Shown here: piece after piece, positions 1-64,000 of the stretch
How positions within the stretch are numbered: the first letter of the stretch is position 1
How the letters are laid out: each line of letters starts with the position of its first letter
Assembly (NCBI RefSeq): GCF_003611695.1
Contig: NZ_RAWE01000009.1
Coordinates: 1 to 64,000, forward strand
Origin: Corallococcus carmarthensis
GTDB taxonomy: Bacteria; Myxococcota; Myxococcia; Myxococcales; Myxococcaceae
Direction: 5' to 3'
Length of the DNA: 64,000 bases
Position numbers and translations under genes: made by a program
The notes under the pieces: model-generated
Database searches by the model: none
Told to the model about the DNA's origin: nothing
Seen by the model: the letters and a program-made list of their open reading frames with translations, nothing else

Positions 1-420
1 GGGGACAGGGGGGCGGGACACGCAGGGGACAGCGAGCGCAGGGACAAGTAGTGCGACGGCCCGGGCGAAGCCCGACAGCTCGGCTTCGGCGCGCAGGCGG
101 GACTCGCGCTCGTGGAGCAGCGCCTCATCGCTGCGGGCGAGCTCGGCGCGCACGCGCTCCAGTTCGTCAGCGTGGGAGCAGGACTCGTCACCGGGAAGCT
201 GGTGGCCGACGTCGGGCGCGACGTCCGTGGGCGTTGGCCAGCGCGCCTCGGGCGGCAGGTCGCCGGGGATCACCTGGCTCGCGTCCTCCTCGGTGACGAG
301 CTGCCCGGACAGCAGGCGCACCATGCCGGCGGGAACGGGCTCCTGGGCGGACACCTCCAGGGACGGAGGCATCACGGGACGTCGGCGAGGGCGAGCGGGA
401 GGTGTGGGGCAGGTGCTCAT
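1..420 (-). CDS. Hypothetical protein with coiled coil, C-terminus beyond window edge (partial)
   Basis: The frame starts at an ATG at 420 and stays open to base 1, giving 140 visible residues with no stop, so the gene continues to the left. The first 85 residues are rich in Pro, Glu and Asp. A charged, predicted coiled coil follows at about residues 82-115 (ELERVRAELARSDEALL and onward), then a hydrophobic stretch (ARAVALLVPALAVPC). Only 3 bases separate its start from the stop of the upstream gene at 424, so it is the most downstream visible member of the leftward operon of the integrated element. No family is recognised. A phage tail, portal or regulatory role would be a guess. The frame and codon pattern support a real gene. 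Confidence 0.6.
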   Translation of the reverse strand, partial: MSTCPTPPARPRRRPVMPPSLEVSAQEPVPAGMVRLLSGQLVTEEDASQVIPGDLPPEARWPTPTDVAPDVGHQLPGDESCSHADELERVRAELARSDEALLHERESRLRAEAELSGFARAVALLVPALAVPCVSRPPVP

Positions 421-423
421 GGG

Positions 424-723
424 CTACGACTCCTCGGAGGTGTCGGACGCGATGGGGTGGGGCGGGGCCAGCCACGTGGGCGGCGTCAGCACGCAGGGCG
501 GGTGCCGGCAGCAGCTGGGCGGCACGGGCTGGTCCACGCAGTCGGCCTGCCAGGCGATGCCGTGACGGCAGGTGGGCCACGGGCCCGGGTGCTTCCCGCG
601 CACCGCCTCGGAGGCAGTGCGCGGGGCGTGGGGCGACGGCAGGCCCTCGTTGGTGATGGCGTCGCCCAGTCGGATGGCTCCGCAACGCTCGCAGCGCACG
701 GCGGGCAGTCGGCAGCGGCTCAC
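424..723 (-). CDS. Small cysteine-rich hypothetical protein (zinc-ribbon-like)
   Basis: This 99-residue protein of unknown function is rich in Cys, His and Pro. It opens with a CxxC cluster (CRLPAVRCERCG), and further Cys and His residues follow (CRHGIAWQADC, CCRHPPC), which suggests metal binding. I chose the GTG start at 723 because it overlaps the TGA of the upstream gene by four bases (GTGA), as elsewhere in this operon, and it follows a G-rich ribosome site. An upstream in-frame ATG at 825 would give 133 residues but a 106-base overlap with the preceding gene. The next gene begins 3 bases after its stop. Metal binding is inferred from residue pattern only. Confidence 0.5.
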   Translation of the reverse strand: MSRCRLPAVRCERCGAIRLGDAITNEGLPSPHAPRTASEAVRGKHPGPWPTCRHGIAWQADCVDQPVPPSCCRHPPCVLTPPTWLAPPHPIASDTSEES

Positions 724-1382
724 GGGGACCCCACCGCGGCGCAGGTATGCGGCGGGCAGCCGGGCGCAGTGCAGCGCCAGGAGCGGCACGTGCGACAGGG
801 CGTCATCGCGCGCCGGCATGTGCACATGCGCAGGACGCGCTCGCGGAGAGTGGCGGGCTCACGGCTCTCTGCGCGCGCGGCACGGGCCTCGTAGGTGTCC
901 CAGCGCGCCCGGTCCGCCTGGGCCACGGAGCCGAAGGCCAGACGCACGCGGGCCAACGTCGGCGCGGGCAGCTCCCACAACGCGTCCGCCGGACCGGGAG
1001 GGCAAGCCACCGGCTCCGGCAGTGCTACCGGCTCCTCCAGCCAAAGCCCTACCGGGCCCACGTACCAGCGCGACTGCTGCTCGCCGTCCGGCCACAGTGA
1101 CACCGCGGCGACGCGAGCCACCGCCACAACCGCGCTGGTGGGCACCTCGCCCGCGCGTGGGGCGCTGACGCCCGGCCCGTGCCAGGAGGCCATCCACTCG
1201 GCCAGTTCGGGCACGTACTCCGCCGCCGCGCACACCGCGACGTAGGTGCCCAGGACATCCGGCGCCGGGGGCCGATGCAGGTTGAGGACGGGCGCGTTGC
1301 GGACCTGGACAGCCCAGGCCCACGGCTGGAGTGCGGTCGCGCCGAAAATGGGCACGCGCATGGGGGCGTCGCAGGGGCTCAT
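720..1382 (-). CDS. ASCH-domain-like protein of the integrated element
   Basis: This 220-residue protein resembles ASCH/PUA-like proteins common in phages. Visible similarities are an N-terminal LQPWAWAV segment, a central small-to-hydrophobic strand (TSAVVAVARVAAVSL) and a conserved-looking WYVGPVGLWLEEPVAL block followed by DALWELP, which matches the usual end of the fold. ASCH domains are thought to bind RNA or modified nucleotides, and some are hydrolases; no catalytic claim is made here. The last 40 residues are Cys-rich and unlike the family. Its ATG at 1382 overlaps the stop of the 29-residue gene upstream (ATGA), and its TGA overlaps the next start (GTGA), which implies translational coupling through the operon. 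The assignment comes from motif appearance, not a search. Confidence 0.5.
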   Translation of the reverse strand: MSPCDAPMRVPIFGATALQPWAWAVQVRNAPVLNLHRPPAPDVLGTYVAVCAAAEYVPELAEWMASWHGPGVSAPRAGEVPTSAVVAVARVAAVSLWPDGEQQSRWYVGPVGLWLEEPVALPEPVACPPGPADALWELPAPTLARVRLAFGSVAQADRARWDTYEARAARAESREPATLRERVLRMCTCRRAMTPCRTCRSWRCTAPGCPPHTCAAVGSP

Positions 1383-1468
1383 GCCGCCTCCAGCTCCTGA
1401 AGGGCGACGACGACGCGGAGGACAGCGAGCGCGACGAGGACGCCCGCTAGCGTGAGCAGGTCACGCAT
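1379..1468 (-). CDS. 29-residue single-pass membrane microprotein
   Basis: A short frame fills the only gap between two larger operon genes. It starts at ATG 1468, inside the last codons of the upstream gene (8-base overlap), and ends with a TGA at 1379 that overlaps the next ATG at 1382 by four bases. The product has a predicted transmembrane helix at about residues 4-24 (LLTLAGVLVALAVLRVVVAL) and an acidic end (QELEAA). Both-ended coupling and the clean hydrophobic segment argue that it is translated. In phages, small one-helix proteins can be holins, spanin parts or superinfection factors, but nothing here selects among these. It is too short for routine gene callers. Confidence 0.5.
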   Translation of the reverse strand: MRDLLTLAGVLVALAVLRVVVALQELEAA

Positions 1469-2099
1469 GGGACGCCTCCTCACCGACAACGGCGCGGACC
1501 TGCTGCCGCCAGGACGCCTCCCGACTGCGCGCCTCGCTCCACAGCTCGCGGCACCGCTCGCTGCTGCACGTGCCCGCCGGTACGTCGGCGCGCTCGTGGT
1601 AGACCTCCGCGAAGGACCGCGGCGCCCAGCAGACGGCGCAGCCGCCGAGCTGCATCAGCTGCGCCTCGTCGTGGAGGCGCTTGCGCAGTAGCCCCAGCTG
1701 GCTCGCCGGCGTCGTCTCCAGCAGGTAGGCCACGGCCGTCCGGCGCATGGCGGGAGTCGTCAACAGGGGCGAAAGGGCAGGCGGGGGGAACACGGCCACA
1801 GCGGCGCGGAGCTGCTCGACGTTGACGCTCACGCGCGCCTTGCCGCGGACGTCGAGCACAATGACGTGCCCCTGCGTCTGGGCATCGTCGGCCTCATCGC
1901 GCAGATTCAGGGTGGTGCGGGCCCAGTCCACCAGCGGGCGCACCGCTTCGACCTGCGCCCGGAGCGCCACCAGCTCGCGCTCCAGGGTGTCGACGGCGGT
2001 GGACGCGGCTGCACTCGCCGCTTTGCGGCGGCCACGTCTGGCGCTACCGGCAATGAGCCCCAGCGACTGCCGGATGACTGCCGTCAGCGCCGCGCTCAA
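1461..2099 (-). CDS. Hypothetical protein with N-terminal coiled coil and Cys-containing C-terminus
   Basis: This 212-residue protein has no recognised family. Residues 35-65 form a likely coiled coil (VDTLERELVALRAQVEAVRPL). The middle is of mixed composition. The C-terminal part has a Cys pair (GGCAVCWAP) and a second pair (GTCSSERCREL), so a small zinc site is possible. The start is a TTG at 2099 that overlaps the TGA of the upstream gene (TTGA), consistent with translational coupling and the operon style of this element. Its own end overlaps the start of the 29-residue membrane protein. The CAVC motif resembles the CAVC and CADC motifs in the two genes upstream, which hints at a shared origin or shared zinc fold. 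Function is unknown. Confidence 0.55.
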   Translation of the reverse strand: MSAALTAVIRQSLGLIAGSARRGRRKAASAAASTAVDTLERELVALRAQVEAVRPLVDWARTTLNLRDEADDAQTQGHVIVLDVRGKARVSVNVEQLRAAVAVFPPPALSPLLTTPAMRRTAVAYLLETTPASQLGLLRKRLHDEAQLMQLGGCAVCWAPRSFAEVYHERADVPAGTCSSERCRELWSEARSREASWRQQVRAVVGEEASHA

Positions 2100-2605
2100 A
2101 GGGCGCCTCCGTTGTCACGGAACGCCTGCACCTGGACGTCGAGGGTCCTCAGCAGCTGGCCGGGGACGGCCTTGCGCTCTCCGAAGGTGTCAGCCAGGGC
2201 GCGCACCAGCGCATGGACATCTTCGATCTGCTGCCGGAGGCGCGCGGCCTCGTTCACGGCCGCCGGGAGAGCGTGCTGCCAGCAGGCCATGGGGGGCTGC
2301 CCGCCCATGGTGCTGGCGCTGCACACCGCGCAGCCCGGCACCAGCGGGAGTGAGCGCCGGAACGCTGTCACCGCGTCGGTGTCCGTCCCCGAGGGCGTGA
2401 GCGGCCCGGCCTGCCTGGCATGCCCAATCGCGTTGAGGACGGCCAGGCACTCCGAAGGCTCCAGGCTGACCCCGAGGCCTGCCGCGCCGGTAGACAGGTA
2501 CGCGCGGAGCTTCTCTCCGAGCAGCCTGGGGGAGGCGTCCGGGACACTGGACGGTCCAGCAGGACGCTGGACGGTTCGGGACTGGGTGCGAGACGAACGT
2601 TTCAT
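2096..2605 (-). CDS. Hypothetical protein with CxxC...CxQHAL motif
   Basis: This 169-residue protein is of unknown function. Its ATG at 2605 is preceded by a GGAGAG ribosome site at a good distance. The N-terminal 30 residues are Ser/Pro/Arg-rich and probably disordered. Residues about 85-120 hold GCAVCSAS followed by MACWQHALPAAVNEA, a Cys/His set that could bind a metal. The C-terminal third is helical (RLRQQIEDVHALVRALADTF). The neighbouring upstream gene has a closely similar CADC...ACLQHALEAA segment, so the two are probably diverged relatives. The stop overlaps the next gene's TTG start by four bases. Confidence 0.55.
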   Translation of the reverse strand: MKRSSRTQSRTVQRPAGPSSVPDASPRLLGEKLRAYLSTGAAGLGVSLEPSECLAVLNAIGHARQAGPLTPSGTDTDAVTAFRRSLPLVPGCAVCSASTMGGQPPMACWQHALPAAVNEAARLRQQIEDVHALVRALADTFGERKAVPGQLLRTLDVQVQAFRDNGGAL

Positions 2606-2690
2606 GGTGAGGCTCTCTCCGCCGCGCGCTTCGGCGCGCGGTCAGCGGGTGGCGGGGCTCGTTCGCGCCCCGTGCGGCAAGGGCAGGGCG

Positions 2691-2936
2691 TTACGAACGG
2701 AGGCGTTCCGGGAGGAGCCGCACGGCGGCTTCCAGTGCGTGTTGGAGGCATGCCTGGGCGGCGGTGCAGTCCGCGCATCCCGCGACGGCAGGGACACGAG
2801 CGCGGAAGACGTCGGCCTGAACCCGTGTGCTCGCTGCGTGCTCGCCAGCCGTCACCAAGAGGCGCGAGGAAGCAACAGCATCAAACCCACTGCCGCGCGA
2901 AGTCCTCGGAAACTCTGAGGAATCAACACGGTTCAA
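2691..2936 (-). CDS. Small hypothetical protein with CADC...CLQHAL motif
   Basis: This 81-residue open frame is the first gene of the leftward operon and lies right at the end of the integrated element. The C-terminal half, GCADCTAAQACLQHALEAA, resembles the CAVC...ACWQHALPAAV segment of the next gene, which is the main evidence that it is coding. The likely start is a TTG at 2936 without a clear ribosome site. A shorter form is possible because the N-terminal 35 residues have weaker coding character. An 84-base gap separates it from the next gene, the only loose junction in this operon. Function is unknown. Confidence 0.4.
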   Translation of the reverse strand: MNRVDSSEFPRTSRGSGFDAVASSRLLVTAGEHAASTRVQADVFRARVPAVAGCADCTAAQACLQHALEAAVRLLPERLRS

Positions 2937-2944
2937 CAGCGTGA

Positions 2945-3079
2945 TGGGAGGCTGGTTTCTTTCTCTTCCAGAACGGCATCGACGGGCGCATGGTGCGCTT
3001 CGACGTCATCTCCGTCGTGGGCCAGGGCGAGCACGCCCGGGTGGAGCACCTGCCCGCCGCCTTCGACGCTGGCATGTAA
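2945..3079 (+). pseudogene. yraN: 3' fragment of yraN (UPF0102 nuclease-fold protein)
   Basis: In the frame that ends at the TAA at 3077-3079, 44 codons are open after a stop at 2942. They encode a typical YraN C-terminus: FLFQNGIDGRMVRFDVISV, then an acidic/His segment EHARVEHLPAAFDAGM. YraN proteins are about 120 residues with an endonuclease-like fold; the catalytic N-terminal two thirds are absent here. The fragment lies 13 bases before rsmI, and yraN is a common neighbour of rsmI, so the original order was probably yraN-rsmI. The integrated element to the left has separated the halves. The 5' part may survive at the other end of the element, outside this window. Confidence 0.7.
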
Positions 3080-3092
3080 AGGAATCCATCCC

Positions 3093-3926
3093 TTGGCTGG
3101 AACGCTCTACCTCGTGGCCACGCCCATCGGGAACCTGGGGGACGTCACCGCCCGGGCCCTGGAGACGCTGCGCACCGTGGGCTTGCTCGCGTGCGAGGAC
3201 ACCCGGCACTCGCGCATCCTGTTGGACCACTTCGGCATCGCCGGGAAGGACCTGGTGAGCCTGCCCGCATTCGCGGAGGGGCAGCGCGCCGGGCGCATCC
3301 TGGACCGCATCGAAGCGGGGGAGGACTGCGCGCTCATCACCGACGCGGGCAGCCCCGGCATCAGCGACCCGGGTGAGAAGCTGGTGGCGGAGGCGCTGGA
3401 GCGCGGCCTGAAGGTGGAGCCGGTGCCCGGGCCCACGGCCCTGGTGGCCGCCTTGAGCGCGTCGGGGCTGCCCACCGGGCGCTTCCACTTCCTGGGCTTC
3501 CTGCCGCGCAAGGGGCCGGAGCGCCGGGCCATGCTGGACGAGGTGGCCCCCCTGTCCGCCACCTGCGTCCTCTACGAATCCCCGCGCCGCCTGGCGGAGA
3601 CGCTGGTGGACCTCCAGGAGGCCTGGGGGGACCGGCGCGCGTGCGTGGCGCGCGAGCTGACCAAGTTGCACGAGGAGTTCGTCCGGGGGCCGCTGTCCAC
3701 CCTCGTCGCGCGCTACGCGGGCGAGGAGACCCGGGGCGAGGTGGTGGTGCTGGTGGAGGGCCGCACCGGCGAGCAGCGCTGGAGCGAGGACGAGCTGCGC
3801 CGGGCGCTGGAGGCGGGCCTGGCTCGCGGCGAGAAGCTCAAGCCGCTGAGCACGGAGCTGGCCCGCCGCGCGGGGTGGCCCGGCCAGGAGGTGTACCGGC
3901 TGGGCCTGGGGTTGAAGCAGCGGTAG
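3093..3926 (+). CDS. rsmI: 16S rRNA (cytidine-1402-2'-O)-methyltransferase
   Basis: RsmI uses S-adenosylmethionine to methylate the ribose of C1402 in the decoding centre of 16S rRNA, in the cytoplasm. The 277-residue product matches the family length. Visible family motifs are LYLVATPIGNLGDVTARA at the start, ACEDTRHSRILL, ALITDAGSPGISDPG (the cofactor region of the tetrapyrrole-methylase fold), PGPTALVAALSASGLP, and ESPRRLAETL. The start is a TTG at 3093 with an AAAGGA ribosome site upstream. The preceding sequence is the 3' remnant of yraN, so rsmI has probably lost its ancestral upstream promoter and may depend on a local one or on the integrated element. It converges with the barrel-protein gene 33 bases downstream. 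Confidence 0.95.
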   Translation: MAGTLYLVATPIGNLGDVTARALETLRTVGLLACEDTRHSRILLDHFGIAGKDLVSLPAFAEGQRAGRILDRIEAGEDCALITDAGSPGISDPGEKLVAEALERGLKVEPVPGPTALVAALSASGLPTGRFHFLGFLPRKGPERRAMLDEVAPLSATCVLYESPRRLAETLVDLQEAWGDRRACVARELTKLHEEFVRGPLSTLVARYAGEETRGEVVVLVEGRTGEQRWSEDELRRALEAGLARGEKLKPLSTELARRAGWPGQEVYRLGLGLKQR

Positions 3927-3958
3927 GGGAGGCCCTCCGCTGCTTCAGGCGTGGCGCT

Positions 3959-5242
3959 TCAGAAGCTGAAGGTCGCGCCCAGGTCGAAGCGGAACGTGGT
4001 GCTCTGGATGGCCCGGAAGCGGCGGGACACCAGGTCGTAGCGCCAGTCGAACGTGGGGTTCAGCTCCGGCGAGCCCACCGCGGTGTCCACGGTGCCGTCG
4101 CCGTTCACGTCCTGGCCAATGGCCTCGGTCGTGAGCAGGTGGTCCGTGTTGTAGAGGAACTTGCCGGAGGCGTAGATGGTGAAGGCCTGGGCGGCGCGGG
4201 CGGTGACGCCGAACTGACCGCCCACCTGGAGGTAGTCGTCGGAGGTGAGCAGCTTGCGCAGCGCGGAGCTCAGCTCGTTGTAGTACCGGCCGCGGCCCAC
4301 GTAGTTGCCCAACAGCCGCAGGTCCAGGGTGAGCTTCTGGGACTTCGCCGCGCTCTCGAAGGGCACCAGCTCCATGCCGAAGGTCAGCGCCGTCTGCGAG
4401 GGGGCATGGATGCCCGTCTCGTTGCGGGTCCACGGCTCCTTGTAGCAGTTGCCCGGGGCGCCCAGGTTGGGCGGGTTGGCGCCGGACTGGTCGCAGTTGG
4501 AGTAGGCGCCGGGGCCGCGCACCGGGATGGTGTAGGACGCCTTGAAGTACGGCTCCGCCACGCCCATGCGCCGCGAGAAGGCCGTGTAGAGCTGGTACTT
4601 GTGGACGCGGTCGCCCACGTTGCCGCGGTCGCCATCCGGGTCGGTGTTGTCCAGGCTCGGGTCGCGCTGCTTTGCGGTGGGCGCCTCGTAGTCGATGCCG
4701 ATGATCCACGTGGGCTTGGTGTCGTCCTTCTCCTGGTTGAAGAAGGCGTACGCCAGACCGAAGTGAACATTGCCCACGCCGCCCCGGTAGCTCTCCTGGG
4801 GCACCTGGAACAGCCGGCCCACGCAGCCCTCGGCGGAGTAGGGCGAGCCGTCCGCGTTGAAGCAGCTGTTGGTGATGGTGGAGTTGCCCTGGTTCGTGCC
4901 CGACACGAAGTTCCAGGTCTCGTTCTGCTGGAAGACGATGGGCAGCTTGAAGCTGAACTCCAGGTCCTTCCAGAGGCCGAAGGCCACGGCCAGATTCAGC
5001 CGCGCGTCCACGCCCTTGTACCAGAGCTCGTTGACCTCCCTGACGTCGGTGGCGTCGCCGCCAGCGAGCTGCTCGCGGACGATCTTCGCGCGCGTCTGCG
5101 TGCGCTCGAAGCCCACATCGAGGAAGAGGTCAAACGGATCATCATCCTCGAACGAGGAAGCAATCCGGGTGATGTCCGCCGCGCTGGCGGCGAAAGGCAC
5201 GCCCAGCGTCAGCGCGGCGATGACGGCGCGAAACCTGTGCAT
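3959..5242 (-). CDS. Predicted outer membrane beta-barrel protein
   Basis: This 427-residue protein has a Sec signal peptide (VIAALTLGVPFAASA, cleavage near residue 21). The mature part has alternating polar and aromatic strands (FGLAYAFF, LTFGMELVPF, LDLRLLGNYVGRGRYY) and ends in Phe (DLGATFSF), a typical barrel-assembly signal. Two Cys pairs lie in predicted loops (NSCFNADGSPYSAEGC; NCDQSG...GNC), and a Dx[DN]xDG-like calcium loop (DVNGDGTVD) is present. It is probably a channel or surface barrel of the outer membrane; the substrate is unknown. It is the last gene of the leftward block, 77 bases after the M23 peptidase gene. Its GGAGG ribosome site lies inside a long hairpin (5249-5297), which suggests translational control. 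Confidence 0.75.
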   Translation of the reverse strand: MHRFRAVIAALTLGVPFAASAADITRIASSFEDDDPFDLFLDVGFERTQTRAKIVREQLAGGDATDVREVNELWYKGVDARLNLAVAFGLWKDLEFSFKLPIVFQQNETWNFVSGTNQGNSTITNSCFNADGSPYSAEGCVGRLFQVPQESYRGGVGNVHFGLAYAFFNQEKDDTKPTWIIGIDYEAPTAKQRDPSLDNTDPDGDRGNVGDRVHKYQLYTAFSRRMGVAEPYFKASYTIPVRGPGAYSNCDQSGANPPNLGAPGNCYKEPWTRNETGIHAPSQTALTFGMELVPFESAAKSQKLTLDLRLLGNYVGRGRYYNELSSALRKLLTSDDYLQVGGQFGVTARAAQAFTIYASGKFLYNTDHLLTTEAIGQDVNGDGTVDTAVGSPELNPTFDWRYDLVSRRFRAIQSTTFRFDLGATFSF

Positions 5243-5248
5243 CCACTA

Positions 5249-5297
5249 CCTCCGACGACCACGGCCCAGGCCTGCCAGCTAGCCGTGCCGTCGGAGG
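5249..5297 (-). promoter_or_regulatory. Hairpin sequestering the ribosome site of the barrel gene
   Basis: CCTCCGACG at 5249-5257 pairs perfectly with CGTCGGAGG at 5289-5297. An inner stem CACGGC (5260-5265) pairs with GCCGTG (5282-5287), leaving a 16-base loop and small bulges. In the leftward transcript the 3' arm contains GGAGG, six bases before the ATG at 5242, so folding would hide the Shine-Dalgarno sequence. The same structure follows the M23 stop codon, but no U-run follows the stem, so simple termination is less likely. No ligand or protein partner can be named. Confidence 0.6.
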
Positions 5298-5319
5298 AGT
5301 GTCAAGAAATGGGTGGGCC

Positions 5320-6351
5320 TTACTTGCCCGCCACGGGCGTCCCGAGCAGTCCGTCCAGCCGCTGGACCTCGGCGTCGAAGGCGCCCTTCTGGGTGGCCAC
5401 CAGGGCGGCCCGGTAGGTCTTGTGCTGGTCGAAGGGGTCCAGGACCCGGTCGTCCCCGGTCATGAGCTGGTAGTGCAGGTGGGGGGCGAAGGAGTGGCCC
5501 GTGTTGCCGCTCTGGGCCAGCACCTGGCCCGCGGACACGCGCATCCCGGCCTGGACCGAGCGGGGCAGCTCCGACAGGTGCAGGAAGAGCGCGCGGCGGC
5601 CCTTGCCCCCGGACTCCACCAGCTCGATGCAGTTGCCGTTGCTGCCGAAGTTCCAGTTCTTGCGCTTGACGACGCCCGCGAAGGGCGCCCGGACGGTGGT
5701 GCCCACCGGCGCGCGGAAGTCCACGCCCTTGTGGCCGCGGCCGTCGCGCAGCAGGGAGGTGATCTGCTCGTAGCTGTCGATGGGCGACTTCTCCATCCGC
5801 AGCTCCAGCTCGTCGCCGCCAGGCAGGTAGTAGTGCGAGTTCGGCTCACCCGCGGGCGTGAAGCGGTAGGCGCGGTGCGTCTGGCCCGTCTTGCCGCTCA
5901 CGAAGCGCACCGCGTACACCAGCGGCTCCTCGTTGGGGCGGCGCTGGAAGAGCACGTCCAGCGTGTCCCCCCGGAGGATTTCACCGGGGACTCGCACCCA
6001 CCACACCAGCGTGCGCGTCACCACCTGCGCCAGGGCGGGGCCCACGGTGGCGTCGGAGGCCTGGACGAGCGCCGTCTCCAGCGGGCCCTCGATGCGGATG
6101 GACACGCGCTCCAGGCCGGCGGCCTTCACGGGGTCGGCGGGCACGGGCGCGGCCACGGGGGCTTCCGCCACGGTGCCGGCGTCCAGCGCGGTCACGGTCT
6201 GCGAGGCGACGTCCATGGGGACATCCGCCATGCGCTGTTTCCACCACCACACGCCACCCGCGGCCGCGCCGAGGATGACGGAGACGGCAACCACCGGTCC
6301 GAAGGGATTGCGCTTCGGTGGTCCACCGAGGGTGGGAAGATTCGGCCGCAT
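5320..6351 (-). CDS. Membrane-anchored M23 family (LytM-type) metallopeptidase
   Basis: This 343-residue protein has a short cytoplasmic start, one transmembrane helix at about residues 18-36 (VVAVSVILGAAAGGVWWW) and a periplasmic remainder. A middle domain (about 65-180) precedes the C-terminal M23 domain. M23 enzymes are zinc endopeptidases that cut peptidoglycan cross-bridges. The zinc-binding set is intact: HxxxD in GHKGVDF and the HxH in APHLHYQL, with the extra His in LFLHLSEL, so it should be active, unlike degenerate LytM regulators. The ATG at 6351 has a GGGAG site six bases upstream. It follows the NtrC-type regulator gene by 77 bases and precedes the barrel gene in the same direction. 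The substrate cross-link is not predictable. Confidence 0.88.
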   Translation of the reverse strand: MRPNLPTLGGPPKRNPFGPVVAVSVILGAAAGGVWWWKQRMADVPMDVASQTVTALDAGTVAEAPVAAPVPADPVKAAGLERVSIRIEGPLETALVQASDATVGPALAQVVTRTLVWWVRVPGEILRGDTLDVLFQRRPNEEPLVYAVRFVSGKTGQTHRAYRFTPAGEPNSHYYLPGGDELELRMEKSPIDSYEQITSLLRDGRGHKGVDFRAPVGTTVRAPFAGVVKRKNWNFGSNGNCIELVESGGKGRRALFLHLSELPRSVQAGMRVSAGQVLAQSGNTGHSFAPHLHYQLMTGDDRVLDPFDQHKTYRAALVATQKGAFDAEVQRLDGLLGTPVAGK

Positions 6352-6428
6352 TCAGGCTCCCTGAGGGTAAGAAGGTACGCGGGGGCCGAAACCGCTGGCG
6401 AAAAGGCGATATTTCGGCGCCCCGGGGG

Positions 6429-7853
6429 CTACTCGTCCGGGCCGTCGTCCTGACCGTCCGGGGTGGTGTCGCGCAGGCCGAACTCCTTCATCTTCGTCTG
6501 GAGCGACTTGCGGCTGATCTGCAGGAGGCGCGCGGCGCGCGTGACGTTGCCGCCCGTCTCGTCCAGCTTCTTGACGATGAGGTCCCGCTCCAGCTCCGCG
6601 GCCTTCATGCGCACGATGTCCTTGAGGCCCACCTCGCCCACGGGGACATCCAGCGTGCCCAGCGAGGCGGCGACCGGTGCCCCCGCCTGCACGCCCGCTC
6701 CCCCGCGCACCGGCTCCGGCAGATCCCTGGCGGTGATGAGGGGGCCGTCCGCGAAGAGCAGCACGCGCTCGATGAGGTTCTCCAGCTCGCGGATGTTGCC
6801 CGGCCACGCGTACGCCTGGAGCAGCGCGAGCGCGTCGTCGGCGATGCCTTCGATCTTCTTGTGGAGGCGCCGGTTGTACTTGTCCACGAAGTGCTGGGCG
6901 AGCATCGGGATGTCGCTGCGGCGCTCGCGCAGGGCGGGCAGCACGATGGGCACCACGGCCAGCCGGTAGTACAGGTCCTTGCGGAAGCGGCCCGCTTCAA
7001 TCTCCGCCTGGAGGTCGCGGTTGGTGGCGGCCACCAGGCGCACGTTCACGCGCGTCGTCTTGATGCCGCCCACGCGCTCGAACTCGCCCTCCTGGAGCGC
7101 GCGCAGCAGCTTCACCTGCATCTCGACGGGGATCTCGCCAATCTCGTCCAGGAAGAGGGTGCCCTCGTCGGCCAGCTCGAAGCGGCCCGGCTTGGACGTG
7201 ACGGCGCCGGTGAAGGCGCCCTTCTCGTAGCCGAACAGCTCGCTCTCCAGGAGCGTGGCGGGGATGGCGGCGCAGTTGATCTTGATGAACGGCTTGTCGC
7301 GGCGGCTGGACGCGCCGTGCAGCGCGGTGGCGATGAGCTCCTTGCCCGTGCCGCTCTCCCCGGTGATCAGCACCGTGGAGGGCGTGTCCGCGACCTTGTC
7401 GATGATCTTGTAGACGTCCTGGATCGGCGGCGACTCGCCGATGATGGCGGACCGGGCCTTGTGGTCCGCGCGCACGGAGCGCTTGGCGCTCTCGTTCGTC
7501 TTGGCGGCCTTGGCCACGACGGAGGACAGCTCCGCCTGATCAAAGGGCTTGGTGATGTAGTCGAACGCGCCCGCCTTGATGGCCTCCACGGCGGAGTCCA
7601 CGGTGCCGTGCGCGGTGATGATGATCACCGGCACGTCCGGGTTGGCGGTGCGCACGGCGGCAAGGACTTCCATGCCGCCCAGCTTGGGCATCACCAGGTC
7701 GGTGACGACGATGTCCGCGCCGTTCTTGTGGAACTCGGCCAGGCCCTGCTCGCCGTTCTCCGCCACGGTGACGTCGAACCCGTCGCGGCGCAGCAGGGCG
7801 GCCAGCACCTTGCGCAGGTTCGTCTCGTCGTCGATGACCAGGACCTTCGCCAT
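6429..7853 (-). CDS. Sigma-54-dependent NtrC-family response regulator
   Basis: The 474-residue protein has all three NtrC modules. The receiver (1-120) has the acidic pair near D8/D9, phospho-acceptor Asp52 (VVTDLVMP) and the switch Lys in YITKPF. The AAA+ domain has Walker A GESGTGKE near residue 165 and the sigma-54 contact loop GAFTGA near 213, so it should remodel the sigma-54 holoenzyme. The C-terminus has a Fis-type helix-turn-helix ([19 protein letters not shown]). No partner histidine kinase is encoded in the window, so it is an orphan here. Its ATG lies 23 bases after the encA stop, so it is probably co-transcribed with the encapsulin genes. Whether it controls them is unknown. Myxococcus has many such regulators in starvation and development. 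Confidence 0.93.
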
Positions 7854-7876
7854 AAGCCTCCGTGCGTGGAAGGAGA

Positions 7877-8749
7877 CTAGCGCCGCGCCGGGGGAGCGGC
7901 GGGAAGGGCGCCTTCCAGCGTGCAGATGGCGTCCGGGTGCTTGATGCGCAGGAGCAGCGACTCCAGCACGCGGAACGGGTGGTTCATCTTGCTGGCGCCC
8001 AGGTAGGCCGCGACCATGTCCATGGCCACCGCCAGGTCCATGTTCTCCCGGCCCGTGGACACCACCACGCCGGACTCACCGCGCAGGCGGTTGGACTGGT
8101 AGACGCCGTCGGACGCGAGCTGGCGGATGGTCTCGATTTCGAGCACGCCCGTCTTCTCGTAGATGCGGTGCAGCTGCGAGTACAGCCGGGGCGACAGCAC
8201 CACGGCGTAGGGCCCGAAGTGGCCGGCCTCGTTGAGCTTGCGCGTGGCCTCCACGATGGTCTGGAAGCCGCCGCCCGGCGCCGTCCAGTCCCCCAGCGTG
8301 GCGGTGAGGCGGCCGTTGGCCGTCATCAGGCCCTCGTAGCCCAGGCGCTGGTCGCCGTAGAAGATGAGCTCGTCTTCCTGCTGCGCGCACAGCGCGGCGG
8401 CGCCGGCGGCGGCGGACACGTCCAGCGGCATGTTGTGCGTGCGCGCCGCCTCGATGTCCCGCCAGTGCAGCAGGAAGTCCTTGTAGATGATCGGGATGGT
8501 CTTGAACTTGCGCACGTCGGTGAAGACCATCGCGGTCTCCTGCTCACCGACGATGTCCACCGCGCCCGGGGACACGCCCTGGAACTCGTCGTAGGCCACG
8601 GTCTGCACGCCCGCGCCCAGCGGCCCGTAGATGTCCAGGATGCGGCGGCCCACCAGCGAACGGCGCGCCACCTGGATCACCGTCTCGTTGAGGCGCGCCC
8701 ACTCCTCTTCGCGCAGTGGGTTCTCGGCATGTCCAAGGAAGTCAGGCAT
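7877..8749 (-). CDS. encA: Encapsulin shell protein
   Basis: EncA self-assembles, by a fold shared with HK97 phage capsids, into a closed protein shell that stores iron under oxidative stress. The 290-residue sequence closely follows Myxococcus EncA as I remember it, from MPDFLGHAENPLREEEWARL through SLVGRRILDIYGPLGAGVQT, FKTIPIIYKDFLLHWRDIEA and the C-terminal MNHPFRVLESLLLRIKHPDA. I place the start at ATG 8749, which has a GGAG site at good spacing; a GTG at 8764 would add five residues and lacks a clear site. The cargo gene encB lies 60 bases upstream and the regulator 23 bases downstream, all leftward. The last nine residues (ALPAAPPAR) are low-complexity. Confidence 0.95.
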   Translation of the reverse strand: MPDFLGHAENPLREEEWARLNETVIQVARRSLVGRRILDIYGPLGAGVQTVAYDEFQGVSPGAVDIVGEQETAMVFTDVRKFKTIPIIYKDFLLHWRDIEAARTHNMPLDVSAAAGAAALCAQQEDELIFYGDQRLGYEGLMTANGRLTATLGDWTAPGGGFQTIVEATRKLNEAGHFGPYAVVLSPRLYSQLHRIYEKTGVLEIETIRQLASDGVYQSNRLRGESGVVVSTGRENMDLAVAMDMVAAYLGASKMNHPFRVLESLLLRIKHPDAICTLEGALPAAPPARR

Positions 8750-8809
8750 CAGTGTCTCCGGCACGAGCGGCGGCAGAGGAGGGGAGAGGAGGAAGAGGGC
8801 GAAAGGATT

Positions 8810-9283
8810 TCAGCGACCGCTACCGGAGCCACCGCCACCACCCCGGCGCAGGCTGCCGATGGTGAGGGGATGGCTGTTGGCCGAAGGCGGCGGCGCGGGG
8901 ACGCCATAGATGAGGCGCTGGGGCGGCAGGTTCGTCAGGGGCTCGTTCGCCAGGCGACTCACCGCGGGCGGCGCCTGCGTGATCACGGGCGAAGGCACGG
9001 CGGGCTCGGAGGGGACGTTTCCAACGGCGGCCTGGAAGTGGCCGGGGACGAAGGGCTTGGCGAAGTGCGCGTCCTGGCCCTTGTCGAGCATCCGGAGCAT
9101 GTGGGTGGCTTCGGACACGTGCTCCTTCTCCTCCGCCGCCAGGTGGAGGAAGAAGGCGCGGACCTCCGGATTGGAGGAGTCCTCGGCGTAGGCCTCGTAC
9201 TCGTTGATGGTCTCGAGTTCGCGTGCCAGCACGGCGCGGATGCGCGCGACGTCGGACCTCTCGGTGTCGGACTTTCCGGCCAT
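8810..9283 (-). CDS. encB: Encapsulin ferritin-like cargo protein
   Basis: This 157-residue protein is a cargo of the EncA shell. Residues 10-65 form the short ferritin-like helix pair that dimerises into a diiron ferroxidase, with Glu residues in LETINEYEAY and the ExxH motif at 52-55 (EEKEH). A long Pro-rich, probably disordered linker follows. Residues 140-147, LTIGSLRR, match the encapsulin targeting peptide (consensus LTVGSLRR), which docks on the inner shell wall. A Gly/Ser tail ends the protein. The ATG at 9283 is used; an in-frame ATG at 9307 would add eight residues. The gene heads the leftward unit and diverges from murJ across about 105 bases. EncB versus EncC was chosen by position beside encA. 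Confidence 0.88.
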   Translation of the reverse strand: MAGKSDTERSDVARIRAVLARELETINEYEAYAEDSSNPEVRAFFLHLAAEEKEHVSEATHMLRMLDKGQDAHFAKPFVPGHFQAAVGNVPSEPAVPSPVITQAPPAVSRLANEPLTNLPPQRLIYGVPAPPPSANSHPLTIGSLRRGGGGGSGSGR

Positions 9284-9388
9284 TGGGGGCGGACCCTCGC
9301 AACCCATGGCGAGACCGTCAAGTGAAACAGCGGTCGCCGGGTTTCCTGCTGCACGAAGAAAGACGGTGGACGTAGAGTCCGCGCCTTC

Positions 9389-11116
9389 GTGACCGCCCCT
9401 GCTCCTGCCTCTCATTCGCAGCCAGTCCCCCCGGCAGCTCCTGTGCCGGCCGAACCCAAGCACGCGGGGGGACGCGGCGCCACGCTGGTCGCCATCGGCA
9501 TCCTGGCGTCGCGCTTGATGGGCCTGGTGCGCGAGCGGGTCTTCGCGCACTACCTGGGCAACGCGGAGACGGCCGCCGTCTTCAAGGCCGCGCTGCGCAT
9601 CCCCAACTTCCTCCAGAACCTCTTCGGCGAAGGCGTGCTGTCCGGCTCCTTCATCCCCGTCTACGCCCAGCTGCTGGGCAAGAAGGACGCGGACGAGGCG
9701 GACCGGGTCGCGGGCGCGGTGTTCGGCCTGCTGGCCCTGGCCACGGGCATGATGGTGGCGCTGGGCATGCTGGCCACGCCGCTGTTCGTGGACCTCATCG
9801 CGCCGGGCTTCGAGGGCGGCGATCGCGACCTGGCCGTGCGGCTGGTGCGCATCCTCTTCCCTGGCACGGGCTTCCTGGTGTTGAGCGCGTGGTGCCTGGG
9901 CATCCTCAACAGCCACCGGCGCTTCCTGCTGTCGTACCTGGCGCCCGTGGTGTGGAACCTCGTCATCATCGCCACGCTGTTGGGGGTGGGCGGCCGGTAC
10001 GCGTCCGGCGGGCGCGCCGCGGAGGAGGCCCTGACGGAGTGGCTGGCCTGGGGCGTGGTGCTGGGCAGCTTCCTCCAGTTCGCGGTGCAGGTGCCCACGG
10101 TGCTGCGCCTGCTGGGCCACTTCCGCCCGGTGGTGTCGCTGGCGAGCGCGTCCGTGCGCCAGGTGATGAAGAACTTCGGCCCGGTGGTGCTGGGGCGCGG
10201 CGTGGTGCAGTTCAGCGCGTGGGTGGACACCGCCTTCGCGTCGCTCATCTCCAGCCGCGCGCTGTCCTCGCTCCTCTACGCGCAGACCATCTACCTCATC
10301 CCGGTGAGCCTCTTCGGCATGGCGGTATCCGCCGCGGAGCTGCCGGAGATGGCGCGCGCCACGGCGGATGGGGAGGCCCAGGCCCACGAGAAGCTGAGAA
10401 CCCGCATCGACGCGGGCTCGCGGCGCATCGCCTTCTGGGTGGTGCCGTCCGCCGCCGCGCTCCTCTTCCTGGGGGACATGGTCAGCGGCGCGCTCCTCCA
10501 AACGGGCCGCTTCGGCGCGGCGGACTCGCGCTACCTCTGGTACCTGCTGATGGGCGCGGCGGTGGGCCTGGTGGCGTCCACCGTGGGCCGGCTCTACGCG
10601 TCCGCCTTCTACGCGCTGAAGGATCCGAAGACGCCCCTGCGCTACGCCATCGTGCGCGTGGCCCTGGGCACCGTGAAGGCGTGGTTCCTGGCGCTGTGGC
10701 TGCCGGAGCGGCTGGGGCTGCCCCGGGAGCTGGGCGCCGCCTTCCTCACCCTGTCCAGCGGCATCGTGGCCTGGGTGGAGACCACGCTCCTGCGCCGCAA
10801 GCTGCGCTCCATCGTGGGTCCCGTGGGCCTGCCGGCGGGGCTCCTGCCCAAGCTGTACGGCGCGGCGGTGGTGGGCGGGCTCGTGGCGCTGGCCGTCAAG
10901 CAGGGCCTCACCGGCCTCCTGGGCCCCATGCCCGACGTGGGCCTGGAGTGGGGTGGGGGGCTGCTCGTGCCGCCCCGGCTGCACCCGGTGCTGGGCCTCC
11001 TGGCCACCGCGGTGCCCTTCGGGGTCGTCTACTTCGCGGTGTCCGCCGCCCTGGGGGTTCCAGAGGCGGGCGCCGTCTTCCGCAAGGTGGGCCGGCGGCT
11101 GGGGCTCGCCCGCTAG
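9389..11116 (+). CDS. murJ: Lipid II flippase MurJ
   Basis: MurJ moves the peptidoglycan precursor lipid II from the cytoplasmic to the periplasmic face of the inner membrane. The 575-residue product is somewhat longer than usual (about 510) because of a 28-residue Pro/Ala-rich N-terminal extension and a long C-terminal end. The family signature GILASRLMGLVRERVFAHYLG is clear, followed by FKAALRIPNFLQNLFGEGVLSGSFIPVYAQ, and 13-14 hydrophobic helices can be traced. The central cavity Arg residues of this signature are present. The start is a GTG at 9389 with a weak ribosome site; ATG 9509 falls inside the signature and is too late. It is divergent from encB. Confidence 0.92.
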   Translation: MTAPAPASHSQPVPPAAPVPAEPKHAGGRGATLVAIGILASRLMGLVRERVFAHYLGNAETAAVFKAALRIPNFLQNLFGEGVLSGSFIPVYAQLLGKKDADEADRVAGAVFGLLALATGMMVALGMLATPLFVDLIAPGFEGGDRDLAVRLVRILFPGTGFLVLSAWCLGILNSHRRFLLSYLAPVVWNLVIIATLLGVGGRYASGGRAAEEALTEWLAWGVVLGSFLQFAVQVPTVLRLLGHFRPVVSLASASVRQVMKNFGPVVLGRGVVQFSAWVDTAFASLISSRALSSLLYAQTIYLIPVSLFGMAVSAAELPEMARATADGEAQAHEKLRTRIDAGSRRIAFWVVPSAAALLFLGDMVSGALLQTGRFGAADSRYLWYLLMGAAVGLVASTVGRLYASAFYALKDPKTPLRYAIVRVALGTVKAWFLALWLPERLGLPRELGAAFLTLSSGIVAWVETTLLRRKLRSIVGPVGLPAGLLPKLYGAAVVGGLVALAVKQGLTGLLGPMPDVGLEWGGGLLVPPRLHPVLGLLATAVPFGVVYFAVSAALGVPEAGAVFRKVGRRLGLAR

Positions 11117-11342
11117 ACGCGGCGCGGCGCCCGGCGGCCAGGCTGCCCTCCAGGCGGTGTCTGGGGGCTCCTACGGAATGCAGGACAGGCCCCTTTCCGT
11201 TGCGATAGGAGGCCGATTGTGAGGGGAAGTCCGCATGCGGCTTCCTCCGGGCATGGCGCGCGTGTAGAGTGCGCCGCCTTTTTCAAGAGGCCCCGACTTC
11301 AAGGAAGTCCCGGGCCGAAATCGTCAACGGAAGGTCTCGGCA

Positions 11343-13355
11343 GTGAGCGACGAGAAGAGCGGCGGAAATTCGGGCGGTCCTGGCGGTTTCGGTCCCAAGA
11401 AGCCGAAGGCCACGTTTGGCGACGTGATGCTGGGCATCCCTTCGGGGAGCCAGGGCAACGAGCGCGGCGGTGGCCGTGGCGGTGGCGGCCGCGACGAGAA
11501 GAGCGGCCCGGGCCGGGGTGAGCGCGGTCCGCGCGACGCCCAGTCTCAGCCGCGTCCCCAGGGCGATGCGCCCCGCGGCGGCGGCGAGCGCGGCGGTGGC
11601 CGTGGCGGCGAGCGCCGGGGTGGCAGCGGGGGCGGCGAGCGCCGTCCCTCCGGCCCCATGGTGGTCGTGAAGCGCGCCTCGGGCTCCATCGAGACGCGCG
11701 CCCTGGAGGGTGAGAAGCCCGCCGAGGCGACCGCGACCGCGGAGCAGACGGGCGCCGACGCGCAGGCCTCCGCGGCCTCCACGCCGGCCCCGACGCCGCG
11801 TCCGGTGACGCCGGCTCCCGCGCCTCCCAGCCCCCTGTACGAGGAGGTCCCGGAGACGGAGTCCTTCGCGGACATGTTCGAGGCGCAGGTCAAGGACGGT
11901 GGCGCTCCCGGCCGCCGCGGCGTGCGCATTGGCGAGAAGGTCGCCGGCACCATCTTCCAGCTGGGCGCGGACACCGCGTTCGTGTCGCTGGACGGCTCCG
12001 CGAAGTCGGAGGCGATGATCGAGCTGCGCGAGCTCAAGGACGACGAGGGCATCCTGCGCTTCGGCGTGGGTGACCGCCTGGAGGCGCACGTCGTGGAGAT
12101 GGGTGCCCGGGGCATCCTGCTCAGCCGCGCGCTGGCCAAGGGCAATGCGTCCTTCGCGATGCTCGCGGAGGCCCGCGCCTCCGGCATGCCGGTGGAAGGC
12201 CTGGTCCTCAGCGTGAACAAGGGCGGCGTGGAGGTGGCGATCGGTGAGACGCGCGCCTTCTGCCCCATCAGCCAGCTGGACATCCGCTTCGTGGAGAAGC
12301 CGGATCAGTTCATCGGCGAGAAGCTCCAGTTCCGCGTGACGGAAGTGCGCGATCGCAACGTGGTGCTGTCGCGCCGCTCGCTGCTGGAGGACGAGCAGCG
12401 CCGGCTGGCCACGGAGACGCGCAAGACCCTGGCCGTGGGCAAGACGGTCAAGGGCAAGGTCTCCGGCGTGCGCGACTTCGGCGTGTTCGTGGACCTGGGC
12501 GGCGTGGAGGGAATGATCCCCGTCTCCGAGCTCTCCTACACGCGCGTCGCGCATCCCAGCGACGTGGTGAAGCAGGGCGACGAGGTGGAGGTGGAGATCC
12601 TCCGCATGGAGGAGGGCCAGCCCAACTCCGCCGACAAGGCCAAGCAGAAGGAGCGCATCACCCTGTCGCTGCGTTCGCGTCAGGAGGATCCGTTCAAGAA
12701 GGCGCTGGAGGAGATCAAGGAGGGCGACCGCCTGCAGGGCAAGGTCGTCCGGCTCCAGCCCTTCGGCGCGTTCGTGGAGCTGCGCCCGGGCGTGGACGGC
12801 CTGGTGCACATCTCCGCGCTGAGCGACCGGCGCATCGCGCACCCGCGCGACGCGGTGAAGGAAGGCGAGGTCATCTGGGTCTCCGTCGAGAAGATCGACC
12901 CCAATGACAAGCGCATCGGCCTGCGCCGCATCTCCGAGGAAGAGGCCCAGCGTCCTCCCGAGGAGCGTCCCGCGAAGGCGGCCCAGCCGTCGGCTCCCTC
13001 GCAGCCCGCGGCGCCCCGTCCCCAGGTGGGCGCGGTCGTCACCGGCAAGGTGGACCGGCTGGAGCCCTACGGCGTGTTCCTCGCGTTCCCGGGCGGCAAG
13101 GGCCTCATCCCTGCCAGCGAGACGGGCACGGATCGCGGCACGGACATGCGCAAGCACTTCTCCATCGGGCAGGAGCTGAAGGTGGCGATCATCGACATCG
13201 ACGCCTCCGGGAAGATCCGCCTGTCCATCCCCGGCGCGATCCGCGCGGAGGAGCGCGCCGAGGTCGAGGCGTGGCAGAAGACGCAGCAGCCGCAGGGCGC
13301 TGGCAAGAAGGGCTTCGGCACCTTCGCGGATCTGCTCAGCAAGTTGGGCAAGTAG
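11343..13355 (+). CDS. Multi-S1-domain RNA-binding protein with Gly/Arg-rich N-terminus
   Basis: The 670-residue protein contains five S1-type OB folds at about residues 193-265, 285-355, 365-440, 460-530 and 561-635, seen from repeats such as GKVSGVRDFGVFVDLGGVEGM and GKVVRLQPFGAFVELRPGVDGL. It resembles ribosomal protein S1 but is not a simple copy. Residues 1-190 form a long low-complexity tail rich in Gly and Arg (GGGRGGGGR, GGGERGGGRGG), an RGG-like RNA-binding tract. S1 proteins bring mRNA to the ribosome or act in RNA turnover. Short related segments near the start (KATFGDVMLG) and the end (GFGTFADLLSKLGK) may be termini of interest. The start is GTG 11343 with GGAAGG upstream. The 226-base gap before it holds no clear gene. 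Confidence 0.85.
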   Translation: MSDEKSGGNSGGPGGFGPKKPKATFGDVMLGIPSGSQGNERGGGRGGGGRDEKSGPGRGERGPRDAQSQPRPQGDAPRGGGERGGGRGGERRGGSGGGERRPSGPMVVVKRASGSIETRALEGEKPAEATATAEQTGADAQASAASTPAPTPRPVTPAPAPPSPLYEEVPETESFADMFEAQVKDGGAPGRRGVRIGEKVAGTIFQLGADTAFVSLDGSAKSEAMIELRELKDDEGILRFGVGDRLEAHVVEMGARGILLSRALAKGNASFAMLAEARASGMPVEGLVLSVNKGGVEVAIGETRAFCPISQLDIRFVEKPDQFIGEKLQFRVTEVRDRNVVLSRRSLLEDEQRRLATETRKTLAVGKTVKGKVSGVRDFGVFVDLGGVEGMIPVSELSYTRVAHPSDVVKQGDEVEVEILRMEEGQPNSADKAKQKERITLSLRSRQEDPFKKALEEIKEGDRLQGKVVRLQPFGAFVELRPGVDGLVHISALSDRRIAHPRDAVKEGEVIWVSVEKIDPNDKRIGLRRISEEEAQRPPEERPAKAAQPSAPSQPAAPRPQVGAVVTGKVDRLEPYGVFLAFPGGKGLIPASETGTDRGTDMRKHFSIGQELKVAIIDIDASGKIRLSIPGAIRAEERAEVEAWQKTQQPQGAGKKGFGTFADLLSKLGK

Positions 13356-13413
13356 TGGCGTCACGCCTTCTCGGCGCTCGTCGCGACAATGCGATGGGGC
13401 GCCGAGATAGGTG

Positions 13414-13442
13414 TTGACGGTAGCGAGTGGCTTCGGTACTTA
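13414..13442 (+). promoter_or_regulatory. Sigma-70-type promoter of the first initiator tRNA
   Basis: TTGACG at 13414-13419 and TACTTA at 13437-13442 are separated by 17 bases, and the tRNA begins 16 bases after the second box. Spacing and position fit a housekeeping promoter that probably serves both tRNA copies. Confidence 0.6.
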
Positions 13443-13457
13443 CCCTCTCGTTCTCGC

Positions 13458-13532
<75 letters not shown>

Positions 13533-13540
13533 TTGAAAAG

Positions 13541-13572
13541 CCCGGAGTCGAAATGAAAGTTTCGACTCCGGG
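13541..13572 (+). terminator. Hairpin between the two initiator tRNA genes
   Basis: A 13-base perfect stem (CCCGGAGTCGAAA with TTTCGACTCCGGG) closes a six-base loop. No T-run follows, so it may be a processing or weak termination signal between the tRNA copies rather than a full terminator. Confidence 0.5.
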
Positions 13573-13612
13573 TGTTCAAATCGAGAGCAGCAGTAGCAGC
13601 GCAGCACGGTGA

Positions 13613-13687
<75 letters not shown>

Positions 13688-13693
13688 TCTGAG

Positions 13694-13730
13694 AGGGCCC
13701 CGGTGGAAACGCCGGGGCCCTTTCTCTTTT
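13694..13730 (+). terminator. Rho-independent terminator after the initiator tRNA pair
   Basis: AGGGCCCCGG (13694-13703) pairs with CCGGGGCCCT (13712-13721) across an eight-base loop, followed by the T-rich TTTCTCTTTT. The convergent LysR gene ends at 13742. Confidence 0.85.
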
Positions 13731-13741
13731 CCGCGTCTGGC

Positions 13742-14677
13742 TTACTTCGTTGGCGGCTCGCGCTTGGAAGGGCGCCACGCCTCGACAGGCTGGAGCGGGT
13801 GCTCCTCGAAGTGGCTGCGCACCGTGCGGACGAACGCGCCCACGTTCGCGGAGGCGCTCCGGCGTCCGGGGTAGATGACGCTCACCGGGACCGGTGGCGG
13901 CGCGAACGACCCGAGCAGCAGCACCAACCGCCCCGCGAGCACGGCGTCCATCACCTGGTACGAGAGCGTGCGCGCGATGCCGATGCCTCGCTCCGCGGCC
14001 GCGATGGCAGCGTCCGCGCTGTTCAGGATGAGCCGGGGCTGCACGCGGACGGGCTTCTCCTTTTCTCCGAACCTCCACTCGTTCGTTGTGTCGAGGTTCT
14101 CGAAGGCGATCAGCTCATGGCGGATCAGCTCGTCAGGCGACTTCGGCGCCCCTTTCCGCTTCACGTACTGCGGGCTCGCCACCAGCACGCGGCGGACGGT
14201 GCCGACCTTGAGGGCGATCAGCCCACTGTCCTTCAGGTCCCCCAGGCGGACGGCCGCGTCGATGCCTTCGTCCACGAGGTGCTGGTTCCGGTCGGACAGG
14301 TGCAGCCGGACGGACAAGCCCGGATGCGCGGCGAGCAGCTTCTGGACCAGCGGCAGCACGTGGAGCCGTCCGAAGACGATGGGCGCGGAGAGGCTCAGCT
14401 CGCCTCGGGGTTCGGCGTTCTCACCCCGCACACGGCGCTCGGATTCGTCCAGGTCCTCGAGCAGCCGCTGGCAGCTCTCCAGATAGACCTGGCCCCGTTC
14501 GGTGAGGCGCACGGAGCGCGTCGTGCGCGTGAGGAGCGCAAGGCCGAGCCGCTCCTCGAGCTGGGCGATGGCCCGGGTCGCCACGGAGGGAGAGATGCGA
14601 AGCCGGCGGGCCGCGCCAGAGAAGCTTCCCTGTCTGGCGACGGCGACGAAGGTCCGAAGCGTGAAGAGCTGGTCCAT
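13742..14677 (-). CDS. LysR-family transcriptional regulator
   Basis: The 311-residue protein has the standard LysR layout. The N-terminal winged helix-turn-helix (2-60) reads FVAVARQGSFSGAARRL...SVATRAIAQLEERLGLALLTRTTRSVRLTERG, and the substrate-binding domain lies at about 90-295 (GELSLSAPIVFGRLHVLPLV). It resembles the subgroup that acts with small oxidoreductases. It is divergent from the flavin-binding protein gene at 14790, with about 112 bases between them, the usual arrangement for a LysR regulator and its target, so it probably controls that gene and itself. The inducer is unknown. The start ATG at 14677 precedes the family-typical MDQLFTLRTFV. Confidence 0.92.
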   Translation of the reverse strand: MDQLFTLRTFVAVARQGSFSGAARRLRISPSVATRAIAQLEERLGLALLTRTTRSVRLTERGQVYLESCQRLLEDLDESERRVRGENAEPRGELSLSAPIVFGRLHVLPLVQKLLAAHPGLSVRLHLSDRNQHLVDEGIDAAVRLGDLKDSGLIALKVGTVRRVLVASPQYVKRKGAPKSPDELIRHELIAFENLDTTNEWRFGEKEKPVRVQPRLILNSADAAIAAAERGIGIARTLSYQVMDAVLAGRLVLLLGSFAPPPVPVSVIYPGRRSASANVGAFVRTVRSHFEEHPLQPVEAWRPSKREPPTK

Positions 14678-14789
14678 GATTCTTGCGGAGTTGGCAATGA
14701 AGCCTTGCGGGTCCGGCTGATTATTTCACGGCGCTGGATGGCTAGACATGGGGCATCGGCAATTCCGCCGTGTCGCCCGTGAGTGGTCC

Positions 14790-15425
14790 ATGCCCCGCTT
14801 CGCCAGACTTGCCTTCACGCCCGCGGTCAAGGCGCTCCAGGAGCAGTTCGGGAGCCGCGCGGCCTACGCCCGTGTCGAGCGGGCAGGGGACGCACCGGAT
14901 GTGATCGGTCCGGACGAGACCGCGTTCCTCTCCGAGCGTGACAGCTTCTACATGGCGAGCGTCGGCGCCCAGGGCTGGCCGTACATCCAGCACCGGGGCG
15001 GTCCTCCGGGCTTCGTCCGGGTGCTGGACGCCCACACGCTGGGCTTCGCGGACTACCGGGGGAACAAGCAGTACATCTCCGCGGGCAACGTCAGCGAGAA
15101 CGACCGGGTCGCGCTCATCTTCGTGGACTACCCGAACCGCGCGCGCCTGAAGGTCCTGGCGCACGCGTCCGTCATCACCCGCGAGACGGACGCAGCCACG
15201 CTCGATCGCCTGGTGGTCCCCGGGCACGGCGCAAAGGTGGAGCGCGGCTTCGTGCTCCGGGTCGAGGGCTTCGACTGGAACTGCCCCCAGCACATCACGC
15301 CACGGTTCACCGAGGCCGAAGTCGACACCGCGATGCGCCCGATGGTGAGCGAGCTCCACACGCTCCGCGCCGAGAACCGCGCCCTGCGCGAGGAGCTTGC
15401 TCGCTTGAAGCGTTCCCCGGTTTGA
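14790..15425 (+). CDS. Pyridoxamine 5'-phosphate oxidase-family FMN-binding protein
   Basis: This 211-residue protein carries the split-barrel flavin fold: FYMASVGAQGWPYIQHRGG, FADYRGNKQYISAGNV, and RVALIFVDYPNRARLKVLAHA. The group is usually annotated as PPOX-related and is not the vitamin B6 enzyme; members reduce or oxidise small molecules with FMN or F420. A C-terminal helix (ELHTLRAENRALREELARL) is a likely coiled coil for dimerisation. I chose ATG 14790 (MPRFARLAFTPAV), which matches how relatives begin. An upstream ATG at 14748 would add 14 unmatched residues. It is divergent from a LysR gene, which probably regulates it. Confidence 0.8.
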   Translation: MPRFARLAFTPAVKALQEQFGSRAAYARVERAGDAPDVIGPDETAFLSERDSFYMASVGAQGWPYIQHRGGPPGFVRVLDAHTLGFADYRGNKQYISAGNVSENDRVALIFVDYPNRARLKVLAHASVITRETDAATLDRLVVPGHGAKVERGFVLRVEGFDWNCPQHITPRFTEAEVDTAMRPMVSELHTLRAENRALREELARLKRSPV

Positions 15426-15428
15426 CCC

Positions 15429-15467
15429 CGAACCTACGGTTGGGTAGGTTACGGTTCGGTAGGTTCG
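15429..15467. promoter_or_regulatory. Tandem and inverted operator-like repeat before the hydrolase gene
   Basis: Two tandem 15-base units, ACGGTTSGGTAGGTT, lie at 15436-15450 and 15451-15465 with one mismatch. In addition CGAACCTAC (15429-15437) is an exact inverted match to GTAGGTTCG (15459-15467). The block lies just before the start at 15486 and contains GGTTACGG (15447-15454), also found in the operator region at 17430-17488. Binding by a dimeric repressor is inferred. Confidence 0.55.
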
Positions 15468-15485
15468 GCCATGGAGGCGAGAGCC

Positions 15486-16697
15486 ATGAACAGCCAGTCG
15501 CCGGGAACACGGAAGAACGCGGAGGCCCTTCGGGGTGCCAGCCGCCTCGCGGTGCAGGCCACCCGGGGCGTGATGGGGCTCGTCGGGGAGGTGCACTGCA
15601 CCATCGCCAGCGGTCCGTCCATCCTGGGCAGGCCGCTGGAGCGCCCGGCGCGGGCCGTGACGGGGTGGATCTACTCGGCACTCCAGGAGGTCACGCGGCA
15701 CGTCGGGGCAGGGCTCGATGCCGTGCTCGCGCAGCTCTCACCGTGGCTGGGTGACAGTGCTCCGGGGCCCCAGCGGGAGGCGGTGGTCTCCGCGCTGAAC
15801 GGTGTGCTGGGGGATGCGCTGGAGGAGCAGGGCAACCCGCTCGCCATCCCGATGACGTTCCGGGTCCACGGGCAGCCGTTGCGCCTGGATCCCGAGGCCC
15901 TGCGCGAAGCCCTTCCGGAAGCAGGGAGCCGGCTGCTCGTGCTGATCCATGGCTCCTCGATGAACGACCTGCAGTGGAGCCGGCGAGGGCATGACCATGG
16001 CGCTGCACTCGCGCGCGACCTCGGCTACACGCCGGTGTATCTCCACTACAACAGCGGTCTGCACATCTCCCGGAACGGGCGTGCGTTCTCGGAGCTGCTG
16101 GAACAGCTCGTGTCCTGCTGGCCCGTGCCGCTCGAATCGCTGACGCTCATGGGGCACAGCATGGGGGGGCTCGTGGCGCGGAGCGCGTGCCTCACGGCGG
16201 AGGCCGTGGGCCATGGCTGGCGTCCGTTGTTGCGCAAGCTCGTCTGCCTTGGCACGCCCCATCACGGTTCGCCGCTGGAGCGCGGTGGAAGCTGGGTGGA
16301 CGTGCTCTTGGAGATCAGTCCCTACAGCGCGCCGTTCGCACGCCTGGGACGGATCCGCGGTGCCGGGGTCACGGACCTGCGCTTTGGCAACGTGCTCGAC
16401 GCCCACTGGGAGGGGCGGGAGCGCTTCGGGTGGGGTGGAGATGCCCGTCGAGGCCTCACGCTGCCGGAGGGCGTGGCCTGCTATGCGGTGGCCGCGACCA
16501 CCGCGAAGGCGCTGGCGGAGCGGCTGCCCGGTGACGGGCTGGTCCCGGTGGACAGCGCGCTCGGGCGGCATGCCCAGCCGGAGCTCACGCTGTGCTTCCC
16601 GGAAGCGAACCAGCGCATCATCGTGGGCGCGAACCACCTGGACCTGCTCGACCACCCGGAGGTCTACGCCACGCTTCGCACGTGGCTCGCTTCCTGA
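15486..16697 (+). CDS. Lipase-like alpha/beta hydrolase
   Basis: This 403-residue protein has an alpha/beta-hydrolase fold. The oxyanion-side strand reads LLVLIHGSSMNDLQW, the nucleophile elbow GHSMGG lies near residue 227, an acidic residue fits in PGDGLVPVDSAL, and the His lies in GANHLDLLDH. It resembles triacylglycerol lipases and PGAP1-like esterases (CLGTPHHGSPLERGG is typical of lipases). Residues 1-110 are a helical N-terminal region without a signal peptide, so a cytoplasmic or membrane-associated role is likely. I chose ATG 15486, which follows GGAGGCGAG; ATG 15471 would add five residues. The gene sits directly behind the tandem operator. The substrate is unknown. Confidence 0.8.
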   Translation: MNSQSPGTRKNAEALRGASRLAVQATRGVMGLVGEVHCTIASGPSILGRPLERPARAVTGWIYSALQEVTRHVGAGLDAVLAQLSPWLGDSAPGPQREAVVSALNGVLGDALEEQGNPLAIPMTFRVHGQPLRLDPEALREALPEAGSRLLVLIHGSSMNDLQWSRRGHDHGAALARDLGYTPVYLHYNSGLHISRNGRAFSELLEQLVSCWPVPLESLTLMGHSMGGLVARSACLTAEAVGHGWRPLLRKLVCLGTPHHGSPLERGGSWVDVLLEISPYSAPFARLGRIRGAGVTDLRFGNVLDAHWEGRERFGWGGDARRGLTLPEGVACYAVAATTAKALAERLPGDGLVPVDSALGRHAQPELTLCFPEANQRIIVGANHLDLLDHPEVYATLRTWLAS

Positions 16698-16788
16698 GCG
16701 GCCCCCGCCATCGCGTCACCGTTGCGGCCATGGGGTCCTCCAGTTCGTACCAGACGCGAGCCGCGAGTGTGAGTGGACCCGAGCCGTA

Positions 16789-17400
16789 CTAACCGCCTTC
16801 TCCCCGCTGGCGTCGGCGGAACTCCTCCACCTTCGCCTTGTTGCCGCAGCCCGACATGGAGCACCAGCGCCGCTGTCCGGAACGCGAGGTGTCCACGAAG
16901 AGGAGCGCGCAGCTTTCGCCCTCGCAGTTGCGGATGCGCTCCGCCAGCGGGCCCCCCAGCAGCTCCACTCCGTCCCGCGCCACCGCCGCCAGCAGTGAGT
17001 GCACGCCACCGCGCGTCCACGTCAGACCCTCGGGGCCTAGCTGGGGCGCCGGAGGAGGCTCTGCCGCCCACCGGTTCACCAGCGCCCTGTCCTTGGAGTC
17101 CAGGCCCTCGCTTCGCAAGCGGGCGACCGCCAGCCGGTAGAGGGCCTCGCGAAGCTCGCGCGCGTGCCGCAGGTCCTCGTCGGTCGGCTTCGGATCCTTC
17201 GCCGCCAGCCCGGCGGCGACCAGCCACCGGCCCAGGTCGTGCGGTGTCTCCAGCAGGTCCTTCGGCTCGGCCTTCAGCCGTGCGGCCAACGACGCTGGCA
17301 GGTCCAGGCAGAGCCGTCCCGAGCGGAACTTGAACCCGTCCCGCAGCTCGCCGGCCGGCGCCGCGGACGGCTCCGGTGCCTGGGTTTTTCTGGGTGCCAT
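16789..17400 (-). CDS. CGNR zinc-finger (ABATE domain) regulator
   Basis: The 203-residue protein has an N-terminal ABATE-like domain (about 25-150) and a C-terminal CGNR zinc finger with four Cys: NCEGESCALLFVDTSRSGQRRWCSMSGCGNKAKV. The family name motif CGNR reads CGNK here. These proteins are DNA-binding stress-type transcription factors. It is divergent from the SDR gene at 17516 over about 115 bases that contain a perfect 10-base inverted repeat, so it probably binds there and controls itself and the SDR-lipocalin pair. The N-terminal 20 residues are Pro/Ala-rich. The ATG at 17400 has an AGG-rich site upstream. Confidence 0.85.
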   Translation of the reverse strand: MAPRKTQAPEPSAAPAGELRDGFKFRSGRLCLDLPASLAARLKAEPKDLLETPHDLGRWLVAAGLAAKDPKPTDEDLRHARELREALYRLAVARLRSEGLDSKDRALVNRWAAEPPPAPQLGPEGLTWTRGGVHSLLAAVARDGVELLGGPLAERIRNCEGESCALLFVDTSRSGQRRWCSMSGCGNKAKVEEFRRRQRGEGG

Positions 17401-17429
17401 GACAGCTCACAGGAAAGCATGAAACCGGA

Positions 17430-17488
17430 TTGACAGGTTACGGAAATCCAATCATATCTCCGCTCGTAACCTGTTCATGGGGTTACGG
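17430..17488 (+). promoter_or_regulatory. Promoter with palindromic operator of the CGNR/SDR divergent pair
   Basis: TTGACA (17430-17435) with 17 bases to CATATC (17453-17458) fits a sigma-70 promoter for the SDR gene. ACAGGTTACG (17433-17442) is an exact inverted match to CGTAACCTGT (17465-17474), and a third half-site GGTTACGG lies at 17481-17488. The repeat overlaps the promoter boxes, which suits repression. The probable ligand is the neighbouring CGNR protein (inference). Confidence 0.6.
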
Positions 17489-17515
17489 TATTCCATCCGT
17501 CGCGGAGGAGCACCC

Positions 17516-18235
17516 ATGCAGCTGGAAGGCCGGAAGGTGATTGTCGTTGGGGCGGGCTCGGGCATCGGCAGGGGCGTGGCCATCGCCGCATCGGAGGCGG
17601 GCGCCCACGTGGTGCTGGCGGGCCGCAAGCGGGAGACGCTGGAGGCCACCTCGGAGTTGATGAAGGGCCCCCTCGAGGTGCGCGTCCTGGATGCTTCCGT
17701 GGAAGCGGAGGTGGCGGCCTTCTGCGAAGCGGTGGGCCCCTTCGACCATCTGGTAAGCACCGTGAGTCAGGGCGTCGCCGGGCCCCTCACCGGGCTGGGC
17801 TTTGCGTCCATCGAGCGGGCCTTCGCCGCCAAGCTCTGGGCGCCCATCTACCTGGTGAAGCACGCCTCGTCGCGCATCTCTCCGGACGGCTCCTTCACCT
17901 TCTTCTCTGGGTTCCGCGCCTGGAAGCCTGCCGTCGGCACCTCCATCACCAGCCTTGTGAATGGAGGGCTCGAAGCCTTCACCAAGGCCATGGCCGTGGA
18001 GCTCGCTCCGGTGCGGCTCAATGCCATCTCTCCGGGAGTGGTGGACTCCGGCTCCTTCTGGGACCGGCTCGGTGCCGAGGCCCGCGAGCGGCTCTTCGCG
18101 GACTACGCCAACAAAGCCCCAGCCCGCCGTGTGGGGACGACAGCGGACCTGGCCGCCGCGACCCTCTTCGCCATGACCAACCCCTTCCTCACCGGCACCG
18201 TCCTCTCCGTGGACGGCGGTGCGGTGCTGATGTGA
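17516..18235 (+). CDS. Short-chain dehydrogenase/reductase
   Basis: This 239-residue classical-length SDR has the nucleotide-binding motif VGAGSGIGRGVA at residues 11-22 and ends with the usual LTGTVLSVDGGAVL. The expected active site YxxxK is not obvious: the region SFTFFSGFRAWKPAVGTSITSLVNGGLEAF has Ser (FFSG) but no Tyr four residues before the Lys, so catalysis may differ from normal SDRs. The ATG at 17516 follows CGGAGGAG at ideal distance; an upstream start at 17477 lies within the operator region. It is likely an oxidoreductase controlled by the CGNR regulator. The next gene begins 14 bases downstream. Confidence 0.85.
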   Translation: MQLEGRKVIVVGAGSGIGRGVAIAASEAGAHVVLAGRKRETLEATSELMKGPLEVRVLDASVEAEVAAFCEAVGPFDHLVSTVSQGVAGPLTGLGFASIERAFAAKLWAPIYLVKHASSRISPDGSFTFFSGFRAWKPAVGTSITSLVNGGLEAFTKAMAVELAPVRLNAISPGVVDSGSFWDRLGAEARERLFADYANKAPARRVGTTADLAAATLFAMTNPFLTGTVLSVDGGAVLM

Positions 18236-18249
18236 GAGGACCCACTCCG

Positions 18250-18777
18250 ATGAATCGAATCCATTGGCGCGCACTCACGGCCGGGTCCCTGCTGCTCCTG
18301 GCGGTCCTCTTCATGTCGCGCGACGCGGACGCCCGGGAGAAGTCGCTCCAGGAGCAGCTCGTGGGGACCTGGACGCTCGTCCTGGTCGACAACGTGCTCC
18401 CGGATGGGACGCGGGTGCAGCTCTACGGTGCGGCTCCCCAGGGCCTCCTCATGTTCGATGGCCAGGGGCGCTACTCCATCCACATCCTGCGCGCGGGCCG
18501 GGCCCGGTTCGCGTCCAGTGACAAGAGCCAGGGAACGCCAGAGGAGAACCAGGCCACCGTGCGGGGGACCAACTCCCACTTCGGCCGGTACTCGGTGAAC
18601 GAGAAGGAGCGCATGTTCACCTTCCACATCGACCACGCCTCGTTCCCGAACTGGGAGGGAACGGAGCAGCGGCGCACCTTCACGCTGACGGGCGATGAGC
18701 TGACATACCTCGTCCCCGCGCCGACGACCGGTGGGACGGGGACCGTCGGCGAGGTGAAGTGGAGACGCGCGAAGTAG
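18250..18777 (+). CDS. Secreted lipocalin-like domain protein
   Basis: This 175-residue protein has an N-terminal hydrophobic export segment (LTAGSLLLLAVLFMSRDADA). The remainder matches small lipocalin-like proteins: LVGTWTLVLVDNVLPDGT, GLLMFDGQGRYSIHIL, and FGRYSVNEKERMFTFHI. Such proteins bind small hydrophobic molecules; no ligand can be named. The ATG at 18250 is preceded by AGAGGA. It lies 14 bases after the SDR gene and is probably co-transcribed with it, so the two may handle the same compound. It ends 15 bases before the convergent patatin gene. Confidence 0.75.
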   Translation: MNRIHWRALTAGSLLLLAVLFMSRDADAREKSLQEQLVGTWTLVLVDNVLPDGTRVQLYGAAPQGLLMFDGQGRYSIHILRAGRARFASSDKSQGTPEENQATVRGTNSHFGRYSVNEKERMFTFHIDHASFPNWEGTEQRRTFTLTGDELTYLVPAPTTGGTGTVGEVKWRRAK

Positions 18778-18792
18778 CCGCGCACGCCCGCG

Positions 18793-19857
18793 CTACAGCG
18801 GCTGGACGTGATCCGCGATGCGGCCCGTGGCGAGCAGTTCGCGCAGCTCGTCGGCCATGCGGTCGCCCTCGGTCAGCACCTGCTTCCACGCGCGGATGCG
18901 GTCCTCGTCCTTCATGTTCGTGAAGTCCGAACGGTCCGGGATGCGTCCGCCGGGCAGCCGCGCCAGGTGCGCGGGTGACGGGGTGATGATCAGCGCGCGG
19001 CGGAAGTTGAGCGGTCCCGCGCGGCGCCACTTGAGCGACTTGTCGAACCAGCCGGGCACCACGTACGGGTAGAAGTGCGGATAGAGCACCAGCCCGTCGC
19101 CCGCGCCGTAGTCGACGTCCAGGTGGTAGTCGACGACGCCGCCGTCCCGGTACGTGCCGGGCGGCGCGCCGGGGATGTCGTGCACGCCCGCGAGCACCAG
19201 CGGAATCGAACCCGACGCGATGAGCGCCGGACGCAGGTTGTCGCGGGTGAGGGGACGGTGGACCGACGGCAGGTCCTTGAGACCGGCGAAGGGACTCGAA
19301 TCCCCGGCGGTGTGGAAGACCACGCGCTCCATGTGCAGCCCGAGCGTCCGGCGGCTCACCGCGTTCGTGAGCGCGCCCAGCACGAAGCCCGCGAGCTGCA
19401 CGCTGGACTGCTCCATCGCCAGCAGGCCCTTGCACCGGGTCGTCACCACGTGCAGCCGTGCCCACGGGTGCGTCAGGATCTGCTCCGCGCCCTCCGGGCC
19501 CAGGAGCGATTCGAGGACCGTGGCGCTCACCTCACTGACCAGCGTGGGCGGCGGCTTGGGCGGATAGCGCTGTTCCAGGTATGCGTCCGCGAAGCGCCTG
19601 AGCGCGGCCACCGGCTCCTTCTGCGCCAGGCACGCGAGCCGCCAGCTCCCGATGGAGCTGCCAATGAGGTGCAGTGGCCGGGTGCGCGGCTGCTGGAGGA
19701 GCTCGCCGAACAGCACGCGGTCGATTCCCTCCAGTCCCAGCCACTTCGGCCCTCCGGAAGCACCCGGAAGGATGTCCACGTCCTCCGCGCGCAACCCGCG
19801 CTCCCGGAGGATGCGCAGGGCGTCGGGGCCCGCAAGCAGGGTCAGGCTCTGGCTCAT
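18793..19857 (-). CDS. Patatin-like phospholipase
   Basis: The 354-residue protein shows the patatin catalytic pattern. The oxyanion-type glycine-rich segment is GASGGPKWLGL (32-42), the nucleophile motif GSSIGS (GxSxG) is near residues 66-71, and the catalytic Asp is in RDGGVVDYH. Patatins hydrolyse acyl chains from lipids with a Ser-Asp dyad. There is no signal peptide or transmembrane helix, so it is probably cytoplasmic or injected. The ATG at 19857 gives the expected short N-terminus before the GASGG loop. It converges with the lipocalin-like gene. The closest lipid substrate is not predictable. Confidence 0.85.
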   Translation of the reverse strand: MSQSLTLLAGPDALRILRERGLRAEDVDILPGASGGPKWLGLEGIDRVLFGELLQQPRTRPLHLIGSSIGSWRLACLAQKEPVAALRRFADAYLEQRYPPKPPPTLVSEVSATVLESLLGPEGAEQILTHPWARLHVVTTRCKGLLAMEQSSVQLAGFVLGALTNAVSRRTLGLHMERVVFHTAGDSSPFAGLKDLPSVHRPLTRDNLRPALIASGSIPLVLAGVHDIPGAPPGTYRDGGVVDYHLDVDYGAGDGLVLYPHFYPYVVPGWFDKSLKWRRAGPLNFRRALIITPSPAHLARLPGGRIPDRSDFTNMKDEDRIRAWKQVLTEGDRMADELRELLATGRIADHVQPL

Positions 19858-19938
19858 CGCGGGCGCGGACCCTAGCAGTCCGGTGCCGGGAAGCGCTCGC
19901 GAAGCGTGCTTCGTGAGCGCCCCGGTCCTGGGGAAAGG

Positions 19939-20136
19939 TCAGCGGTCGTCGCCCTTCGGCTCCGAATCCAGCGGATGGATGGTCACCACCTGGTGTCCGT
20001 CGTGATCCGGATCACTGCGCGCCTCCTCCAGTTCCTCCGGTGTCCGGGGCGCCCGTTCGGAAAACGCGTCGTTCTCGAGGTGGCGCTGACGCTGCTCGCT
20101 GGTCTCGCCGTACCCCTCCAACTTCTTGCCGGCCAT
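19939..20136 (-). CDS. Small hydrophilic hypothetical protein
   Basis: This 65-residue protein is very rich in charged residues (KKLEGYGETSEQRQRHLEND, then PEELEEARSDPDHDG) and is probably disordered. The ATG at 20136 has a strong GAGGGAG site upstream, and the third-position GC pattern fits coding. No family is recognised. It lies downstream of the 2OG oxygenase gene in the same direction with a 113-base gap, and 81 bases before the patatin gene start, with no sign of shared function. Confidence 0.6.
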   Translation of the reverse strand: MAGKKLEGYGETSEQRQRHLENDAFSERAPRTPEELEEARSDPDHDGHQVVTIHPLDSEPKGDDR

Positions 20137-20249
20137 GGTCGTGCTCCCTCGTGAAGGTGAACCACAAGGGTTGCGACGACGGCCGGTGGGCGCAAGCGGT
20201 GGTCTGCCCGCGTGGCCGCACGCTCCAGGAGCAGGGCTCCGGCAGGCGC

Positions 20250-20981
20250 TCACTCCTCCAGCGTCCCCACGGAAGGGGCCACGCCGTCGCGCTCGCGCTG
20301 GGCCTCCAGGTAGGCGGAGAAGCCCGCCTTGGACTGGATGCGGAACACCGGGAGGCGGGCGAGCACCTCCTCCGCGAAGGCGTACTGCTCGCAGACGAGG
20401 CTCGCGCGCAGGGCGCCTTCCGGGCCGCCGGTGAAGGGCTGGACCTCGTGCTGGAGGTTTCCCCGGAAGTGGACCAGCAGGCCCGGCCTGGGTCGCACCT
20501 CGCCCTGGAGCTGGTTGTCGCGCAGCAGCCGCAACGCACCTCCCTGCGCGCCTCGCGGAACCCGGAGGTAGAGGACGCTCACGTGTTCGGGCGTCGCGTC
20601 CGGCACGCCGCTGGGTTCCTGCAACGTCGCGTCGATGTGGCGTCCCACCGGTGTGCCCGCGTCCAGCAGCAGCAGGTTCAGATAGAACGCGTTGGGACGC
20701 GGACGCGTGTCACGGCCGCCGAACCAGCGCTGTGTCCACGGCAGGAGCCCGCGTGCACTGTCGTCGTCGAGGATGCGGCGCAGGTAGACGGACAGGAACG
20801 GGAAGCGCGACTCCAGGTTCGCTCGGCCCTCTCGCGTGAAGATGAACGCGAAGCCCCGGCTCGCCCGGAACGTCCCCATCAGCGGGCTGCGCGCGACGAA
20901 GCGGGAGCCGAGCAGGGCGTCCCCCAGGGACTCAAGCTCCGCGCGGGGCAGGGCGTCGCGGTGGGTGACGTACTCGGGCAC
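20250..20981 (-). CDS. 2-oxoglutarate/Fe(II)-dependent oxygenase
   Basis: The 243-residue protein has the double-stranded beta-helix signature: HxD in VGRHIDATLQ (about residues 118-122), the distal His in GNLQHEVQPF, and an Arg near LRASLVCEQY for 2-oxoglutarate. The family hydroxylates proteins, lipids or small molecules using O2, Fe(II) and 2-oxoglutarate. GALRLLRDNQLQGEVRPRPGLLVHF is the usual strand pair before the last His. Preceding residues show a conserved MGTFRASRGFAFIF block of unknown role. It is followed leftward by a small hypothetical gene. Substrate unknown. Confidence 0.85.
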   Translation of the reverse strand: MPEYVTHRDALPRAELESLGDALLGSRFVARSPLMGTFRASRGFAFIFTREGRANLESRFPFLSVYLRRILDDDSARGLLPWTQRWFGGRDTRPRPNAFYLNLLLLDAGTPVGRHIDATLQEPSGVPDATPEHVSVLYLRVPRGAQGGALRLLRDNQLQGEVRPRPGLLVHFRGNLQHEVQPFTGGPEGALRASLVCEQYAFAEEVLARLPVFRIQSKAGFSAYLEAQRERDGVAPSVGTLEE

Positions 20982-21059
20982 GGCCCAACGCTAGCGCCTT
21001 CCCGGTGCGCGCGAGAGGGGGAACCGCCGCCGCTCGCCTCCCTCCCGGCCGGGCCCTGG

Positions 21060-22178
21060 CTACACGGCCGCCTGCTTCGCGCCGCCCTTCGTCTTGCCCA
21101 GCATGTGGAGCAGCGCCTTCTCCGAGCAGTGCATGCCTTCGCCAGCACTCGCCGCCAGCTCGTCCACGGAGTGGAAGTAGCGGTCCACCACCTGGCCCCG
21201 CTCGAAGAGCACCAGCACGGACGGGTAGATGTACGACGCCTTCGCGACCGCGGGCGTGTTGCCCAGATGCTCGGAGGCCTCTCGCACCGCGGCCACCATG
21301 CTCTTCTTGATCACGGTCTTCTTCACCGGGCCGCCGTCGCCGCACTCCTTCACTCGCTCGCGGGCCTTCGCCAGCGCGCAGGCGCAGATGAGCGTGCCCG
21401 CCCAGGTGCGGAAGTCCTTCGCGCTGTAGCCCGGGCCCATCACCTGCTGGATGTACTCGTTGATGTGCCGGCGCCGCACGTCCACCACCGCGCCGTCGTC
21501 GACCACGAACTTGAAGACGTCGCGCCCGCGCACCTTCAACAACTGCCGCACGAGCGTCGCCACGCGCCGGTCCTTGAGCTCGCGGTGCTGCCGCACGCCG
21601 GACTTGCCCGGGTAGTCGAACACCACCGTGTCGCCCGTCACCTTCACGTGCCGCGCCCGCAGCGTGGCCAGTCCGAAGCTGCCGTGCTCCTCCGCGTAGC
21701 GTTCGCTGCCCGGACGGATGAAGCACGTCCCCAGGATGCGCAGCATCCCCGCCAGCACCCGCTCCCGGCCCAGGCCCCGCTTGCGCAGATCCTTGCTCAC
21801 CTGGCGCCGCATCTTCGGCAGCGCCTGCGCGAAGCCCACGATGCGCTGGTACTTCGCGTCCCGCTGCTTCTGCGTGTGCGCCTCGCTGTAGCGGTACTGC
21901 CAGCGGCCCGCGCCGTCCTTGCCCACGGCCTGGAGGTGCGCCGAGGCCTTGGGCGAGATGGCCACGTCCGTCCAGGCGGGGGGCAGCCTCAGCGCGTCGA
22001 TGCGCTCACGCTCTGAGTGAGACACCGCACGGCCTCTCGCGTCCACGTACCGGAAGCCTCGCTTCATGGATCCCAGCCGCCGGTGGCCGTCCTGTTGGAG
22101 CCGCTCCAGCTGCGTCATCCCCCGGTGACTCGTGGACTTGGGCGGCTCGGATTCTGAGACGGCGGCATGAGAGGGCAT
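21060..22178 (-). CDS. Bacterial type IB DNA topoisomerase
   Basis: Type IB topoisomerases relax supercoils by cutting one strand through a 3'-phosphotyrosine. The 372-residue product is typical for the bacterial group. It has an N-terminal DNA-binding region with LRLPPAWTDVAI and WQYRYSEAHTQKQRDAKYQRI, then catalytic-domain motifs YAEEHGSFGLATLR, VKVTGDTVVFDYPGKSG, the Arg in AKDFRTWAGT, and the nucleophile Tyr in KASYIYPSVL. All expected catalytic segments are visible, so the enzyme should be active. It stands alone on the minus strand. The 100-base region upstream of its start is gene-free and GC-rich. Confidence 0.93.
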   Translation of the reverse strand: MPSHAAVSESEPPKSTSHRGMTQLERLQQDGHRRLGSMKRGFRYVDARGRAVSHSERERIDALRLPPAWTDVAISPKASAHLQAVGKDGAGRWQYRYSEAHTQKQRDAKYQRIVGFAQALPKMRRQVSKDLRKRGLGRERVLAGMLRILGTCFIRPGSERYAEEHGSFGLATLRARHVKVTGDTVVFDYPGKSGVRQHRELKDRRVATLVRQLLKVRGRDVFKFVVDDGAVVDVRRRHINEYIQQVMGPGYSAKDFRTWAGTLICACALAKARERVKECGDGGPVKKTVIKKSMVAAVREASEHLGNTPAVAKASYIYPSVLVLFERGQVVDRYFHSVDELAASAGEGMHCSEKALLHMLGKTKGGAKQAAV

Positions 22179-22339
22179 CGCTTCCCTGTAGTGCGCAGCC
22201 TACGCCGGGGCGGCAACCCGGTTGCCCCCTGGCGGCATGGCCAGCAGGCGGCCGGAAAAGCCCCGGGTGGCATTTTCGGATACGGGTGCAGTCGTTTAGA
22301 GTTGGTTGCGACTCCCACCTCTCAATTTATTCCCGAGGC

Positions 22340-23152
22340 ATGACCACCTTCCTCGCCGCCCTGCTGGCGTTCCCGACCGCCATCTTCACCATCCTCCTCG
22401 GTGTGGTGCTGGCCTACTGGCTGTGCGTGATCGCCGGCGCGGCGGGCATCGACATGCTGGACGGCGACGTGGACCTGGAGGGCGGCGCCAAGGCGGTGAG
22501 CGGCGCGTTCGAGGGCGGCGCCAAGGCGACGTCGGGCCTGCTCGAAGGCGGCGCGAAGGCCGTCGGGGGCCATGACGTCGGCCACGCGGGCCACTCGCAC
22601 GTGCACGACGCGGAGGCCGCCACGGGGCTGCTCGCGGCGCTGGGCTTCGGCGGCATCCCCGTCACGGTGTCGGTGAGCCTGGTGGTGTTCCTCTCCTGGT
22701 CGCTGTCGCTGCTCAGCGGACAGGCCACGCACGGGGCGCTCTCCATGCTGCCCTCGTGGCTCGTGAGCACGGGCCTGGGCTTGGTCTGCGCGACGGTGGG
22801 CACGGTGGTGGGCGGGCTCGCGGTGCGGCCCCTGCGCCCCGTCTTCATCGCCCGGCGCGCTCCGGGCCGCGAAGCGCTGATGGGCCGCGTGTGCACCATC
22901 TCCAGCGGCAGCGTGACGGCGAAGGACGGCCACGCCACCTTCGAGGACGGGGCCGCGGGCCTCATCCTCAACGTCTTCTGTGACAAGCCCAACCAGCTCA
23001 AGCGCGGCCAGCCGGCGTTGATCCTCGGCTACGACGCGGAGCGGGGCGTGTACGAGGTGGAGCCGGTGGACTGGCTCCTCCCCCAGGAAATGGAGCAGCT
23101 GCGCGATCCGCTCAAGGCAGCGGCCATCGCGCGAGCCCGCGCCCAGCGATGA
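22340..23152 (+). CDS. YqiJ/NfeD-like membrane protein with OB-fold C-terminus
   Basis: This 270-residue inner-membrane protein has helices at about residues 3-35, 105-130 and 145-170. Between the first two is a 60-residue loop with three EGGAKA repeats and a His cluster (GHAGHSHVHD). The C-terminal domain (about 185-260) looks like an OB fold of the NfeD/YqiJ type (GREALMGRVCTIS, GHATFEDGAAGL). NfeD-like proteins partner with flotillins in membrane microdomains, and a flotillin gene follows 117 bases downstream. I used ATG 22340; GTG 22286 would add 18 residues. The ribosome site is poor (CCGAGGC directly before ATG). It is the first gene of the membrane protein-flotillin-ATPase cassette. 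Confidence 0.75.
   Translation: MTTFLAALLAFPTAIFTILLGVVLAYWLCVIAGAAGIDMLDGDVDLEGGAKAVSGAFEGGAKATSGLLEGGAKAVGGHDVGHAGHSHVHDAEAATGLLAALGFGGIPVTVSVSLVVFLSWSLSLLSGQATHGALSMLPSWLVSTGLGLVCATVGTVVGGLAVRPLRPVFIARRAPGREALMGRVCTISSGSVTAKDGHATFEDGAAGLILNVFCDKPNQLKRGQPALILGYDAERGVYEVEPVDWLLPQEMEQLRDPLKAAAIARARAQR
22478..22570 (+). repeat. Three imperfect repeats encoding EGGAKA in the membrane protein loop
   Basis: Three successive GAGGGCGGCGCCAAGGC-like blocks, about 33-36 bases apart, encode EGGAKAVSGAF, EGGAKATSGLL and EGGAKAVGGHD. The repeat unit is 11-12 residues and predicts an amphipathic helix between the first two transmembrane segments. Confidence 0.7.
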
Positions 23153-23269
23153 ACATTGGCGTCCTCCGGCACCTGCCGGAAGGGCGCGACAATCGGCACC
23201 GGGTGGCTTTCGCGGGGGACCCCGAGTGCTTGGAACAAGGCCCGCCCAACGGACTTCTCAGGATAGGCC

Positions 23270-25432
23270 ATGGATCCCATCAGCATCGCGGCAATCACCG
23301 GCGGCGGCGTCATCATCCTCTTCGGCATCTTCGTCAGCGTGGCCAAGTTCTACCGCCAGGTGGACCAGGGCAAGGTGCTCATCGTCAACACCATGAAGGT
23401 CGAGCCCACGGTCACCTTCACCGGCGCCGTGGTGCTGCCCATCGTCCACCGCGCGGAGGTGATGGACATCTCGCTGAAGACGGTTGAAATCGACCGCCGC
23501 GGCAAGGAAGGCCTCATCTGCCAGGACAACATCCGCGCGGACATCAAGGTCACCTTCTTCGTGCGCGTGAACAAGACGCGTGAAGACGTGCTCAAGGTGG
23601 CCCAGTCCATCGGCTGCGCGCGCGCGTCGGATCAGGAGACGCTGGAGAACCTCTTCGAGGCCAAGTTCTCCGAGGCCCTCAAGACGGTGGGCAAGTCCTT
23701 CAACTTCGAGCAGCTCTACACCAAGCGCGACGAGATCAAGGACAAGGTCGTCGAGACCATTGGCCGCGACCTGAACGGCTACATGCTGGAGGACTGCGCC
23801 ATCGACTTCCTCGAGCAGACCCCGGTGGAGATGCTCGACAAGGACAACATCCTGGACGCCCAGGGCATCCGGAAGATCACCCAGCTCACCACCGAGCAGA
23901 ACGTCTTCACCAACGAGCTGCGCCAGTCCGAGCGCATGGCGGTGACCAAGCGCAACGTGGAGGCCGACGAGGCCATCTTCGCCCTCGAGCGTCAGCGCGA
24001 GGAGGCCGCCGCCAAGCAGCGCCGCGAGATCGACAGCATCCAGGCGCGTGAGACGGCCGAGGCCGACCGCGTGAAGAGCGAGGAGTTCGCCAAGGCGCAG
24101 CTGGCGCGCATCAAGGCGGAAGAAGAGATCGCCATCAACGAGGAGAACAAGCAGCGCCAGGTGCAGGTGGCCCAGAAGAACCGCGAGCGCGTGGTGGGCG
24201 TGGAGACCGAGCGCGTGGAGAAGGACCGCGCCCTGGAGGCCATCAACCGCGAGCGTGAGACGGAGCTCCAGCGCATCGCGAAGGAGAAGGCGCTGGAGAC
24301 GGAGAAGAAGGCCATCGCCGACGTCGTCCGCGCCCGCATCGCGGTGGAGAAGACCGTCGCCCAGGAAGAGGAGAACATCAAGGACCTGCGCGTGACGGCG
24401 GATGCCAATCGCACCAAGGCGGCGATCATCATCACCGCCCAGGCGCACGCCGAGGAGTCGTCCGTGAAGGACATCCAGGCCGCGGACGCGAGCGCGAAGA
24501 TCGCCGTGTTCCTCGCCAAGGAGAAGCTGACCCTGGCCGAGGCCGACCTGGAGGCCGCCGACAAGCAGGCCAAGGCGAAGATGCGGATGGCCGAAGGCAT
24601 CCAGGCCGAGTCCGCCGCGGCGGGCCTGGCCAGCGTGCGTGTGCGTGAGGCGGACGCGGTCGCCACGGAGAAGCTGGGCATGGCGCAGGTGCGCGTGAAG
24701 GAGGCCGAGGCCTCCGTCATCGAGAAGCAGGGCCAGGCGCAGGCGTCCGCGGTGCGCGAGAAGCTGCTCGCCGAGGCCGCTGGCGCGGAGCAGAAGGGCA
24801 TGGCCCACGCCCGCGTGCAGGAGGCGGAAGCGAGCGCCATCCACAAGCGCGGCGAGGCGGAAGCGTTCGCCACGCGCGAGAAGCTGCTCGCCGAGGCCGC
24901 CGCCATCCAGGAGAAGCTGATGGCCGAGGCCCGGGGCCTGTCGGAGAAGGCCACCGCGATGAAGGCCCTGGACGGCGTGGGTCGCGAGCACGAGGAGTAC
25001 CGCCTGCGCCTCAACAAGGAGCGCGACGTGGAACTGGCCGCCATCAACGTGCGCAAGGACATCGCGCAGGCCCAGGCCACCGTGCTGGGGCAGGCGTTCA
25101 GCAACGCGAAGTTCCAGATCGTCGGCGGCGACGGCAAGTTCTTCGAGAACTTCATCAAGGCCGTGTCCTTCGGCACCTCGGTGGACGGCGCGCTGGACCA
25201 CGGCGAGGCCCTGAAGAAGTCGCTCGGTGGCTACCTCAACGGTGAGAAGGACCTGCCGGCGGACCTGAAGGAGATCCTCTCCAAGCCGGGCCTCAGCAAC
25301 GACGCGCAGAACCTGGCCGTCGCGGCGCTGCTCAACCGCATGTCGGTGAGCCCCACGGAGACCACCGCCGCCGGCATCAAGGCGCTGGTGCAGACGGAAG
25401 CCGCGGCCCTCGCGCAGAAGCAGCAGGGCTGA
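23270..25432 (+). CDS. Flotillin/YqiK-type SPFH domain protein
   Basis: The 720-residue protein has one N-terminal transmembrane segment (about 7-25), an SPFH domain at about 30-200 (KVLIVNTMKVEPTVTFTGAVV, DRRGKEGLICQDNIRADIKV), and a very long Ala/Glu/Lys/Arg-rich coiled coil at about 215-590. A C-terminal domain (620-720) follows. Flotillins oligomerise into membrane-bound cages that organise microdomains; the coiled coil is the cage wall. At 720 residues it is longer than typical bacterial flotillins (about 500-550). It lies 117 bases after the OB-fold membrane protein and 40 bases before the giant ATPase gene. The C-terminal half contains internal near-repeats (AREKLLAEAAG, then TREKLLAEAAAIQEKL). 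Confidence 0.9.
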   Translation: MDPISIAAITGGGVIILFGIFVSVAKFYRQVDQGKVLIVNTMKVEPTVTFTGAVVLPIVHRAEVMDISLKTVEIDRRGKEGLICQDNIRADIKVTFFVRVNKTREDVLKVAQSIGCARASDQETLENLFEAKFSEALKTVGKSFNFEQLYTKRDEIKDKVVETIGRDLNGYMLEDCAIDFLEQTPVEMLDKDNILDAQGIRKITQLTTEQNVFTNELRQSERMAVTKRNVEADEAIFALERQREEAAAKQRREIDSIQARETAEADRVKSEEFAKAQLARIKAEEEIAINEENKQRQVQVAQKNRERVVGVETERVEKDRALEAINRERETELQRIAKEKALETEKKAIADVVRARIAVEKTVAQEEENIKDLRVTADANRTKAAIIITAQAHAEESSVKDIQAADASAKIAVFLAKEKLTLAEADLEAADKQAKAKMRMAEGIQAESAAAGLASVRVREADAVATEKLGMAQVRVKEAEASVIEKQGQAQASAVREKLLAEAAGAEQKGMAHARVQEAEASAIHKRGEAEAFATREKLLAEAAAIQEKLMAEARGLSEKATAMKALDGVGREHEEYRLRLNKERDVELAAINVRKDIAQAQATVLGQAFSNAKFQIVGGDGKFFENFIKAVSFGTSVDGALDHGEALKKSLGGYLNGEKDLPADLKEILSKPGLSNDAQNLAVAALLNRMSVSPTETTAAGIKALVQTEAAALAQKQQG

Positions 25433-25472
25433 AGCGTCCCGCCAATCGCAATCCCTTCTTCGGTGAACATCC

Positions 25473-28400
25473 ATGGCAACTGACAGCACCAAGACCCCGG
25501 GCACCCAGGTGCCCGGGGGCGAGGCGACGCTGGAGGGCGGCAGCTACGAGGTCATCCGTGCGCGCCTCGTCTCCCAGGCGGACGCGCTGGCGACCCGGGC
25601 GAACGACCTCAACGGGCGGCGCAAGGCGCTGTTCGGTGGCACGGAGCTCACCGTCATTGGCAACGAGCGGGTACGCACGGAGAACAACAGCGTCCCCCGC
25701 GACATCGTCAGCGTCGGGAAGTACCTCCTCTTCGGCTACAACGTCTTCATCGGCCTGAAGAAGGAGACGAACGTCTCGGACGTCTTCTCGCTGCATCGCT
25801 TCGAGAAGACGGCCGAGGGCTTCGACTTGTCCGCCGTGCCTCCCACGGAGGCCGGCGGCTTCCTCGCGGACCCCCGGTTCGTGAAGGACTTTGGCGAGCT
25901 GTACAAGTACTACAAGGACGCGAAGCTGCTGCAGCTGCGGCGGCGGGACTCGCGCCTGCTCGCGGTGTTCCAGACGGGCCAGTCCGCGCGCGACCTCAAG
26001 GTCTTCCGCTTCAACGTGGACGTGGAGGGCCGCGCCACCTACGTGGACAACCAGGGTGAGCGCGACCACGTCTACCCGCCGTCGCACGACTTCGAGTGGA
26101 CGGTGGCCACGCGCGAGCAGTACGTGCTGGGCCAGCACCCGCACGTCAACGTGCTGGATCAGGTCTTCGTGGAGACGGTGAAGGGCGACCTCACCGTGAA
26201 GGTGGAGGACAACACCACCACCGGCCTGGGCATCTACAGCGAGCCGGTGGACGACCCGGACCAGTCGCTGGACGACGCGGAGTTCGCCTGGACGCAGGTG
26301 GGCGGGCTCATCCTCCTGCGCATCCTGCCGTTCCGGGAGAAGGCGCACCGCTACCTCGTCTTCAACTCGCGCACCCAGCACGTGGTGCGCATCGACGCCA
26401 TCGGCCAGTCCTGCGTGCGGCTGCCGGAGGACCAGGGCATCGTCTTCCCGGGCGGCTACTACCTCCAGACGGGCGACTACAAGGTCTTCGACGGCGCGGC
26501 GGAAGGGATGGAGTTCCACCAGGCGGTGCGCTCGCCCAACGGGGAGGACGTGCTCTACGTCTTCCACCGCCGGGACGAGGGCGCCTACGTGCTCTTCCCG
26601 TACAACCTGGTGCGCAAGGAGGTGCAGACGCCGTTGCAGGCGCACGGCATGAGCCTCTTCGCGGACGGCGGGCTGGTGGTGTTCCGCGCCACGTCGCAGG
26701 AGCCCACCCGCGTGCACCCCATGCAGGTGTGGCAGACGCCGTTCGTCTCCGACGAGCACGCGGCGAAGCTGCCCCCCGCGCCGGGCTACCTGGGCAAGGT
26801 GGGCAACGCGGAGCTGGTGCGCGGCATCAGCGACGCGCTGACGCTGCCGCGCGTGGCGAAGACGGACAAGCCCACGCGCCGCACCTACGAGGACCTGGTC
26901 TCCGCGGCCACGCGCGCGCTGGACGCGTACTACTGGCTCTCCCACGCGGAAGTGGGGCTCCAGGAGCCCATTGAACTGCTGCGCCGCACCTCCGAGCTCA
27001 TCATCGATGAGTTCGAGAAGGTCCTCGCGATGCGCAAGCGCGCGGAGGAGTCGCTCGCGCAGGCCACGCAGGCGCAGGAGACGCTGCTGCTCAACGCGCA
27101 GCCGGAGGGGCTCACCGACGCGGAGGGCTTCATGCGCGCGCTGGCGGACCTGCGCCGGCACCGCGGGCACCTCATCACCCTGAAGGACGTCCGCTACATG
27201 GACCTGGGGCGCGTGGATGCCCTGGAGCAGGCGGTGGTGGCCGCGTCCGACGCGGTGAGCACCGCGTGCGTGGACTTCCTCCAGAAGGGCGAAGCGCTCC
27301 AGCCCCTGGCCACGCGGTTGGACGGGCTGATGCAGCGGCTGGAGCCGCTGACGACGACCGCGGAGATGGCTCCGCTGGCCGAGGACGTGGATCGCACCGG
27401 CCAGGGCCTGGAGGTGCTGGGTGAGGTGGTGGGCGGGCTCCAGGTGGGCGACCCGCTGGCCCGCGCCCGGATCCTCGAAGGCATCTCCGAGCTGTTCAGC
27501 CGCCTGAACCGCGTGCGCGCGGGGCTCCAGGCGAAGCGCAAGGAGCTGTCCGGCAAGGAGAAGCGCGCGGAGTTCGGCGCGCAGTTCAAGCTGCTGGGCC
27601 AGAGCATCGAGAACGCGCTGTCACAGGCGGACTCGCCGGAGAAGTGCGACGAGGCGCTCTCCAAGCTCACCGTGCTGCTGGAGGAGCTGGAGGGCCGCTT
27701 CGGCGAGTTCGACGAGTTCCTGGGGCAGATCACCCAGAAGCGCGAGGAGCTGCTGGAGGCCTTCGGCGCTCGCAAGCAGGCGCTGGTGGATGAACGGCAG
27801 CGCCGGGCCACGGGCCTCTTTGGCGCGGCGGAGCGCATCCTCCAGGGCGTGCAGCGGCGGGCGAAGTCGTTCAAGGCGGACGACGAGCTCAACGCCTACT
27901 TCGCGTCCGACGCGATGATCCTCAAGCTGCGGCAGCTGGCGGAACAGCTGCTGGCGCTCCAGGACAGCGTGCGCGCGGACGAGGTGCTGTCGCGGGTGAA
28001 GTCCGCGAAGCAGGACGCCCTGCGCGCGCTGCGCGACAAGCAGGACCTGTTCGAGGGCGGCGAAGGCCTCATCAAGCTGGGGCCCTACCGCTTCCACGTC
28101 AACACCCAGCCGCTGGAGCTGACGCTGGTGCCGCGCGACGGCGCGCTGTACCTCCAGCTCACGGGCTCCGACTACACGCAGAAGCTGGAGGACCCGGAGC
28201 TGCTCAAGTACCGCGAGCTCTGGGAGCAGCACCTGGTCTCCGAGACGCGCGACGTCTACCGCGCGGAGTACCTGGCCGCCGGGCTGCTGATGGACGCGGA
28301 GGAGGGGAAGGGCGGCCTGACGCCCGCGGCGCTGTATGAGGCCGGCGCGCAGGGGCAGCTGCTGGAGCGCGTGCGCGCGTACGCGGCGGACCGCTTCGAC

Positions 28401-31010
28401 GAGGGCTACGAGCGCGGCGTGCACGACGCGGACGCGGTGGCCATCCTGGAGAAGCTGCTCGCGCTGCACCAGGGCGCGGGGCTCCTGCGCTTCGCCCCGG
28501 TGCCTCGCGCCTGGGCCGCGCTCTACTGGGCCTTCGATGGCGACGACACGCTGCGGGGTGTGTTCCACCGGCGCGCGCGGAGCCTGGCGCGGCTGCGGCA
28601 GGCGTTCGACACCGGCGCGGACCTGGTGGCGCTGGGAGACGAGCTGGGGGAGCGCGTGCTCGCGTTCCTCCAGGGGCACGGCCTGACGGCTTCGCCCGCA
28701 GAGGGACGGCAGGCGGGCCGCTACCTCGTGGAGGAGCTGGCGGTGGACCGCCCGCGCTTCACCACCAGCCGCGAGGCCCTGGCGTTGAAGGACGCCTTCC
28801 TCGCGCACCTGGACCGGCACGGGTCGCGCACCGCGTTCGACGAAGACCTGCGCGGCCTGGAGAAGAACCTGCCGGAGCGCCTGCGCATCGCCCGCGCCTG
28901 GGTGGACGCGTTCCTCGCGAAGCGCGAGGGCGGCCCGGCCGAGGCGGCCCACGTCGCGCTGGAGACGGCGGTGGTGCTCCTCACCGAGCGCAAGCTGGAC
29001 CGCGAGACGGCGGGAGCCATCACCGCCACGGAGGCCACGGGCCTGCTGGGCAGCCATTCGCGCATCCAGGACCGCAAGCTGTCCCTGCGTCTGGACGAGT
29101 TCCTGGCGCGGCTGGGTGAGTTCCGCCAGGTGCGGGTGCCCGCGTACGTGGCCTATCGCGCGTACCTGCGCGACCTGCTGGACCGCGAGCGGCGCAAGCT
29201 GCGGCTGGAGGAGCTGACGCCCAAGGTGCTCACCAGCTTCGTGCGCAACCGGCTCATCGACGAGGTGTACCTGCCGCTCATCGGCGCGAACCTGGCCAAG
29301 CAGCTGGGCGCGGCGGGCGAGGGCAAGCGCACGGACCGCATGGGCATGCTGCTGCTCATGTCGCCGCCGGGCTACGGCAAGACGACGCTGATGGAGTACG
29401 TGGCCAGCCGCCTGGGCCTCACCTTCGTGAAGGTGAACGGGCCGGCGCTGGGCCACTCCGTGAAGTCGTTGGATCCGTCGGAGGCGCCCAACGCCACCGC
29501 GCGGCAGGAGGTGGAGCGCATCAACCTGTCCTTCGAGATGGGCAACAACGTGATGCTCTACCTCGACGACATCCAGCACACGGACCCGGAGCTGCTCCAG
29601 AAGTTCATCTCCCTGTGCGACGGCCAGCGCCGCGTGGAGGGTGTCTGGAATGGCCAGACGCGCACGTATGATCTGCGCGGCAAGAAATTCTGCGTGGTGA
29701 TGGCGGGCAATCCGTACACGGAGACGGGCGAGCGCTTCCGCATCCCGGACATGCTCGCCAACCGCGCGGACACGTACAACCTGGGTGACATCCTGGACGG
29801 CAAGGAGGAGCTGTTCGCGCTCAGCTACCTGGAGAACGCGCTCACCTCCAACCCGGTGCTGGCGCCGCTGGCCACGCGCGACCCGCAGGACGTGCACCGC
29901 CTCATCCGGATGGCCAAGGGCGAGGAGGTCCCTTCCGGCGAGCTGAAGCACGGCTACGCGGCGGCGGAGCTCCAGGAGATCATCGCCATCTTCCAGCGGC
30001 TGTTCCGCGTGCAGCAGGTGCTGCTCAAGGTGAACCTCCAGTACATCGCGTCCGCCGCGCAGGACGAGCGCTTCCGCACGGAGCCGCCGTTCAAGTTGCA
30101 GGGCAGCTACCGCAACATGGGCAAGCTGACGGAGAAGGTCGTCTCCGCGATGACGGACGACGAGCTGGAGCGCCGCATCGACGACCACTACCAGGGCGAA
30201 TCCCAGACGCTCACCACCGCGGCCGAGCAGAACCTGCTCAAGCTCCAGGAGATGCGCGGGCGCCTGACGCCGGAGAAGGCGAAGCGCTGGGAGGAGATCA
30301 AGCAGGGCTTCGCCCGCGTGAAGCGCATGGGGGGCAAGGAGGACGACCCCGTGGCGCGCGTCACCGGACAGCTGGGTGCCATCGAGGAGCAGCTGGGCTC
30401 CGTGCGCGACGCGGTGGTGCAGGCCGCCGCGCAGGCGAACGCCCCCAGCGAGGACACGCCCGTGGCCCCGCACCTGGAGGCCCTCCGCGAAGCCGTGCTG
30501 GAGGTGGCCCGCGTCAGCCGTGAGGCCGCCGCCAGGCCCCCCGCCCCGGTGCAGGTGTCCCTCCCGCCGGCCGCGCCCCAGGCAGCCCAGGCTCCGGCCA
30601 CGGACATGGCCCCGTACCTCAAGCACCTGGCGCAGCTGCTCAAGGCCCTCACGGAGCGCGTGGCCACCCAGGCGGAGGCGCCCACGCTGGTCAACGCGCC
30701 CATGCCTCAGCCGGCCGCGCCGGACTTCGGCCCGTACATGGCGCAGCTCTCCAAGGCCATCACGGCGCTGGCGGACCGGCCGGTGTCGGTGTCACTGCCG
30801 TCCCCCGCGGAGTCGCTCCAGCGCGCCGCGAACGGCCCGTCTCCGGCGGAGCTGAGCCGGCAGATCGAGCTGGTGGAGGGCGCGCTGCTGCCCCTGGAGC
30901 GCGCCGCCCGCCGCAACGTGCAGGGCGAAGGCGAGGGCATCAAGGCGCTCCAGGTCTGGCAGGGCGTCACCGAGGCCCTGGAGCTGCTGCGCGGCATGCT
31001 GCGGCGGTAG
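25473..31010 (+). CDS. Giant flotillin-linked AAA ATPase (DNA repair ATPase family)
   Basis: This 1845-residue protein belongs to a group annotated as DNA repair ATPases (DUF3686-containing), though the function is not established. Residues 40-440 are beta-rich with repeated strand patterns suggesting a propeller. Residues 450-860 are mainly helical coiled coil. A mixed region follows, then an AAA domain at about 1240-1560 with Walker A PPGYGKTT (near 1300), a Walker B-like VMLYLDDIQH (near 1362) and sensor Asn in VMAGNPY (near 1411). The Walker B has DD instead of DE, so hydrolysis may be altered. The C-terminal 190 residues hold three amphipathic repeats separated by Pro-rich linkers. It starts 40 bases after the flotillin stop. 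No signal peptide is present, so it is cytoplasmic and may engage the flotillin cage. Confidence 0.85.
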   Translation: MATDSTKTPGTQVPGGEATLEGGSYEVIRARLVSQADALATRANDLNGRRKALFGGTELTVIGNERVRTENNSVPRDIVSVGKYLLFGYNVFIGLKKETNVSDVFSLHRFEKTAEGFDLSAVPPTEAGGFLADPRFVKDFGELYKYYKDAKLLQLRRRDSRLLAVFQTGQSARDLKVFRFNVDVEGRATYVDNQGERDHVYPPSHDFEWTVATREQYVLGQHPHVNVLDQVFVETVKGDLTVKVEDNTTTGLGIYSEPVDDPDQSLDDAEFAWTQVGGLILLRILPFREKAHRYLVFNSRTQHVVRIDAIGQSCVRLPEDQGIVFPGGYYLQTGDYKVFDGAAEGMEFHQAVRSPNGEDVLYVFHRRDEGAYVLFPYNLVRKEVQTPLQAHGMSLFADGGLVVFRATSQEPTRVHPMQVWQTPFVSDEHAAKLPPAPGYLGKVGNAELVRGISDALTLPRVAKTDKPTRRTYEDLVSAATRALDAYYWLSHAEVGLQEPIELLRRTSELIIDEFEKVLAMRKRAEESLAQATQAQETLLLNAQPEGLTDAEGFMRALADLRRHRGHLITLKDVRYMDLGRVDALEQAVVAASDAVSTACVDFLQKGEALQPLATRLDGLMQRLEPLTTTAEMAPLAEDVDRTGQGLEVLGEVVGGLQVGDPLARARILEGISELFSRLNRVRAGLQAKRKELSGKEKRAEFGAQFKLLGQSIENALSQADSPEKCDEALSKLTVLLEELEGRFGEFDEFLGQITQKREELLEAFGARKQALVDERQRRATGLFGAAERILQGVQRRAKSFKADDELNAYFASDAMILKLRQLAEQLLALQDSVRADEVLSRVKSAKQDALRALRDKQDLFEGGEGLIKLGPYRFHVNTQPLELTLVPRDGALYLQLTGSDYTQKLEDPELLKYRELWEQHLVSETRDVYRAEYLAAGLLMDAEEGKGGLTPAALYEAGAQGQLLERVRAYAADRFDEGYERGVHDADAVAILEKLLALHQGAGLLRFAPVPRAWAALYWAFDGDDTLRGVFHRRARSLARLRQAFDTGADLVALGDELGERVLAFLQGHGLTASPAEGRQAGRYLVEELAVDRPRFTTSREALALKDAFLAHLDRHGSRTAFDEDLRGLEKNLPERLRIARAWVDAFLAKREGGPAEAAHVALETAVVLLTERKLDRETAGAITATEATGLLGSHSRIQDRKLSLRLDEFLARLGEFRQVRVPAYVAYRAYLRDLLDRERRKLRLEELTPKVLTSFVRNRLIDEVYLPLIGANLAKQLGAAGEGKRTDRMGMLLLMSPPGYGKTTLMEYVASRLGLTFVKVNGPALGHSVKSLDPSEAPNATARQEVERINLSFEMGNNVMLYLDDIQHTDPELLQKFISLCDGQRRVEGVWNGQTRTYDLRGKKFCVVMAGNPYTETGERFRIPDMLANRADTYNLGDILDGKEELFALSYLENALTSNPVLAPLATRDPQDVHRLIRMAKGEEVPSGELKHGYAAAELQEIIAIFQRLFRVQQVLLKVNLQYIASAAQDERFRTEPPFKLQGSYRNMGKLTEKVVSAMTDDELERRIDDHYQGESQTLTTAAEQNLLKLQEMRGRLTPEKAKRWEEIKQGFARVKRMGGKEDDPVARVTGQLGAIEEQLGSVRDAVVQAAAQANAPSEDTPVAPHLEALREAVLEVARVSREAAARPPAPVQVSLPPAAPQAAQAPATDMAPYLKHLAQLLKALTERVATQAEAPTLVNAPMPQPAAPDFGPYMAQLSKAITALADRPVSVSLPSPAESLQRAANGPSPAELSRQIELVEGALLPLERAARRNVQGEGEGIKALQVWQGVTEALELLRGMLRR

Positions 31011-31032
31011 GGATTACGAAAAGCGGTTTCGA

Positions 31033-31091
31033 TGTCTGGCATTGCGCTTTAGGACTGGGGATGCTGTCTACCCCCAACCCTGGAGTGCAAT
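31033..31091 (+). promoter_or_regulatory. Promoter/leader of lipoprotein paralogue 1 (duplicated block)
   Basis: TGTCTGG at 31033, CTTTA at 31047 and CCCCAACCCTGGAGTGCAAT at 31072-31091 recur with identical spacing at 31747-31805. The last block includes the GGAG ribosome site. The CTTTAGG segment may be a -10-like box; a sigma factor cannot be assigned. Confidence 0.55.
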
Positions 31092-31094
31092 GCC

Positions 31095-31688
31095 ATGCAT
31101 CTCTTCAAGTCCGTTGTTTCCCTTGGCGCGGCCGTCGCGGTCACGGCGTGTGGTGGCGCAGAAGGGCAGGGCGCGCTCACCACCCGGGAGTCCGCGCTGG
31201 TGACGGGGACCTCCCAGGGCTGCACCTTCACGGTGTCGTCCGCGCCACGGCAGCCCGGTCCGTTCCCCTACATCTTCGACATCACGGTCACGCGTGAAGC
31301 GAGTGCCACCTGCCCCTGGAGCGCCAGCAGCGCGGTGGTGGGGTTCTCCAACGGCACGCCGTCCACGGTGTCCCTGGCGGCCAACGACCTGGGCGTGGCC
31401 GTGAGCTACACGTACCGGACGGGTGGGCCCTCACCCCAGCAACTGGGCATCAAGCATGTGGCGCCGGACACGCTGGCCATCACCCGGTCCACGGGCCTGT
31501 ACTTCAACGCGCTGGGCAAGTTCATCTACGCCGGAGACCTGTCCATTGAACCGGACGGCATGACGCTGACCGTCAGCGGCACCAAGAATGCCCCGCTCAT
31601 CGGCGAGACGGGATCCGGCGACAACTACGTGGCCACCTTCCCGGACTTCTTCACCAGCGAGACGGCACCGTCCATCGTCGCGTTCTGA
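31095..31688 (+). CDS. Secreted lipoprotein, paralogue 1
   Basis: This 197-residue protein has a lipoprotein signal peptide (VVSLGAAVAVTAC, Cys at about residue 19) and a mature beta-rich domain of about 160 residues. The domain begins with TSQGCTFTVS and ends with ATFPDFFTSETAPSIVAF. It is about 60-65 percent alike to the next paralogue at 31809, including the run VAPDTLAITRSTGL, and a more distant third copy lies at 33263. The family is not recognised; it is probably a surface or periplasmic protein. Two conserved Cys in the mature part may form a disulfide. Its promoter block is duplicated ahead of paralogue 2, which shows a local tandem duplication that included regulatory DNA. Confidence 0.75.
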   Translation: MHLFKSVVSLGAAVAVTACGGAEGQGALTTRESALVTGTSQGCTFTVSSAPRQPGPFPYIFDITVTREASATCPWSASSAVVGFSNGTPSTVSLAANDLGVAVSYTYRTGGPSPQQLGIKHVAPDTLAITRSTGLYFNALGKFIYAGDLSIEPDGMTLTVSGTKNAPLIGETGSGDNYVATFPDFFTSETAPSIVAF

Positions 31689-31746
31689 TGGGTGACTTCG
31701 CACCCCAGGGTTTGGATGGCAGGCATTGAGGATGAAATGTTTTCAG

Positions 31747-31805
31747 TGTCTGGTGTTTGCCTTTATAGGGATGGCGCTGCAACCACCCCAACCCTGGAGT
31801 GCAAT
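31747..31805 (+). promoter_or_regulatory. Promoter/leader of lipoprotein paralogue 2 (duplicated block)
   Basis: The elements TGTCTGG, CTTTA and the 20-base CCCCAACCCTGGAGTGCAAT repeat at the same relative distances as in front of paralogue 1, and the distance to the ATG is also identical (23 bases from the CCCC). This supports coordinated expression of the two genes. Confidence 0.55.
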
Positions 31806-31808
31806 CCC

Positions 31809-32408
31809 ATGCTGAACATCAAGTCTGTTGTTTCACTTTGCGCCATCGCGGGCCTCACGGCATGTGGTGCTGGCGTGGAGGGGGAGGACGGCCTCGCCAC
31901 CCAGGAGTCCGCGCTGCTGACGGGGACCTCCCAGGGCTGCACCTTCACGGTGTCGTACGCGGCGCGGCCCGGAACCCTGCCTCCCATCTACGACGTCACC
32001 GTCACGCGCGCGGCGGATGTCACCTGCGCGTACGGCGCGGGCAGCGTCGGGGTGGGGTCCTCCACCGGCACCGCGCCCACGCTGTCGCTGGCGGCCAACG
32101 ACCTGGGCGTGGCCGTGAGCTACACGTACAAGACCAGCGTCAGCGGCAGCTCGCCCCAGTCCCTGGGCCTCAAGCACGTGGCACCGGACACGCTGTCCAT
32201 CGTCCGCTCCACGGGGCTGTCCATCTTCCTGGGCTCGGGCTCCATCTACTCGGGCAGCCTGTCCATCGCCTCCAACGGCACGACCCTCACCGTGTCCGGG
32301 ACGAAGAACGGCACCATCTCCGGCCAGACAGGCTCGGGTAACAACTACGTGGCCAGCTACCCGGACTTCTTCACCAGCACCACGTCCCCGTCCATCATGA
32401 CGTTCTGA
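31809..32408 (+). CDS. Secreted lipoprotein, paralogue 2
   Basis: This 199-residue protein has a lipobox in SLCAIAGLTAC and a mature domain matching paralogue 1 in order: GTSQGCTFTVSYAA, VTVTRAADVTC, SLAANDLGVAVSYTYK, LKHVAPDTLSIVRSTGL and SYPDFFTSTTSPSIMTF. A Ser/Gly-rich insert (SVSGSSPQ) distinguishes it. Function is unknown; secretion to the membrane surface is the only supported property. It converges with the expansin-like gene, ending 40 bases from it. The start ATG has a GGAG site. Confidence 0.75.
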   Translation: MLNIKSVVSLCAIAGLTACGAGVEGEDGLATQESALLTGTSQGCTFTVSYAARPGTLPPIYDVTVTRAADVTCAYGAGSVGVGSSTGTAPTLSLAANDLGVAVSYTYKTSVSGSSPQSLGLKHVAPDTLSIVRSTGLSIFLGSGSIYSGSLSIASNGTTLTVSGTKNGTISGQTGSGNNYVASYPDFFTSTTSPSIMTF

Positions 32409-32447
32409 TGCTCTGACGCAGTGACGGACGGGGCGGTGGGGCGCGGC

Positions 32448-33140
32448 CTACTTCTGGGGCGCGAACTGCGCCGCTCCGTCCGTGGAGTCGTCGTTGAGCA
32501 CCTTCTCCACGGTGTCGATGAGCTGCTGGCCGTCGGTGGCGGTGACGCGCAGCTGGAAGCGGCCCTCGCCGATGCCCTCGAAGACGAAGTAGTTGTAGCT
32601 CTGGCGCTCCAGGGCCTTCCAGTCGCCGTCGCGCTTCCACTCCAGCTTCTTGATGGGCAGCCGGTGATTGCGCACCTGGATGGCCGTCCACCAGGGATTG
32701 CTGCCGTCCTTGAAGTGGTATTCCACCGGGCCGGCCACGTCGCAGGACACCGGCGTCCAGGTGATGTCCACGCGGCCGTCCTTCGCCTCCGCCACCTTGT
32801 CGAAGGCCTCGCGCGACAGGTCCAGGTGACCCTTATCGCAGTCGGGGCACTGGTCCACGATGCGCACGCGCACGCTGCCCTTGGGGCCGACGATGTCCAC
32901 GCATTCGCCGCAGACGGCGCTGTTGTCGTACTGCGCCTGGTTCATCGCGGCCACCATCTGGTCGCCGCCGGGCTCGAACGAACAGTTGCCGCCCCCGTTG
33001 GCGTCGTAGAAGGTCGCAATCCCTTTCTGCTCTGAACCCAGGCTCACGCCACCCCCGGAGGCAGAGTCTCCGCATGCCCCACAGGCAAGCGTGGCCAGGG
33101 TCAAAACCAGCGAGGATTTCCAGAAAGCGGGTCGGTTCAT
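32448..33140 (-). CDS. Expansin-like secreted lipoprotein
   Basis: The 230-residue protein matches bacterial expansins, which loosen plant-type cell-wall polysaccharide without hydrolysis. After an N-terminal signal with a Cys-rich lipobox region (ATLACGACGDS), the first domain reads GIATFYDANGGGNCSF, CGECVDIVGPKG, QCPDCDKGHLDLSREAF (the catalytic-type Asp is in HLDLS). The second, cellulose-binding-like domain has NPWWTAIQVRNHRLPIKKLEW and YNYFV with aromatic residues. The Cys pattern should form disulfides. I used ATG 33140; an upstream start at 33173 adds residues that look non-signal. It sits on the opposite strand between paralogues 2 and 3. Expansins are frequent in soil bacteria. Confidence 0.85.
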   Translation of the reverse strand: MNRPAFWKSSLVLTLATLACGACGDSASGGGVSLGSEQKGIATFYDANGGGNCSFEPGGDQMVAAMNQAQYDNSAVCGECVDIVGPKGSVRVRIVDQCPDCDKGHLDLSREAFDKVAEAKDGRVDITWTPVSCDVAGPVEYHFKDGSNPWWTAIQVRNHRLPIKKLEWKRDGDWKALERQSYNYFVFEGIGEGRFQLRVTATDGQQLIDTVEKVLNDDSTDGAAQFAPQK

Positions 33141-33262
33141 ACCGCGCACTATACACGCGGCGCTCCGCGTCAACGGCAGACAGAACTCCCCGTCTTGGTT
33201 CTGTCAGACGGGCTTGTTAGCGTCCGGGCCTTCCCCCTCCCCGAAATCGGAAAGGAATTCCC

Positions 33263-33865
33263 ATGATGAACAAGTTGACGTCCGTGGTGTGTCTGGGTTC
33301 TGCCCTCGCGCTCTCCGCCTGTGGCGCTCCGGAGCAGGAGGATGGCGCGGAGCTGGCGCAGCAGTCCGCGCGGCTGACGACGGCGTCCTCGCAGGGCTGT
33401 GACTACGAAGCGACCACGGTGCAGATCACCACCTCGCCGCCGCAGTACAACGTCGTGATCACCCGCACGGGCGGCGCCAGCTGCACCCTGACGACGGGCG
33501 CGTCGCAGGTCGTCCAGACCGTCCCGTTGAGCGCGCCGGGCACCGTGTCCCTCTCCGGCTCCAGCCTGGGGCTCGCGGTGGGCTTCGTGATGAAGAACGG
33601 CTGGAGCGGCTCGGCCGCCTACGTCTACGCCGTGCGCGCCGTGGACCCCACGACGCTGTCCACCACGCGCAACGGGGACATCTACTGCGACTACAACACG
33701 GGCAGCATCAGCACGGGCAGCCTCGGCATCTCCAGCAGCGGGACCAACCTGAGCGTCTCCGGCACCAAGGCATGCAAGATCGGCGGCCGTTCGGGGACCT
33801 ACTGGTACGGGACCTTCACCGACTTCTTCACCACCACCACGCCCCCGGTCCTCGGCGTCATCTGA
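33263..33865 (+). CDS. Secreted lipoprotein, paralogue 3 (divergent)
   Basis: This 200-residue protein has a signal with lipobox LALSAC and a mature domain that follows paralogues 1 and 2 in layout. It begins with SSQGCDYEATTV, has GLAVGFVMKNGWSGSA where the others have GVAVSYTYK, and ends with GTFTDFFTTTTPPVLGVI. The start is ATG 33263, directly followed by a second ATG, with GGAAAGG upstream. Its promoter differs from the duplicated block of paralogues 1 and 2, so regulation may differ. A 17-base hairpin terminator follows. Function unknown. Confidence 0.75.
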   Translation: MMNKLTSVVCLGSALALSACGAPEQEDGAELAQQSARLTTASSQGCDYEATTVQITTSPPQYNVVITRTGGASCTLTTGASQVVQTVPLSAPGTVSLSGSSLGLAVGFVMKNGWSGSAAYVYAVRAVDPTTLSTTRNGDIYCDYNTGSISTGSLGISSSGTNLSVSGTKACKIGGRSGTYWYGTFTDFFTTTTPPVLGVI

Positions 33866-33880
33866 CGCACCCCTGAAAAA

Positions 33881-33920
33881 GCCCTGCCCGCCACCGGCTC
33901 ATTCCGGTGGCGGGCAGGGC
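33881..33920 (-). terminator. Strong hairpin terminator for the VWA lipoprotein gene
   Basis: A 17-base perfect stem (33881-33897 with 33904-33920) closes a six-base loop. Reading leftward, a U-run follows, given by GAAAAA at 33876-33880. It lies between convergent genes and may also stop rightward transcription less efficiently. Confidence 0.8.
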
Positions 33921-33964
33921 CCCCCTTGCTGCGCGTTCCCCGGTGCTGCGTGCTGCGTGCTGCT

Positions 33965-35815
33965 TCAGCGGCCGTTGGCCGACGCGGTCGTCAGCGCGCG
34001 GGCCTGGCCGATGAGACGGACGAACTCGGTGCGGTCGGAGTCACCGGCCACGGCGCCCTCCGCCAGCTTCTGCGTGGTGGCCAGGGTCCAGCCCTCCGCG
34101 GCGGGCGCGGCGCGGAGGATGTCCGCGGTGGCGGCCACGGCCACGGCGAAGCGGAAGTCCGTGGACGCGGCCTCCATGGACGGCTTCAGGTTGGCGCGGG
34201 TGAGCGGGAAGGCCTGCTCCTTGGCCTCCGTGCCGTTGGGCGCCTTGGCGCGGATGCGCACGGTGGCCAGGTCCTGCGCCTCGCCAGTGAGCTCCACTTC
34301 GTACAGCGCCGTCACGGTGTGGCCCGCGCCAATCTCGCCCGCGTCCACCTTGTCGTCGCGGAAGTCCTTGTCCGCGATGTCGCGGTTCTCGTAGCCCATC
34401 AGGCGGTAGCGGCTGACGGCCTTCGGGTTGAACTCCACCTGGAACTTCACGTCCTTCGCGATGACCTCCAGCGTGCCGGTGAGCTGCGTCTCGAAGACCT
34501 TGCGCGCTTCCTTCATGCTGTCCACGTAGAAGCTGTTGCCGTTGCCCTTGTCCGCCAGCTGCTCCATCAGCGAGTCATGGTAGTTGCCCATGCCGAAGCC
34601 CACCGTGGTGAGGGTGACGCCCTCGGACACGTACTTCTGCACGCTGGCCAGCATGTCCTTCGGGGTCAGGTTGGGGCCGATGTTGGCGTCGCCGTCCGTG
34701 AGCACCACCACGCGGGACACCACGCCGCCCGCGGCCTTCTTCACCGCGTGCTTGTAGGCCGTCTCCATGCCGGAGCCCATGGCCGTGCCGCCGCCCGCGA
34801 CCAGCGTGTCCAGCGCCGCGTGGATCTTCTTCACGTCCGTGGCGGGCGTGGGGGCCAGCACGTCCCGCGTGGAGCCCGCGTAGGTGACGAGCGCCACGGT
34901 GTCGTTCTCGTTGAGGTTCTTCACCGCGACCTTGATGGATTCGATGGCCAGCGGCAGCTTGTCCGACGACGCCATGGAGCCGCTGGTGTCCACCAGGAAC
35001 ACCAGGTGCGCGGGCTTGCGCTGCGAACGGGAGACGACCTTGCCCTGCACGCCCACGCGCACGAACTGGCGGCGCGCGTTGAAGGGCGACGGCGCGCCCT
35101 CCATGTGCACCGTGAAGGCGCCTTCCTCCGGCGGGGTGTAGCGGTACTTGAAGTAGTTGACGAACTCCTCCACGCGCACCGCGTGGGTGGGCGGCAGCTG
35201 GCCATTCTGCAGGTAGCGCCGCGCCATGGAGTAGGAGGCCGTGTCCACGTCCGCCGCGAAGGTGGACAGCGCGTCCTTCGCCGTCTCCGTGAAGCCGTTG
35301 GGCTTGTAGACCTCGAAGGTGTTGCCGCCCTGGGCGATGCCCTTGTCATCGCCCAGATCCTGCTGCTTGGACTTCTCCATCGGCTGCTGGAGCGGAGCCG
35401 GGGCGACGATTCCGCCCACGGCGCCCGCGCCCATGGGCAGGCTCATGGCGGCCTTGGACTCCTTCTTGGGCATCTCGCGGCGCATCGCCGGCTCCGGCGC
35501 CACGGCTCCGGAAGAGGACGGGGCGCTGGCCAGGGCATTGGCGGACTCGCTCTCCTCGACGGTCACGGGCGCGGCGGCGTCACGGGGCTTCTTGGCGGCC
35601 GGGGTGGAGGGCGGAGGCGGAGGCGCGGCGAGAGCCCTGGCGTCGCCCTCGTCCTTGGAGGGAGTGCTCTGGGTGGTCGCGACGGCCTGGGGGCGGAGCT
35701 CGGTGCGCGACACGCCCTGCGCCGGCTCCATCGAGGAGCACGCGCTCACGAGGCTGGCGCAGACGAGGGCACCACTGACGAAGGACACGCGGCGCTTCGA
35801 GAAGAACGGGGACAT
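33965..35815 (-). CDS. VWA-domain lipoprotein of the YfbK type
   Basis: The 616-residue protein has a lipoprotein signal (CASLVSAC) followed by about 130 residues of Ala/Pro/Ser-rich linker. A von Willebrand A-like domain lies at about 265-450 and a C-terminal domain to 616. The metal-adhesion motif is intact: DTSGSM near residue 275, GGTAMGSGM, and [10 protein letters not shown]. Such proteins bind partner proteins in a Mg-dependent way. A segment N-terminal to the VWA ([20 protein letters not shown]) and the terminal region are typical of YfbK-like proteins. It is probably on the outer membrane or cell surface. It is monocistronic with a strong terminator. Function beyond adhesion is unknown. 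Confidence 0.85.
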
Positions 35816-35956
35816 TCAGGCTCCGGGGCAGGAGAAAGTCAGCGTGCCCCTGGAAACGGCCGACCTCCGGAATGGGTTTATCCGGTGAATTTTTCCCGGG
35901 TCCGCCCGTGGCCCGCGCTTGCGTGGGGGGACCCCTTTTTGCGACGGTCCCCGGCC

Positions 35957-36445
35957 ATGGAGACGACACGACCGTTCCGGATTCTGGGCATCCAGCAGAT
36001 CGCCGTCGGAGGGCTGGACAAGGGCGCCCTGCGAAAGCTGTGGGTGGACACGCTGGGCCTGACGGCCCACGGCACCTACCGCAGCGAGAAGGAGAACGTG
36101 GACGAGGACATCGTCGTGGCGGGCGCGGGCCCCTTCAAGGTGGAGGTGGACTTGATGCAGCCCGTCAATCCCGACGGCCGTCCCAAGGTGCACGACCCCG
36201 CGCTCAACCACGTGGGCCTGTGGGTGGACGACCTGGCCGTGGCCGTCAAGTGGCTGGAGGGGCAGGGCATGCGCTTCACGCCCGGCGGCATCCGCAAGGG
36301 CGCGGCGGGCTTCGACGTGTGCTTCATCCACCCGAAGGCGAGTGATCAGTTCCCGCTGAGCGGCGAGGGTGTGCTGATCGAACTGGTGCAGGCCCCGCCG
36401 GACGTCATCCGCGCCTTCGAACAGGCCGCATCCAGCGCGCACTGA
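35957..36445 (+). CDS. VOC-superfamily (glyoxalase-like) protein
   Basis: The 162-residue protein has two beta-alpha-beta-beta-beta halves of the vicinal oxygen chelate fold. Segments [27 protein letters not shown] and [26 protein letters not shown] are the half repeats; metal residues fit in the His of ALNHVG and the Glu of [10 protein letters not shown]. The first half has Gln where a metal His is often found (IQQIAV), so the site may be incomplete. It resembles lactoylglutathione lyase and methylmalonyl-CoA epimerase relatives; the reaction is unknown. The last 41 bases overlap the 3' end of the convergent acyltransferase gene. Confidence 0.75.
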
Positions 36446-37529
36446 GCAGCAGCTGGCCCGCGCGCGTGAAGGCCTTCTTCACCGCGCGCTCCACCGGATC
36501 CCACGCGAGGCACAGCACGAACGTGCACGCGATGAGCAGCGCGAGCAGGCCCGAGAACTTCAGCCACCCGCTGGAGTCGCCCCATACCTTCTGGAACGAG
36601 AAGACGCCGAAGACGCGGTAGTACAGCAGCATCTCGTGGAAGAAGTACGCGGACAGCGACGCGGTGCCAAAGACCTCCAGGAAGCGGCGCGCGCGGGAGG
36701 GCTTCGCGTCCGGCGCCATCCGTCCCTCCACCCACAGCATCACCAGCAGCACCGCGCAGACCCACATGAAGCGGGTGGCGGAGTTGGACGGGTTGGTGAC
36801 GAAGAAGCGGTGCGGCGGGTAGAGGTCGCTGAGCACGCGCGGCATCAACGTCCCCGCGAGCCCCACTGCGATGAGGAAGCCCAGGGCCCACGCCAGCCCC
36901 TTGCGGCCCCACGCGCCCGCGATGCAGCCAGAGAAGGCGCCCAGCCACGCGAAGCCCACCCACGGCACCAGCGGGAAGGGGGCCCAGGAGGACTTGCGAA
37001 GGAACGACGCCCAGGGCTCGCCCGCGGAGTCGCTGAAGGGCGCCAGCGCGAACGCCACCATCGCCAGCACGAACGCGGTGCCCGCGAGCACGCGAGGCCG
37101 TGAGGCGAGCAGCGCGGCCATGGGCAGCGTGATCAGCAGGCACAGGCCCACGCAGTGGAGGATGTCCAGGCGCAGCAGCCACACGGGCTCGGTGCGGATG
37201 GGGAACCAGACGGCGTTGACGAGCGCGGCGACCGCGAACACCTCCGCGATGCGGCGCAGGTTGCGGGGCACGCGCTCGTGCAGCACGCCCGCGGCGGCGC
37301 TGCGCACCATGAGCAGCGCCAGCGCGAACCCGGCGGAGAAGATGAACGCGGGGGCCACCAGGCCGTCCACCTTGAGCAGCCGTCCGGTCCACTCGCTCTT
37401 GCGCAGCTCGGGAGTGAGCAGCACGAGCGCGTGGGTCTGGATCATCACGAGGACGGAGAGGCCGCGCAGCCAGTCAATGGCGCGCACGCGCTCGCGGGAG
37501 GCCGGGGCGGCGGAGGGCAGGGTGCTCAC
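36405..37529 (-). CDS. Multi-pass membrane acyltransferase (DUF1624-like)
   Basis: The 374-residue protein has about ten transmembrane helices. The N-terminal signature [19 protein letters not shown] matches the heparan-alpha-glucosaminide N-acetyltransferase-like family, in which the His is catalytic. Such enzymes move acyl groups across the membrane to sugars or lipids. Further hallmarks are [15 protein letters not shown] and [13 protein letters not shown]. The GTG at 37529 gives the expected short N-terminal tail before the signature. The gene overlaps 41 bases of the opposing VOC gene at its 3' end. The acceptor is unknown. Confidence 0.8.
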
Positions 37530-37597
37530 GGGGGGCGCTACCCTACGTCGGTCCCGCGGGCGGTTGCACGCACCCGCGGGACCGGGAACTCGTTGGA

Positions 37598-39478
37598 CTA
37601 CCAGCTGACTGCGTCGAGGTACGCCGTCCCCTTCCACGTGCCGGTCGTCTGGAACTCCACGCCCAGCTGGTACAGCGGGGTGGTGGAGCCGGAGGGCAGC
37701 TTCACGGTGATGGCGTTCCAGGCGCCGGCCTTGAGGCTGCCGACGGCGATCCAGTTGCCAGTCCAGCGCCAGTTCGAGGACGCGCCTTCGATGGCGTAGG
37801 GCTGGACGCCGGTGATCTTGCTGCCAGTGGGCAGCCACAGCCGGAACGTCACCGTCTTGCCGGACGGCACGGCCGCGTTGGCCACGGCCACCGTGCCCTG
37901 GCCGGACGTGCCGTTGAAGGGCACGGCCAGCGAACGGGCGCCCGCGTAGGCCTGGGTCGTCGTGGTGCTCACGGCCGACAGCGCGGCGCCGCTGGCGCTC
38001 CAGCCCTGCGCGCTGGACTCGAAGCCGTACTTCGACGTGTCGCCCGGGGTGCCCGCGTCGGAGGAGCCAGTGCCCGCATCGGTGCCTGCATCGGGACGCG
38101 TGCCGCCGTCCACGCCACCGTCGGTGCCTGCATCGGGACGCGTGCCGCCATCCACGCCGCCGTCGGTGCCCGCGTCGACCGGCGGGGTGCCAGCGTCCAC
38201 GGTGCCACCGTCGGTGGAGCCGCCTCCGCCCGGGGGCGGAAGGGTGGTGCCGGCCGCGGGCAGGAGGAGGCCGCCCGCGTTGAGGAACACGCCCGCGCGC
38301 TGCTTCAGGTAGGGCTGGCCGTCGGTGGCCTGGTCGTTCTGGTAGGAGCTCTGGCCGCCCGCGCCCGCGCCGTACAGCAGGGCGACGACGCCCACGTTGG
38401 CGAACTTGCGCCGGTGCGCGTCACCGCTCGCGCCGAAGAAGTACTCGGTGCGGTTGTCCTTGTATCCCTGGCGCGGCCCGCCGCTGTTGTTGATGTTGAG
38501 GTGGTTGGAGTTGCCCAGCGGGATCTGCCACAGCATCCAGCGCTTGCCAGAGGTCTGGTTCCAGAGGCGCAGCCACTCCGCGTAGCGGTTGTACGAGCGC
38601 GACGTGAGGGACGCGGTGTCGCTCATGTCCCAGGTGTGATCCGCGCCCTGGGTGAGCCGGTAGAAGTCCGCGTCGCGGTCCAGCGGGTCGCCCACGATCA
38701 CGTCGTAGGTCGCCCCGGTGACGTTGGTGGCGAGCCCCAGCGGCTTGAGGAAGTTGACGACCTTGTCCACCTCCGGCTGGAGCGGATCCGTCAGCGAGTT
38801 GAACGCGATGTCCTTGCCGCTGGCCCACGCGGAGATGTGCAGGCCCAGCACGACGTTGTTCGCGCCCACGGCCTTGCGCAGCTGGAGGAACGCCAGGCTC
38901 CACCCGGCCACGGTGTTGGGCAGGCCCGCGAGCTCCGGCATGCCGGTGGAGGCGATGGCCGCGGGAGCGTTGGGGTTGGAGGCCGTCTGGAACTGGAGCA
39001 GGCCCACCACGTCCGGCTCCACGTGGACGATGACCGGGCCGCCAAAGGTCTTCGCGCGCTGGAGGAGCAGCTTCACGTCCTCGAAGTAGGTGCGCATGGT
39101 GCTGGCGTTCTTCAGCTTCGCGAGCGTCTCCTGCTCGCCGCCGCCCGCCTCACCGAAGAGCTGGTACCAGGTGACGACGGGGACGTAGCCCTGGGCCTTC
39201 GTCTCCGTGAAGAAGCTGGCGGCCCAGCTGCCGTCATGGGCGCCGTAGCCCCAGTTGTCCGCCCAGCCCTTGGTGAAGTAGCGGTAGCGCGCGTCCCACG
39301 GCACGTCGCTGTCCCGCATCCAGTTCTGGCCGGCCTCTTCGAAGAGGCCCACCATCAAGCGGTTCTGGAAGGCGGGGGGCACGGGGCCCTGCACACCCGT
39401 GGCGGCCTGGGCGGTCAGCGCCCCGAGACACGTCAGCGTCAGCAGCGCCGCGAAGGCGCGTCGAATGGTGTTGGTCAT
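37598..39478 (-). CDS. Secreted glycosidase-like protein with Asp/Gly linker and carbohydrate-binding-like C-terminus
   Basis: The 626-residue protein has a signal peptide (LLTLTCLGALTAQA), then a 370-residue catalytic-like domain of probable TIM-barrel fold (VPVVTWYQLFGEAGGGEQ, GPVIVHVEPDVVGLLQF, NVVLGLHISAWASGKDI, MLWQIPLGNSNH). The Glu and Asp of HVEPDVV are candidates for catalysis, and WQIPLGN suggests sugar stacking. A linker at about residues 425-500 has tandem DGG/DAGT repeats encoded by a 42-base repeat. The C-terminal 130 residues form a jelly-roll like a carbohydrate-binding module (YAGARSLAVPF, AYLDAVSW). It is probably an exported polysaccharide-degrading enzyme; no family number can be assigned with certainty. 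ATG 39478 was used. Confidence 0.7.
   Translation of the reverse strand: MTNTIRRAFAALLTLTCLGALTAQAATGVQGPVPPAFQNRLMVGLFEEAGQNWMRDSDVPWDARYRYFTKGWADNWGYGAHDGSWAASFFTETKAQGYVPVVTWYQLFGEAGGGEQETLAKLKNASTMRTYFEDVKLLLQRAKTFGGPVIVHVEPDVVGLLQFQTASNPNAPAAIASTGMPELAGLPNTVAGWSLAFLQLRKAVGANNVVLGLHISAWASGKDIAFNSLTDPLQPEVDKVVNFLKPLGLATNVTGATYDVIVGDPLDRDADFYRLTQGADHTWDMSDTASLTSRSYNRYAEWLRLWNQTSGKRWMLWQIPLGNSNHLNINNSGGPRQGYKDNRTEYFFGASGDAHRRKFANVGVVALLYGAGAGGQSSYQNDQATDGQPYLKQRAGVFLNAGGLLLPAAGTTLPPPGGGGSTDGGTVDAGTPPVDAGTDGGVDGGTRPDAGTDGGVDGGTRPDAGTDAGTGSSDAGTPGDTSKYGFESSAQGWSASGAALSAVSTTTTQAYAGARSLAVPFNGTSGQGTVAVANAAVPSGKTVTFRLWLPTGSKITGVQPYAIEGASSNWRWTGNWIAVGSLKAGAWNAITVKLPSGSTTPLYQLGVEFQTTGTWKGTAYLDAVSW
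38079..38162. repeat. 42-base tandem repeat (two copies) in the glycosidase linker
   Basis: 38079-38120 and 38121-38162 differ at only two positions. On the coding (minus) strand each unit encodes the 14-residue repeat DGGVDGGTRPDAGT. A third, degenerate copy follows. Length variation between strains is likely. Confidence 0.8.
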
Positions 39479-39613
39479 GGAGGCGCTAGTACGCTCCGGC
39501 GCCCCCAGTCCTTCCGGTCTGCCCGCGTCCCACACTTGGCCGTCCGCCCATCGGACATGCCGCCGGGGCCTTATCAGGCCGCTATGCGACCAAGCTCTCT
39601 TCGCGTGGATGTT

Positions 39614-40168
39614 TCACGGAGGGCAGACCAGACCCGGTTCACCGGCGTCCACGTCCTGCAACGCGAGCAGACACGTGAGCGCGTCCGGATCCACGGCATC
39701 CATCAGGTAGGTGCGGCGCCAGAGCAGCGCGGCGAAGCGCTTGGGCAGCTGCGAGTCCGGAGCGACGAGCGCGCGGTGCACACCGTTGCTGCCCACCGCG
39801 GCCTGCGCCTGCGCGGCCTCCAGCTTCGCGACCTCGTCGGGGCAACCCTCCGGGCAGTTGTAGAGGAACACCGCGTGACCGTGCTCCAGGTTGTGGATCC
39901 ACGAACAGCGTGGCTGCTCCGTGTCGAAGCTTCGGCACGACAGCCACGTGGGACAGTGCATGCCGGAGTTGGGCGGATTCTCCCCGTTGCCGCACCCGGT
40001 GCTGCTGCACGAGCTCACGTGACTGGCTGACGAGGTGTCCGACAGCGGGAACGAATACTTCTCGCAGGCTTCGCCACCAGGATTGGGCGGATCATCGTTC
40101 GTTGAACCGCAGGCGAGGAACAGCGAGAAGAGGAGGGCGGAGAGGGCGCGAGGCATCCACCCCGTCAT
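39614..40168 (-). CDS. DUF3105-type lipoprotein
   Basis: The 184-residue protein has a signal peptide with probable lipobox (SLFLACGS). The mature part shows DUF3105 features: NPPNSGMHCPTW, CSWIHNLEHGHAVFLYNCP and a C-terminal Cys pair. DUF3105 proteins are small secreted proteins of unknown function; the conserved HNLEHG suggests a metal site. Nine or more Cys indicate disulfide bonds in the periplasm. The ATG at 40168 follows the DHH gene stop by 21 bases on the same strand, so the two may be co-transcribed. Confidence 0.75.
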   Translation of the reverse strand: MTGWMPRALSALLFSLFLACGSTNDDPPNPGGEACEKYSFPLSDTSSASHVSSCSSTGCGNGENPPNSGMHCPTWLSCRSFDTEQPRCSWIHNLEHGHAVFLYNCPEGCPDEVAKLEAAQAQAAVGSNGVHRALVAPDSQLPKRFAALLWRRTYLMDAVDPDALTCLLALQDVDAGEPGLVCPP

Positions 40169-40189
40169 ATCGCAATGGCCCTTCGGGAC

Positions 40190-41290
40190 TCATCCCGGCG
40201 CGACCCCGCGCCGCTCCACGTCCCGGCCGCTCAGCCCCCGGAAGCCCAGGGCGTCCATCAGGCGCAGGAAGTCCGCGGGAGGCAGGCTTCCGCCCGTGGC
40301 CCGCGAATGGCCATGCGCGAACGCGCCTCCCATCTGCGGCAGGTCCAGCTCCTGCAACAGCGCGAGCAGGTCCACCGGCGCGCGGCTTCGCAGCACGAAG
40401 TTCACGCGGCCGGGCAGGTAGCCCGTGTTGGCGGCGATGACGATGTGCTCCGGCAACCGTTGCACCCAGCGCATCGCCACCAGTGGGTGCACCTGCGCCT
40501 CGGAGCTGAACATCAGGAGCGCCAGGTTGCCCGCGAAGCGCGGTGGCGTCTTCGCGCACCGGGCCACCTCGCGCTGCACCTCCAGACGGCAGTCGCGCAG
40601 CGCATCCACGCCGGGCACACGTCCCTCCGCGATGTCCGTCGCGTTGCCCGCGCGCAGCAGCACCTGCATCGCCAGTGGAGCCGCGAACCGGCTGGAGCGC
40701 CGGGCCGCGTTGATCAGCGCCACCGCCTCCGTGACGGACGAACGCTTCGCCCGCCGCAGCGCGTCCTTGAGGAACGGCATCGGCGCGTCCACGCCCAGGT
40801 CCGCCACCGTCCCCAGCACCGCCAGCCACTCCAAGGGGCCGGGCACGACGAACGACGACATCAGCACGTACGTGAGCAGGCTCGTGTTCGCCACGGGCTC
40901 ATGGCCGTAGGCGGTGAGCACCTGCGCGCCGGGTGGGAACGCGTCCGAGGCATGGTGGTCCACCACCAGCGTGGGCACCCCGGGCAGCAGCGGCTCCGCG
41001 CGGCTGCCCATGTTCAGCACCACCAGTGCTTCCGTGGAGGAGGCGCCCAGCCGCTCCAGGAAGGCCGGATGGTGGATGTCCTCTCCCTTGCCCGGCAGGC
41101 GCGCCGTCGGCCGCGCTCCCAGGGATTGAAGCGCCCGGAGCATCAGCACTCCGGACGTGAGCCCATCCACGTCCGTGTGCGGCGCCACGAGCACGTGCTT
41201 GTCCCGGCAGGCCTCCAGGAACTCGCGCGCCTGGTCCATCGCCGCCTCTGGCGCCGGCCAGTGCGCGTCCTTGGTGTGTCCCAGAAGCAT
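40190..41290 (-). CDS. DHH-family phosphoesterase (RecJ-like)
   Basis: This 366-residue protein has the DHH catalytic motifs: HTDVDGLTSG (residues 38-47, the DxD motif) and the VDHHAS motif near residue 110 (the signature DHH). The C-terminal region ends with FAHGHSRATGGSLP, a DHHA1-like ligand loop. Members hydrolyse single-stranded nucleic acids or cyclic dinucleotides with manganese. Full-length RecJ is about 570 residues, so this shorter form is a RecJ-like or NrnA/GdpP-type enzyme. No PAS or membrane domain is present. The ATG at 41290 has a poor site; the frame and length fit. It lies divergent from the M2 peptidase gene across 193 bases. Confidence 0.8.
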   Translation of the reverse strand: MLLGHTKDAHWPAPEAAMDQAREFLEACRDKHVLVAPHTDVDGLTSGVLMLRALQSLGARPTARLPGKGEDIHHPAFLERLGASSTEALVVLNMGSRAEPLLPGVPTLVVDHHASDAFPPGAQVLTAYGHEPVANTSLLTYVLMSSFVVPGPLEWLAVLGTVADLGVDAPMPFLKDALRRAKRSSVTEAVALINAARRSSRFAAPLAMQVLLRAGNATDIAEGRVPGVDALRDCRLEVQREVARCAKTPPRFAGNLALLMFSSEAQVHPLVAMRWVQRLPEHIVIAANTGYLPGRVNFVLRSRAPVDLLALLQELDLPQMGGAFAHGHSRATGGSLPPADFLRLMDALGFRGLSGRDVERRGVAPG

Positions 41291-41483
41291 GAACCAAAGC
41301 TGTCACTGCCTGTAGCGGCACGGCAGGGCGCGCCCGTCATGGCTGGCTGCCCTCCGGACGGCCCCCGGTCCGGGCTCACGTTCGTCGCCGCATTGCGTCT
41401 GGTTCATGCGCGGTGAACAGGGCACGTGGGCGCCGTGACTTGGCGGGTGCGAGGGCAGGGCACTTCCCATAGTGTCCGCGCCC

Positions 41484-43319
41484 ATGACCCGTCCTCCCCA
41501 GTCCTTGATTCGCGCGGCCCTGGCCGCCCTGTCGCTCGCGGCGCCCGCCGCCAGCGCGCAGACGACGCCCGCTCCGGCCGCGAAGGCCACGCCCGCGGAG
41601 GCGAAGCAGTTCGCCGACAAGCTCAACGCGGACCTGAAGCAGCTCTGGACCCGCCAGGCCACCGCCGAGTGGATCAAGAGCACGTACATCACCGACGACA
41701 CGGAGCGGAACGCGGCCTCCGTCAACGAAGAGGTGATGGCCTACGTCAACAACGCCATCAAGGACTCGCGCCGCTTCGACGGGCTCAAGCTGGACGCGGA
41801 CACCGCGCGCATGCTGCACCTCTTGCGCGTGTCCCAGACGCTGCCCGCGCCGGCGAACCCCGCCCAGCGCTCGGAGCTGGCCTCCACCGCCGCGAAGCTG
41901 GAGGGCCTCTACGGCAAGGGCAAGTACTGCGGCAAGGACGGCAAGGGGAAATGCCGCGACCTGGAGGAGCTGTCCGATGTGATGGCGGAGAGCCGTGACG
42001 CGAACGCGCTGCTGGACGCGTGGACGGGCTGGCACGCCATCAGCCGCCCCATGCGCCCGCTCTACACGCAGCTGGTGAACCTCTCCAACGCGGGCGCGAA
42101 GGACATCGGCTTCAACGACCTGGGCACGCTGTGGCGGTCGTCCTACGACATGCCCCCCGCGGAGTTCGAGGCGGAGGCGCAGCGGCTCTGGGGCCAGGTG
42201 AAGCCCATGTACGACGAACTGCACTGCTACGTGCGCGGCCGGCTCGCCAAGCAGTACGGCGAAGCGGCCGTGCCTGCTGGCAAGCCCATCCCCGCGCACC
42301 TGTTGGGCAACATGTGGGCGCAGGAGTGGAACAACATCTACCCGCTGGTGGAGCCGTTCCCCGGTCAGGCCAGCCTGGACGTGAACAGCGCCCTGGTGAA
42401 GCAGGGCTACGACCCGCAGAAGATGGTGAAGCTGGGTGAGAAGTTCTTCACCTCGCTGGGCCTCAAGCCGCTGCCGCAGACCTTCTGGGAGCGCTCGCAG
42501 TTCACCAAGCCGAAGGACCGCGACGTCGTCTGCCACGCGTCCGCCTGGGACGTGACGTACGACAACGACCTGCGCATCAAGATGTGCATCAAGCCCACCG
42601 AGGAGGACCTGGTCACCATCCACCACGAGCTGGGCCACGACTACTACTACACGTACTACTACAAGCTCCCCGTCCTCTTTCAGGCCGGCGCCAACGACGG
42701 CTTCCACGAGGCCATTGGCGACGCGCTCACGCTCTCCATCACCCCGGCCTACCTCCAGCAGGCGGGCCTGCTCTCCGCGGTGGAGAAGAACGACAAGAAC
42801 GTCATCAACCTCCAGCTGAAGGACGCGCTGGAGAAGGTGGCCTTCCTGCCCTTCGGCCTGCTGGTGGATCAGTGGCGCTGGGACGTGTTCAGCGGGAAGG
42901 TGAAGCCGGCGGACTACAACAAGAGCTGGTGGGCGATGCGCACGAAGTACCAGGGCATCGCGGCGCCGGTGGCCCGCACGGAGCAGGACTTCGACGCGGG
43001 CGCCAAGTACCACGTGCCGGCCAACGTGCCGTACACGCGCTACTTCCTCGCGCGGATCCTCCAGTTCCAGTTCCACAAGGCGCTGTGCGAAGCGGCCGGC
43101 ATCAAGGGCCCCCTCAACGAGTGCTCCATCTACGGCAACAAGGCCGCGGGTGCGCGCCTCCAGGCCATGCTGGAGCTGGGCGCGAGCAAGCCGTGGCCGG
43201 ATGCGTTGGCCGCGATGACGGGCACGCGCCAGATGGATGCCACGCCGATGCTGGAGTACTTCGCCCCGCTGCGCCGCTGGCTTCAGGAGCAGAACAAGGG
43301 TCAGAAGTGCGGGTGGTGA
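41484..43319 (+). CDS. M2 family (ACE-like) metallopeptidase, exported
   Basis: The 611-residue protein has a signal peptide (LIRAALAALSLAAPAASA). It follows the angiotensin-converting-enzyme family: zinc motif HELGH at about 380-385 in TIHHELGHDYYYTYYYK, and the zinc-ligand Glu in GFHEAIGDAL about 27 residues later. The C-terminal part has PYTRYFLARILQFQFHKALC, a chloride/substrate region of M2 enzymes. M2 enzymes remove dipeptides from peptide ends; bacterial roles are nutritional or signalling. A Cys pair (CAHASAWDV...MCI) may form a disulfide. GTG 41472 would add four residues and has no better ribosome site. Confidence 0.92.
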   Translation: MTRPPQSLIRAALAALSLAAPAASAQTTPAPAAKATPAEAKQFADKLNADLKQLWTRQATAEWIKSTYITDDTERNAASVNEEVMAYVNNAIKDSRRFDGLKLDADTARMLHLLRVSQTLPAPANPAQRSELASTAAKLEGLYGKGKYCGKDGKGKCRDLEELSDVMAESRDANALLDAWTGWHAISRPMRPLYTQLVNLSNAGAKDIGFNDLGTLWRSSYDMPPAEFEAEAQRLWGQVKPMYDELHCYVRGRLAKQYGEAAVPAGKPIPAHLLGNMWAQEWNNIYPLVEPFPGQASLDVNSALVKQGYDPQKMVKLGEKFFTSLGLKPLPQTFWERSQFTKPKDRDVVCHASAWDVTYDNDLRIKMCIKPTEEDLVTIHHELGHDYYYTYYYKLPVLFQAGANDGFHEAIGDALTLSITPAYLQQAGLLSAVEKNDKNVINLQLKDALEKVAFLPFGLLVDQWRWDVFSGKVKPADYNKSWWAMRTKYQGIAAPVARTEQDFDAGAKYHVPANVPYTRYFLARILQFQFHKALCEAAGIKGPLNECSIYGNKAAGARLQAMLELGASKPWPDALAAMTGTRQMDATPMLEYFAPLRRWLQEQNKGQKCGW

Positions 43320-43360
43320 CGTTTGCCTGGTGATGTTTCCAGGGAGTGGACTTCGCCCGG

Positions 43361-43386
43361 GACGGGCGCTTAGGCTTGCGCCCGTC
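43361..43386 (+). terminator. Hairpin between peptidase and cold shock gene
   Basis: GACGGGCGC (43361-43369) pairs with GCGCCCGTC (43378-43386) over an eight-base loop. Only TTGT follows, so it could be a weak terminator for the peptidase gene or part of the 5' leader of the cold shock gene. Confidence 0.5.
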
Positions 43387-43453
43387 TTGTAGGGTTGAAC
43401 TCTGTAGGACCGGACGGCGACTCTTCCTGTCCGCGATGAAAGAAGAACAGCAA

Positions 43454-43657
43454 ATGGCGACTGGTACCGTGAAGTGGTTCAACGACGCGAAGGGCTTCGG
43501 CTTCATCACGCAGGACGGTGGCGGCGAGGACGTGTTCTGCCACCACACCGCCATCAACATGGACGGCTTCCGCACCCTGGCCGAGGGCCAGAAGGTGGAG
43601 TTCGAAGTCACCAAGGGCCCCAAGGGCCTGCAGGCGCAGAACGTCCGCGCCGCCTGA
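43454..43657 (+). CDS. Cold shock domain protein (CspA family)
   Basis: The 67-residue OB-fold protein binds single-stranded RNA and DNA. RNP1 is KGFGFI and RNP2 is DVFCHH, where most family members have DVFVHH, so a Cys replaces Val. It starts [20 protein letters not shown]. An upstream in-frame ATG at 43436 would add six residues; the inner ATG is the family norm. The long untranslated leader after the hairpin at 43361 suits temperature control. A terminator follows, and an unrelated peptidase gene lies downstream. Multiple csp genes are expected in the genome. Confidence 0.9.
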
Positions 43658-43682
43658 GCCTGACCGTTTCCTGATTCACCCA

Positions 43683-43722
43683 AGAAGGTCCGACTCTCTC
43701 CGGGTCGGGCCTTCTGTATTTT
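43683..43722 (+). terminator. Rho-independent terminator after the cold shock gene
   Basis: AGAAGGTCCGAC (43683-43694) pairs with GTCGGGCCTTCT (43704-43715) with one G-U pair, followed by GTATTTT. The ATG of the next gene lies only 12 bases beyond, so read-through or a separate promoter may feed that gene. Confidence 0.75.
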
Positions 43723-43733
43723 CCGGAGCCCGC

Positions 43734-45824
43734 ATGTCCGCCCCTTTCTTCCGCCTGCGCTTCCTCCCCCTCGTCGCCGCCCTCGGGTGCGCCACGTCCT
43801 CCACCTCCACGGCCCCCACGCCGCCGGCCACCGCCACCGCGCCGTCGGCGCCCGTGTCGAAGCAAGCGCTGGCCGCGCTCAAGCAGGAGCTGGTGAAGCA
43901 GCACGGCGAGGCGCAGCGCGCGCGCATCGAGCGCGGCGTGGATCAGGTGGCCACGCTGTGGCGGCCGGAGGACGGGGACCTGGCGGCCTTCGCGCGTGAG
44001 CAGTTCCTGCCCACGGGTTCCCAGCTGGACGCGACGTTCACGCGCCTGGAGGGACTGTTCGAACAGTTCGACGGCCACATGAACGAGCTGGGGCGCGAGC
44101 TCCAGTGGTTCACCGACCTGGACCTGGGGCCGCTGTTGCCGGTGGAGCCGCTGCTCGCGGCGTATGACCCGTCCTCGAACGTCACGTCGGACCTGTTCCA
44201 GGCGAAGCCGGGCTTCGTCGTGCTGCTCAACTTCCCGCTCACCACGCTGGCCGAGCGCGTGAAGGAAGGCCCGTCCTGGACGCGGCGGCAGTGGGCGGAG
44301 GCGAAGCTCGCGTCGCGCTTCAACCGGCGCGTGCCCGCGGCGGTGGAGCAGAAGGTGTCGCAGGCCATCGCGGACGCGAACCTCTACATCGCCGAGTACA
44401 ACGTCTGGATGCACCACCTGGTGGACGCGAAGGGCCAGCGCCTCTTCCCCCAGGGGCTGCGGCTGATCAGCCACTGGAACCTGCGCGACGAGCTGAAGGC
44501 GGACTACACGGACGCGAAGGGCCTGGCGAAGCAGCGGATGATCGTCCAGGTGATGGAGCGCATCGTCACGCAGACGATTCCCGCCGCCGTCATCGACAAC
44601 CCACGCGTGGACTGGGACCCCTTCACCAACAAGGTCACGGCGGCGCCGCCGGAGTCGGTGGAGGCGAACGCGCCGCAGCGCCCCGTGAAGGCGGACGCCG
44701 CGCCGGAGCCGGACACGCGCTACGCGCGGCTGCTGGCCACGTTCCAGGCGTCGCGGAAGGTGGATCCGTATTCGCCGGTGGCGCCCACGCGCATCGCGCG
44801 TGCCTTCGAGCTGGATCGCGGCCTGCCGGAGGAGCGCGTGCGTGCGCTGCTCACGCAGTTGCTGGAGTCCCCGCTGGTGCCGCGCGTGGCGAAGCTGATT
44901 GAAACCCGCCTGGGCCGTCCGCTGGAGCCGCAGGACTTGTGGTACCCCGGCTTCCGTCCGGGCTCGAAGGTGCCGGAGGCGCAGCTGGACGCGCTGACGC
45001 GCAAGCGCTACCCCACGGCGGACGCCTTCGCGCGCGACATCCCTCGCATCCTCCAGGGCCTGGGCTTCACGCGGGAGAAGGCGGACGTGCTCGCCTCGTA
45101 CATCCGCGTGGACGCCTCACGCGGCGCGGGCCATGCCCAGCAGGCGCTGCGCCGGGGTGACTTCCCCCGCCTGCGCACGCGCGTGGAGAAGGGGGGCATG
45201 GACTACAAGGGCTACAACATCGCGGTGCACGAGCTGGGGCACAACGTGGAGCAGGTCTTCAGCCTGTACCAGGTGGACCACACGCTCCTGTCCGGTGTCC
45301 CCAACAACGCCTTCACGGAGGCCCTGGCCTTCGTCTTCCAGGCGCGCGACCTGGAACTGCTGGGCCTGGGCCAACCAGACGCGGCCAGCGAACGCGAGCG
45401 GGTGCTCAACGACTTCTGGCAGGCCTGGGAGATCGCCGGCGTGGCGCTGGTGGACATGGCCACGTGGCACTGGATGTACGAACACCCGGACGCCACGCCC
45501 GCCCAACTGCGCGACGCGGTGGCCGGCCTGTCGCGCGACGTGTGGAACCGCTACTACGCGCCGGTGCTGGGGCGGAAGGACAGCCCGGTGCTGGGCATCT
45601 ACAGCCACATGATCAGCTACCCGCTGTACCTGCCGGACTACCCGCTCGGGCACCTCATCGCCTTCCAGATTGAAGAGCACCTGAAGCAGCACGGCCCGCT
45701 GGGCGTGGAGTTCGAGCGCATGGCCACCTTCGGCTCCGTCACTCCGGACGAATGGATGCGGCACGCCACCGGCGCTCCCGTCAGCGCGGAAGCTTTGTTG
45801 CGCGCCACCGAAGCCGCGCTGTGA
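43734..45824 (+). CDS. Lipoprotein zinc metallopeptidase (gluzincin type)
   Basis: This 696-residue protein starts with a lipoprotein-like signal (LPLVAALGCATSS, Cys near residue 19). It has a zinc motif HELGHNVEQ at about 499-503 and a probable third ligand Glu in NAFTEALAFVFQ about 25 residues later, the gluzincin arrangement of thermolysin and M3/M2 enzymes. It does not match a named family by eye. Conserved neighbouring blocks are GGMDYKGYNIAVHELGH and IAGVALVDMATWHWMYEH. It probably acts on peptides in the periplasm. It is read with a GGAG site 5 bases upstream. Preceded by the cold shock gene terminator; a separate lipoprotein pair follows. Confidence 0.75.
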   Translation: MSAPFFRLRFLPLVAALGCATSSTSTAPTPPATATAPSAPVSKQALAALKQELVKQHGEAQRARIERGVDQVATLWRPEDGDLAAFAREQFLPTGSQLDATFTRLEGLFEQFDGHMNELGRELQWFTDLDLGPLLPVEPLLAAYDPSSNVTSDLFQAKPGFVVLLNFPLTTLAERVKEGPSWTRRQWAEAKLASRFNRRVPAAVEQKVSQAIADANLYIAEYNVWMHHLVDAKGQRLFPQGLRLISHWNLRDELKADYTDAKGLAKQRMIVQVMERIVTQTIPAAVIDNPRVDWDPFTNKVTAAPPESVEANAPQRPVKADAAPEPDTRYARLLATFQASRKVDPYSPVAPTRIARAFELDRGLPEERVRALLTQLLESPLVPRVAKLIETRLGRPLEPQDLWYPGFRPGSKVPEAQLDALTRKRYPTADAFARDIPRILQGLGFTREKADVLASYIRVDASRGAGHAQQALRRGDFPRLRTRVEKGGMDYKGYNIAVHELGHNVEQVFSLYQVDHTLLSGVPNNAFTEALAFVFQARDLELLGLGQPDAASERERVLNDFWQAWEIAGVALVDMATWHWMYEHPDATPAQLRDAVAGLSRDVWNRYYAPVLGRKDSPVLGIYSHMISYPLYLPDYPLGHLIAFQIEEHLKQHGPLGVEFERMATFGSVTPDEWMRHATGAPVSAEALLRATEAAL

Positions 45825-45866
45825 TAGTCCGGGCATTCCCCATTTCACTTATCTGGAGGATTGACC

Positions 45867-46523
45867 TTGAATTTCATCTCTCGTGCGCTGGTGCTGGGTT
45901 CCCTGTCGACCGTGGTGGGCTGTGCGTCGATGAAGGGCGGCACGAAGTCCCCGGACACGACGGAGCCGACGCCTCCGCCCGCGACCGCGTCGCTGGTGGA
46001 CAACTGTGACGACACGCAGAAGGGCGTCTCCAAGGAGGCGGACGCGCTGGCCAGCCCCTACGGGATTGATCAGCACGTGGACAAGAACTTCCCGGACCGC
46101 AAGGTGTCGTGGCTGATGACGGACGGCGCGTACCAGAAGTTCGTGGTGCAGACGGGCGCGAAGAACTTCGGCCGCTGCAACGACGTGGCCTGCTACCTGT
46201 TCGCGGCGCCGTCGGCGTCCATCCAGGGCGCGGTGGAGAAGTCGAAGACGGCGGACGGCAAGCACGACCCCGCGGTGCTGGGCCAGGCGCTGGGCCTGCC
46301 GGCGAAGAACTTCGAGGGCCCGCTGCGGATGATGACGCTGGACCTGGCGGCGCAGAAGGTCTGCACGCGCCTGCCGGTGGACGCGGACCCCGGCGTGTGG
46401 AAGTGCACCACGCCCGACGACAAGGACTGCTTCAAGTTCGGTGGCTACACGTCCGGCGGCGCGCCGGAGGTGATGGTCATCAACGCGCCGGTGGCCGACA
46501 CGCAGGTGGTGGAGATTCCGTGA
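45867..46523 (+). CDS. Hypothetical lipoprotein
   Basis: The 218-residue protein has a lipoprotein signal peptide (SRALVLGSLSTVVGCAS) with Cys near residue 20. The mature part has six or more Cys (NCDD, RCNDVACYLF, VCTRLP, WKCTTPDDKDCFKF) in three pairs, suggesting periplasmic disulfides. No family is recognised. I chose TTG 45867, six bases after the GGAGGA site; TTG 45861 would abut that site. The stop codon overlaps the start of the next gene by four bases (GTGA), so the pair is translationally coupled and probably functions together. Confidence 0.7.
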   Translation: MNFISRALVLGSLSTVVGCASMKGGTKSPDTTEPTPPPATASLVDNCDDTQKGVSKEADALASPYGIDQHVDKNFPDRKVSWLMTDGAYQKFVVQTGAKNFGRCNDVACYLFAAPSASIQGAVEKSKTADGKHDPAVLGQALGLPAKNFEGPLRMMTLDLAAQKVCTRLPVDADPGVWKCTTPDDKDCFKFGGYTSGGAPEVMVINAPVADTQVVEIP

Positions 46524-46762
46524 GCGACGAGGAGGTGCTCCTCCAGAGTCCGCTCCTCTACCGCGTGCTGCGCGGGCGGGACGGGGCGCTGTCCATCGAG
46601 GTCGTGGTGGGCGGCATCGTCCAGTTCGAGGTGCGCGTGCGCCTGAACGCGGAGGAGACGGAGTCCTTCCAGCGTGAGGGGCGCGCCTTCGCGGACCGGA
46701 TGGCCCAGGCCATCATGGCCAATCCGCCCTTCGGTGGCCGGTCGGTGAAGTCGCCGGTGTAG
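46520..46762 (+). CDS. Small hypothetical protein coupled to the lipoprotein
   Basis: This 80-residue protein starts at GTG 46520, overlapping the TGA of the upstream lipoprotein gene; GGAG lies upstream within that gene. It is compact with alternating charged and hydrophobic segments (LLYRVLRGRDGALSIEVVVGGIVQFEV) and a C-terminal helix (RAFADRMAQAIMAN). It is soluble and has no signal peptide, so it is probably a cytoplasmic partner of unknown role. A GC-rich hairpin follows the stop. Confidence 0.65.
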   Translation: MSDEEVLLQSPLLYRVLRGRDGALSIEVVVGGIVQFEVRVRLNAEETESFQREGRAFADRMAQAIMANPPFGGRSVKSPV

Positions 46763-46773
46763 TGCGGCCTTCG

Positions 46774-46800
46774 CGGGGGCCCGTCGCATGCGGGCCCCCG
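46774..46800. terminator. Bidirectional hairpin between convergent genes
   Basis: CGGGGGCCCG (46774-46783) pairs with CGGGCCCCCG (46791-46800) across TCGCATG. It lies between the small gene and the convergent FKBP gene. No strong T-run follows on either strand, so efficiency is uncertain. Confidence 0.6.
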
Positions 46801-46810
46801 TTGAAGCGGG

Positions 46811-47557
46811 TTACGGGGTGGTGGCGGTGTTGCCGGGGATGTCCACCAGCTCCACTTCGAAGGTGAGCACGGCGTTGGGCGGGATGCGCGAGCCCGTGGG
46901 CGGGCGCTCTCCGTAGGCGGTGCTCCCGGGGCAGGTGAGCTTCGCCTTGCCGCCGACCTTCATCTTCTGCACGCCCTGGGTCCAGCAGGGGATGACGCCG
47001 TTGAGCGGGAACTCCACCGCGAGGCCGCGCTTGTAGGAGCTGTCGAACTCCGAGCCGTCCACCAGCGTGCCCTGGTAGTGCACCTTCACGGTGTCGGTGG
47101 CGCGGGGCGACTTGCCGGTGCCGGCCTTGAGCTCGCGGTAGATGACGCCGGAGGGCAGCCGGTTGGCCCCGGGCTCCTTGGACGCGCGGTCCAGCGTGGC
47201 CACGTTGACCTGGGCCATGCGCGCCTTGGCGAGCGCCTGGATCTTCGGGGTGTACTCCTTCGGATCCACCGCGGGCGCGGTGCCGCTGAGCGAATCCTGG
47301 AGGCCGCGCTGGAGCAATTGCACCTCCTCCGGGGTGAGCGCGAGCGCCGTCACGCTCTGGCCCAGGGTGATGCCGAGCGAATAGATGGCCTTCTGATCAT
47401 CCGTCTTGAGCTCCAGGGGTGCCGGGGCGGCAGGGGCGGCCTTCGCGGCGGCCTCGGGCGCGGCGGCCGGCTTGGAGGTCTTCGTCGGGGCCTGGGCCAG
47501 GGCGAGGCCCGGAGCACCGAGCATCAGGACCAGCGCCGCCTTCCACTGCATACGCAT
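46811..47557 (-). CDS. FKBP-type peptidyl-prolyl isomerase, exported
   Basis: The 248-residue protein has a signal peptide (ALVLMLGAPGLALAQA), an Ala/Pro-rich linker, an N-terminal dimerisation domain (DDQKAIYSLGITLGQSV to about residue 140) and a C-terminal FKBP domain (TVKVHYQGTLVDGSEFDSSYKRG, GVQKMKVGGKAKLTCP, PPNAVLTFEVELVDI). This layout matches Mip/FkpA, which isomerise proline bonds of periplasmic proteins. A Cys in the FKBP domain (TCPGSTAYGERP) replaces the usual aliphatic residue. ATG 47557 follows AAAGGCGGAAGC; GTG 47572 would add five residues. It is convergent with the coupled gene pair upstream on the plus strand. Confidence 0.9.
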   Translation of the reverse strand: MRMQWKAALVLMLGAPGLALAQAPTKTSKPAAAPEAAAKAAPAAPAPLELKTDDQKAIYSLGITLGQSVTALALTPEEVQLLQRGLQDSLSGTAPAVDPKEYTPKIQALAKARMAQVNVATLDRASKEPGANRLPSGVIYRELKAGTGKSPRATDTVKVHYQGTLVDGSEFDSSYKRGLAVEFPLNGVIPCWTQGVQKMKVGGKAKLTCPGSTAYGERPPTGSRIPPNAVLTFEVELVDIPGNTATTP

Positions 47558-47599
47558 GCTTCCGCCTTTCACGAGAATGGGGGGACTATAGGGCCGCTC

Positions 47600-50059
47600 A
47601 TGCGCTGCCGGTCATCCTTCGCGTTCGCGGTGCTGCTGGGAACACTCGCCACCCTGGCCTGTGGCGGGCCGACCGTGCCGGAGGACGACACGGTGTGTGG
47701 CCTGTCCTTCACGGACACGGGGAATGTGCGCGTCTTCGTGGTGGGGCACGCCTTCACGCTGGACGACGCGGCCTCGCTGGAGCACTTCGACGCATCCTTC
47801 CGCGAGGACGTGGTGCGCATCGCGCCGTGCCTGTCCTCGACGCGGCCCAACCTGCTGCTGTTCCCGGAGGACGCGGGGCTCATCGCCTGGTTCACGGGCC
47901 GCCGCGCGATGCTGGCGCGAGGCGCGGGCGACACGGAGCTGGCGTTCAACGCAATGTACTCGGGGTGGTTCCGCGCGGCGGATGAGTACCGGCGGCGCTT
48001 CCCGGGCATCTCCGCGGCCCGGTCGCTGACGCTCGCGTTGGGGGACCCGGCGTGGCGGGCCATGGAGCACACGTTCGGAGGCATCGCGAAGCGCTACGGC
48101 GTGTGGGTGATGACGTCCGCGAACGTGCCGTACGTGGAGGCGCGCCGCGACTCGGATGCGGTGGACCTGTTCCGCGACGTGGACGCGGACGGGGACGCGC
48201 CCGCGTACGTGGCCACGGGACCGGAGTGCTTCAACGCGGCGCTGCTGTACGCGCCGGACGGGACGCTCGCGGGCCGGAGCGACAAGGTCTACCTCACGGA
48301 GACGGAGGAGGAGGACCTGGACCTGAGCTCCGCGTCACTGGAGCGGCTGGGTGCGTTCGTGCTGCCGTTCGGCAAGGTGGGGGCGGCCATCTCACGCGAT
48401 GCGTTCTATGCGCCGTTCCTCCAGCGGCTGGAGGACGTGGGCACGGAGCTGGTGACGCAACCGGAGGCGTGGAGTGGCTGGACGGTCGGGGATGAACAGG
48501 GCGGCTGGTTGCCGGACACCATCCTGTCGTCGGGATGGAGCCACACGCAGAAGTACCGGGGCTTCCGGTACAGCGCGGCGCCGATGCTGAGCGGCAACCT
48601 CTTCGACCTCGTGTTCGACGGGCAGGTGTGGGTGACGGGCAAGAGCACGCTGGAGCAGACGCCGCGCGCGTTCGTGGGAAGCCAGCCGTTGACGGGCTGG
48701 GTGGACGTGGGGCGGTGGACGTTCCCGGATCCGGTGGAAGCGGATGCATCGCTGTCACTGGAGGCACGACAGGCGCGGCTTCGCGAGGCAGGCGATGCCC
48801 TGGCTCCAGGGTCGGGGGACAAGCGGGAGGGGAAGTACGCGCGGAGCCTCATCGCGTCGGACCTTTCGCTCGCCGGGGATGGGCCGGGGCCGAAGGTGGC
48901 GGTAACGCCCACGGGTGCAGGACTGCCGTCGCGGGAGGTGGCATCCGTGGACGTGGGCGCGCAGACGAATCCCGAGGGTGCATACGACGCGGCGGGACGG
49001 CTCTACGTGGTCTTCAGCGACGCACGGAACGGCAGGCCTCAGGTGTACGTCACGACCCGTAATGACGATGGCCGCACGTTCACGCCCGCGCAGCCGGTGT
49101 CACCGGGCCCGGGCCGGCAGCTGCGTCCCTCGATCGCCGCTGGCCCTGCGGGCAGCGTGATGGTCGCGTGGCAGGAAGCGCGTGAAGGCGCGAAGGAAGT
49201 GCTGTGGACGGCGGCCTCCACCGACGGCGCGGTGAGCTTCAGCACGGCCATGCAAGTGGAGGCGACGGGTTCATCGCAGTGGGAAGCAGCGCTCGCGTGG
49301 CAACCAGGTACAACCCGCGTGGCGCTGGCCTGGACGGACTTCCGTGAAGGGCTCGCGCCGAAGGTCCGCATGGCGCGCTCGGAGGACGGGGGCCACACCT
49401 GGTCCGCATCCGCGCGAGTGGATCCGGGCAACACCGTGACCGACCGGCACGAAGGCTCGCAGCTCCAGCCCACGGTGACCTGGAGTGCCGAAGGCTGGTC
49501 GATGGCGTGGATCGACTACCGCGAGCGGGACTGGGAGGTGTACGCGGCGGTATCGACAGGGGAGGGGTTCACGGCCGCGGTGCAGGCGTCGCCGCCCTCC
49601 GAGGCGGAGACGCTGGCGAGCGATCCGCATCTGACCTCCGCGCCGGATGGCAGCGCGGTGCTCGTCTGGGACGACCTGCGTGAACGACGCGGTCACCACG
49701 ATGTGCGCGGTGCGCGACGGGTGCAGGGTGTCTGGGAGCCACTGCCCCTCGTCGCCGGAGGCGCGGACACCGGAGCCTTCCTCAGCCGCTTCCGACCTTC
49801 GGTGGCCTGGGTCCGCGATGCGTGGCACGTCGTGTTCCAGGACCTGTCGCCGGGAAAGAGCGGGCTCGGCGTCGCGCGCATGTCACCGGTTGCCAGCACG
49901 TCCCTCGTCGATGCCGCACGGCTCGATGACACGGGCGCGTCCCCCAACCAGCTCACCCGGCCTCGTGTGGTCGCGCGTTCGGACGGAAGCGCGGGCGTGG
50001 TGCTCTTCGAGGACGACCGGGAAGGCTTCAGCCGCGTGCGCGTGACGGATCCGCTGTGA
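47600..50059 (+). CDS. Nitrilase-like/sialidase-propeller fusion lipoprotein
   Basis: This 819-residue protein joins two domains. Residues 20-370 resemble carbon-nitrogen hydrolases: the Glu lies in LLLFPEDAGL (near 92), the Lys in RSDKVYL (near 227) and ETEEEDLDL follows. The position of the catalytic Cys, normally ICYD-like, reads AISRD near residue 263, so the Cys is replaced by Ser and classic amidase activity is doubtful. Residues 420-819 form BNR/sialidase-type propeller repeats (FSDARNGRPQVYVTT, SEDGGHTWSASARVD). A signal with lipobox (TLATLACGG) anchors it at the membrane or surface. The start ATG 47600 follows a weak site. The combined role is unknown. Confidence 0.75.
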   Translation: MRCRSSFAFAVLLGTLATLACGGPTVPEDDTVCGLSFTDTGNVRVFVVGHAFTLDDAASLEHFDASFREDVVRIAPCLSSTRPNLLLFPEDAGLIAWFTGRRAMLARGAGDTELAFNAMYSGWFRAADEYRRRFPGISAARSLTLALGDPAWRAMEHTFGGIAKRYGVWVMTSANVPYVEARRDSDAVDLFRDVDADGDAPAYVATGPECFNAALLYAPDGTLAGRSDKVYLTETEEEDLDLSSASLERLGAFVLPFGKVGAAISRDAFYAPFLQRLEDVGTELVTQPEAWSGWTVGDEQGGWLPDTILSSGWSHTQKYRGFRYSAAPMLSGNLFDLVFDGQVWVTGKSTLEQTPRAFVGSQPLTGWVDVGRWTFPDPVEADASLSLEARQARLREAGDALAPGSGDKREGKYARSLIASDLSLAGDGPGPKVAVTPTGAGLPSREVASVDVGAQTNPEGAYDAAGRLYVVFSDARNGRPQVYVTTRNDDGRTFTPAQPVSPGPGRQLRPSIAAGPAGSVMVAWQEAREGAKEVLWTAASTDGAVSFSTAMQVEATGSSQWEAALAWQPGTTRVALAWTDFREGLAPKVRMARSEDGGHTWSASARVDPGNTVTDRHEGSQLQPTVTWSAEGWSMAWIDYRERDWEVYAAVSTGEGFTAAVQASPPSEAETLASDPHLTSAPDGSAVLVWDDLRERRGHHDVRGARRVQGVWEPLPLVAGGADTGAFLSRFRPSVAWVRDAWHVVFQDLSPGKSGLGVARMSPVASTSLVDAARLDDTGASPNQLTRPRVVARSDGSAGVVLFEDDREGFSRVRVTDPL

Positions 50060-50068
50060 CGCACGCCC

Positions 50069-50707
50069 TCACGGGCCGCCGAAGCGATAGCTGCCCCCCA
50101 GCACCAGTCCCAGCGCTCCACGCCCTCCAGGTGTGAGCCACTCCGCGCCAGCGACCGATGCGTCGTAGCTCGGCCAGTACCAGCCCAGCTCGACCTGGAG
50201 CGCGAAGCGTCCGAACGGAACCCGCGTTCCGGCGGCCAGCGACCACAGCACGTCCGACTCCACCACGTCGTACAGCGCGGATCCGGAGACGTACGTGAGG
50301 AAGCGCTCGCGCAGCAGCCAGCTCGCCGCGGCCGTCGCCTCGCCATGGAACAGCGCGCCCGTGTCCAGATCGCTGAACACGTAGCCACGTCCCGTCAGCG
50401 CCACCGCGGGCCGCCCGCCGTCCTGCGCCAGCGCGAGCCACGTCGCTCCCACATCCATCCCCGCCACACCCAGGAGCAGCGGCGTGAGGTGCGCATGAGC
50501 GCTCACGTCCCACCGATCACTCAAGCCGTAGCTCGCGCCCAATGTGGACAGGGGCAGGGGAACGGGCGTGCCCTCCAACCGGACCGCCGGTCCCCCCACG
50601 CCTGCCTCCAGCGCGAGCGTGCCCGCGGGCACGGGCCGCACGTGCGCCGGCAGTCCGCAGGCACAGGCCAATGCGAAGAATCCAGCGAGCGGAAAAACGC
50701 GGCGCAT
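50069..50707 (-). CDS. Hypothetical outer-membrane-like protein
   Basis: The 212-residue protein has an N-terminal signal (PLAGFFALACACG) with a Cys that may be a lipid site. The body alternates short hydrophobic strands with Gly turns (LALEAGVGGPAVRL, FALQVELGWYWPSY, GALGLVLGGSYRFGG) and ends near an aromatic residue, suggesting a small eight-strand barrel. It is on the minus strand, convergent with the fusion protein gene, with 9 bases between them. No family is recognised. Confidence 0.6.
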   Translation of the reverse strand: MRRVFPLAGFFALACACGLPAHVRPVPAGTLALEAGVGGPAVRLEGTPVPLPLSTLGASYGLSDRWDVSAHAHLTPLLLGVAGMDVGATWLALAQDGGRPAVALTGRGYVFSDLDTGALFHGEATAAASWLLRERFLTYVSGSALYDVVESDVLWSLAAGTRVPFGRFALQVELGWYWPSYDASVAGAEWLTPGGRGALGLVLGGSYRFGGP

Positions 50708-50831
50708 GCAGGCCAGCCTAGCGTGCCTGAAGGGCGCCGTTTTCTTGCGCGCATGACGTCTGAACGTACTGTGCCTTCAGGTTGCTGCACCCCCGCAGCA
50801 GCCTGTTGCATCAGCCGGAGGTCATGAGCCA

Positions 50832-51164
50832 ATGAGCGAGAAGCGGAAGGCCAATCGAGCGCCCCTGGACATCTACCTCAACAAGTACATGGGTGGCGTG
50901 CCGTACATGACCCGCGCCGCGGACATCAGCCAGGAAGGTGTCAGCCTCTCGCGTCTCATCGAGCCCCAGCACGACGCGCGCCGCGTGGGCCTCCAGTTCC
51001 AGCTCCCCGGCTCCGAGGAGATCATCTACGCCGAGGGTGAAGTCGTACGCGAGTGGAAGGAACTGGGCCGCAAGGAGCAGTCCGGCGTCCGCTTCACGCT
51101 GCTCACCGAGCGGCACCGCAAGATGATCGACGCCTACGTCGACCGTCACACCGACGGCAACTGA
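50832..51164 (+). CDS. PilZ-domain protein
   Basis: The 110-residue single-domain protein has the PilZ c-di-GMP signature: an Arg-rich RxxxR-type start (KRKANRAPLDIYL) and DISQEGVSLS, the (D/N)xSxxG motif. The C-terminal part (GVRFTLLTERHRKMIDAYVDRH) is typical. PilZ proteins bind cyclic di-GMP and relay it to motility or polysaccharide systems; in myxobacteria many single-domain forms exist. It is a monocistronic-looking gene with a 200-base gene-free stretch after it. Ligand binding here is inferred from the motif. Confidence 0.85.
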   Translation: MSEKRKANRAPLDIYLNKYMGGVPYMTRAADISQEGVSLSRLIEPQHDARRVGLQFQLPGSEEIIYAEGEVVREWKELGRKEQSGVRFTLLTERHRKMIDAYVDRHTDGN

Positions 51165-51364
51165 CGCCAGGCGTTACCCTCCGCGTGTGCCACCGCGATT
51201 GCGCGGTGCCACCGGCGGTTCGCGGTAGTCGCGCTGAGGTCGTCTGGCGGATCCGTGCGTTCCCCGGGTCGCCTTGACTTCGCGCGAAGTGACCCCCTTG
51301 AATGACCGGAGAGGTTCCCTGTGCGCTCGCCGACGTTCGGCGGCGACAACGGGAGGAGTGCTCC

Positions 51365-52168
51365 GTGAGGCGTTCGCTGTGGGGATTGTTGCTGGTCGTG
51401 CCGCTGACGGCGCTGGGCCAGGGCAAGGACGCGAAGGTCGCCGCACCCGCTGCTGAAGCCGCGCGCGGCGTGGGCACTCCGGGCATCAACTGGGAGGGCC
51501 AGGTCCTGCGCGCCACGGGCGCCGGGGCCCCGGACCTCAAGGCCGCCAACCCTGGCCAGGCCCGCCTGGGCGCCGAGCGCGCCGCGAAGCTGGACGCCTT
51601 CCGCAACCTGCTGGAGCAGGCCAAGGGCATCCAGGTGAGCGCCGGCCGCACCGTGGGCGACGAGCTGGCGCGCGACGAAGTGAAGGGCCGCGTCGAGGGC
51701 GCCATCCGCGGCTACAAGATCCTGGCCACGCGCTACTTCTCCGACAGCGGTGTGGAGATGGACGTGGAGGTGCCGCTCGCGGCGCTCACCGCGGCGCTGA
51801 CGCCCGCGCAGGATCCGGCCATCGTGCTCAATGACGGCGCGGCGAAGTACACGGGCCTCGTGGTGGACGCGCGCGGGCTGGGCGCGAAGCCGGTGCTCGC
51901 GCCCAGGCTGGTGGACACGACGGGCAAGGCGCTCTACGGCGCCGCGGTGCTCACGGCGGAGGCGCGCGGCACCACGGGCGTCGCGGCCTGGTTCGACAGC
52001 CTGGACGCCGCCCGGAAGGCCTCGCGCGTGGGCGACAAGCCGCTGGTGGTGAAGGCCGCGCAGCTCCAGGGCTCCGACCTGGTCCTGAACGCGGAAGGCA
52101 TTCGCGCGCTCACCGAGGCGAACACGCGCTTCCTGGCCGAGGGCCGCGTCGTCATCGTCACGCAGTAG
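51365..52168 (+). CDS. LPP20-like secreted protein
   Basis: The 267-residue protein has a signal peptide (SLWGLLLVVPLTALGQG). Residues about 55-160 resemble the LPP20 family (ARLGAERAAKLDAFRNLLEQAKGIQV, GRVEGAIRGYKILATRYFSD), often found in lipoproteins or flagellar/motility assembly factors. The rest is novel. The GTG at 51365 is preceded by GGGAGGAG at a good distance; an ATG 63 bases upstream would add unlikely residues. The next gene (PEGA-like) lies 66 bases downstream in the same direction and could be co-transcribed. The role is unknown. Confidence 0.65.
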   Translation: MRRSLWGLLLVVPLTALGQGKDAKVAAPAAEAARGVGTPGINWEGQVLRATGAGAPDLKAANPGQARLGAERAAKLDAFRNLLEQAKGIQVSAGRTVGDELARDEVKGRVEGAIRGYKILATRYFSDSGVEMDVEVPLAALTAALTPAQDPAIVLNDGAAKYTGLVVDARGLGAKPVLAPRLVDTTGKALYGAAVLTAEARGTTGVAAWFDSLDAARKASRVGDKPLVVKAAQLQGSDLVLNAEGIRALTEANTRFLAEGRVVIVTQ

Positions 52169-52234
52169 CGCCGCCGTCCTGCGCGCCCGAGGAACAACGA
52201 TGTCCCCGAAACCCTTCGCGCAGGCCGTGATGCC

Positions 52235-52618
52235 GTGAGGCCGCTCCGGAGGATGACGCTGGTGGGCCTGTCGGTGGCGTTGATGGGCGGCTGCGCGGCG
52301 AAGCAGGAACAGCCCGCGACTGTGGCCCGTGCGGAACAGCTGATGACCTCCAACGCGGCCAAGCGCGGCGACTTGGTGCTCCGGTGCGAACCCTCGGACG
52401 CCCAGGTGCTGCTGGACGGGGTGGAGCAGGGGGCCTGCAGCGACTTCGCCGGGGTGTCCCGCAGCTTGCGGCTGAACGACTCGGGCTTCCACCAGGTGGT
52501 GGTGAAGAAGCGCGGGTTCTATCCGTACACGACCTACTACGAGCCCAGCGGGGCCCGGGTGACGCTGAAGGTGAAGCTGCGGCCCCTGGCGCCGGAGGGT
52601 GGCGGCGGGTCTCCGTAA
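52235..52618 (+). CDS. PEGA-like lipoprotein
   Basis: The 127-residue protein has a lipobox signal (VGLSVALMGGCAAK, Cys near residue 20). The mature domain resembles PEGA: GDLVLRCEPSDAQVLLDGVEQGACSDF then LRLNDSGFHQVVVKKRGFYPYTTYYE, which alternates strands and a turn. PEGA domains occur at bacterial cell surfaces and sometimes bind carbohydrate or proteins. GTG 52235 gives the best signal peptide; an inner ATG at 52253 would shorten it. It lies after the LPP20-like gene, which may share its promoter. Confidence 0.65.
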   Translation: MRPLRRMTLVGLSVALMGGCAAKQEQPATVARAEQLMTSNAAKRGDLVLRCEPSDAQVLLDGVEQGACSDFAGVSRSLRLNDSGFHQVVVKKRGFYPYTTYYEPSGARVTLKVKLRPLAPEGGGGSP

Positions 52619-52791
52619 GGCTCCTGGTACAGCGTGGCCCCGGTCCCGCCAAGGCTGGCACCCTGGACCGCAAGGTGGCGGGCGACGCCCCGGGTGCGCT
52701 CATGGACCGCAATCAGGGGCCGAAGACGCCGTAGGATGGGCGGGGACAGGAGGCGGTCATCGGACGTCGCAAGAAAGGCAGTGAGCGCGCG

Positions 52792-53976
52792 GTGAAGGTC
52801 CCCCAGCCCATCGCGACCCCAGAGGTGTCCCCGGTGTTGCACGTGGTGCACCCGGAGCCCGTGCCCCCGGCCGGCGACCCCGCGGCCCTGGACGAGGCGG
52901 AGGCCCGCCGGGTCGACTTCGTCTGGTCCGGCGTGATGGTGGGCTCGCTGGCGCTGGTGTTCGCGCTCCTGTCCGTGTTCGGCGGGGTGGCGGTGCCGGT
53001 GCTCCTGGCGCTGACGGGCGCGTACGCGTTCAACCCGCTGGTCACGCTCCTGGAGAAGCGCGGCGTGGACCGCACCTGGGGCACGTCCATCCTCTTCTTC
53101 GCGGGCACGCTGCTGATGGTGGGCGCGGGCCTGTACCTGGTGCCGGTGTTCCGCGACGAAGCGGCGAAGCTGCCCGGCTTCTTCCAGCGCGCCAGCACCC
53201 AGGTGGTGCCGCAGGTGGAGTCGCTGCTGGGCGTGTCGCTGCCAGACCTGGTGAGCCAGCGCACCGCGGAGCTGGGAGAGAAGGCCTCCGAGCTGCTCCA
53301 GAGCGCGGGCCCCACGGCGGCGCGGCTGGTGGCGAGCTTCGCCGGCAACACCGCGCGCTTCGCGGCCACGCTGCTGGGCCTGTCCGTGGTGCCGGTGCTG
53401 GCGTTCTTCTTCCTCCAGGACTACCCGCGCCTCATGGGTCGCATCCAGGACCTGCTGCCGCGCCGCTCCGTGGCGCTGCTGAGCCAGCGCTTCCGTGAGG
53501 TGGACGAGGTGCTGTCCGCCTTCGTGCAGGGCCAGCTCACCGTGGGCGCCATCCTGTCGGTGCTCTACGCGGTGGGCCTGTCCGTGGCGCGCATCGACCT
53601 GGCCATCGCCATTGGCCTCATCGCGGGCTTCGGCAACATGGTGCCCTACCTGGGCACGGGCATCGGCGTGGTGCTGGCGGTGCTGGGCGTGCTCCTGTCG
53701 TGGCAGGGGCCGTGGCAGCTGGCGGTGGTGGCGGCGACCTTCATCATCGGGCAGTTGGCCGAAGGCTTCGTCATCACCCCGCGCGTGGTGGGGGAGAAGG
53801 TGGGCCTGGCCCCCGTGGCGGTCATCATCGCCGTGCTCGCGTTCGGTGAGCTGTTCGGGTTCGTGGGCATCCTCCTGGCCGTGCCTGCCAGCGCCATCCT
53901 CAAGGTCGTCCTCAGCGTCGTCCTCCAGCGCTACCGCCGCACGCAGCTCTACAAGGGGAGCGTGCAGGGGCCGTGA
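52792..53976 (+). CDS. AI-2E family transporter-type membrane protein (PerM-like)
   Basis: The 394-residue protein has about eight transmembrane helices, an N-terminal hydrophilic stretch of 40 residues, and the family pattern SVFGGVAVPVLLALTGAYAFNPLVTLLEKRGVDR and GLIAGFGNMVPYLGTGIGVVLAVLGVLL. The PY/GT near GNMVPYLG is the family hallmark, and the C-terminal helices follow (EGFVITPRVVGEKVGLAPVAVIIAVL). This superfamily covers permeases and Na+/H+-type transporters; the substrate is not predicted. The GTG at 52792 is used. Its stop overlaps the uracil-DNA glycosylase start by four bases. Confidence 0.85.
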   Translation: MKVPQPIATPEVSPVLHVVHPEPVPPAGDPAALDEAEARRVDFVWSGVMVGSLALVFALLSVFGGVAVPVLLALTGAYAFNPLVTLLEKRGVDRTWGTSILFFAGTLLMVGAGLYLVPVFRDEAAKLPGFFQRASTQVVPQVESLLGVSLPDLVSQRTAELGEKASELLQSAGPTAARLVASFAGNTARFAATLLGLSVVPVLAFFFLQDYPRLMGRIQDLLPRRSVALLSQRFREVDEVLSAFVQGQLTVGAILSVLYAVGLSVARIDLAIAIGLIAGFGNMVPYLGTGIGVVLAVLGVLLSWQGPWQLAVVAATFIIGQLAEGFVITPRVVGEKVGLAPVAVIIAVLAFGELFGFVGILLAVPASAILKVVLSVVLQRYRRTQLYKGSVQGP

Positions 53977-54653
53977 CGAAGCTGGAGCAGCTGCACCAGG
54001 AGATGGTCGCGTGCCGGGCCTGTCCCCGGCTGGTGGAGTGGCGCGAGGAGGTGGCCCGCGTGAAGCGGCGCGCCTACCGCGACTGGGACTACTGGGGGAA
54101 GCCCGTCCCCGGCTTCGGCGACCCGAAGGCCCGGCTGATCATCGTGGGGCTCGCCCCCGCCGCGCACGGGGCCAACCGGACGGGGCGGATGTTCACCGGG
54201 GACCGCTCCGGCGACTTCCTCTTCGCGGGCCTGCACCGCGCGGGCTTCGCGAACCAGTCCCACAGCGAGCGCCGGGACGACGGGCTGAAGCTGACGGACG
54301 CCTTCATCGTCGCCGCCGGCCGGTGCGCGCCGCCGGACAACAAGCCACTGCCGGAGGAGCTGGCCCGCTGCGCGCCGTTCCTGGACCGGGAGATGGCGCT
54401 GTTGCCCGGCCGGGTGCTGCTCGCCCTGGGGGCCATCGGGTGGAACGCCGCGCTGGCGTCGGCCGCCCGCACCGGTGGCCCGTTGCCCACGCCCCGGCCC
54501 GCCTTCGGCCACGGTGCCGAGTTCCGGCTGCCGGACGGCCGATGGCTCGTGGGCAGCTACCACGTCAGCCAGCAGAACACGCAGACGGGGAGGCTCACCC
54601 CCGCCATGTTCGACGCGGTGATGAAACGCGTCCGCGCGTTGTTGGAGACGTGA
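53973..54653 (+). CDS. Family 5 uracil-DNA glycosylase
   Basis: The 226-residue enzyme removes uracil from DNA and belongs to family 5 (UdgB). The motif GLAPAAHGANRTGRMFTGD near residues 60-78 is the family signature and active-site loop, and Cys residues in CRACPRLVEW suggest the iron-sulfur cluster of this family, as do the C-terminal GSYHVSQQNTQTGRLT with the HxxQQNxxTG end. The start GTG 53973 overlaps the previous stop by four bases (GTGA). Translation coupling to a membrane permease looks fortuitous. It functions in base-excision repair in the cytoplasm. Confidence 0.9.
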   Translation: MTKLEQLHQEMVACRACPRLVEWREEVARVKRRAYRDWDYWGKPVPGFGDPKARLIIVGLAPAAHGANRTGRMFTGDRSGDFLFAGLHRAGFANQSHSERRDDGLKLTDAFIVAAGRCAPPDNKPLPEELARCAPFLDREMALLPGRVLLALGAIGWNAALASAARTGGPLPTPRPAFGHGAEFRLPDGRWLVGSYHVSQQNTQTGRLTPAMFDAVMKRVRALLET

Positions 54654-54687
54654 ACGCCGGGAAGAGAAGTGCCCGCGCTCATGTTCC

Positions 54688-54716
54688 TTGACAGGTGCGG
54701 GAGCCCGCTGTTATTC
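54688..54716 (+). promoter_or_regulatory. Sigma-70-type promoter of tRNA-Val
   Basis: TTGACA (54688-54693) and TTATTC (54711-54716) are spaced 17 bases, and the tRNA begins 20 bases downstream. The -35 box matches consensus exactly; the -10 box is partial. Confidence 0.6.
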
Positions 54717-54736
54717 CCCGCGCCCATCCGCACGAC

Positions 54737-54808
<72 letters not shown>

Positions 54809-54831
54809 TCATCAGTAAGCGTTCCATCTCG

Positions 54832-54874
54832 CGGGCGGCCGGCTTTTCCAAAAGCCTGCCGCCCGTACTTTTTT
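54832..54874 (+). terminator. Rho-independent terminator after tRNA-Val
   Basis: GGGCGGC then GGCTTTT pairs with AAAAGCC then GCCGCCC around a CC loop (54832-54864, one mismatched pair), followed by TACTTTTTT. It separates the tRNA from thrS. Confidence 0.85.
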
Positions 54875-54896
54875 CCAGCGCAGGGGTTTTTCCGCC

Positions 54897-56825
54897 ATGT
54901 CCGAATCCATCACGGTGACGCTCCCCGACGGCAGCCAGAAGCAGACCGCCCGGGGCACGACCATCGCGGACTTCGTGAAGGGCAGCATCGGCGTGGGGCT
55001 CGCGAAGGCGGCCCTGTTCGCCCGGGTCAATGGTCAGGACGTCGACCTGTCCCGCACGCTCGACGAGGACGCGAAGCTGCAGATCTTCACGCCCAAGAGC
55101 CCTGAAGGCCTGGACCTGATCCGCCACGACGCCGCGCACGTGGTGGCCAGCGCCGTGCAGAAGCTGTTCCCCGGCACGCAGGTGACCATCGGTCCCTCGA
55201 CGGAGGAGGGCTTCTACTACGACTTCTTCCGCGAGAAGCCCTTCACCCCGGAGGAGCTGGAGAAGATCGAGGCGGCCGCCAACGCGGAGCTCAAGCAGGA
55301 CGCGCCCTTCGTCCGCACCGAAATCTCCATGGAGGACGCCATCAAGCTCTTCGAGGAGAAGGGCGAGAAGTTCAAGGTGGAGATCGTCAAGGACATCGCC
55401 GCCAAGGGCGCCAAGACGCTCACGCTCTACACCCACGGCGACTGGGTGGACTTCTGCCTGGGGCCCCACGCGCCCAGCACCGGGAAGATCGGCGTCATCA
55501 AGATCCTCTCCTCCAGCGGCGCGTACTGGCGCGGTGACCACCGCAACCCGATGCTCCAGCGCGTGTACGGCACGGCCTTCTTCGACAAGAAGGCGCTGGA
55601 GGCCTACCTCACGCGCATCGAGGAGGCGAGGAAGCGCGACCACCGCAAGCTGGGCAAGGAGCTGGACCTCTTCCACTTCCACCCGTACTCGCCGGGCGCC
55701 GCCTTCTGGACGCCCAAGGGCACCACGCTCTACCAGACGCTGTCCAACTGGATGCGCTCGCTCACGGCCGGTGACGGCTACGTGGAGATCAAGACGCCCC
55801 TGATGTTCAACAAGGGCCTCTGGGAGACGAGCGGCCACTGGGGCAAGTACAAGGAGAACATGTTCCTGGTGCTCGACAGCGAGTCCGGCGAGCACGACTT
55901 CTCCCTCAAGCCGATGAACTGCCCGTCGCACCACCTGTTCTACGGCTTCAAGAAGCACAGCTACCGCGACCTGCCCCTGCGCCTGCACACCCAGGACGTG
56001 CTCCACCGCAACGAGGCAGCCGGTTCCCTGGGCGGCCTCACCCGCGTGCGCCAGTTCGCGCAGGACGACGCGCACATCTACTGCATGGAGAGCCAGATCA
56101 CCGACGAGGTGCGGCGCTTCGTGCAGCTGTTGGACCGCGTCTACAAGGCGGTGGGCCTCACCTACGCGGTGAAGCTGTCCACGCGCCCCGAGCAGCGCCT
56201 GGGCGATGACTCCCTCTGGGACCGCGCGGAAGGCGGCCTCAAGGCGGCGCTGGAGTCGCTGGGCCTCGAGTACGAGCTGGCCCCCGGCGACGGCGCCTTC
56301 TACGGCCCGAAGATCGACTTCGCCGTCTCCGACAGCATCGGCCGCAGGTGGCAGCTGGGCACCATGCAGCTGGACTACCTGGCCCCGGAGCGCTTCGACC
56401 TCACCTACGTGGGCGAGGACAACGCCGCGCACCGCCCGGTGGTCCTCCACCGCGCCATCTTCGGCTCCTTCGAGCGCTTCACCGCCATCCTCATCGAGCA
56501 CTTCGCGGGCGCGTTCCCGGCGTGGCTCGCCCCGGTGCAGGCCACCCTCGTCACCGTGGCGGACCGTCACCTGGACTACGCCCGCAAGGTGCGGGACGAC
56601 CTGCGCGCCAAGGGCTTCCGCGTGGAGCTGGACGAGCGCGGCATGACGCTCAACGCGAAGATCCGCGAAGCCCAGCTGCAGAAGATCCCGTTCACCCTGG
56701 TCGTGGGCGACAACGAGGTCGAGGCCGGCGCCGTGGCCCCCCGCCGCTACGGCGGTGAGGACCTGAAGACGATGAAGTTCGCCGACTTCGAGGCCCTGCT
56801 GCTGAAGGAAGCCACGCTGCCCTGA
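54897..56825 (+). CDS. thrS: Threonyl-tRNA synthetase
   Basis: ThrRS charges tRNA-Thr with threonine in the cytoplasm. The 642-residue protein has an N-terminal TGS domain (1-65), an editing/SAD domain ([33 protein letters not shown]), a class II catalytic core ([10 protein letters not shown], the zinc-ligand Cys, His in [11 protein letters not shown], and [21 protein letters not shown]), and an anticodon-binding domain. All zinc ligands and motif 2/3 segments are visible. The ATG at 54897 lies 22 bases after the tRNA-Val terminator. It is the first gene of the translation cluster, with infC starting 102 bases after its stop. Confidence 0.98.
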
Positions 56826-56878
56826 GCAGTGTGGGGGGACTTGACTCCCCGTCCGGGCTGGACTACTTGCGCGACTTC

Positions 56879-56927
56879 CGGGGATTGAGGCACGACCTCA
56901 TCCCCCGAGTCGTCGGAGGGTCCTCCC
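56879..56927 (+). promoter_or_regulatory. Leader hairpin and ribosome site of infC
   Basis: CGGGGATTGAGG (56879-56890) and CCTCATCCCCCG (56896-56907) form a strong, slightly imperfect stem just before the GGAGGG ribosome site at 56915-56920. GGAG (56915-56918) may also pair with CTCC immediately after, so access could be gated. In other bacteria this operon is controlled through its leader by L20 or IF3; the same here is inferred. Confidence 0.5.
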
Positions 56928-57611
<684 letters not shown>

Positions 57612-57711
57612 TAGAGGCTTCCGCCCAAAGCGTCCGGGAACCGTGCGTCCCGGACCGCCGTCAGTCACGAAGACTGCCGGCCGACAGGAAGCAGAAGGAA
57701 GGTTTGGGATC

Positions 57712-57918
57712 ATGCCCAAGTTGAAGACCCGCAGCGCCGCGAAGAAGCGCTTCCACGTGAAGAAGAGCGGCCAGGTGAAGTTCGGCAAGGCGTTCAGCAA
57801 GCACCTGTTCACCTTCTCCAAGTCGCCCAAGCAGAAGCGCGGCAACCGTGGCACCAGCCACCTGCGCGACATGGACGCGAAGAAGGTCATCAAGGAGCTG
57901 TTCCCCTACGGCGCCTAG
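57712..57918 (+). CDS. rpmI: 50S ribosomal protein bL35
   Basis: The 68-residue basic protein MPKLKTRSAAKKRFHVKKSG matches bL35, a component of the large ribosomal subunit. The gene is the middle member of the conserved infC-rpmI-rplT order. The ATG at 57712 is preceded by an AGGAAGG-rich site (GAAGGAAGG). rplT begins 92 bases after its stop. Confidence 0.97.
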   Translation: MPKLKTRSAAKKRFHVKKSGQVKFGKAFSKHLFTFSKSPKQKRGNRGTSHLRDMDAKKVIKELFPYGA

Positions 57919-58009
57919 TCGTTCCTCGGGTTTGAACCAATCGTGAGTCCTGGCGGAGCGGCGTGAAGCCAGCGCCCCGGGGCCACCTTCCAGAAGTCAG
58001 GAGTGTGTC

Positions 58010-58357
58010 ATGCGCGTCAAAAAGGGATTCAAGGCTCGTCGTCGTCGTAATCGCATTCTCAAGCTTGCCAAGGGCTTCCGCGGCCGTCGCAAGAACTGCT
58101 ACCGCCGTGCGAACCAGGCCGTCGAGCGCGCCCTGGACTACGCCACCCGCGACCGCGCGGTGCGCAAGCGCAACTTCCGCTCGCTGTGGATCGTCCGCAT
58201 CAACGCGGCCGCCCGCACCGTGGGCCTGTCCTACTCGAAGCTGATCGCCGGTCTGGCGAAGGCGAAGATCAGCCTGGACCGCAAGGTCCTGTCCGACCTG
58301 GCCATCACGGACCCCGCGGGCTTTGCCGCCATCGCCAACATCGCGAAGGCAGCCTGA
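58010..58357 (+). CDS. rplT: 50S ribosomal protein bL20
   Basis: The 115-residue product [20 protein letters not shown] is bL20, which assembles early on 23S rRNA; in many bacteria L20 also represses the infC-rpmI-rplT mRNA by binding a leader structure. The long Arg-rich N-terminal helix is typical. The ATG at 58010 follows an AGGAG site. A terminator lies 40 bases after the stop, so pheS-pheT probably have read-through or a separate promoter. Confidence 0.97.
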
Positions 58358-58396
58358 GACACGGCCGGCGGTGACGCCGGCCCCCGAAGCTGAAAC

Positions 58397-58431
58397 GGGC
58401 TGCCTCCACCAGGGGGCGGCCCCTTTTTTTT
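58397..58431 (+). terminator. Terminator after rplT
   Basis: GGGCTGCC pairs with GGCGGCCC (imperfect, one G-T pair) around a short loop, followed by eight T residues (58424-58431). It may be partial so that pheS is still transcribed. Confidence 0.75.
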
Positions 58432-58481
58432 GCCCGGCGCTTGAGGCGTCCGGGGTGTGAATGGAAGGCGGGAAGAGGACC

Positions 58482-59531
58482 ATGCGAGACCGGTTGCAGG
58501 CGTTGGCGGACGCGGCGCGCCAGGAGATCTCCGGCGTGTCGGAGCCCTCGCAGGTGGAGGCGTTGCGCATCCGCTACCTGGGCAAGAAGGGCGAGCTGTC
58601 CGCGGTGCTGGGCGGCATGGGCAAGCTGCCCCCGGACGAGCGGCGCGCCCTGGGTGAGATCGCCAACACCGTCAAGGCGGAGCTGGAGCAGCTCTTGGCG
58701 GACGCCACGCGGCGCGCGGAAGAGGCCGCGCTGGAGGCCCAGCTGAAGGGCCCCCGGCTGGACGTGACGCTGCCCGGGCGCGCGGTGCTGCCCGGTGGGC
58801 GGCACCCGGTGTCGCGCACGCTGGAGGACATCGTCCGGACGTTCGCGCGGCTCGGGTTCGAGGTGGCCGTCGGCCCGGAGATCGAGCTCGACTACTTCAA
58901 CTTCGAGGCGCTGAACCTGCCCAAGGACCACCCCGCGCGGGACATGCAGGACACGTTCTACGTGGACGAGCCCACCCTGGGCCACGCGAAGAAGGCGGAC
59001 AGCCCGTCGCTCTTGCGCACGCACACGTCGCCGGTGCAGGTGCGGCACATGCTGGCGCGCAAGCCGCCCATCCGCGCGGTGATGCCGGGCCGGGTGTACC
59101 GGCGGGATTCGGACATCACGCACACGCCCATGTTCCACCAGGTGGAAGGCCTGCTCGTGGACAAGGACGTGAGCTTCGCGGAGCTGAAGGGCACGCTGGA
59201 CGCGTTCGTGAAGGCGTTCTTCGGTTCGGAGACGCGCACGCGCTTCCGTCCGTCGTTCTTCCCCTTCACGGAGCCCTCCGCGGAGGTGGACGTCACCTGT
59301 GCGTCGTGCGGCGGCAAGGGCTGCCGCGTGTGCAAGCAGACCGGGTGGCTGGAGGTGCTGGGCAGCGGCATGGTGCACCCGAACGTCTTCACCGCCGCGG
59401 GCTACGACCCGAAGGAGGTGACGGGCTACGCGTTCGGCATGGGCGTGGAGCGCCTGGCCATGCTGCGCTACGGCATCGACGACCTGCGGATGATGTTCGA
59501 GAACGACGCGCGCTTCCTCGCGCAGTTCTGA
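58482..59531 (+). CDS. pheS: Phenylalanyl-tRNA synthetase alpha subunit
   Basis: PheS forms the catalytic alpha subunit of the (alpha-beta)2 enzyme that charges tRNA-Phe. The 349-residue protein has an N-terminal coiled coil (1-90) that binds tRNA, class II motifs 2 and 3 ([12 protein letters not shown] and [12 protein letters not shown]) and a [17 protein letters not shown] segment with Cys pairs, a known PheS zinc site in many bacteria. ATG 58482 follows GGAAGAGG; the earlier ATG 58461 would add seven residues. pheT begins 34 bases after its stop. Confidence 0.95.
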
Positions 59532-59565
59532 TTCCAGCTTCCAGCCAGATGAAGAGGGTGATCCT

Positions 59566-61980
59566 GTGAAGATTTCGGTGAAGTGGCTGGGTGATTACGT
59601 GGCGCTGCCGCCGTCCGTGGACGAGCTGGCGCGCAAGCTGACCGCGGCGGGCCTGGAGATTGAAGGCGTGGAGCGCCCCGGCGAGGGCCTGCGCGGCGTC
59701 GTGGTGGCGCAGATCCGCGAGTCGGTGCAGCACCCCAACGCGGACAAGCTGTCCGTCACGCAGGTGGACATCGGCGGCTCCGCGCTGTTCCAGGTGGTGT
59801 GCGGCGCGAAGAACTTCAAGGTCGGCGACAAGGTGCCGCTGGCCACGGTGGGCGCGAAGCTGCCCAACGGCATGGAGATCAAGCAGGCCGCGCTCCGGGG
59901 CGTGGACAGCTTCGGCATGCTCTGCTCCGCGAAGGAGCTGGGCATCACGGAGGACTCGTCCGGCCTGCTCATCCTGCCCGCGGACACGAAGCTGGGCATC
60001 CCCATCGCGGAGGCCCTGGGGCTGGATGACTCCGTGCTGGAGGTGAACGTCACGCCGAACCGGCCGGACGCGCTCAGCCACCTGGGCATCGCGCGCGAGG
60101 TGGGCGTGGTGACGGGCGCCGCGCTGAAGCCGCCGCAGCCGAAGCCCGCCGAGTCCGGCAAGCCGGTGGCGGAGCTGGTGAAGGTGCGCATCGACGCGAA
60201 GGACCGCTGCTCGCGCTACGCGGCGCGCGTGGTGGAGGGGGTCACCATCCAGCCGTCGCCGCAGTGGATGCAGGACCGGCTGAAGGCGTGCGGCGTGCGC
60301 GCCATCAACAACGTGGTGGACGTCACCAACTTCGTCCTCCTGGAGTACGGCCAGCCGCTGCACGCGTTCGACCTGGAGAAGGTGGCGGGCCAGGAGATCG
60401 TCGTCCGCACCGCGAAGCCGGGCGAGAAGCTGCGCACGCTGGACGACAAGGAGCGCACGCTGGACGCGGACGACCTGGTCATCGCGGACCGCGACCGGGC
60501 GCAGGCGCTGGCGGGCGTGATGGGCGGCGGCGACAGCGAGGTCACGCAGGGCACGAAGCGCATCGTCATCGAGTCCGCGCACTTCCACGGCTCCGGCGTG
60601 CGCCGGTCCGCGAAGCGCTACGCGCTGCACACGGAGGCGTCGCACCGCTTCGAGCGTGGGGCGGACCTGGACGCGGTGCTGCCGGCGCTGGACCGGGCCG
60701 CGCAGCTCATCGCGGAGCTGTCGGGCGGCACGGTGGTGCCGGGCCGGGTGGACGTGCAGCCCGAGCCCCTGGCGCCGCGCCGGGCGACGCTGCGCTACGC
60801 GCGGGTGGAGAAGGTGCTGGGCGTGGCGGTGCCGGAGGCGGAGGTCCGGCGCATCCTGACGGCGCTGGGCTTCAAGTCCGTGGAGGAGGCGCAGGGGCAG
60901 ACGACGTACGAGGTGCCCCGGGCGCGCGTGGACGTGGAGCGCGAGGAGGACCTGATGGAGGAGGTCGCCCGCGTGTACGGCTACGACAACATCCCGGCGC
61001 GGCTGCCGCGCGGGCTGGAGACGCTGGCGCCGGAGCCCCTGTCCATGGAGGCCGAGCGCCGGCTGCGCCACGCGCTGGGCGGCGTGGGCCTGTCCGAGGT
61101 GGTGAACTACTCGTTCGTGGCGCCGAAGTCGCTGGAGGTGCTGGGCGGGAAGGAAGCCCCCATCGCGCTGCTCAACCCGCTGAGCGTCGAGCAGTCGGTG
61201 ATGCGCACCAGCCTGCTGCCGGGCCTGCTGGAGAACCTGTCGCGCAGCGTGCGCCATCAGGTGGAGTCCGTGGGGCTCTACGAGACGGGCCGGGCGTACT
61301 TCCGGGACGCGCAGGGCGGGCAGGGGATGCGCCCCGCGGCGCGTGAGGTGCCGCGCGTGGCGGGCCTGGTGTGGGGCCTGCGTGGCGGTGGCCGGAGCTG
61401 GACGCAGAAGGACTCGCGCGTGGACTTCTACGACGCGAAGGGCGCGGTGGAGGCGCTGCTGCACGCGCTGCACGTGGAGGGCGTGACGTTCACCCCGGCG
61501 GAGGCGCCGGCGTACCACCCGCGCAGCTGCGCCCAGGTGGCGCTGAAGGACGGGACGGTGCTGGGCCTCTTGGGGGAGGTGCACCCGCGCGTGACGAAGG
61601 CGCTGGGGCTGCCGGAGGGCGTGTTCGTGTTCGAGCTGGACACGGATCCGCTGTACGCGGCGGCGCGGCTGGTGCCTCAGGCGGAAGCGCTGCCCAAGTA
61701 CCCGGCGGTGCTGCGCGACCTGGCGGTGGTGGTGCCGCTGGAGCTGCGCAACGAGGAGGTGCGCCGGGTGATTCTGGAGGTAGGGGCGCCGCTGGTGGAG
61801 GACGCGCTGGTGTTCGACGTCTACACGGGCAAGCCCATCCCCGAGGGGAAGAAGAACCTGGCGTACGCGCTGAGGTACCGCTCGCCCGAGCGGACGCTGA
61901 CCGACGCGGAGGTCACGGCGGCCCACCAGCGCATCATCGCGGAGGTGAACCAGCGCCTGGGGGCGGCCCTGCGCGCCTGA
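59566..61980 (+). CDS. pheT: Phenylalanyl-tRNA synthetase beta subunit
   Basis: PheT binds tRNA and carries the editing site. The 804-residue protein has a tRNA-binding EMAPII-like domain at about 40-150 (VVVAQIRESVQHPNADKL), the B3/B4 editing domain (AINNVVDVTNFVLLEYGQPLHAFD), B5, the B6/B7 catalytic-like domain (LLEYGQPLHAFDLEKV, YGYDNIPARLPRG) and a C-terminal ferredoxin-like anticodon domain (LPKYPAVLRDLAVVVP). The GTG at 59566 has a GAAGAGGGTGATCC site. It is translated from the same unit as pheS. All domains are present. Confidence 0.96.
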   Translation: MKISVKWLGDYVALPPSVDELARKLTAAGLEIEGVERPGEGLRGVVVAQIRESVQHPNADKLSVTQVDIGGSALFQVVCGAKNFKVGDKVPLATVGAKLPNGMEIKQAALRGVDSFGMLCSAKELGITEDSSGLLILPADTKLGIPIAEALGLDDSVLEVNVTPNRPDALSHLGIAREVGVVTGAALKPPQPKPAESGKPVAELVKVRIDAKDRCSRYAARVVEGVTIQPSPQWMQDRLKACGVRAINNVVDVTNFVLLEYGQPLHAFDLEKVAGQEIVVRTAKPGEKLRTLDDKERTLDADDLVIADRDRAQALAGVMGGGDSEVTQGTKRIVIESAHFHGSGVRRSAKRYALHTEASHRFERGADLDAVLPALDRAAQLIAELSGGTVVPGRVDVQPEPLAPRRATLRYARVEKVLGVAVPEAEVRRILTALGFKSVEEAQGQTTYEVPRARVDVEREEDLMEEVARVYGYDNIPARLPRGLETLAPEPLSMEAERRLRHALGGVGLSEVVNYSFVAPKSLEVLGGKEAPIALLNPLSVEQSVMRTSLLPGLLENLSRSVRHQVESVGLYETGRAYFRDAQGGQGMRPAAREVPRVAGLVWGLRGGGRSWTQKDSRVDFYDAKGAVEALLHALHVEGVTFTPAEAPAYHPRSCAQVALKDGTVLGLLGEVHPRVTKALGLPEGVFVFELDTDPLYAAARLVPQAEALPKYPAVLRDLAVVVPLELRNEEVRRVILEVGAPLVEDALVFDVYTGKPIPEGKKNLAYALRYRSPERTLTDAEVTAAHQRIIAEVNQRLGAALRA

Positions 61981-62074
61981 ATTCCTGAATGAAGTCAGGA
62001 CGTTGACACGGTTCGGGGAAGGCTGACACCATGCCCCGCGTTCACCGGCCATTCACGGGTGCCAGAGGACTCGC

Positions 62075-62461
62075 ATGACGAAAGCGGACATCATCGAGGG
62101 GGTCTACGAGAAGGTCGGCTTCTCCAAGAAGGAGTCGGCGGAGATCGTCGAGCTCGTCTTCGACACCGTGAAGGAGACGTTGGAGCGCGGGGACAAGATC
62201 AAGATCTCCGGGTTCGGAAACTTCCAGGTGCGCCAGAAGAAGGCGCGCGTGGGACGCAACCCGCAGACGGGCAAGGAGATCGAGATCAGCGCCCGCCGGG
62301 TGCTGACCTTCCGGCCGAGCCAGGTGTTGAAGAGCGCCCTGAACGGCGAGGCGCCGCCGGAGAACCACGCGGAGATCGACGCGCAGGAAGAGGCGGCGGC
62401 GGACGCGGCGGAGGCCCGGGGCGAGGACTTCGACGAGGGAATGGAAGAGGGCGACGAGTAG
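62075..62461 (+). CDS. ihfA: Integration host factor alpha subunit with acidic tail
   Basis: The 128-residue protein of the HU/IHF family bends DNA. Residues 1-92 match IHF-alpha (MTKADIIEGVYEKVGFSKKE, KISGFGNFQVRQKKARVGRNPQTG, VLTFRPSQVLKSALNG). The remaining 35 residues are a strongly acidic tail (QEEAAADAAEARGEDFDEGM), longer than in enterobacteria. It lies 95 bases after pheT, the usual neighbour in many proteobacteria. The upstream region has TTGACA at 62003-62008 but no convincing -10 box. The tail may modulate DNA binding; this is inferred. Confidence 0.92.
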   Translation: MTKADIIEGVYEKVGFSKKESAEIVELVFDTVKETLERGDKIKISGFGNFQVRQKKARVGRNPQTGKEIEISARRVLTFRPSQVLKSALNGEAPPENHAEIDAQEEAAADAAEARGEDFDEGMEEGDE

Positions 62462-62490
62462 GTTTTTCACCGGCGCCCGTCACCTCGCGC

Positions 62491-62519
62491 TTGACCCAGG
62501 AAAGCGGCGAGGGCATAAG
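62491..62519 (+). promoter_or_regulatory. Sigma-70-type promoter of tRNA-Pro
   Basis: TTGACC (62491-62496) and CATAAG (62514-62519) are 17 bases apart, with the tRNA starting 27 bases after the -10 box. It lies between the ihfA stop and the tRNA gene. Confidence 0.6.
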
Positions 62520-62544
62520 GGCGCACCGTTTCACGACGGCGGTT

Positions 62545-62623
<79 letters not shown>

Positions 62624-62628
62624 AATAG

Positions 62629-62678
62629 AGGCCCTGGAGTTTCCGGTGCAAGCCGGTGACTCCAGGGCCTTTGTTTTT
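62629..62678 (+). terminator. Rho-independent terminator after tRNA-Pro
   Basis: AGGCCCTGGAGT (62629-62640) pairs perfectly with ACTCCAGGGCCT (62659-62670); the 18-base intervening part contains a small CCGG/CCGG inner stem. TTGTTTTT follows. Confidence 0.9.
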
Positions 62679-62761
62679 GGATCCGAGTCTCGGGCCGGCG
62701 AGTGGAACAAGCGGGGCGCGGCCCGATCCGAAGGGTGCTCCACGCTGGGCGCTCGTGCGCC

Positions 62762-63289
62762 TCATCGCGCATGAAGGCGCTCATGCGGATGGGCCGGTGT
62801 TCGCCCCGCCCTGGTGGGTTGCATCGAGCCACGCGCGTGCGCTGCCTTCGACGTCACCCTCAGCCCCGCGTTCATCAGGGCCACGCGGTCGTCGCACACC
62901 TGGCGACGCTGCGAGTCCACGTCCAGCGTGGGGAGCTGGACATGGGACACCGTGTGGCCGCCCACTTCGTGACCGGCGGCCTGGAAACGCCGGATCTGAT
63001 CAAGTGTCAGGTAGCCCGGGATGCCGAGCCGCCCGCTGCTGACGAAGAAGGTCCCGCGCAGACCGCGTGCCTCCAACAAGGAGGCCGCGTTGACCTGGCT
63101 GGCCCTCGCGTCATCGAAGGTGAGCGAGACGACGAGCTGCCCGGGCTCCAGGACGAGGCGCGGCGACTGCTGCTCCAGCGCGTCTTCGGGCCCGGAGCCC
63201 TGGCACGCCAGGGTCATCAAGAGAGGAATCACGAGCAATGACAACTCAAGCGCGCGGACAGGCCGGGGGGCGCGGAAGAACGGGGGCAT
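62762..63289 (-). CDS. Truncated polysaccharide deacetylase lipoprotein
   Basis: The 175-residue product starts with a signal and lipobox (LLVIPLLMTLAC) and then the first half of a NodB-type deacetylase: TFDD (LTFDDARASQV, the catalytic Asp pair) and the metal-binding HxxxH in GHTVSHVQLPTLD. After LMNAGLRVTS the sequence loses resemblance to the family, and motifs 3-5, including the expected YPFG or RxPxG segments, are missing; the last 30 residues are low-complexity Arg/His/Ala. Normal proteins exceed 250 residues. A +1-type frame below the break still looks coding, so an internal deletion or frameshift is likely. The tRNA-Pro gene and terminator adjoin. It is probably inactive. ATG 63289 was chosen over GTG 63355. 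Confidence 0.6.
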   Translation of the reverse strand: MPPFFRAPRPVRALELSLLVIPLLMTLACQGSGPEDALEQQSPRLVLEPGQLVVSLTFDDARASQVNAASLLEARGLRGTFFVSSGRLGIPGYLTLDQIRRFQAAGHEVGGHTVSHVQLPTLDVDSQRRQVCDDRVALMNAGLRVTSKAAHARGSMQPTRAGRTPAHPHERLHAR

Positions 63290-63357
63290 GGTGCGTGCTC
63301 TTCTCGGGCTGCCCAGCGGCCCGGAAGCACGGCGCGGCTGCTCACGGATGAGCACAA

Positions 63358-64000
63358 TCAGTGCGCTGCCAGTCGCTCGCGCAACCCGGTGACCACCCGC
63401 TCTTTCGATTCGCTCAGCGCGGGACTCACGTCCACCGGATAGGACGGCCGTACCGGCTCCAGCCTCCGCATTTCCGGAGGCAGGCTCGCCAGGGTCTCCC
63501 GCGCGTGCGCCCGCAGCACCGTCAGCGGTGGAGAGGCGCCCTCCAGCCGCCGGCCCGCGTGCATCACCCGCCGCAGCAGGGGACGCCCCGGCAGCACCTC
63601 GTCATGGCACGCGAGCACGTCCCGCCTCGCCACGCCGTCCTGCTCCTCGCGAAACACCTGCTTGCGTCCGGGTAGCAGCACCTTGCCCGGTGACAGCTTG
63701 AGCCGCCCCCGGCCCGCGTACTCCACCAGCTTGTAGGCCATGTCCAACGAGGGCGCGTCCTCGGACACTCCCATGGACGTCCCCACACCGAAGGCATCGA
63801 TGGGCGCCTGCTGCGCCAGCAGCCGCGCCACTTCGTCCTCGTCCAGCCCGCCGCTCGCGAGGATCCGCACGCGCTCCAGCCCCGCGGCATCCAGCAGCGT
63901 GCGAGCCTGCTGCGAGAGCGACGCCAGATCCCCTGAATCCAGCCGCACCGCTTGCACGTGGAAGTCCGGCCCGAGCTCCCGCGCGAGCGCCACCACCTTC
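63358..64000 (-). CDS. pncB: Nicotinate phosphoribosyltransferase, C-terminal part (window-truncated)
   Basis: The frame is open from the right edge to the TGA at 63358; 213 residues are visible and the N-terminus lies beyond 64000. Motifs LDSGDLASLSQQAR, ILASGGLDEDEVARLL and DAFGVGTSMGVSEDAPSLDMAYKLVEY are characteristic of nicotinate phosphoribosyltransferase, the first step of NAD salvage (PRPP-dependent conversion of nicotinate to its mononucleotide). The phosphate-binding GGLDEDEVA and GVGTS loops are intact. The C-terminal end is short and Arg-rich. It lies 68 bases upstream of the deacetylase fragment on the same strand. Confidence 0.9.
   Translation of the reverse strand, partial: KVVALARELGPDFHVQAVRLDSGDLASLSQQARTLLDAAGLERVRILASGGLDEDEVARLLAQQAPIDAFGVGTSMGVSEDAPSLDMAYKLVEYAGRGRLKLSPGKVLLPGRKQVFREEQDGVARRDVLACHDEVLPGRPLLRRVMHAGRRLEGASPPLTVLRAHARETLASLPPEMRRLEPVRPSYPVDVSPALSESKERVVTGLRERLAAH

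Follow-up and report, generated by a model that had tools for sequence, protein, structure and literature searches.

The window, a stretch of 64,000 nucleotides comprising bases 1-64000 of contig C530 in the draft genome of Corallococcus carmarthensis (G000; 10.8 Mb, 530 contigs), raises the question why the end of a yraN gene stands alone in front of rsmI. Leftward open reading frames occupy positions 1-2605 (open reading frame list), 44 codons of open frame stretch from 2945 to a stop at 3079, and rsmI follows with a TTG start at 3093..3926 on the plus strand, where a profile search identified it as the 16S rRNA (cytidine1402-2'-O)-methyltransferase (TIGR00096, E 2.7e-73). The earlier note had described leftward genes reaching up to an orphan yraN 3' end followed by rsmI, and this arrangement was confirmed. 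Of the 44 codons it assigned to yraN, however, only the last 36 (QNGIDG...DAGM, window 2969-3076) are supplied by that gene, the other 8 being phage and core codons. Frame and junction comparison delimit the yraN 3' remnant (LF, 36 codons and stop) to 2963..3079 on the plus strand. Since the window starts at base 1 of its contig, the left half of yraN cannot lie within it.

The 5' half of yraN was found on contig C21 (positions 7-264), where codons 1-85 are followed directly by a TAG in the phage arm. Comparison of this junction with the right one and with the empty sites of congeners defined the attR core as TCTCTTCCAGAA (2962..2973, plus strand); the attL core on C21 is TCTCTTCTAGAA, and the empty-site core is again TCTCTTCCAGAA. 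The left junction reads CACTATCTCTTC followed by TAGAATCGC, and the right junction reads TTTCTTTCTCTTCCAGAACGG. The sequence TCTCTTC[T/C]AGAA is common to both junctions and present as a single copy in the empty sites of the 15 congeners compared; its first 7 bp, TCTCTTC (2962-2968), are identical in attL and attR and are likely to be the overlap of strand exchange. In congeners, host homology begins at 2959-2963, that is, at the core, and yraN runs uninterrupted through the site in 15 of 15, mostly as CACTATCTCTTCCAGAACGG and in a few with single-base variants. Rejoining the host flanks at TCTCTTC yields a YraN of 121 aa, 120 of which are identical to the YraN of the congener G009. The earlier note had proposed an insertion into yraN-rsmI whose far end should show a yraN 5' half, an integrase and a direct repeat, and suggested comparison with strains lacking the element; all of these were found. 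A full yraN elsewhere together with a missing 5' half, which the note had named as evidence to the contrary, was not observed: the only other yraN material detected in the genome is the 5' half on C21.

Integration would inactivate yraN, a gene reported to be needed for the survival of Escherichia coli at critical high temperature (PMC5828445), and we would have a natural strain living with a broken yraN. Regeneration of the gene by phage DNA was not seen, since the phage arm puts a TAG right after the core. The gene order in congeners is ATPase-yraN-rsmI, which makes it plausible that rsmI has lost its native promoter. A sigma-70 promoter scan of window 2500-3200 returned no site, a result that says little in a GC-rich genome. 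Contigs of many draft congeners (L018, L019, L020, L021, L023, L024 and L015; C21 likewise at its position 1) end at most about 260 bp upstream of the core, and these ends fall just before the yraN start codon, where a G-rich stretch may defeat short-read assembly.

On sequence evidence, window 1..2961 belongs to a tailed-phage prophage of an estimated 36 kb, of which it forms roughly the last 3 kb on the right. Window 1409-2960 matches the right end of the complete prophage of G009 at 87% identity and window 511-1395 at 83%, and the alignment stops at the core, where host homology starts. C21 and the first 3 kb of the window align, ordered and oriented, to this one prophage of 37,027 bp, and size and tailed-phage character follow from the collinearity and the phage genes. 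At its left end C21 encodes a tyrosine integrase (Int; PF00589, E 1.7e-20, residues 187-359), whose gene runs across attL, and a small helix-turn-helix (HTH) protein overlapping int (HTH_17; PHROG 66, excisionase/regulator), which would act as the excisionase. Further inward, PHROG matches identify the large terminase, portal, head protease, major head protein, major tail protein, tape measure, a tail protein and a DNA methyltransferase, a gene set that appears siphovirus-like. The structural open reading frames were picked with a home-made gene caller, and the int region was not taken from its calls. A recombinase gene beside an att site, direct repeats and genes for structure and packaging are thus all present, as in a temperate phage with a tyrosine integrase. 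What the earlier note had called an integrated element stands as such, its nature now being specified by the structural and packaging gene matches.

Within the window, the phage genes all lie on the minus strand. Those at 2096..2605 and 1461..2099 (the latter Cys-rich and of unknown function) are without Pfam or PHROG match, and the one at 720..1382 belongs to PHROG 3193 (unknown function). They are followed by a possible, Cys/His-rich gene at 424..825, which overlaps 720..1382 and is a weak call from the open reading frame list, and by a frame at 1..420 (same list) that is cut by the contig end. Integration would separate this leftward operon from the promoter of int. When window 1-3000 was searched, one 0.9-kb stretch, positions 479-1399, showed 67% DNA identity to positions 10689-11600 of phage Mx4, a region of three hypothetical genes; gene 720..1382 shares this identity with the p22-p23 region. 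Mx4 differs in being contractile-tailed and described as lytic, and its recombinase-like p07 shows 28% identity in the region that matched. A transposable (Mu-like) insertion, raised by the Mx4 match, was rejected, as a tyrosine integrase adjoins the matching core.

The int gene itself is changed by the insertion. In the lysogen its frame crosses attL and ends within antisense yraN after 454 codons, whereas in the reconstructed excised circle it would run into the minus strand of the window and end after 508 codons. Both forms are common to residue 418 and continue with 36 and 90 residues, respectively; Int is 454 and not 508 aa long in the lysogen because 36 antisense yraN codons replace the 90-aa tail, which is left at attR (2691..2963, minus strand, 90 codons and stop) and joins the int frame in the excised form only. 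As read from the junctions, the attachment site lies within the int frame, and integration exchanges the C-terminal codons of int. We compared six elements (G000, G009, G013, G044, G073 and G095), and in five reconstructed circles (G000, G009, G013, G095 and G073) the int frame stays open for 91-102 codons past the core, so that integration alters the Int C-terminus; the six are related and hence are not six independent trials of frame openness. In these circles the other frames run into a stop after 2-17 codons. The int stop of G044 lies 17 codons ahead of the core, which a separate frame crosses; this indicates that the in-frame fusion of int and tail is not obligatory. Taken together, a siphovirus-like temperate phage of about 36 kb that entered yraN by means of a tyrosine integrase, with a 7-bp core and attP inside int, is very probably the explanation of this locus.

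Putative arm-type sites for Int were recognised by motif as a tandem pair on the minus strand of the window, GAGCACGC at 2836..2843 and GAGCACAC at 2825..2832, 11 bp from the first. A matching pair is present in the left arm on C21; GAGCAC[AG]C pairs with 11-bp spacing lie at about -131 and +130 from the core. Across the six elements the motif occurs 17 times against 0.59 expected, and never on the opposite strand; this excess is partly selected, because the motif was noticed in the same sequences in which it was then counted. Some arms do not carry the exact motif in both copies, and the left arm of G009 has only a diverged version. The constant position of the sites across diverged elements is the stronger argument. 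Int would bind these tandem sites about 130 bp on either side of the core. A repeat containing GTTGAT is seemingly conserved between core and arm sites in the right attP arm of the six elements (window about 2905-2940), and could be a binding site of the excisionase.

Counterparts of the displaced tail lie at the other end of the prophage, on the same strand, with 85% identity in G009 and 63% in G013; G095 has one as well, and weak ones occur in G073 and G044. Substitutions between G000 and G009 favour third codon positions (8, 6 and 18 at the three positions), with a dN/dS of about 0.3-0.4. Family searches with the conserved 90-aa tail gave no match, and inspection by eye revealed nothing ssrA-like at the end of the Int tail. 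The CxxC region of the tail is similar to the adjacent phage gene (2096-2605; 50% over 36 aa), which suggests that the tail may have originated there. The tail may be of consequence in the free circle alone, and its loss on integration may change the activity or stability of Int. By analogy with Mx8 and Mx9, there is about an even chance that losing this circle-only tail alters Int such that the lysogen is biased against unscheduled excision.

A possibility that we place well short of even is that attP and the 3' end of int overlap simply for the sake of compactness, with a dispensable Int C-terminus and a tail swap of no regulatory effect. The catalytic domain indeed ends before the core (PF00589, residues 187-359), and the related integrases of G044, G041 and G054 stop before it. 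Arm sites would also account for some of the tail conservation: an EHTAST-like motif, present where Int ends and once more in the tail, is encoded by the arm repeats, so that part of the conservation of the tail protein is at the DNA level. The conserved CxxC region, however, lies beyond the arm sites, the tail dN/dS is below 1, and in five elements, whose cores differ, the frame remains open for a comparable distance, all of which speaks against mere compactness.

It is rather unlikely that the frame spanning attP is a separate small gene with its own start before the core, which integration destroys while leaving Int unaffected. This would suit G044, where the frame starts at an ATG beside the int stop and is open across the core, as well as G013, G073 and G095, where an SD-like AGGAG or GGAGG and an ATG precede the core. 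In G000, G009, G013, G073 and G095, however, no stop separates int from the ATG, and a separate small protein would therefore have to be nested in frame in int.

The two halves of the prophage lie on separate contigs, and we infer the linkage of C21 and C530 from synteny and the match of the two yraN halves; about 3.8 kb between the end of C21 and the start of the window remain unplaced relative to the G009 prophage. A chimeric assembly or a non-phage rearrangement at the junction is highly improbable: the window does start at a contig end, the element is split over contigs and related modules exist on C340, C421 and C58, but the yraN halves, which come from two independent contigs, complement each other and have the core in common, and both ends match one complete prophage in G009. 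The copies of the early-gene module on C340, C421 (347-1438) and C58 (1-233) are 76-99% identical, and therefore at least one more related prophage is probably present in the genome. This repeat may be the reason for the start point of contig C530.

Returning to the integrase with a circle-only tail, its relatives use other targets. The G009 prophage (5013790-5050817) resembles ours in its Int (81% identical), its collinear genome and the same design of int, attP and tail, and differs in its target: instead of yraN it occupies a ParA-like gene, immediately ahead of the Walker A motif, with the core CACCATC. The ParA-like site is contiguous in most congeners and in G000, and split in G009 with a 15-bp overlap. 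Elements of G013, G044, G041, G073 and G095 and one of G054 sit in NtrC-type activator genes, at the 3' end (antisense HTH sequence). In G013 the phage arm restores the 3' end of the activator gene; the yraN and ParA-like targets are truncated because the phage arm supplies an in-frame TAG. The earlier note had considered yraN an unusual target; it is indeed a protein-coding gene, but one of several protein-coding sites used by this integrase family. The 3' ends of NtrC-type sigma-54 activator genes are a recurrent site of the family across genera of Myxococcaceae (L081-L086). A scan of genome contigs with Int gave a single distant match, in a MAG. A related element in G013 (C1:2876354-2957188) has its att sites about 81 kb apart, double the length of the G009 prophage, and may be a tandem or composite prophage. 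Slightly short of even confidence, we propose a phage lineage of Myxococcaceae with an attP-containing int and a conserved circle-only tail of 90-100 codons, possibly derived from a neighbouring gene, that serves as a one-way switch, and with retargeting from NtrC-type genes to the ParA-like gene and yraN.

The insertion itself is ordinary; worth following are the integrase tail swap and the jump between protein-gene targets. The integrases form a natural series, with identities ranging from 81% down to about 47%, protein-gene targets that differ, and matched long and short C-termini. This allows tests of how a tyrosine integrase comes to use another attB and of the role that an exchangeable tail plays in the lysis-lysogeny decision. 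An attP inside int is already known from Mx8 and Mx9 and from archaeal suicidal integrases (PMC8371274). In the latter, of SSV1 type, integration splits the integrase gene into int(N) and int(C), of which int(C) carries the catalytic domain, whereas here the catalytic domain stays whole and only the tail is exchanged. New here appear to be the diverged integrase lineage, the protein-coding targets and a catalytic domain that is never cut. Mycobacteriophage BPs likewise has attP in a coding sequence, and integration shortens the C-terminus and changes the behaviour of the protein (PMC4557955); the principle of integration-dependent truncation would extend to our phage, with the difference that BPs splits its repressor gene and not int.

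In Mx8, attP is reported to lie inside int, so that integration gives int a new 3' end, and the small HTH gene uoi overlaps the int start; Mx9 follows a similar principle, and the altered Int of both is reported to bias the lysogen against unscheduled excision (review PMC6070905). Our phage shares the attP in int and the small HTH gene overlapping the int start. It differs in its protein-coding target and in its siphovirus-like structural genes, as against the short-tailed type reported for Mx8 and Mx9. Int and Mx8 Int share only 27% identity over 202 aa, and the HTH protein did not align with Mx8 Uoi, so that Int and Uoi are not of the Mx8-like (Myxoctovirus) kind. The C-terminal end of Mx9 Int (L063:18795-20441), LLSVKDVAASLSVSTAKVYQLL, looks by eye like an HTH domain of the excisionase type, and would be lost if integration swaps the tail.
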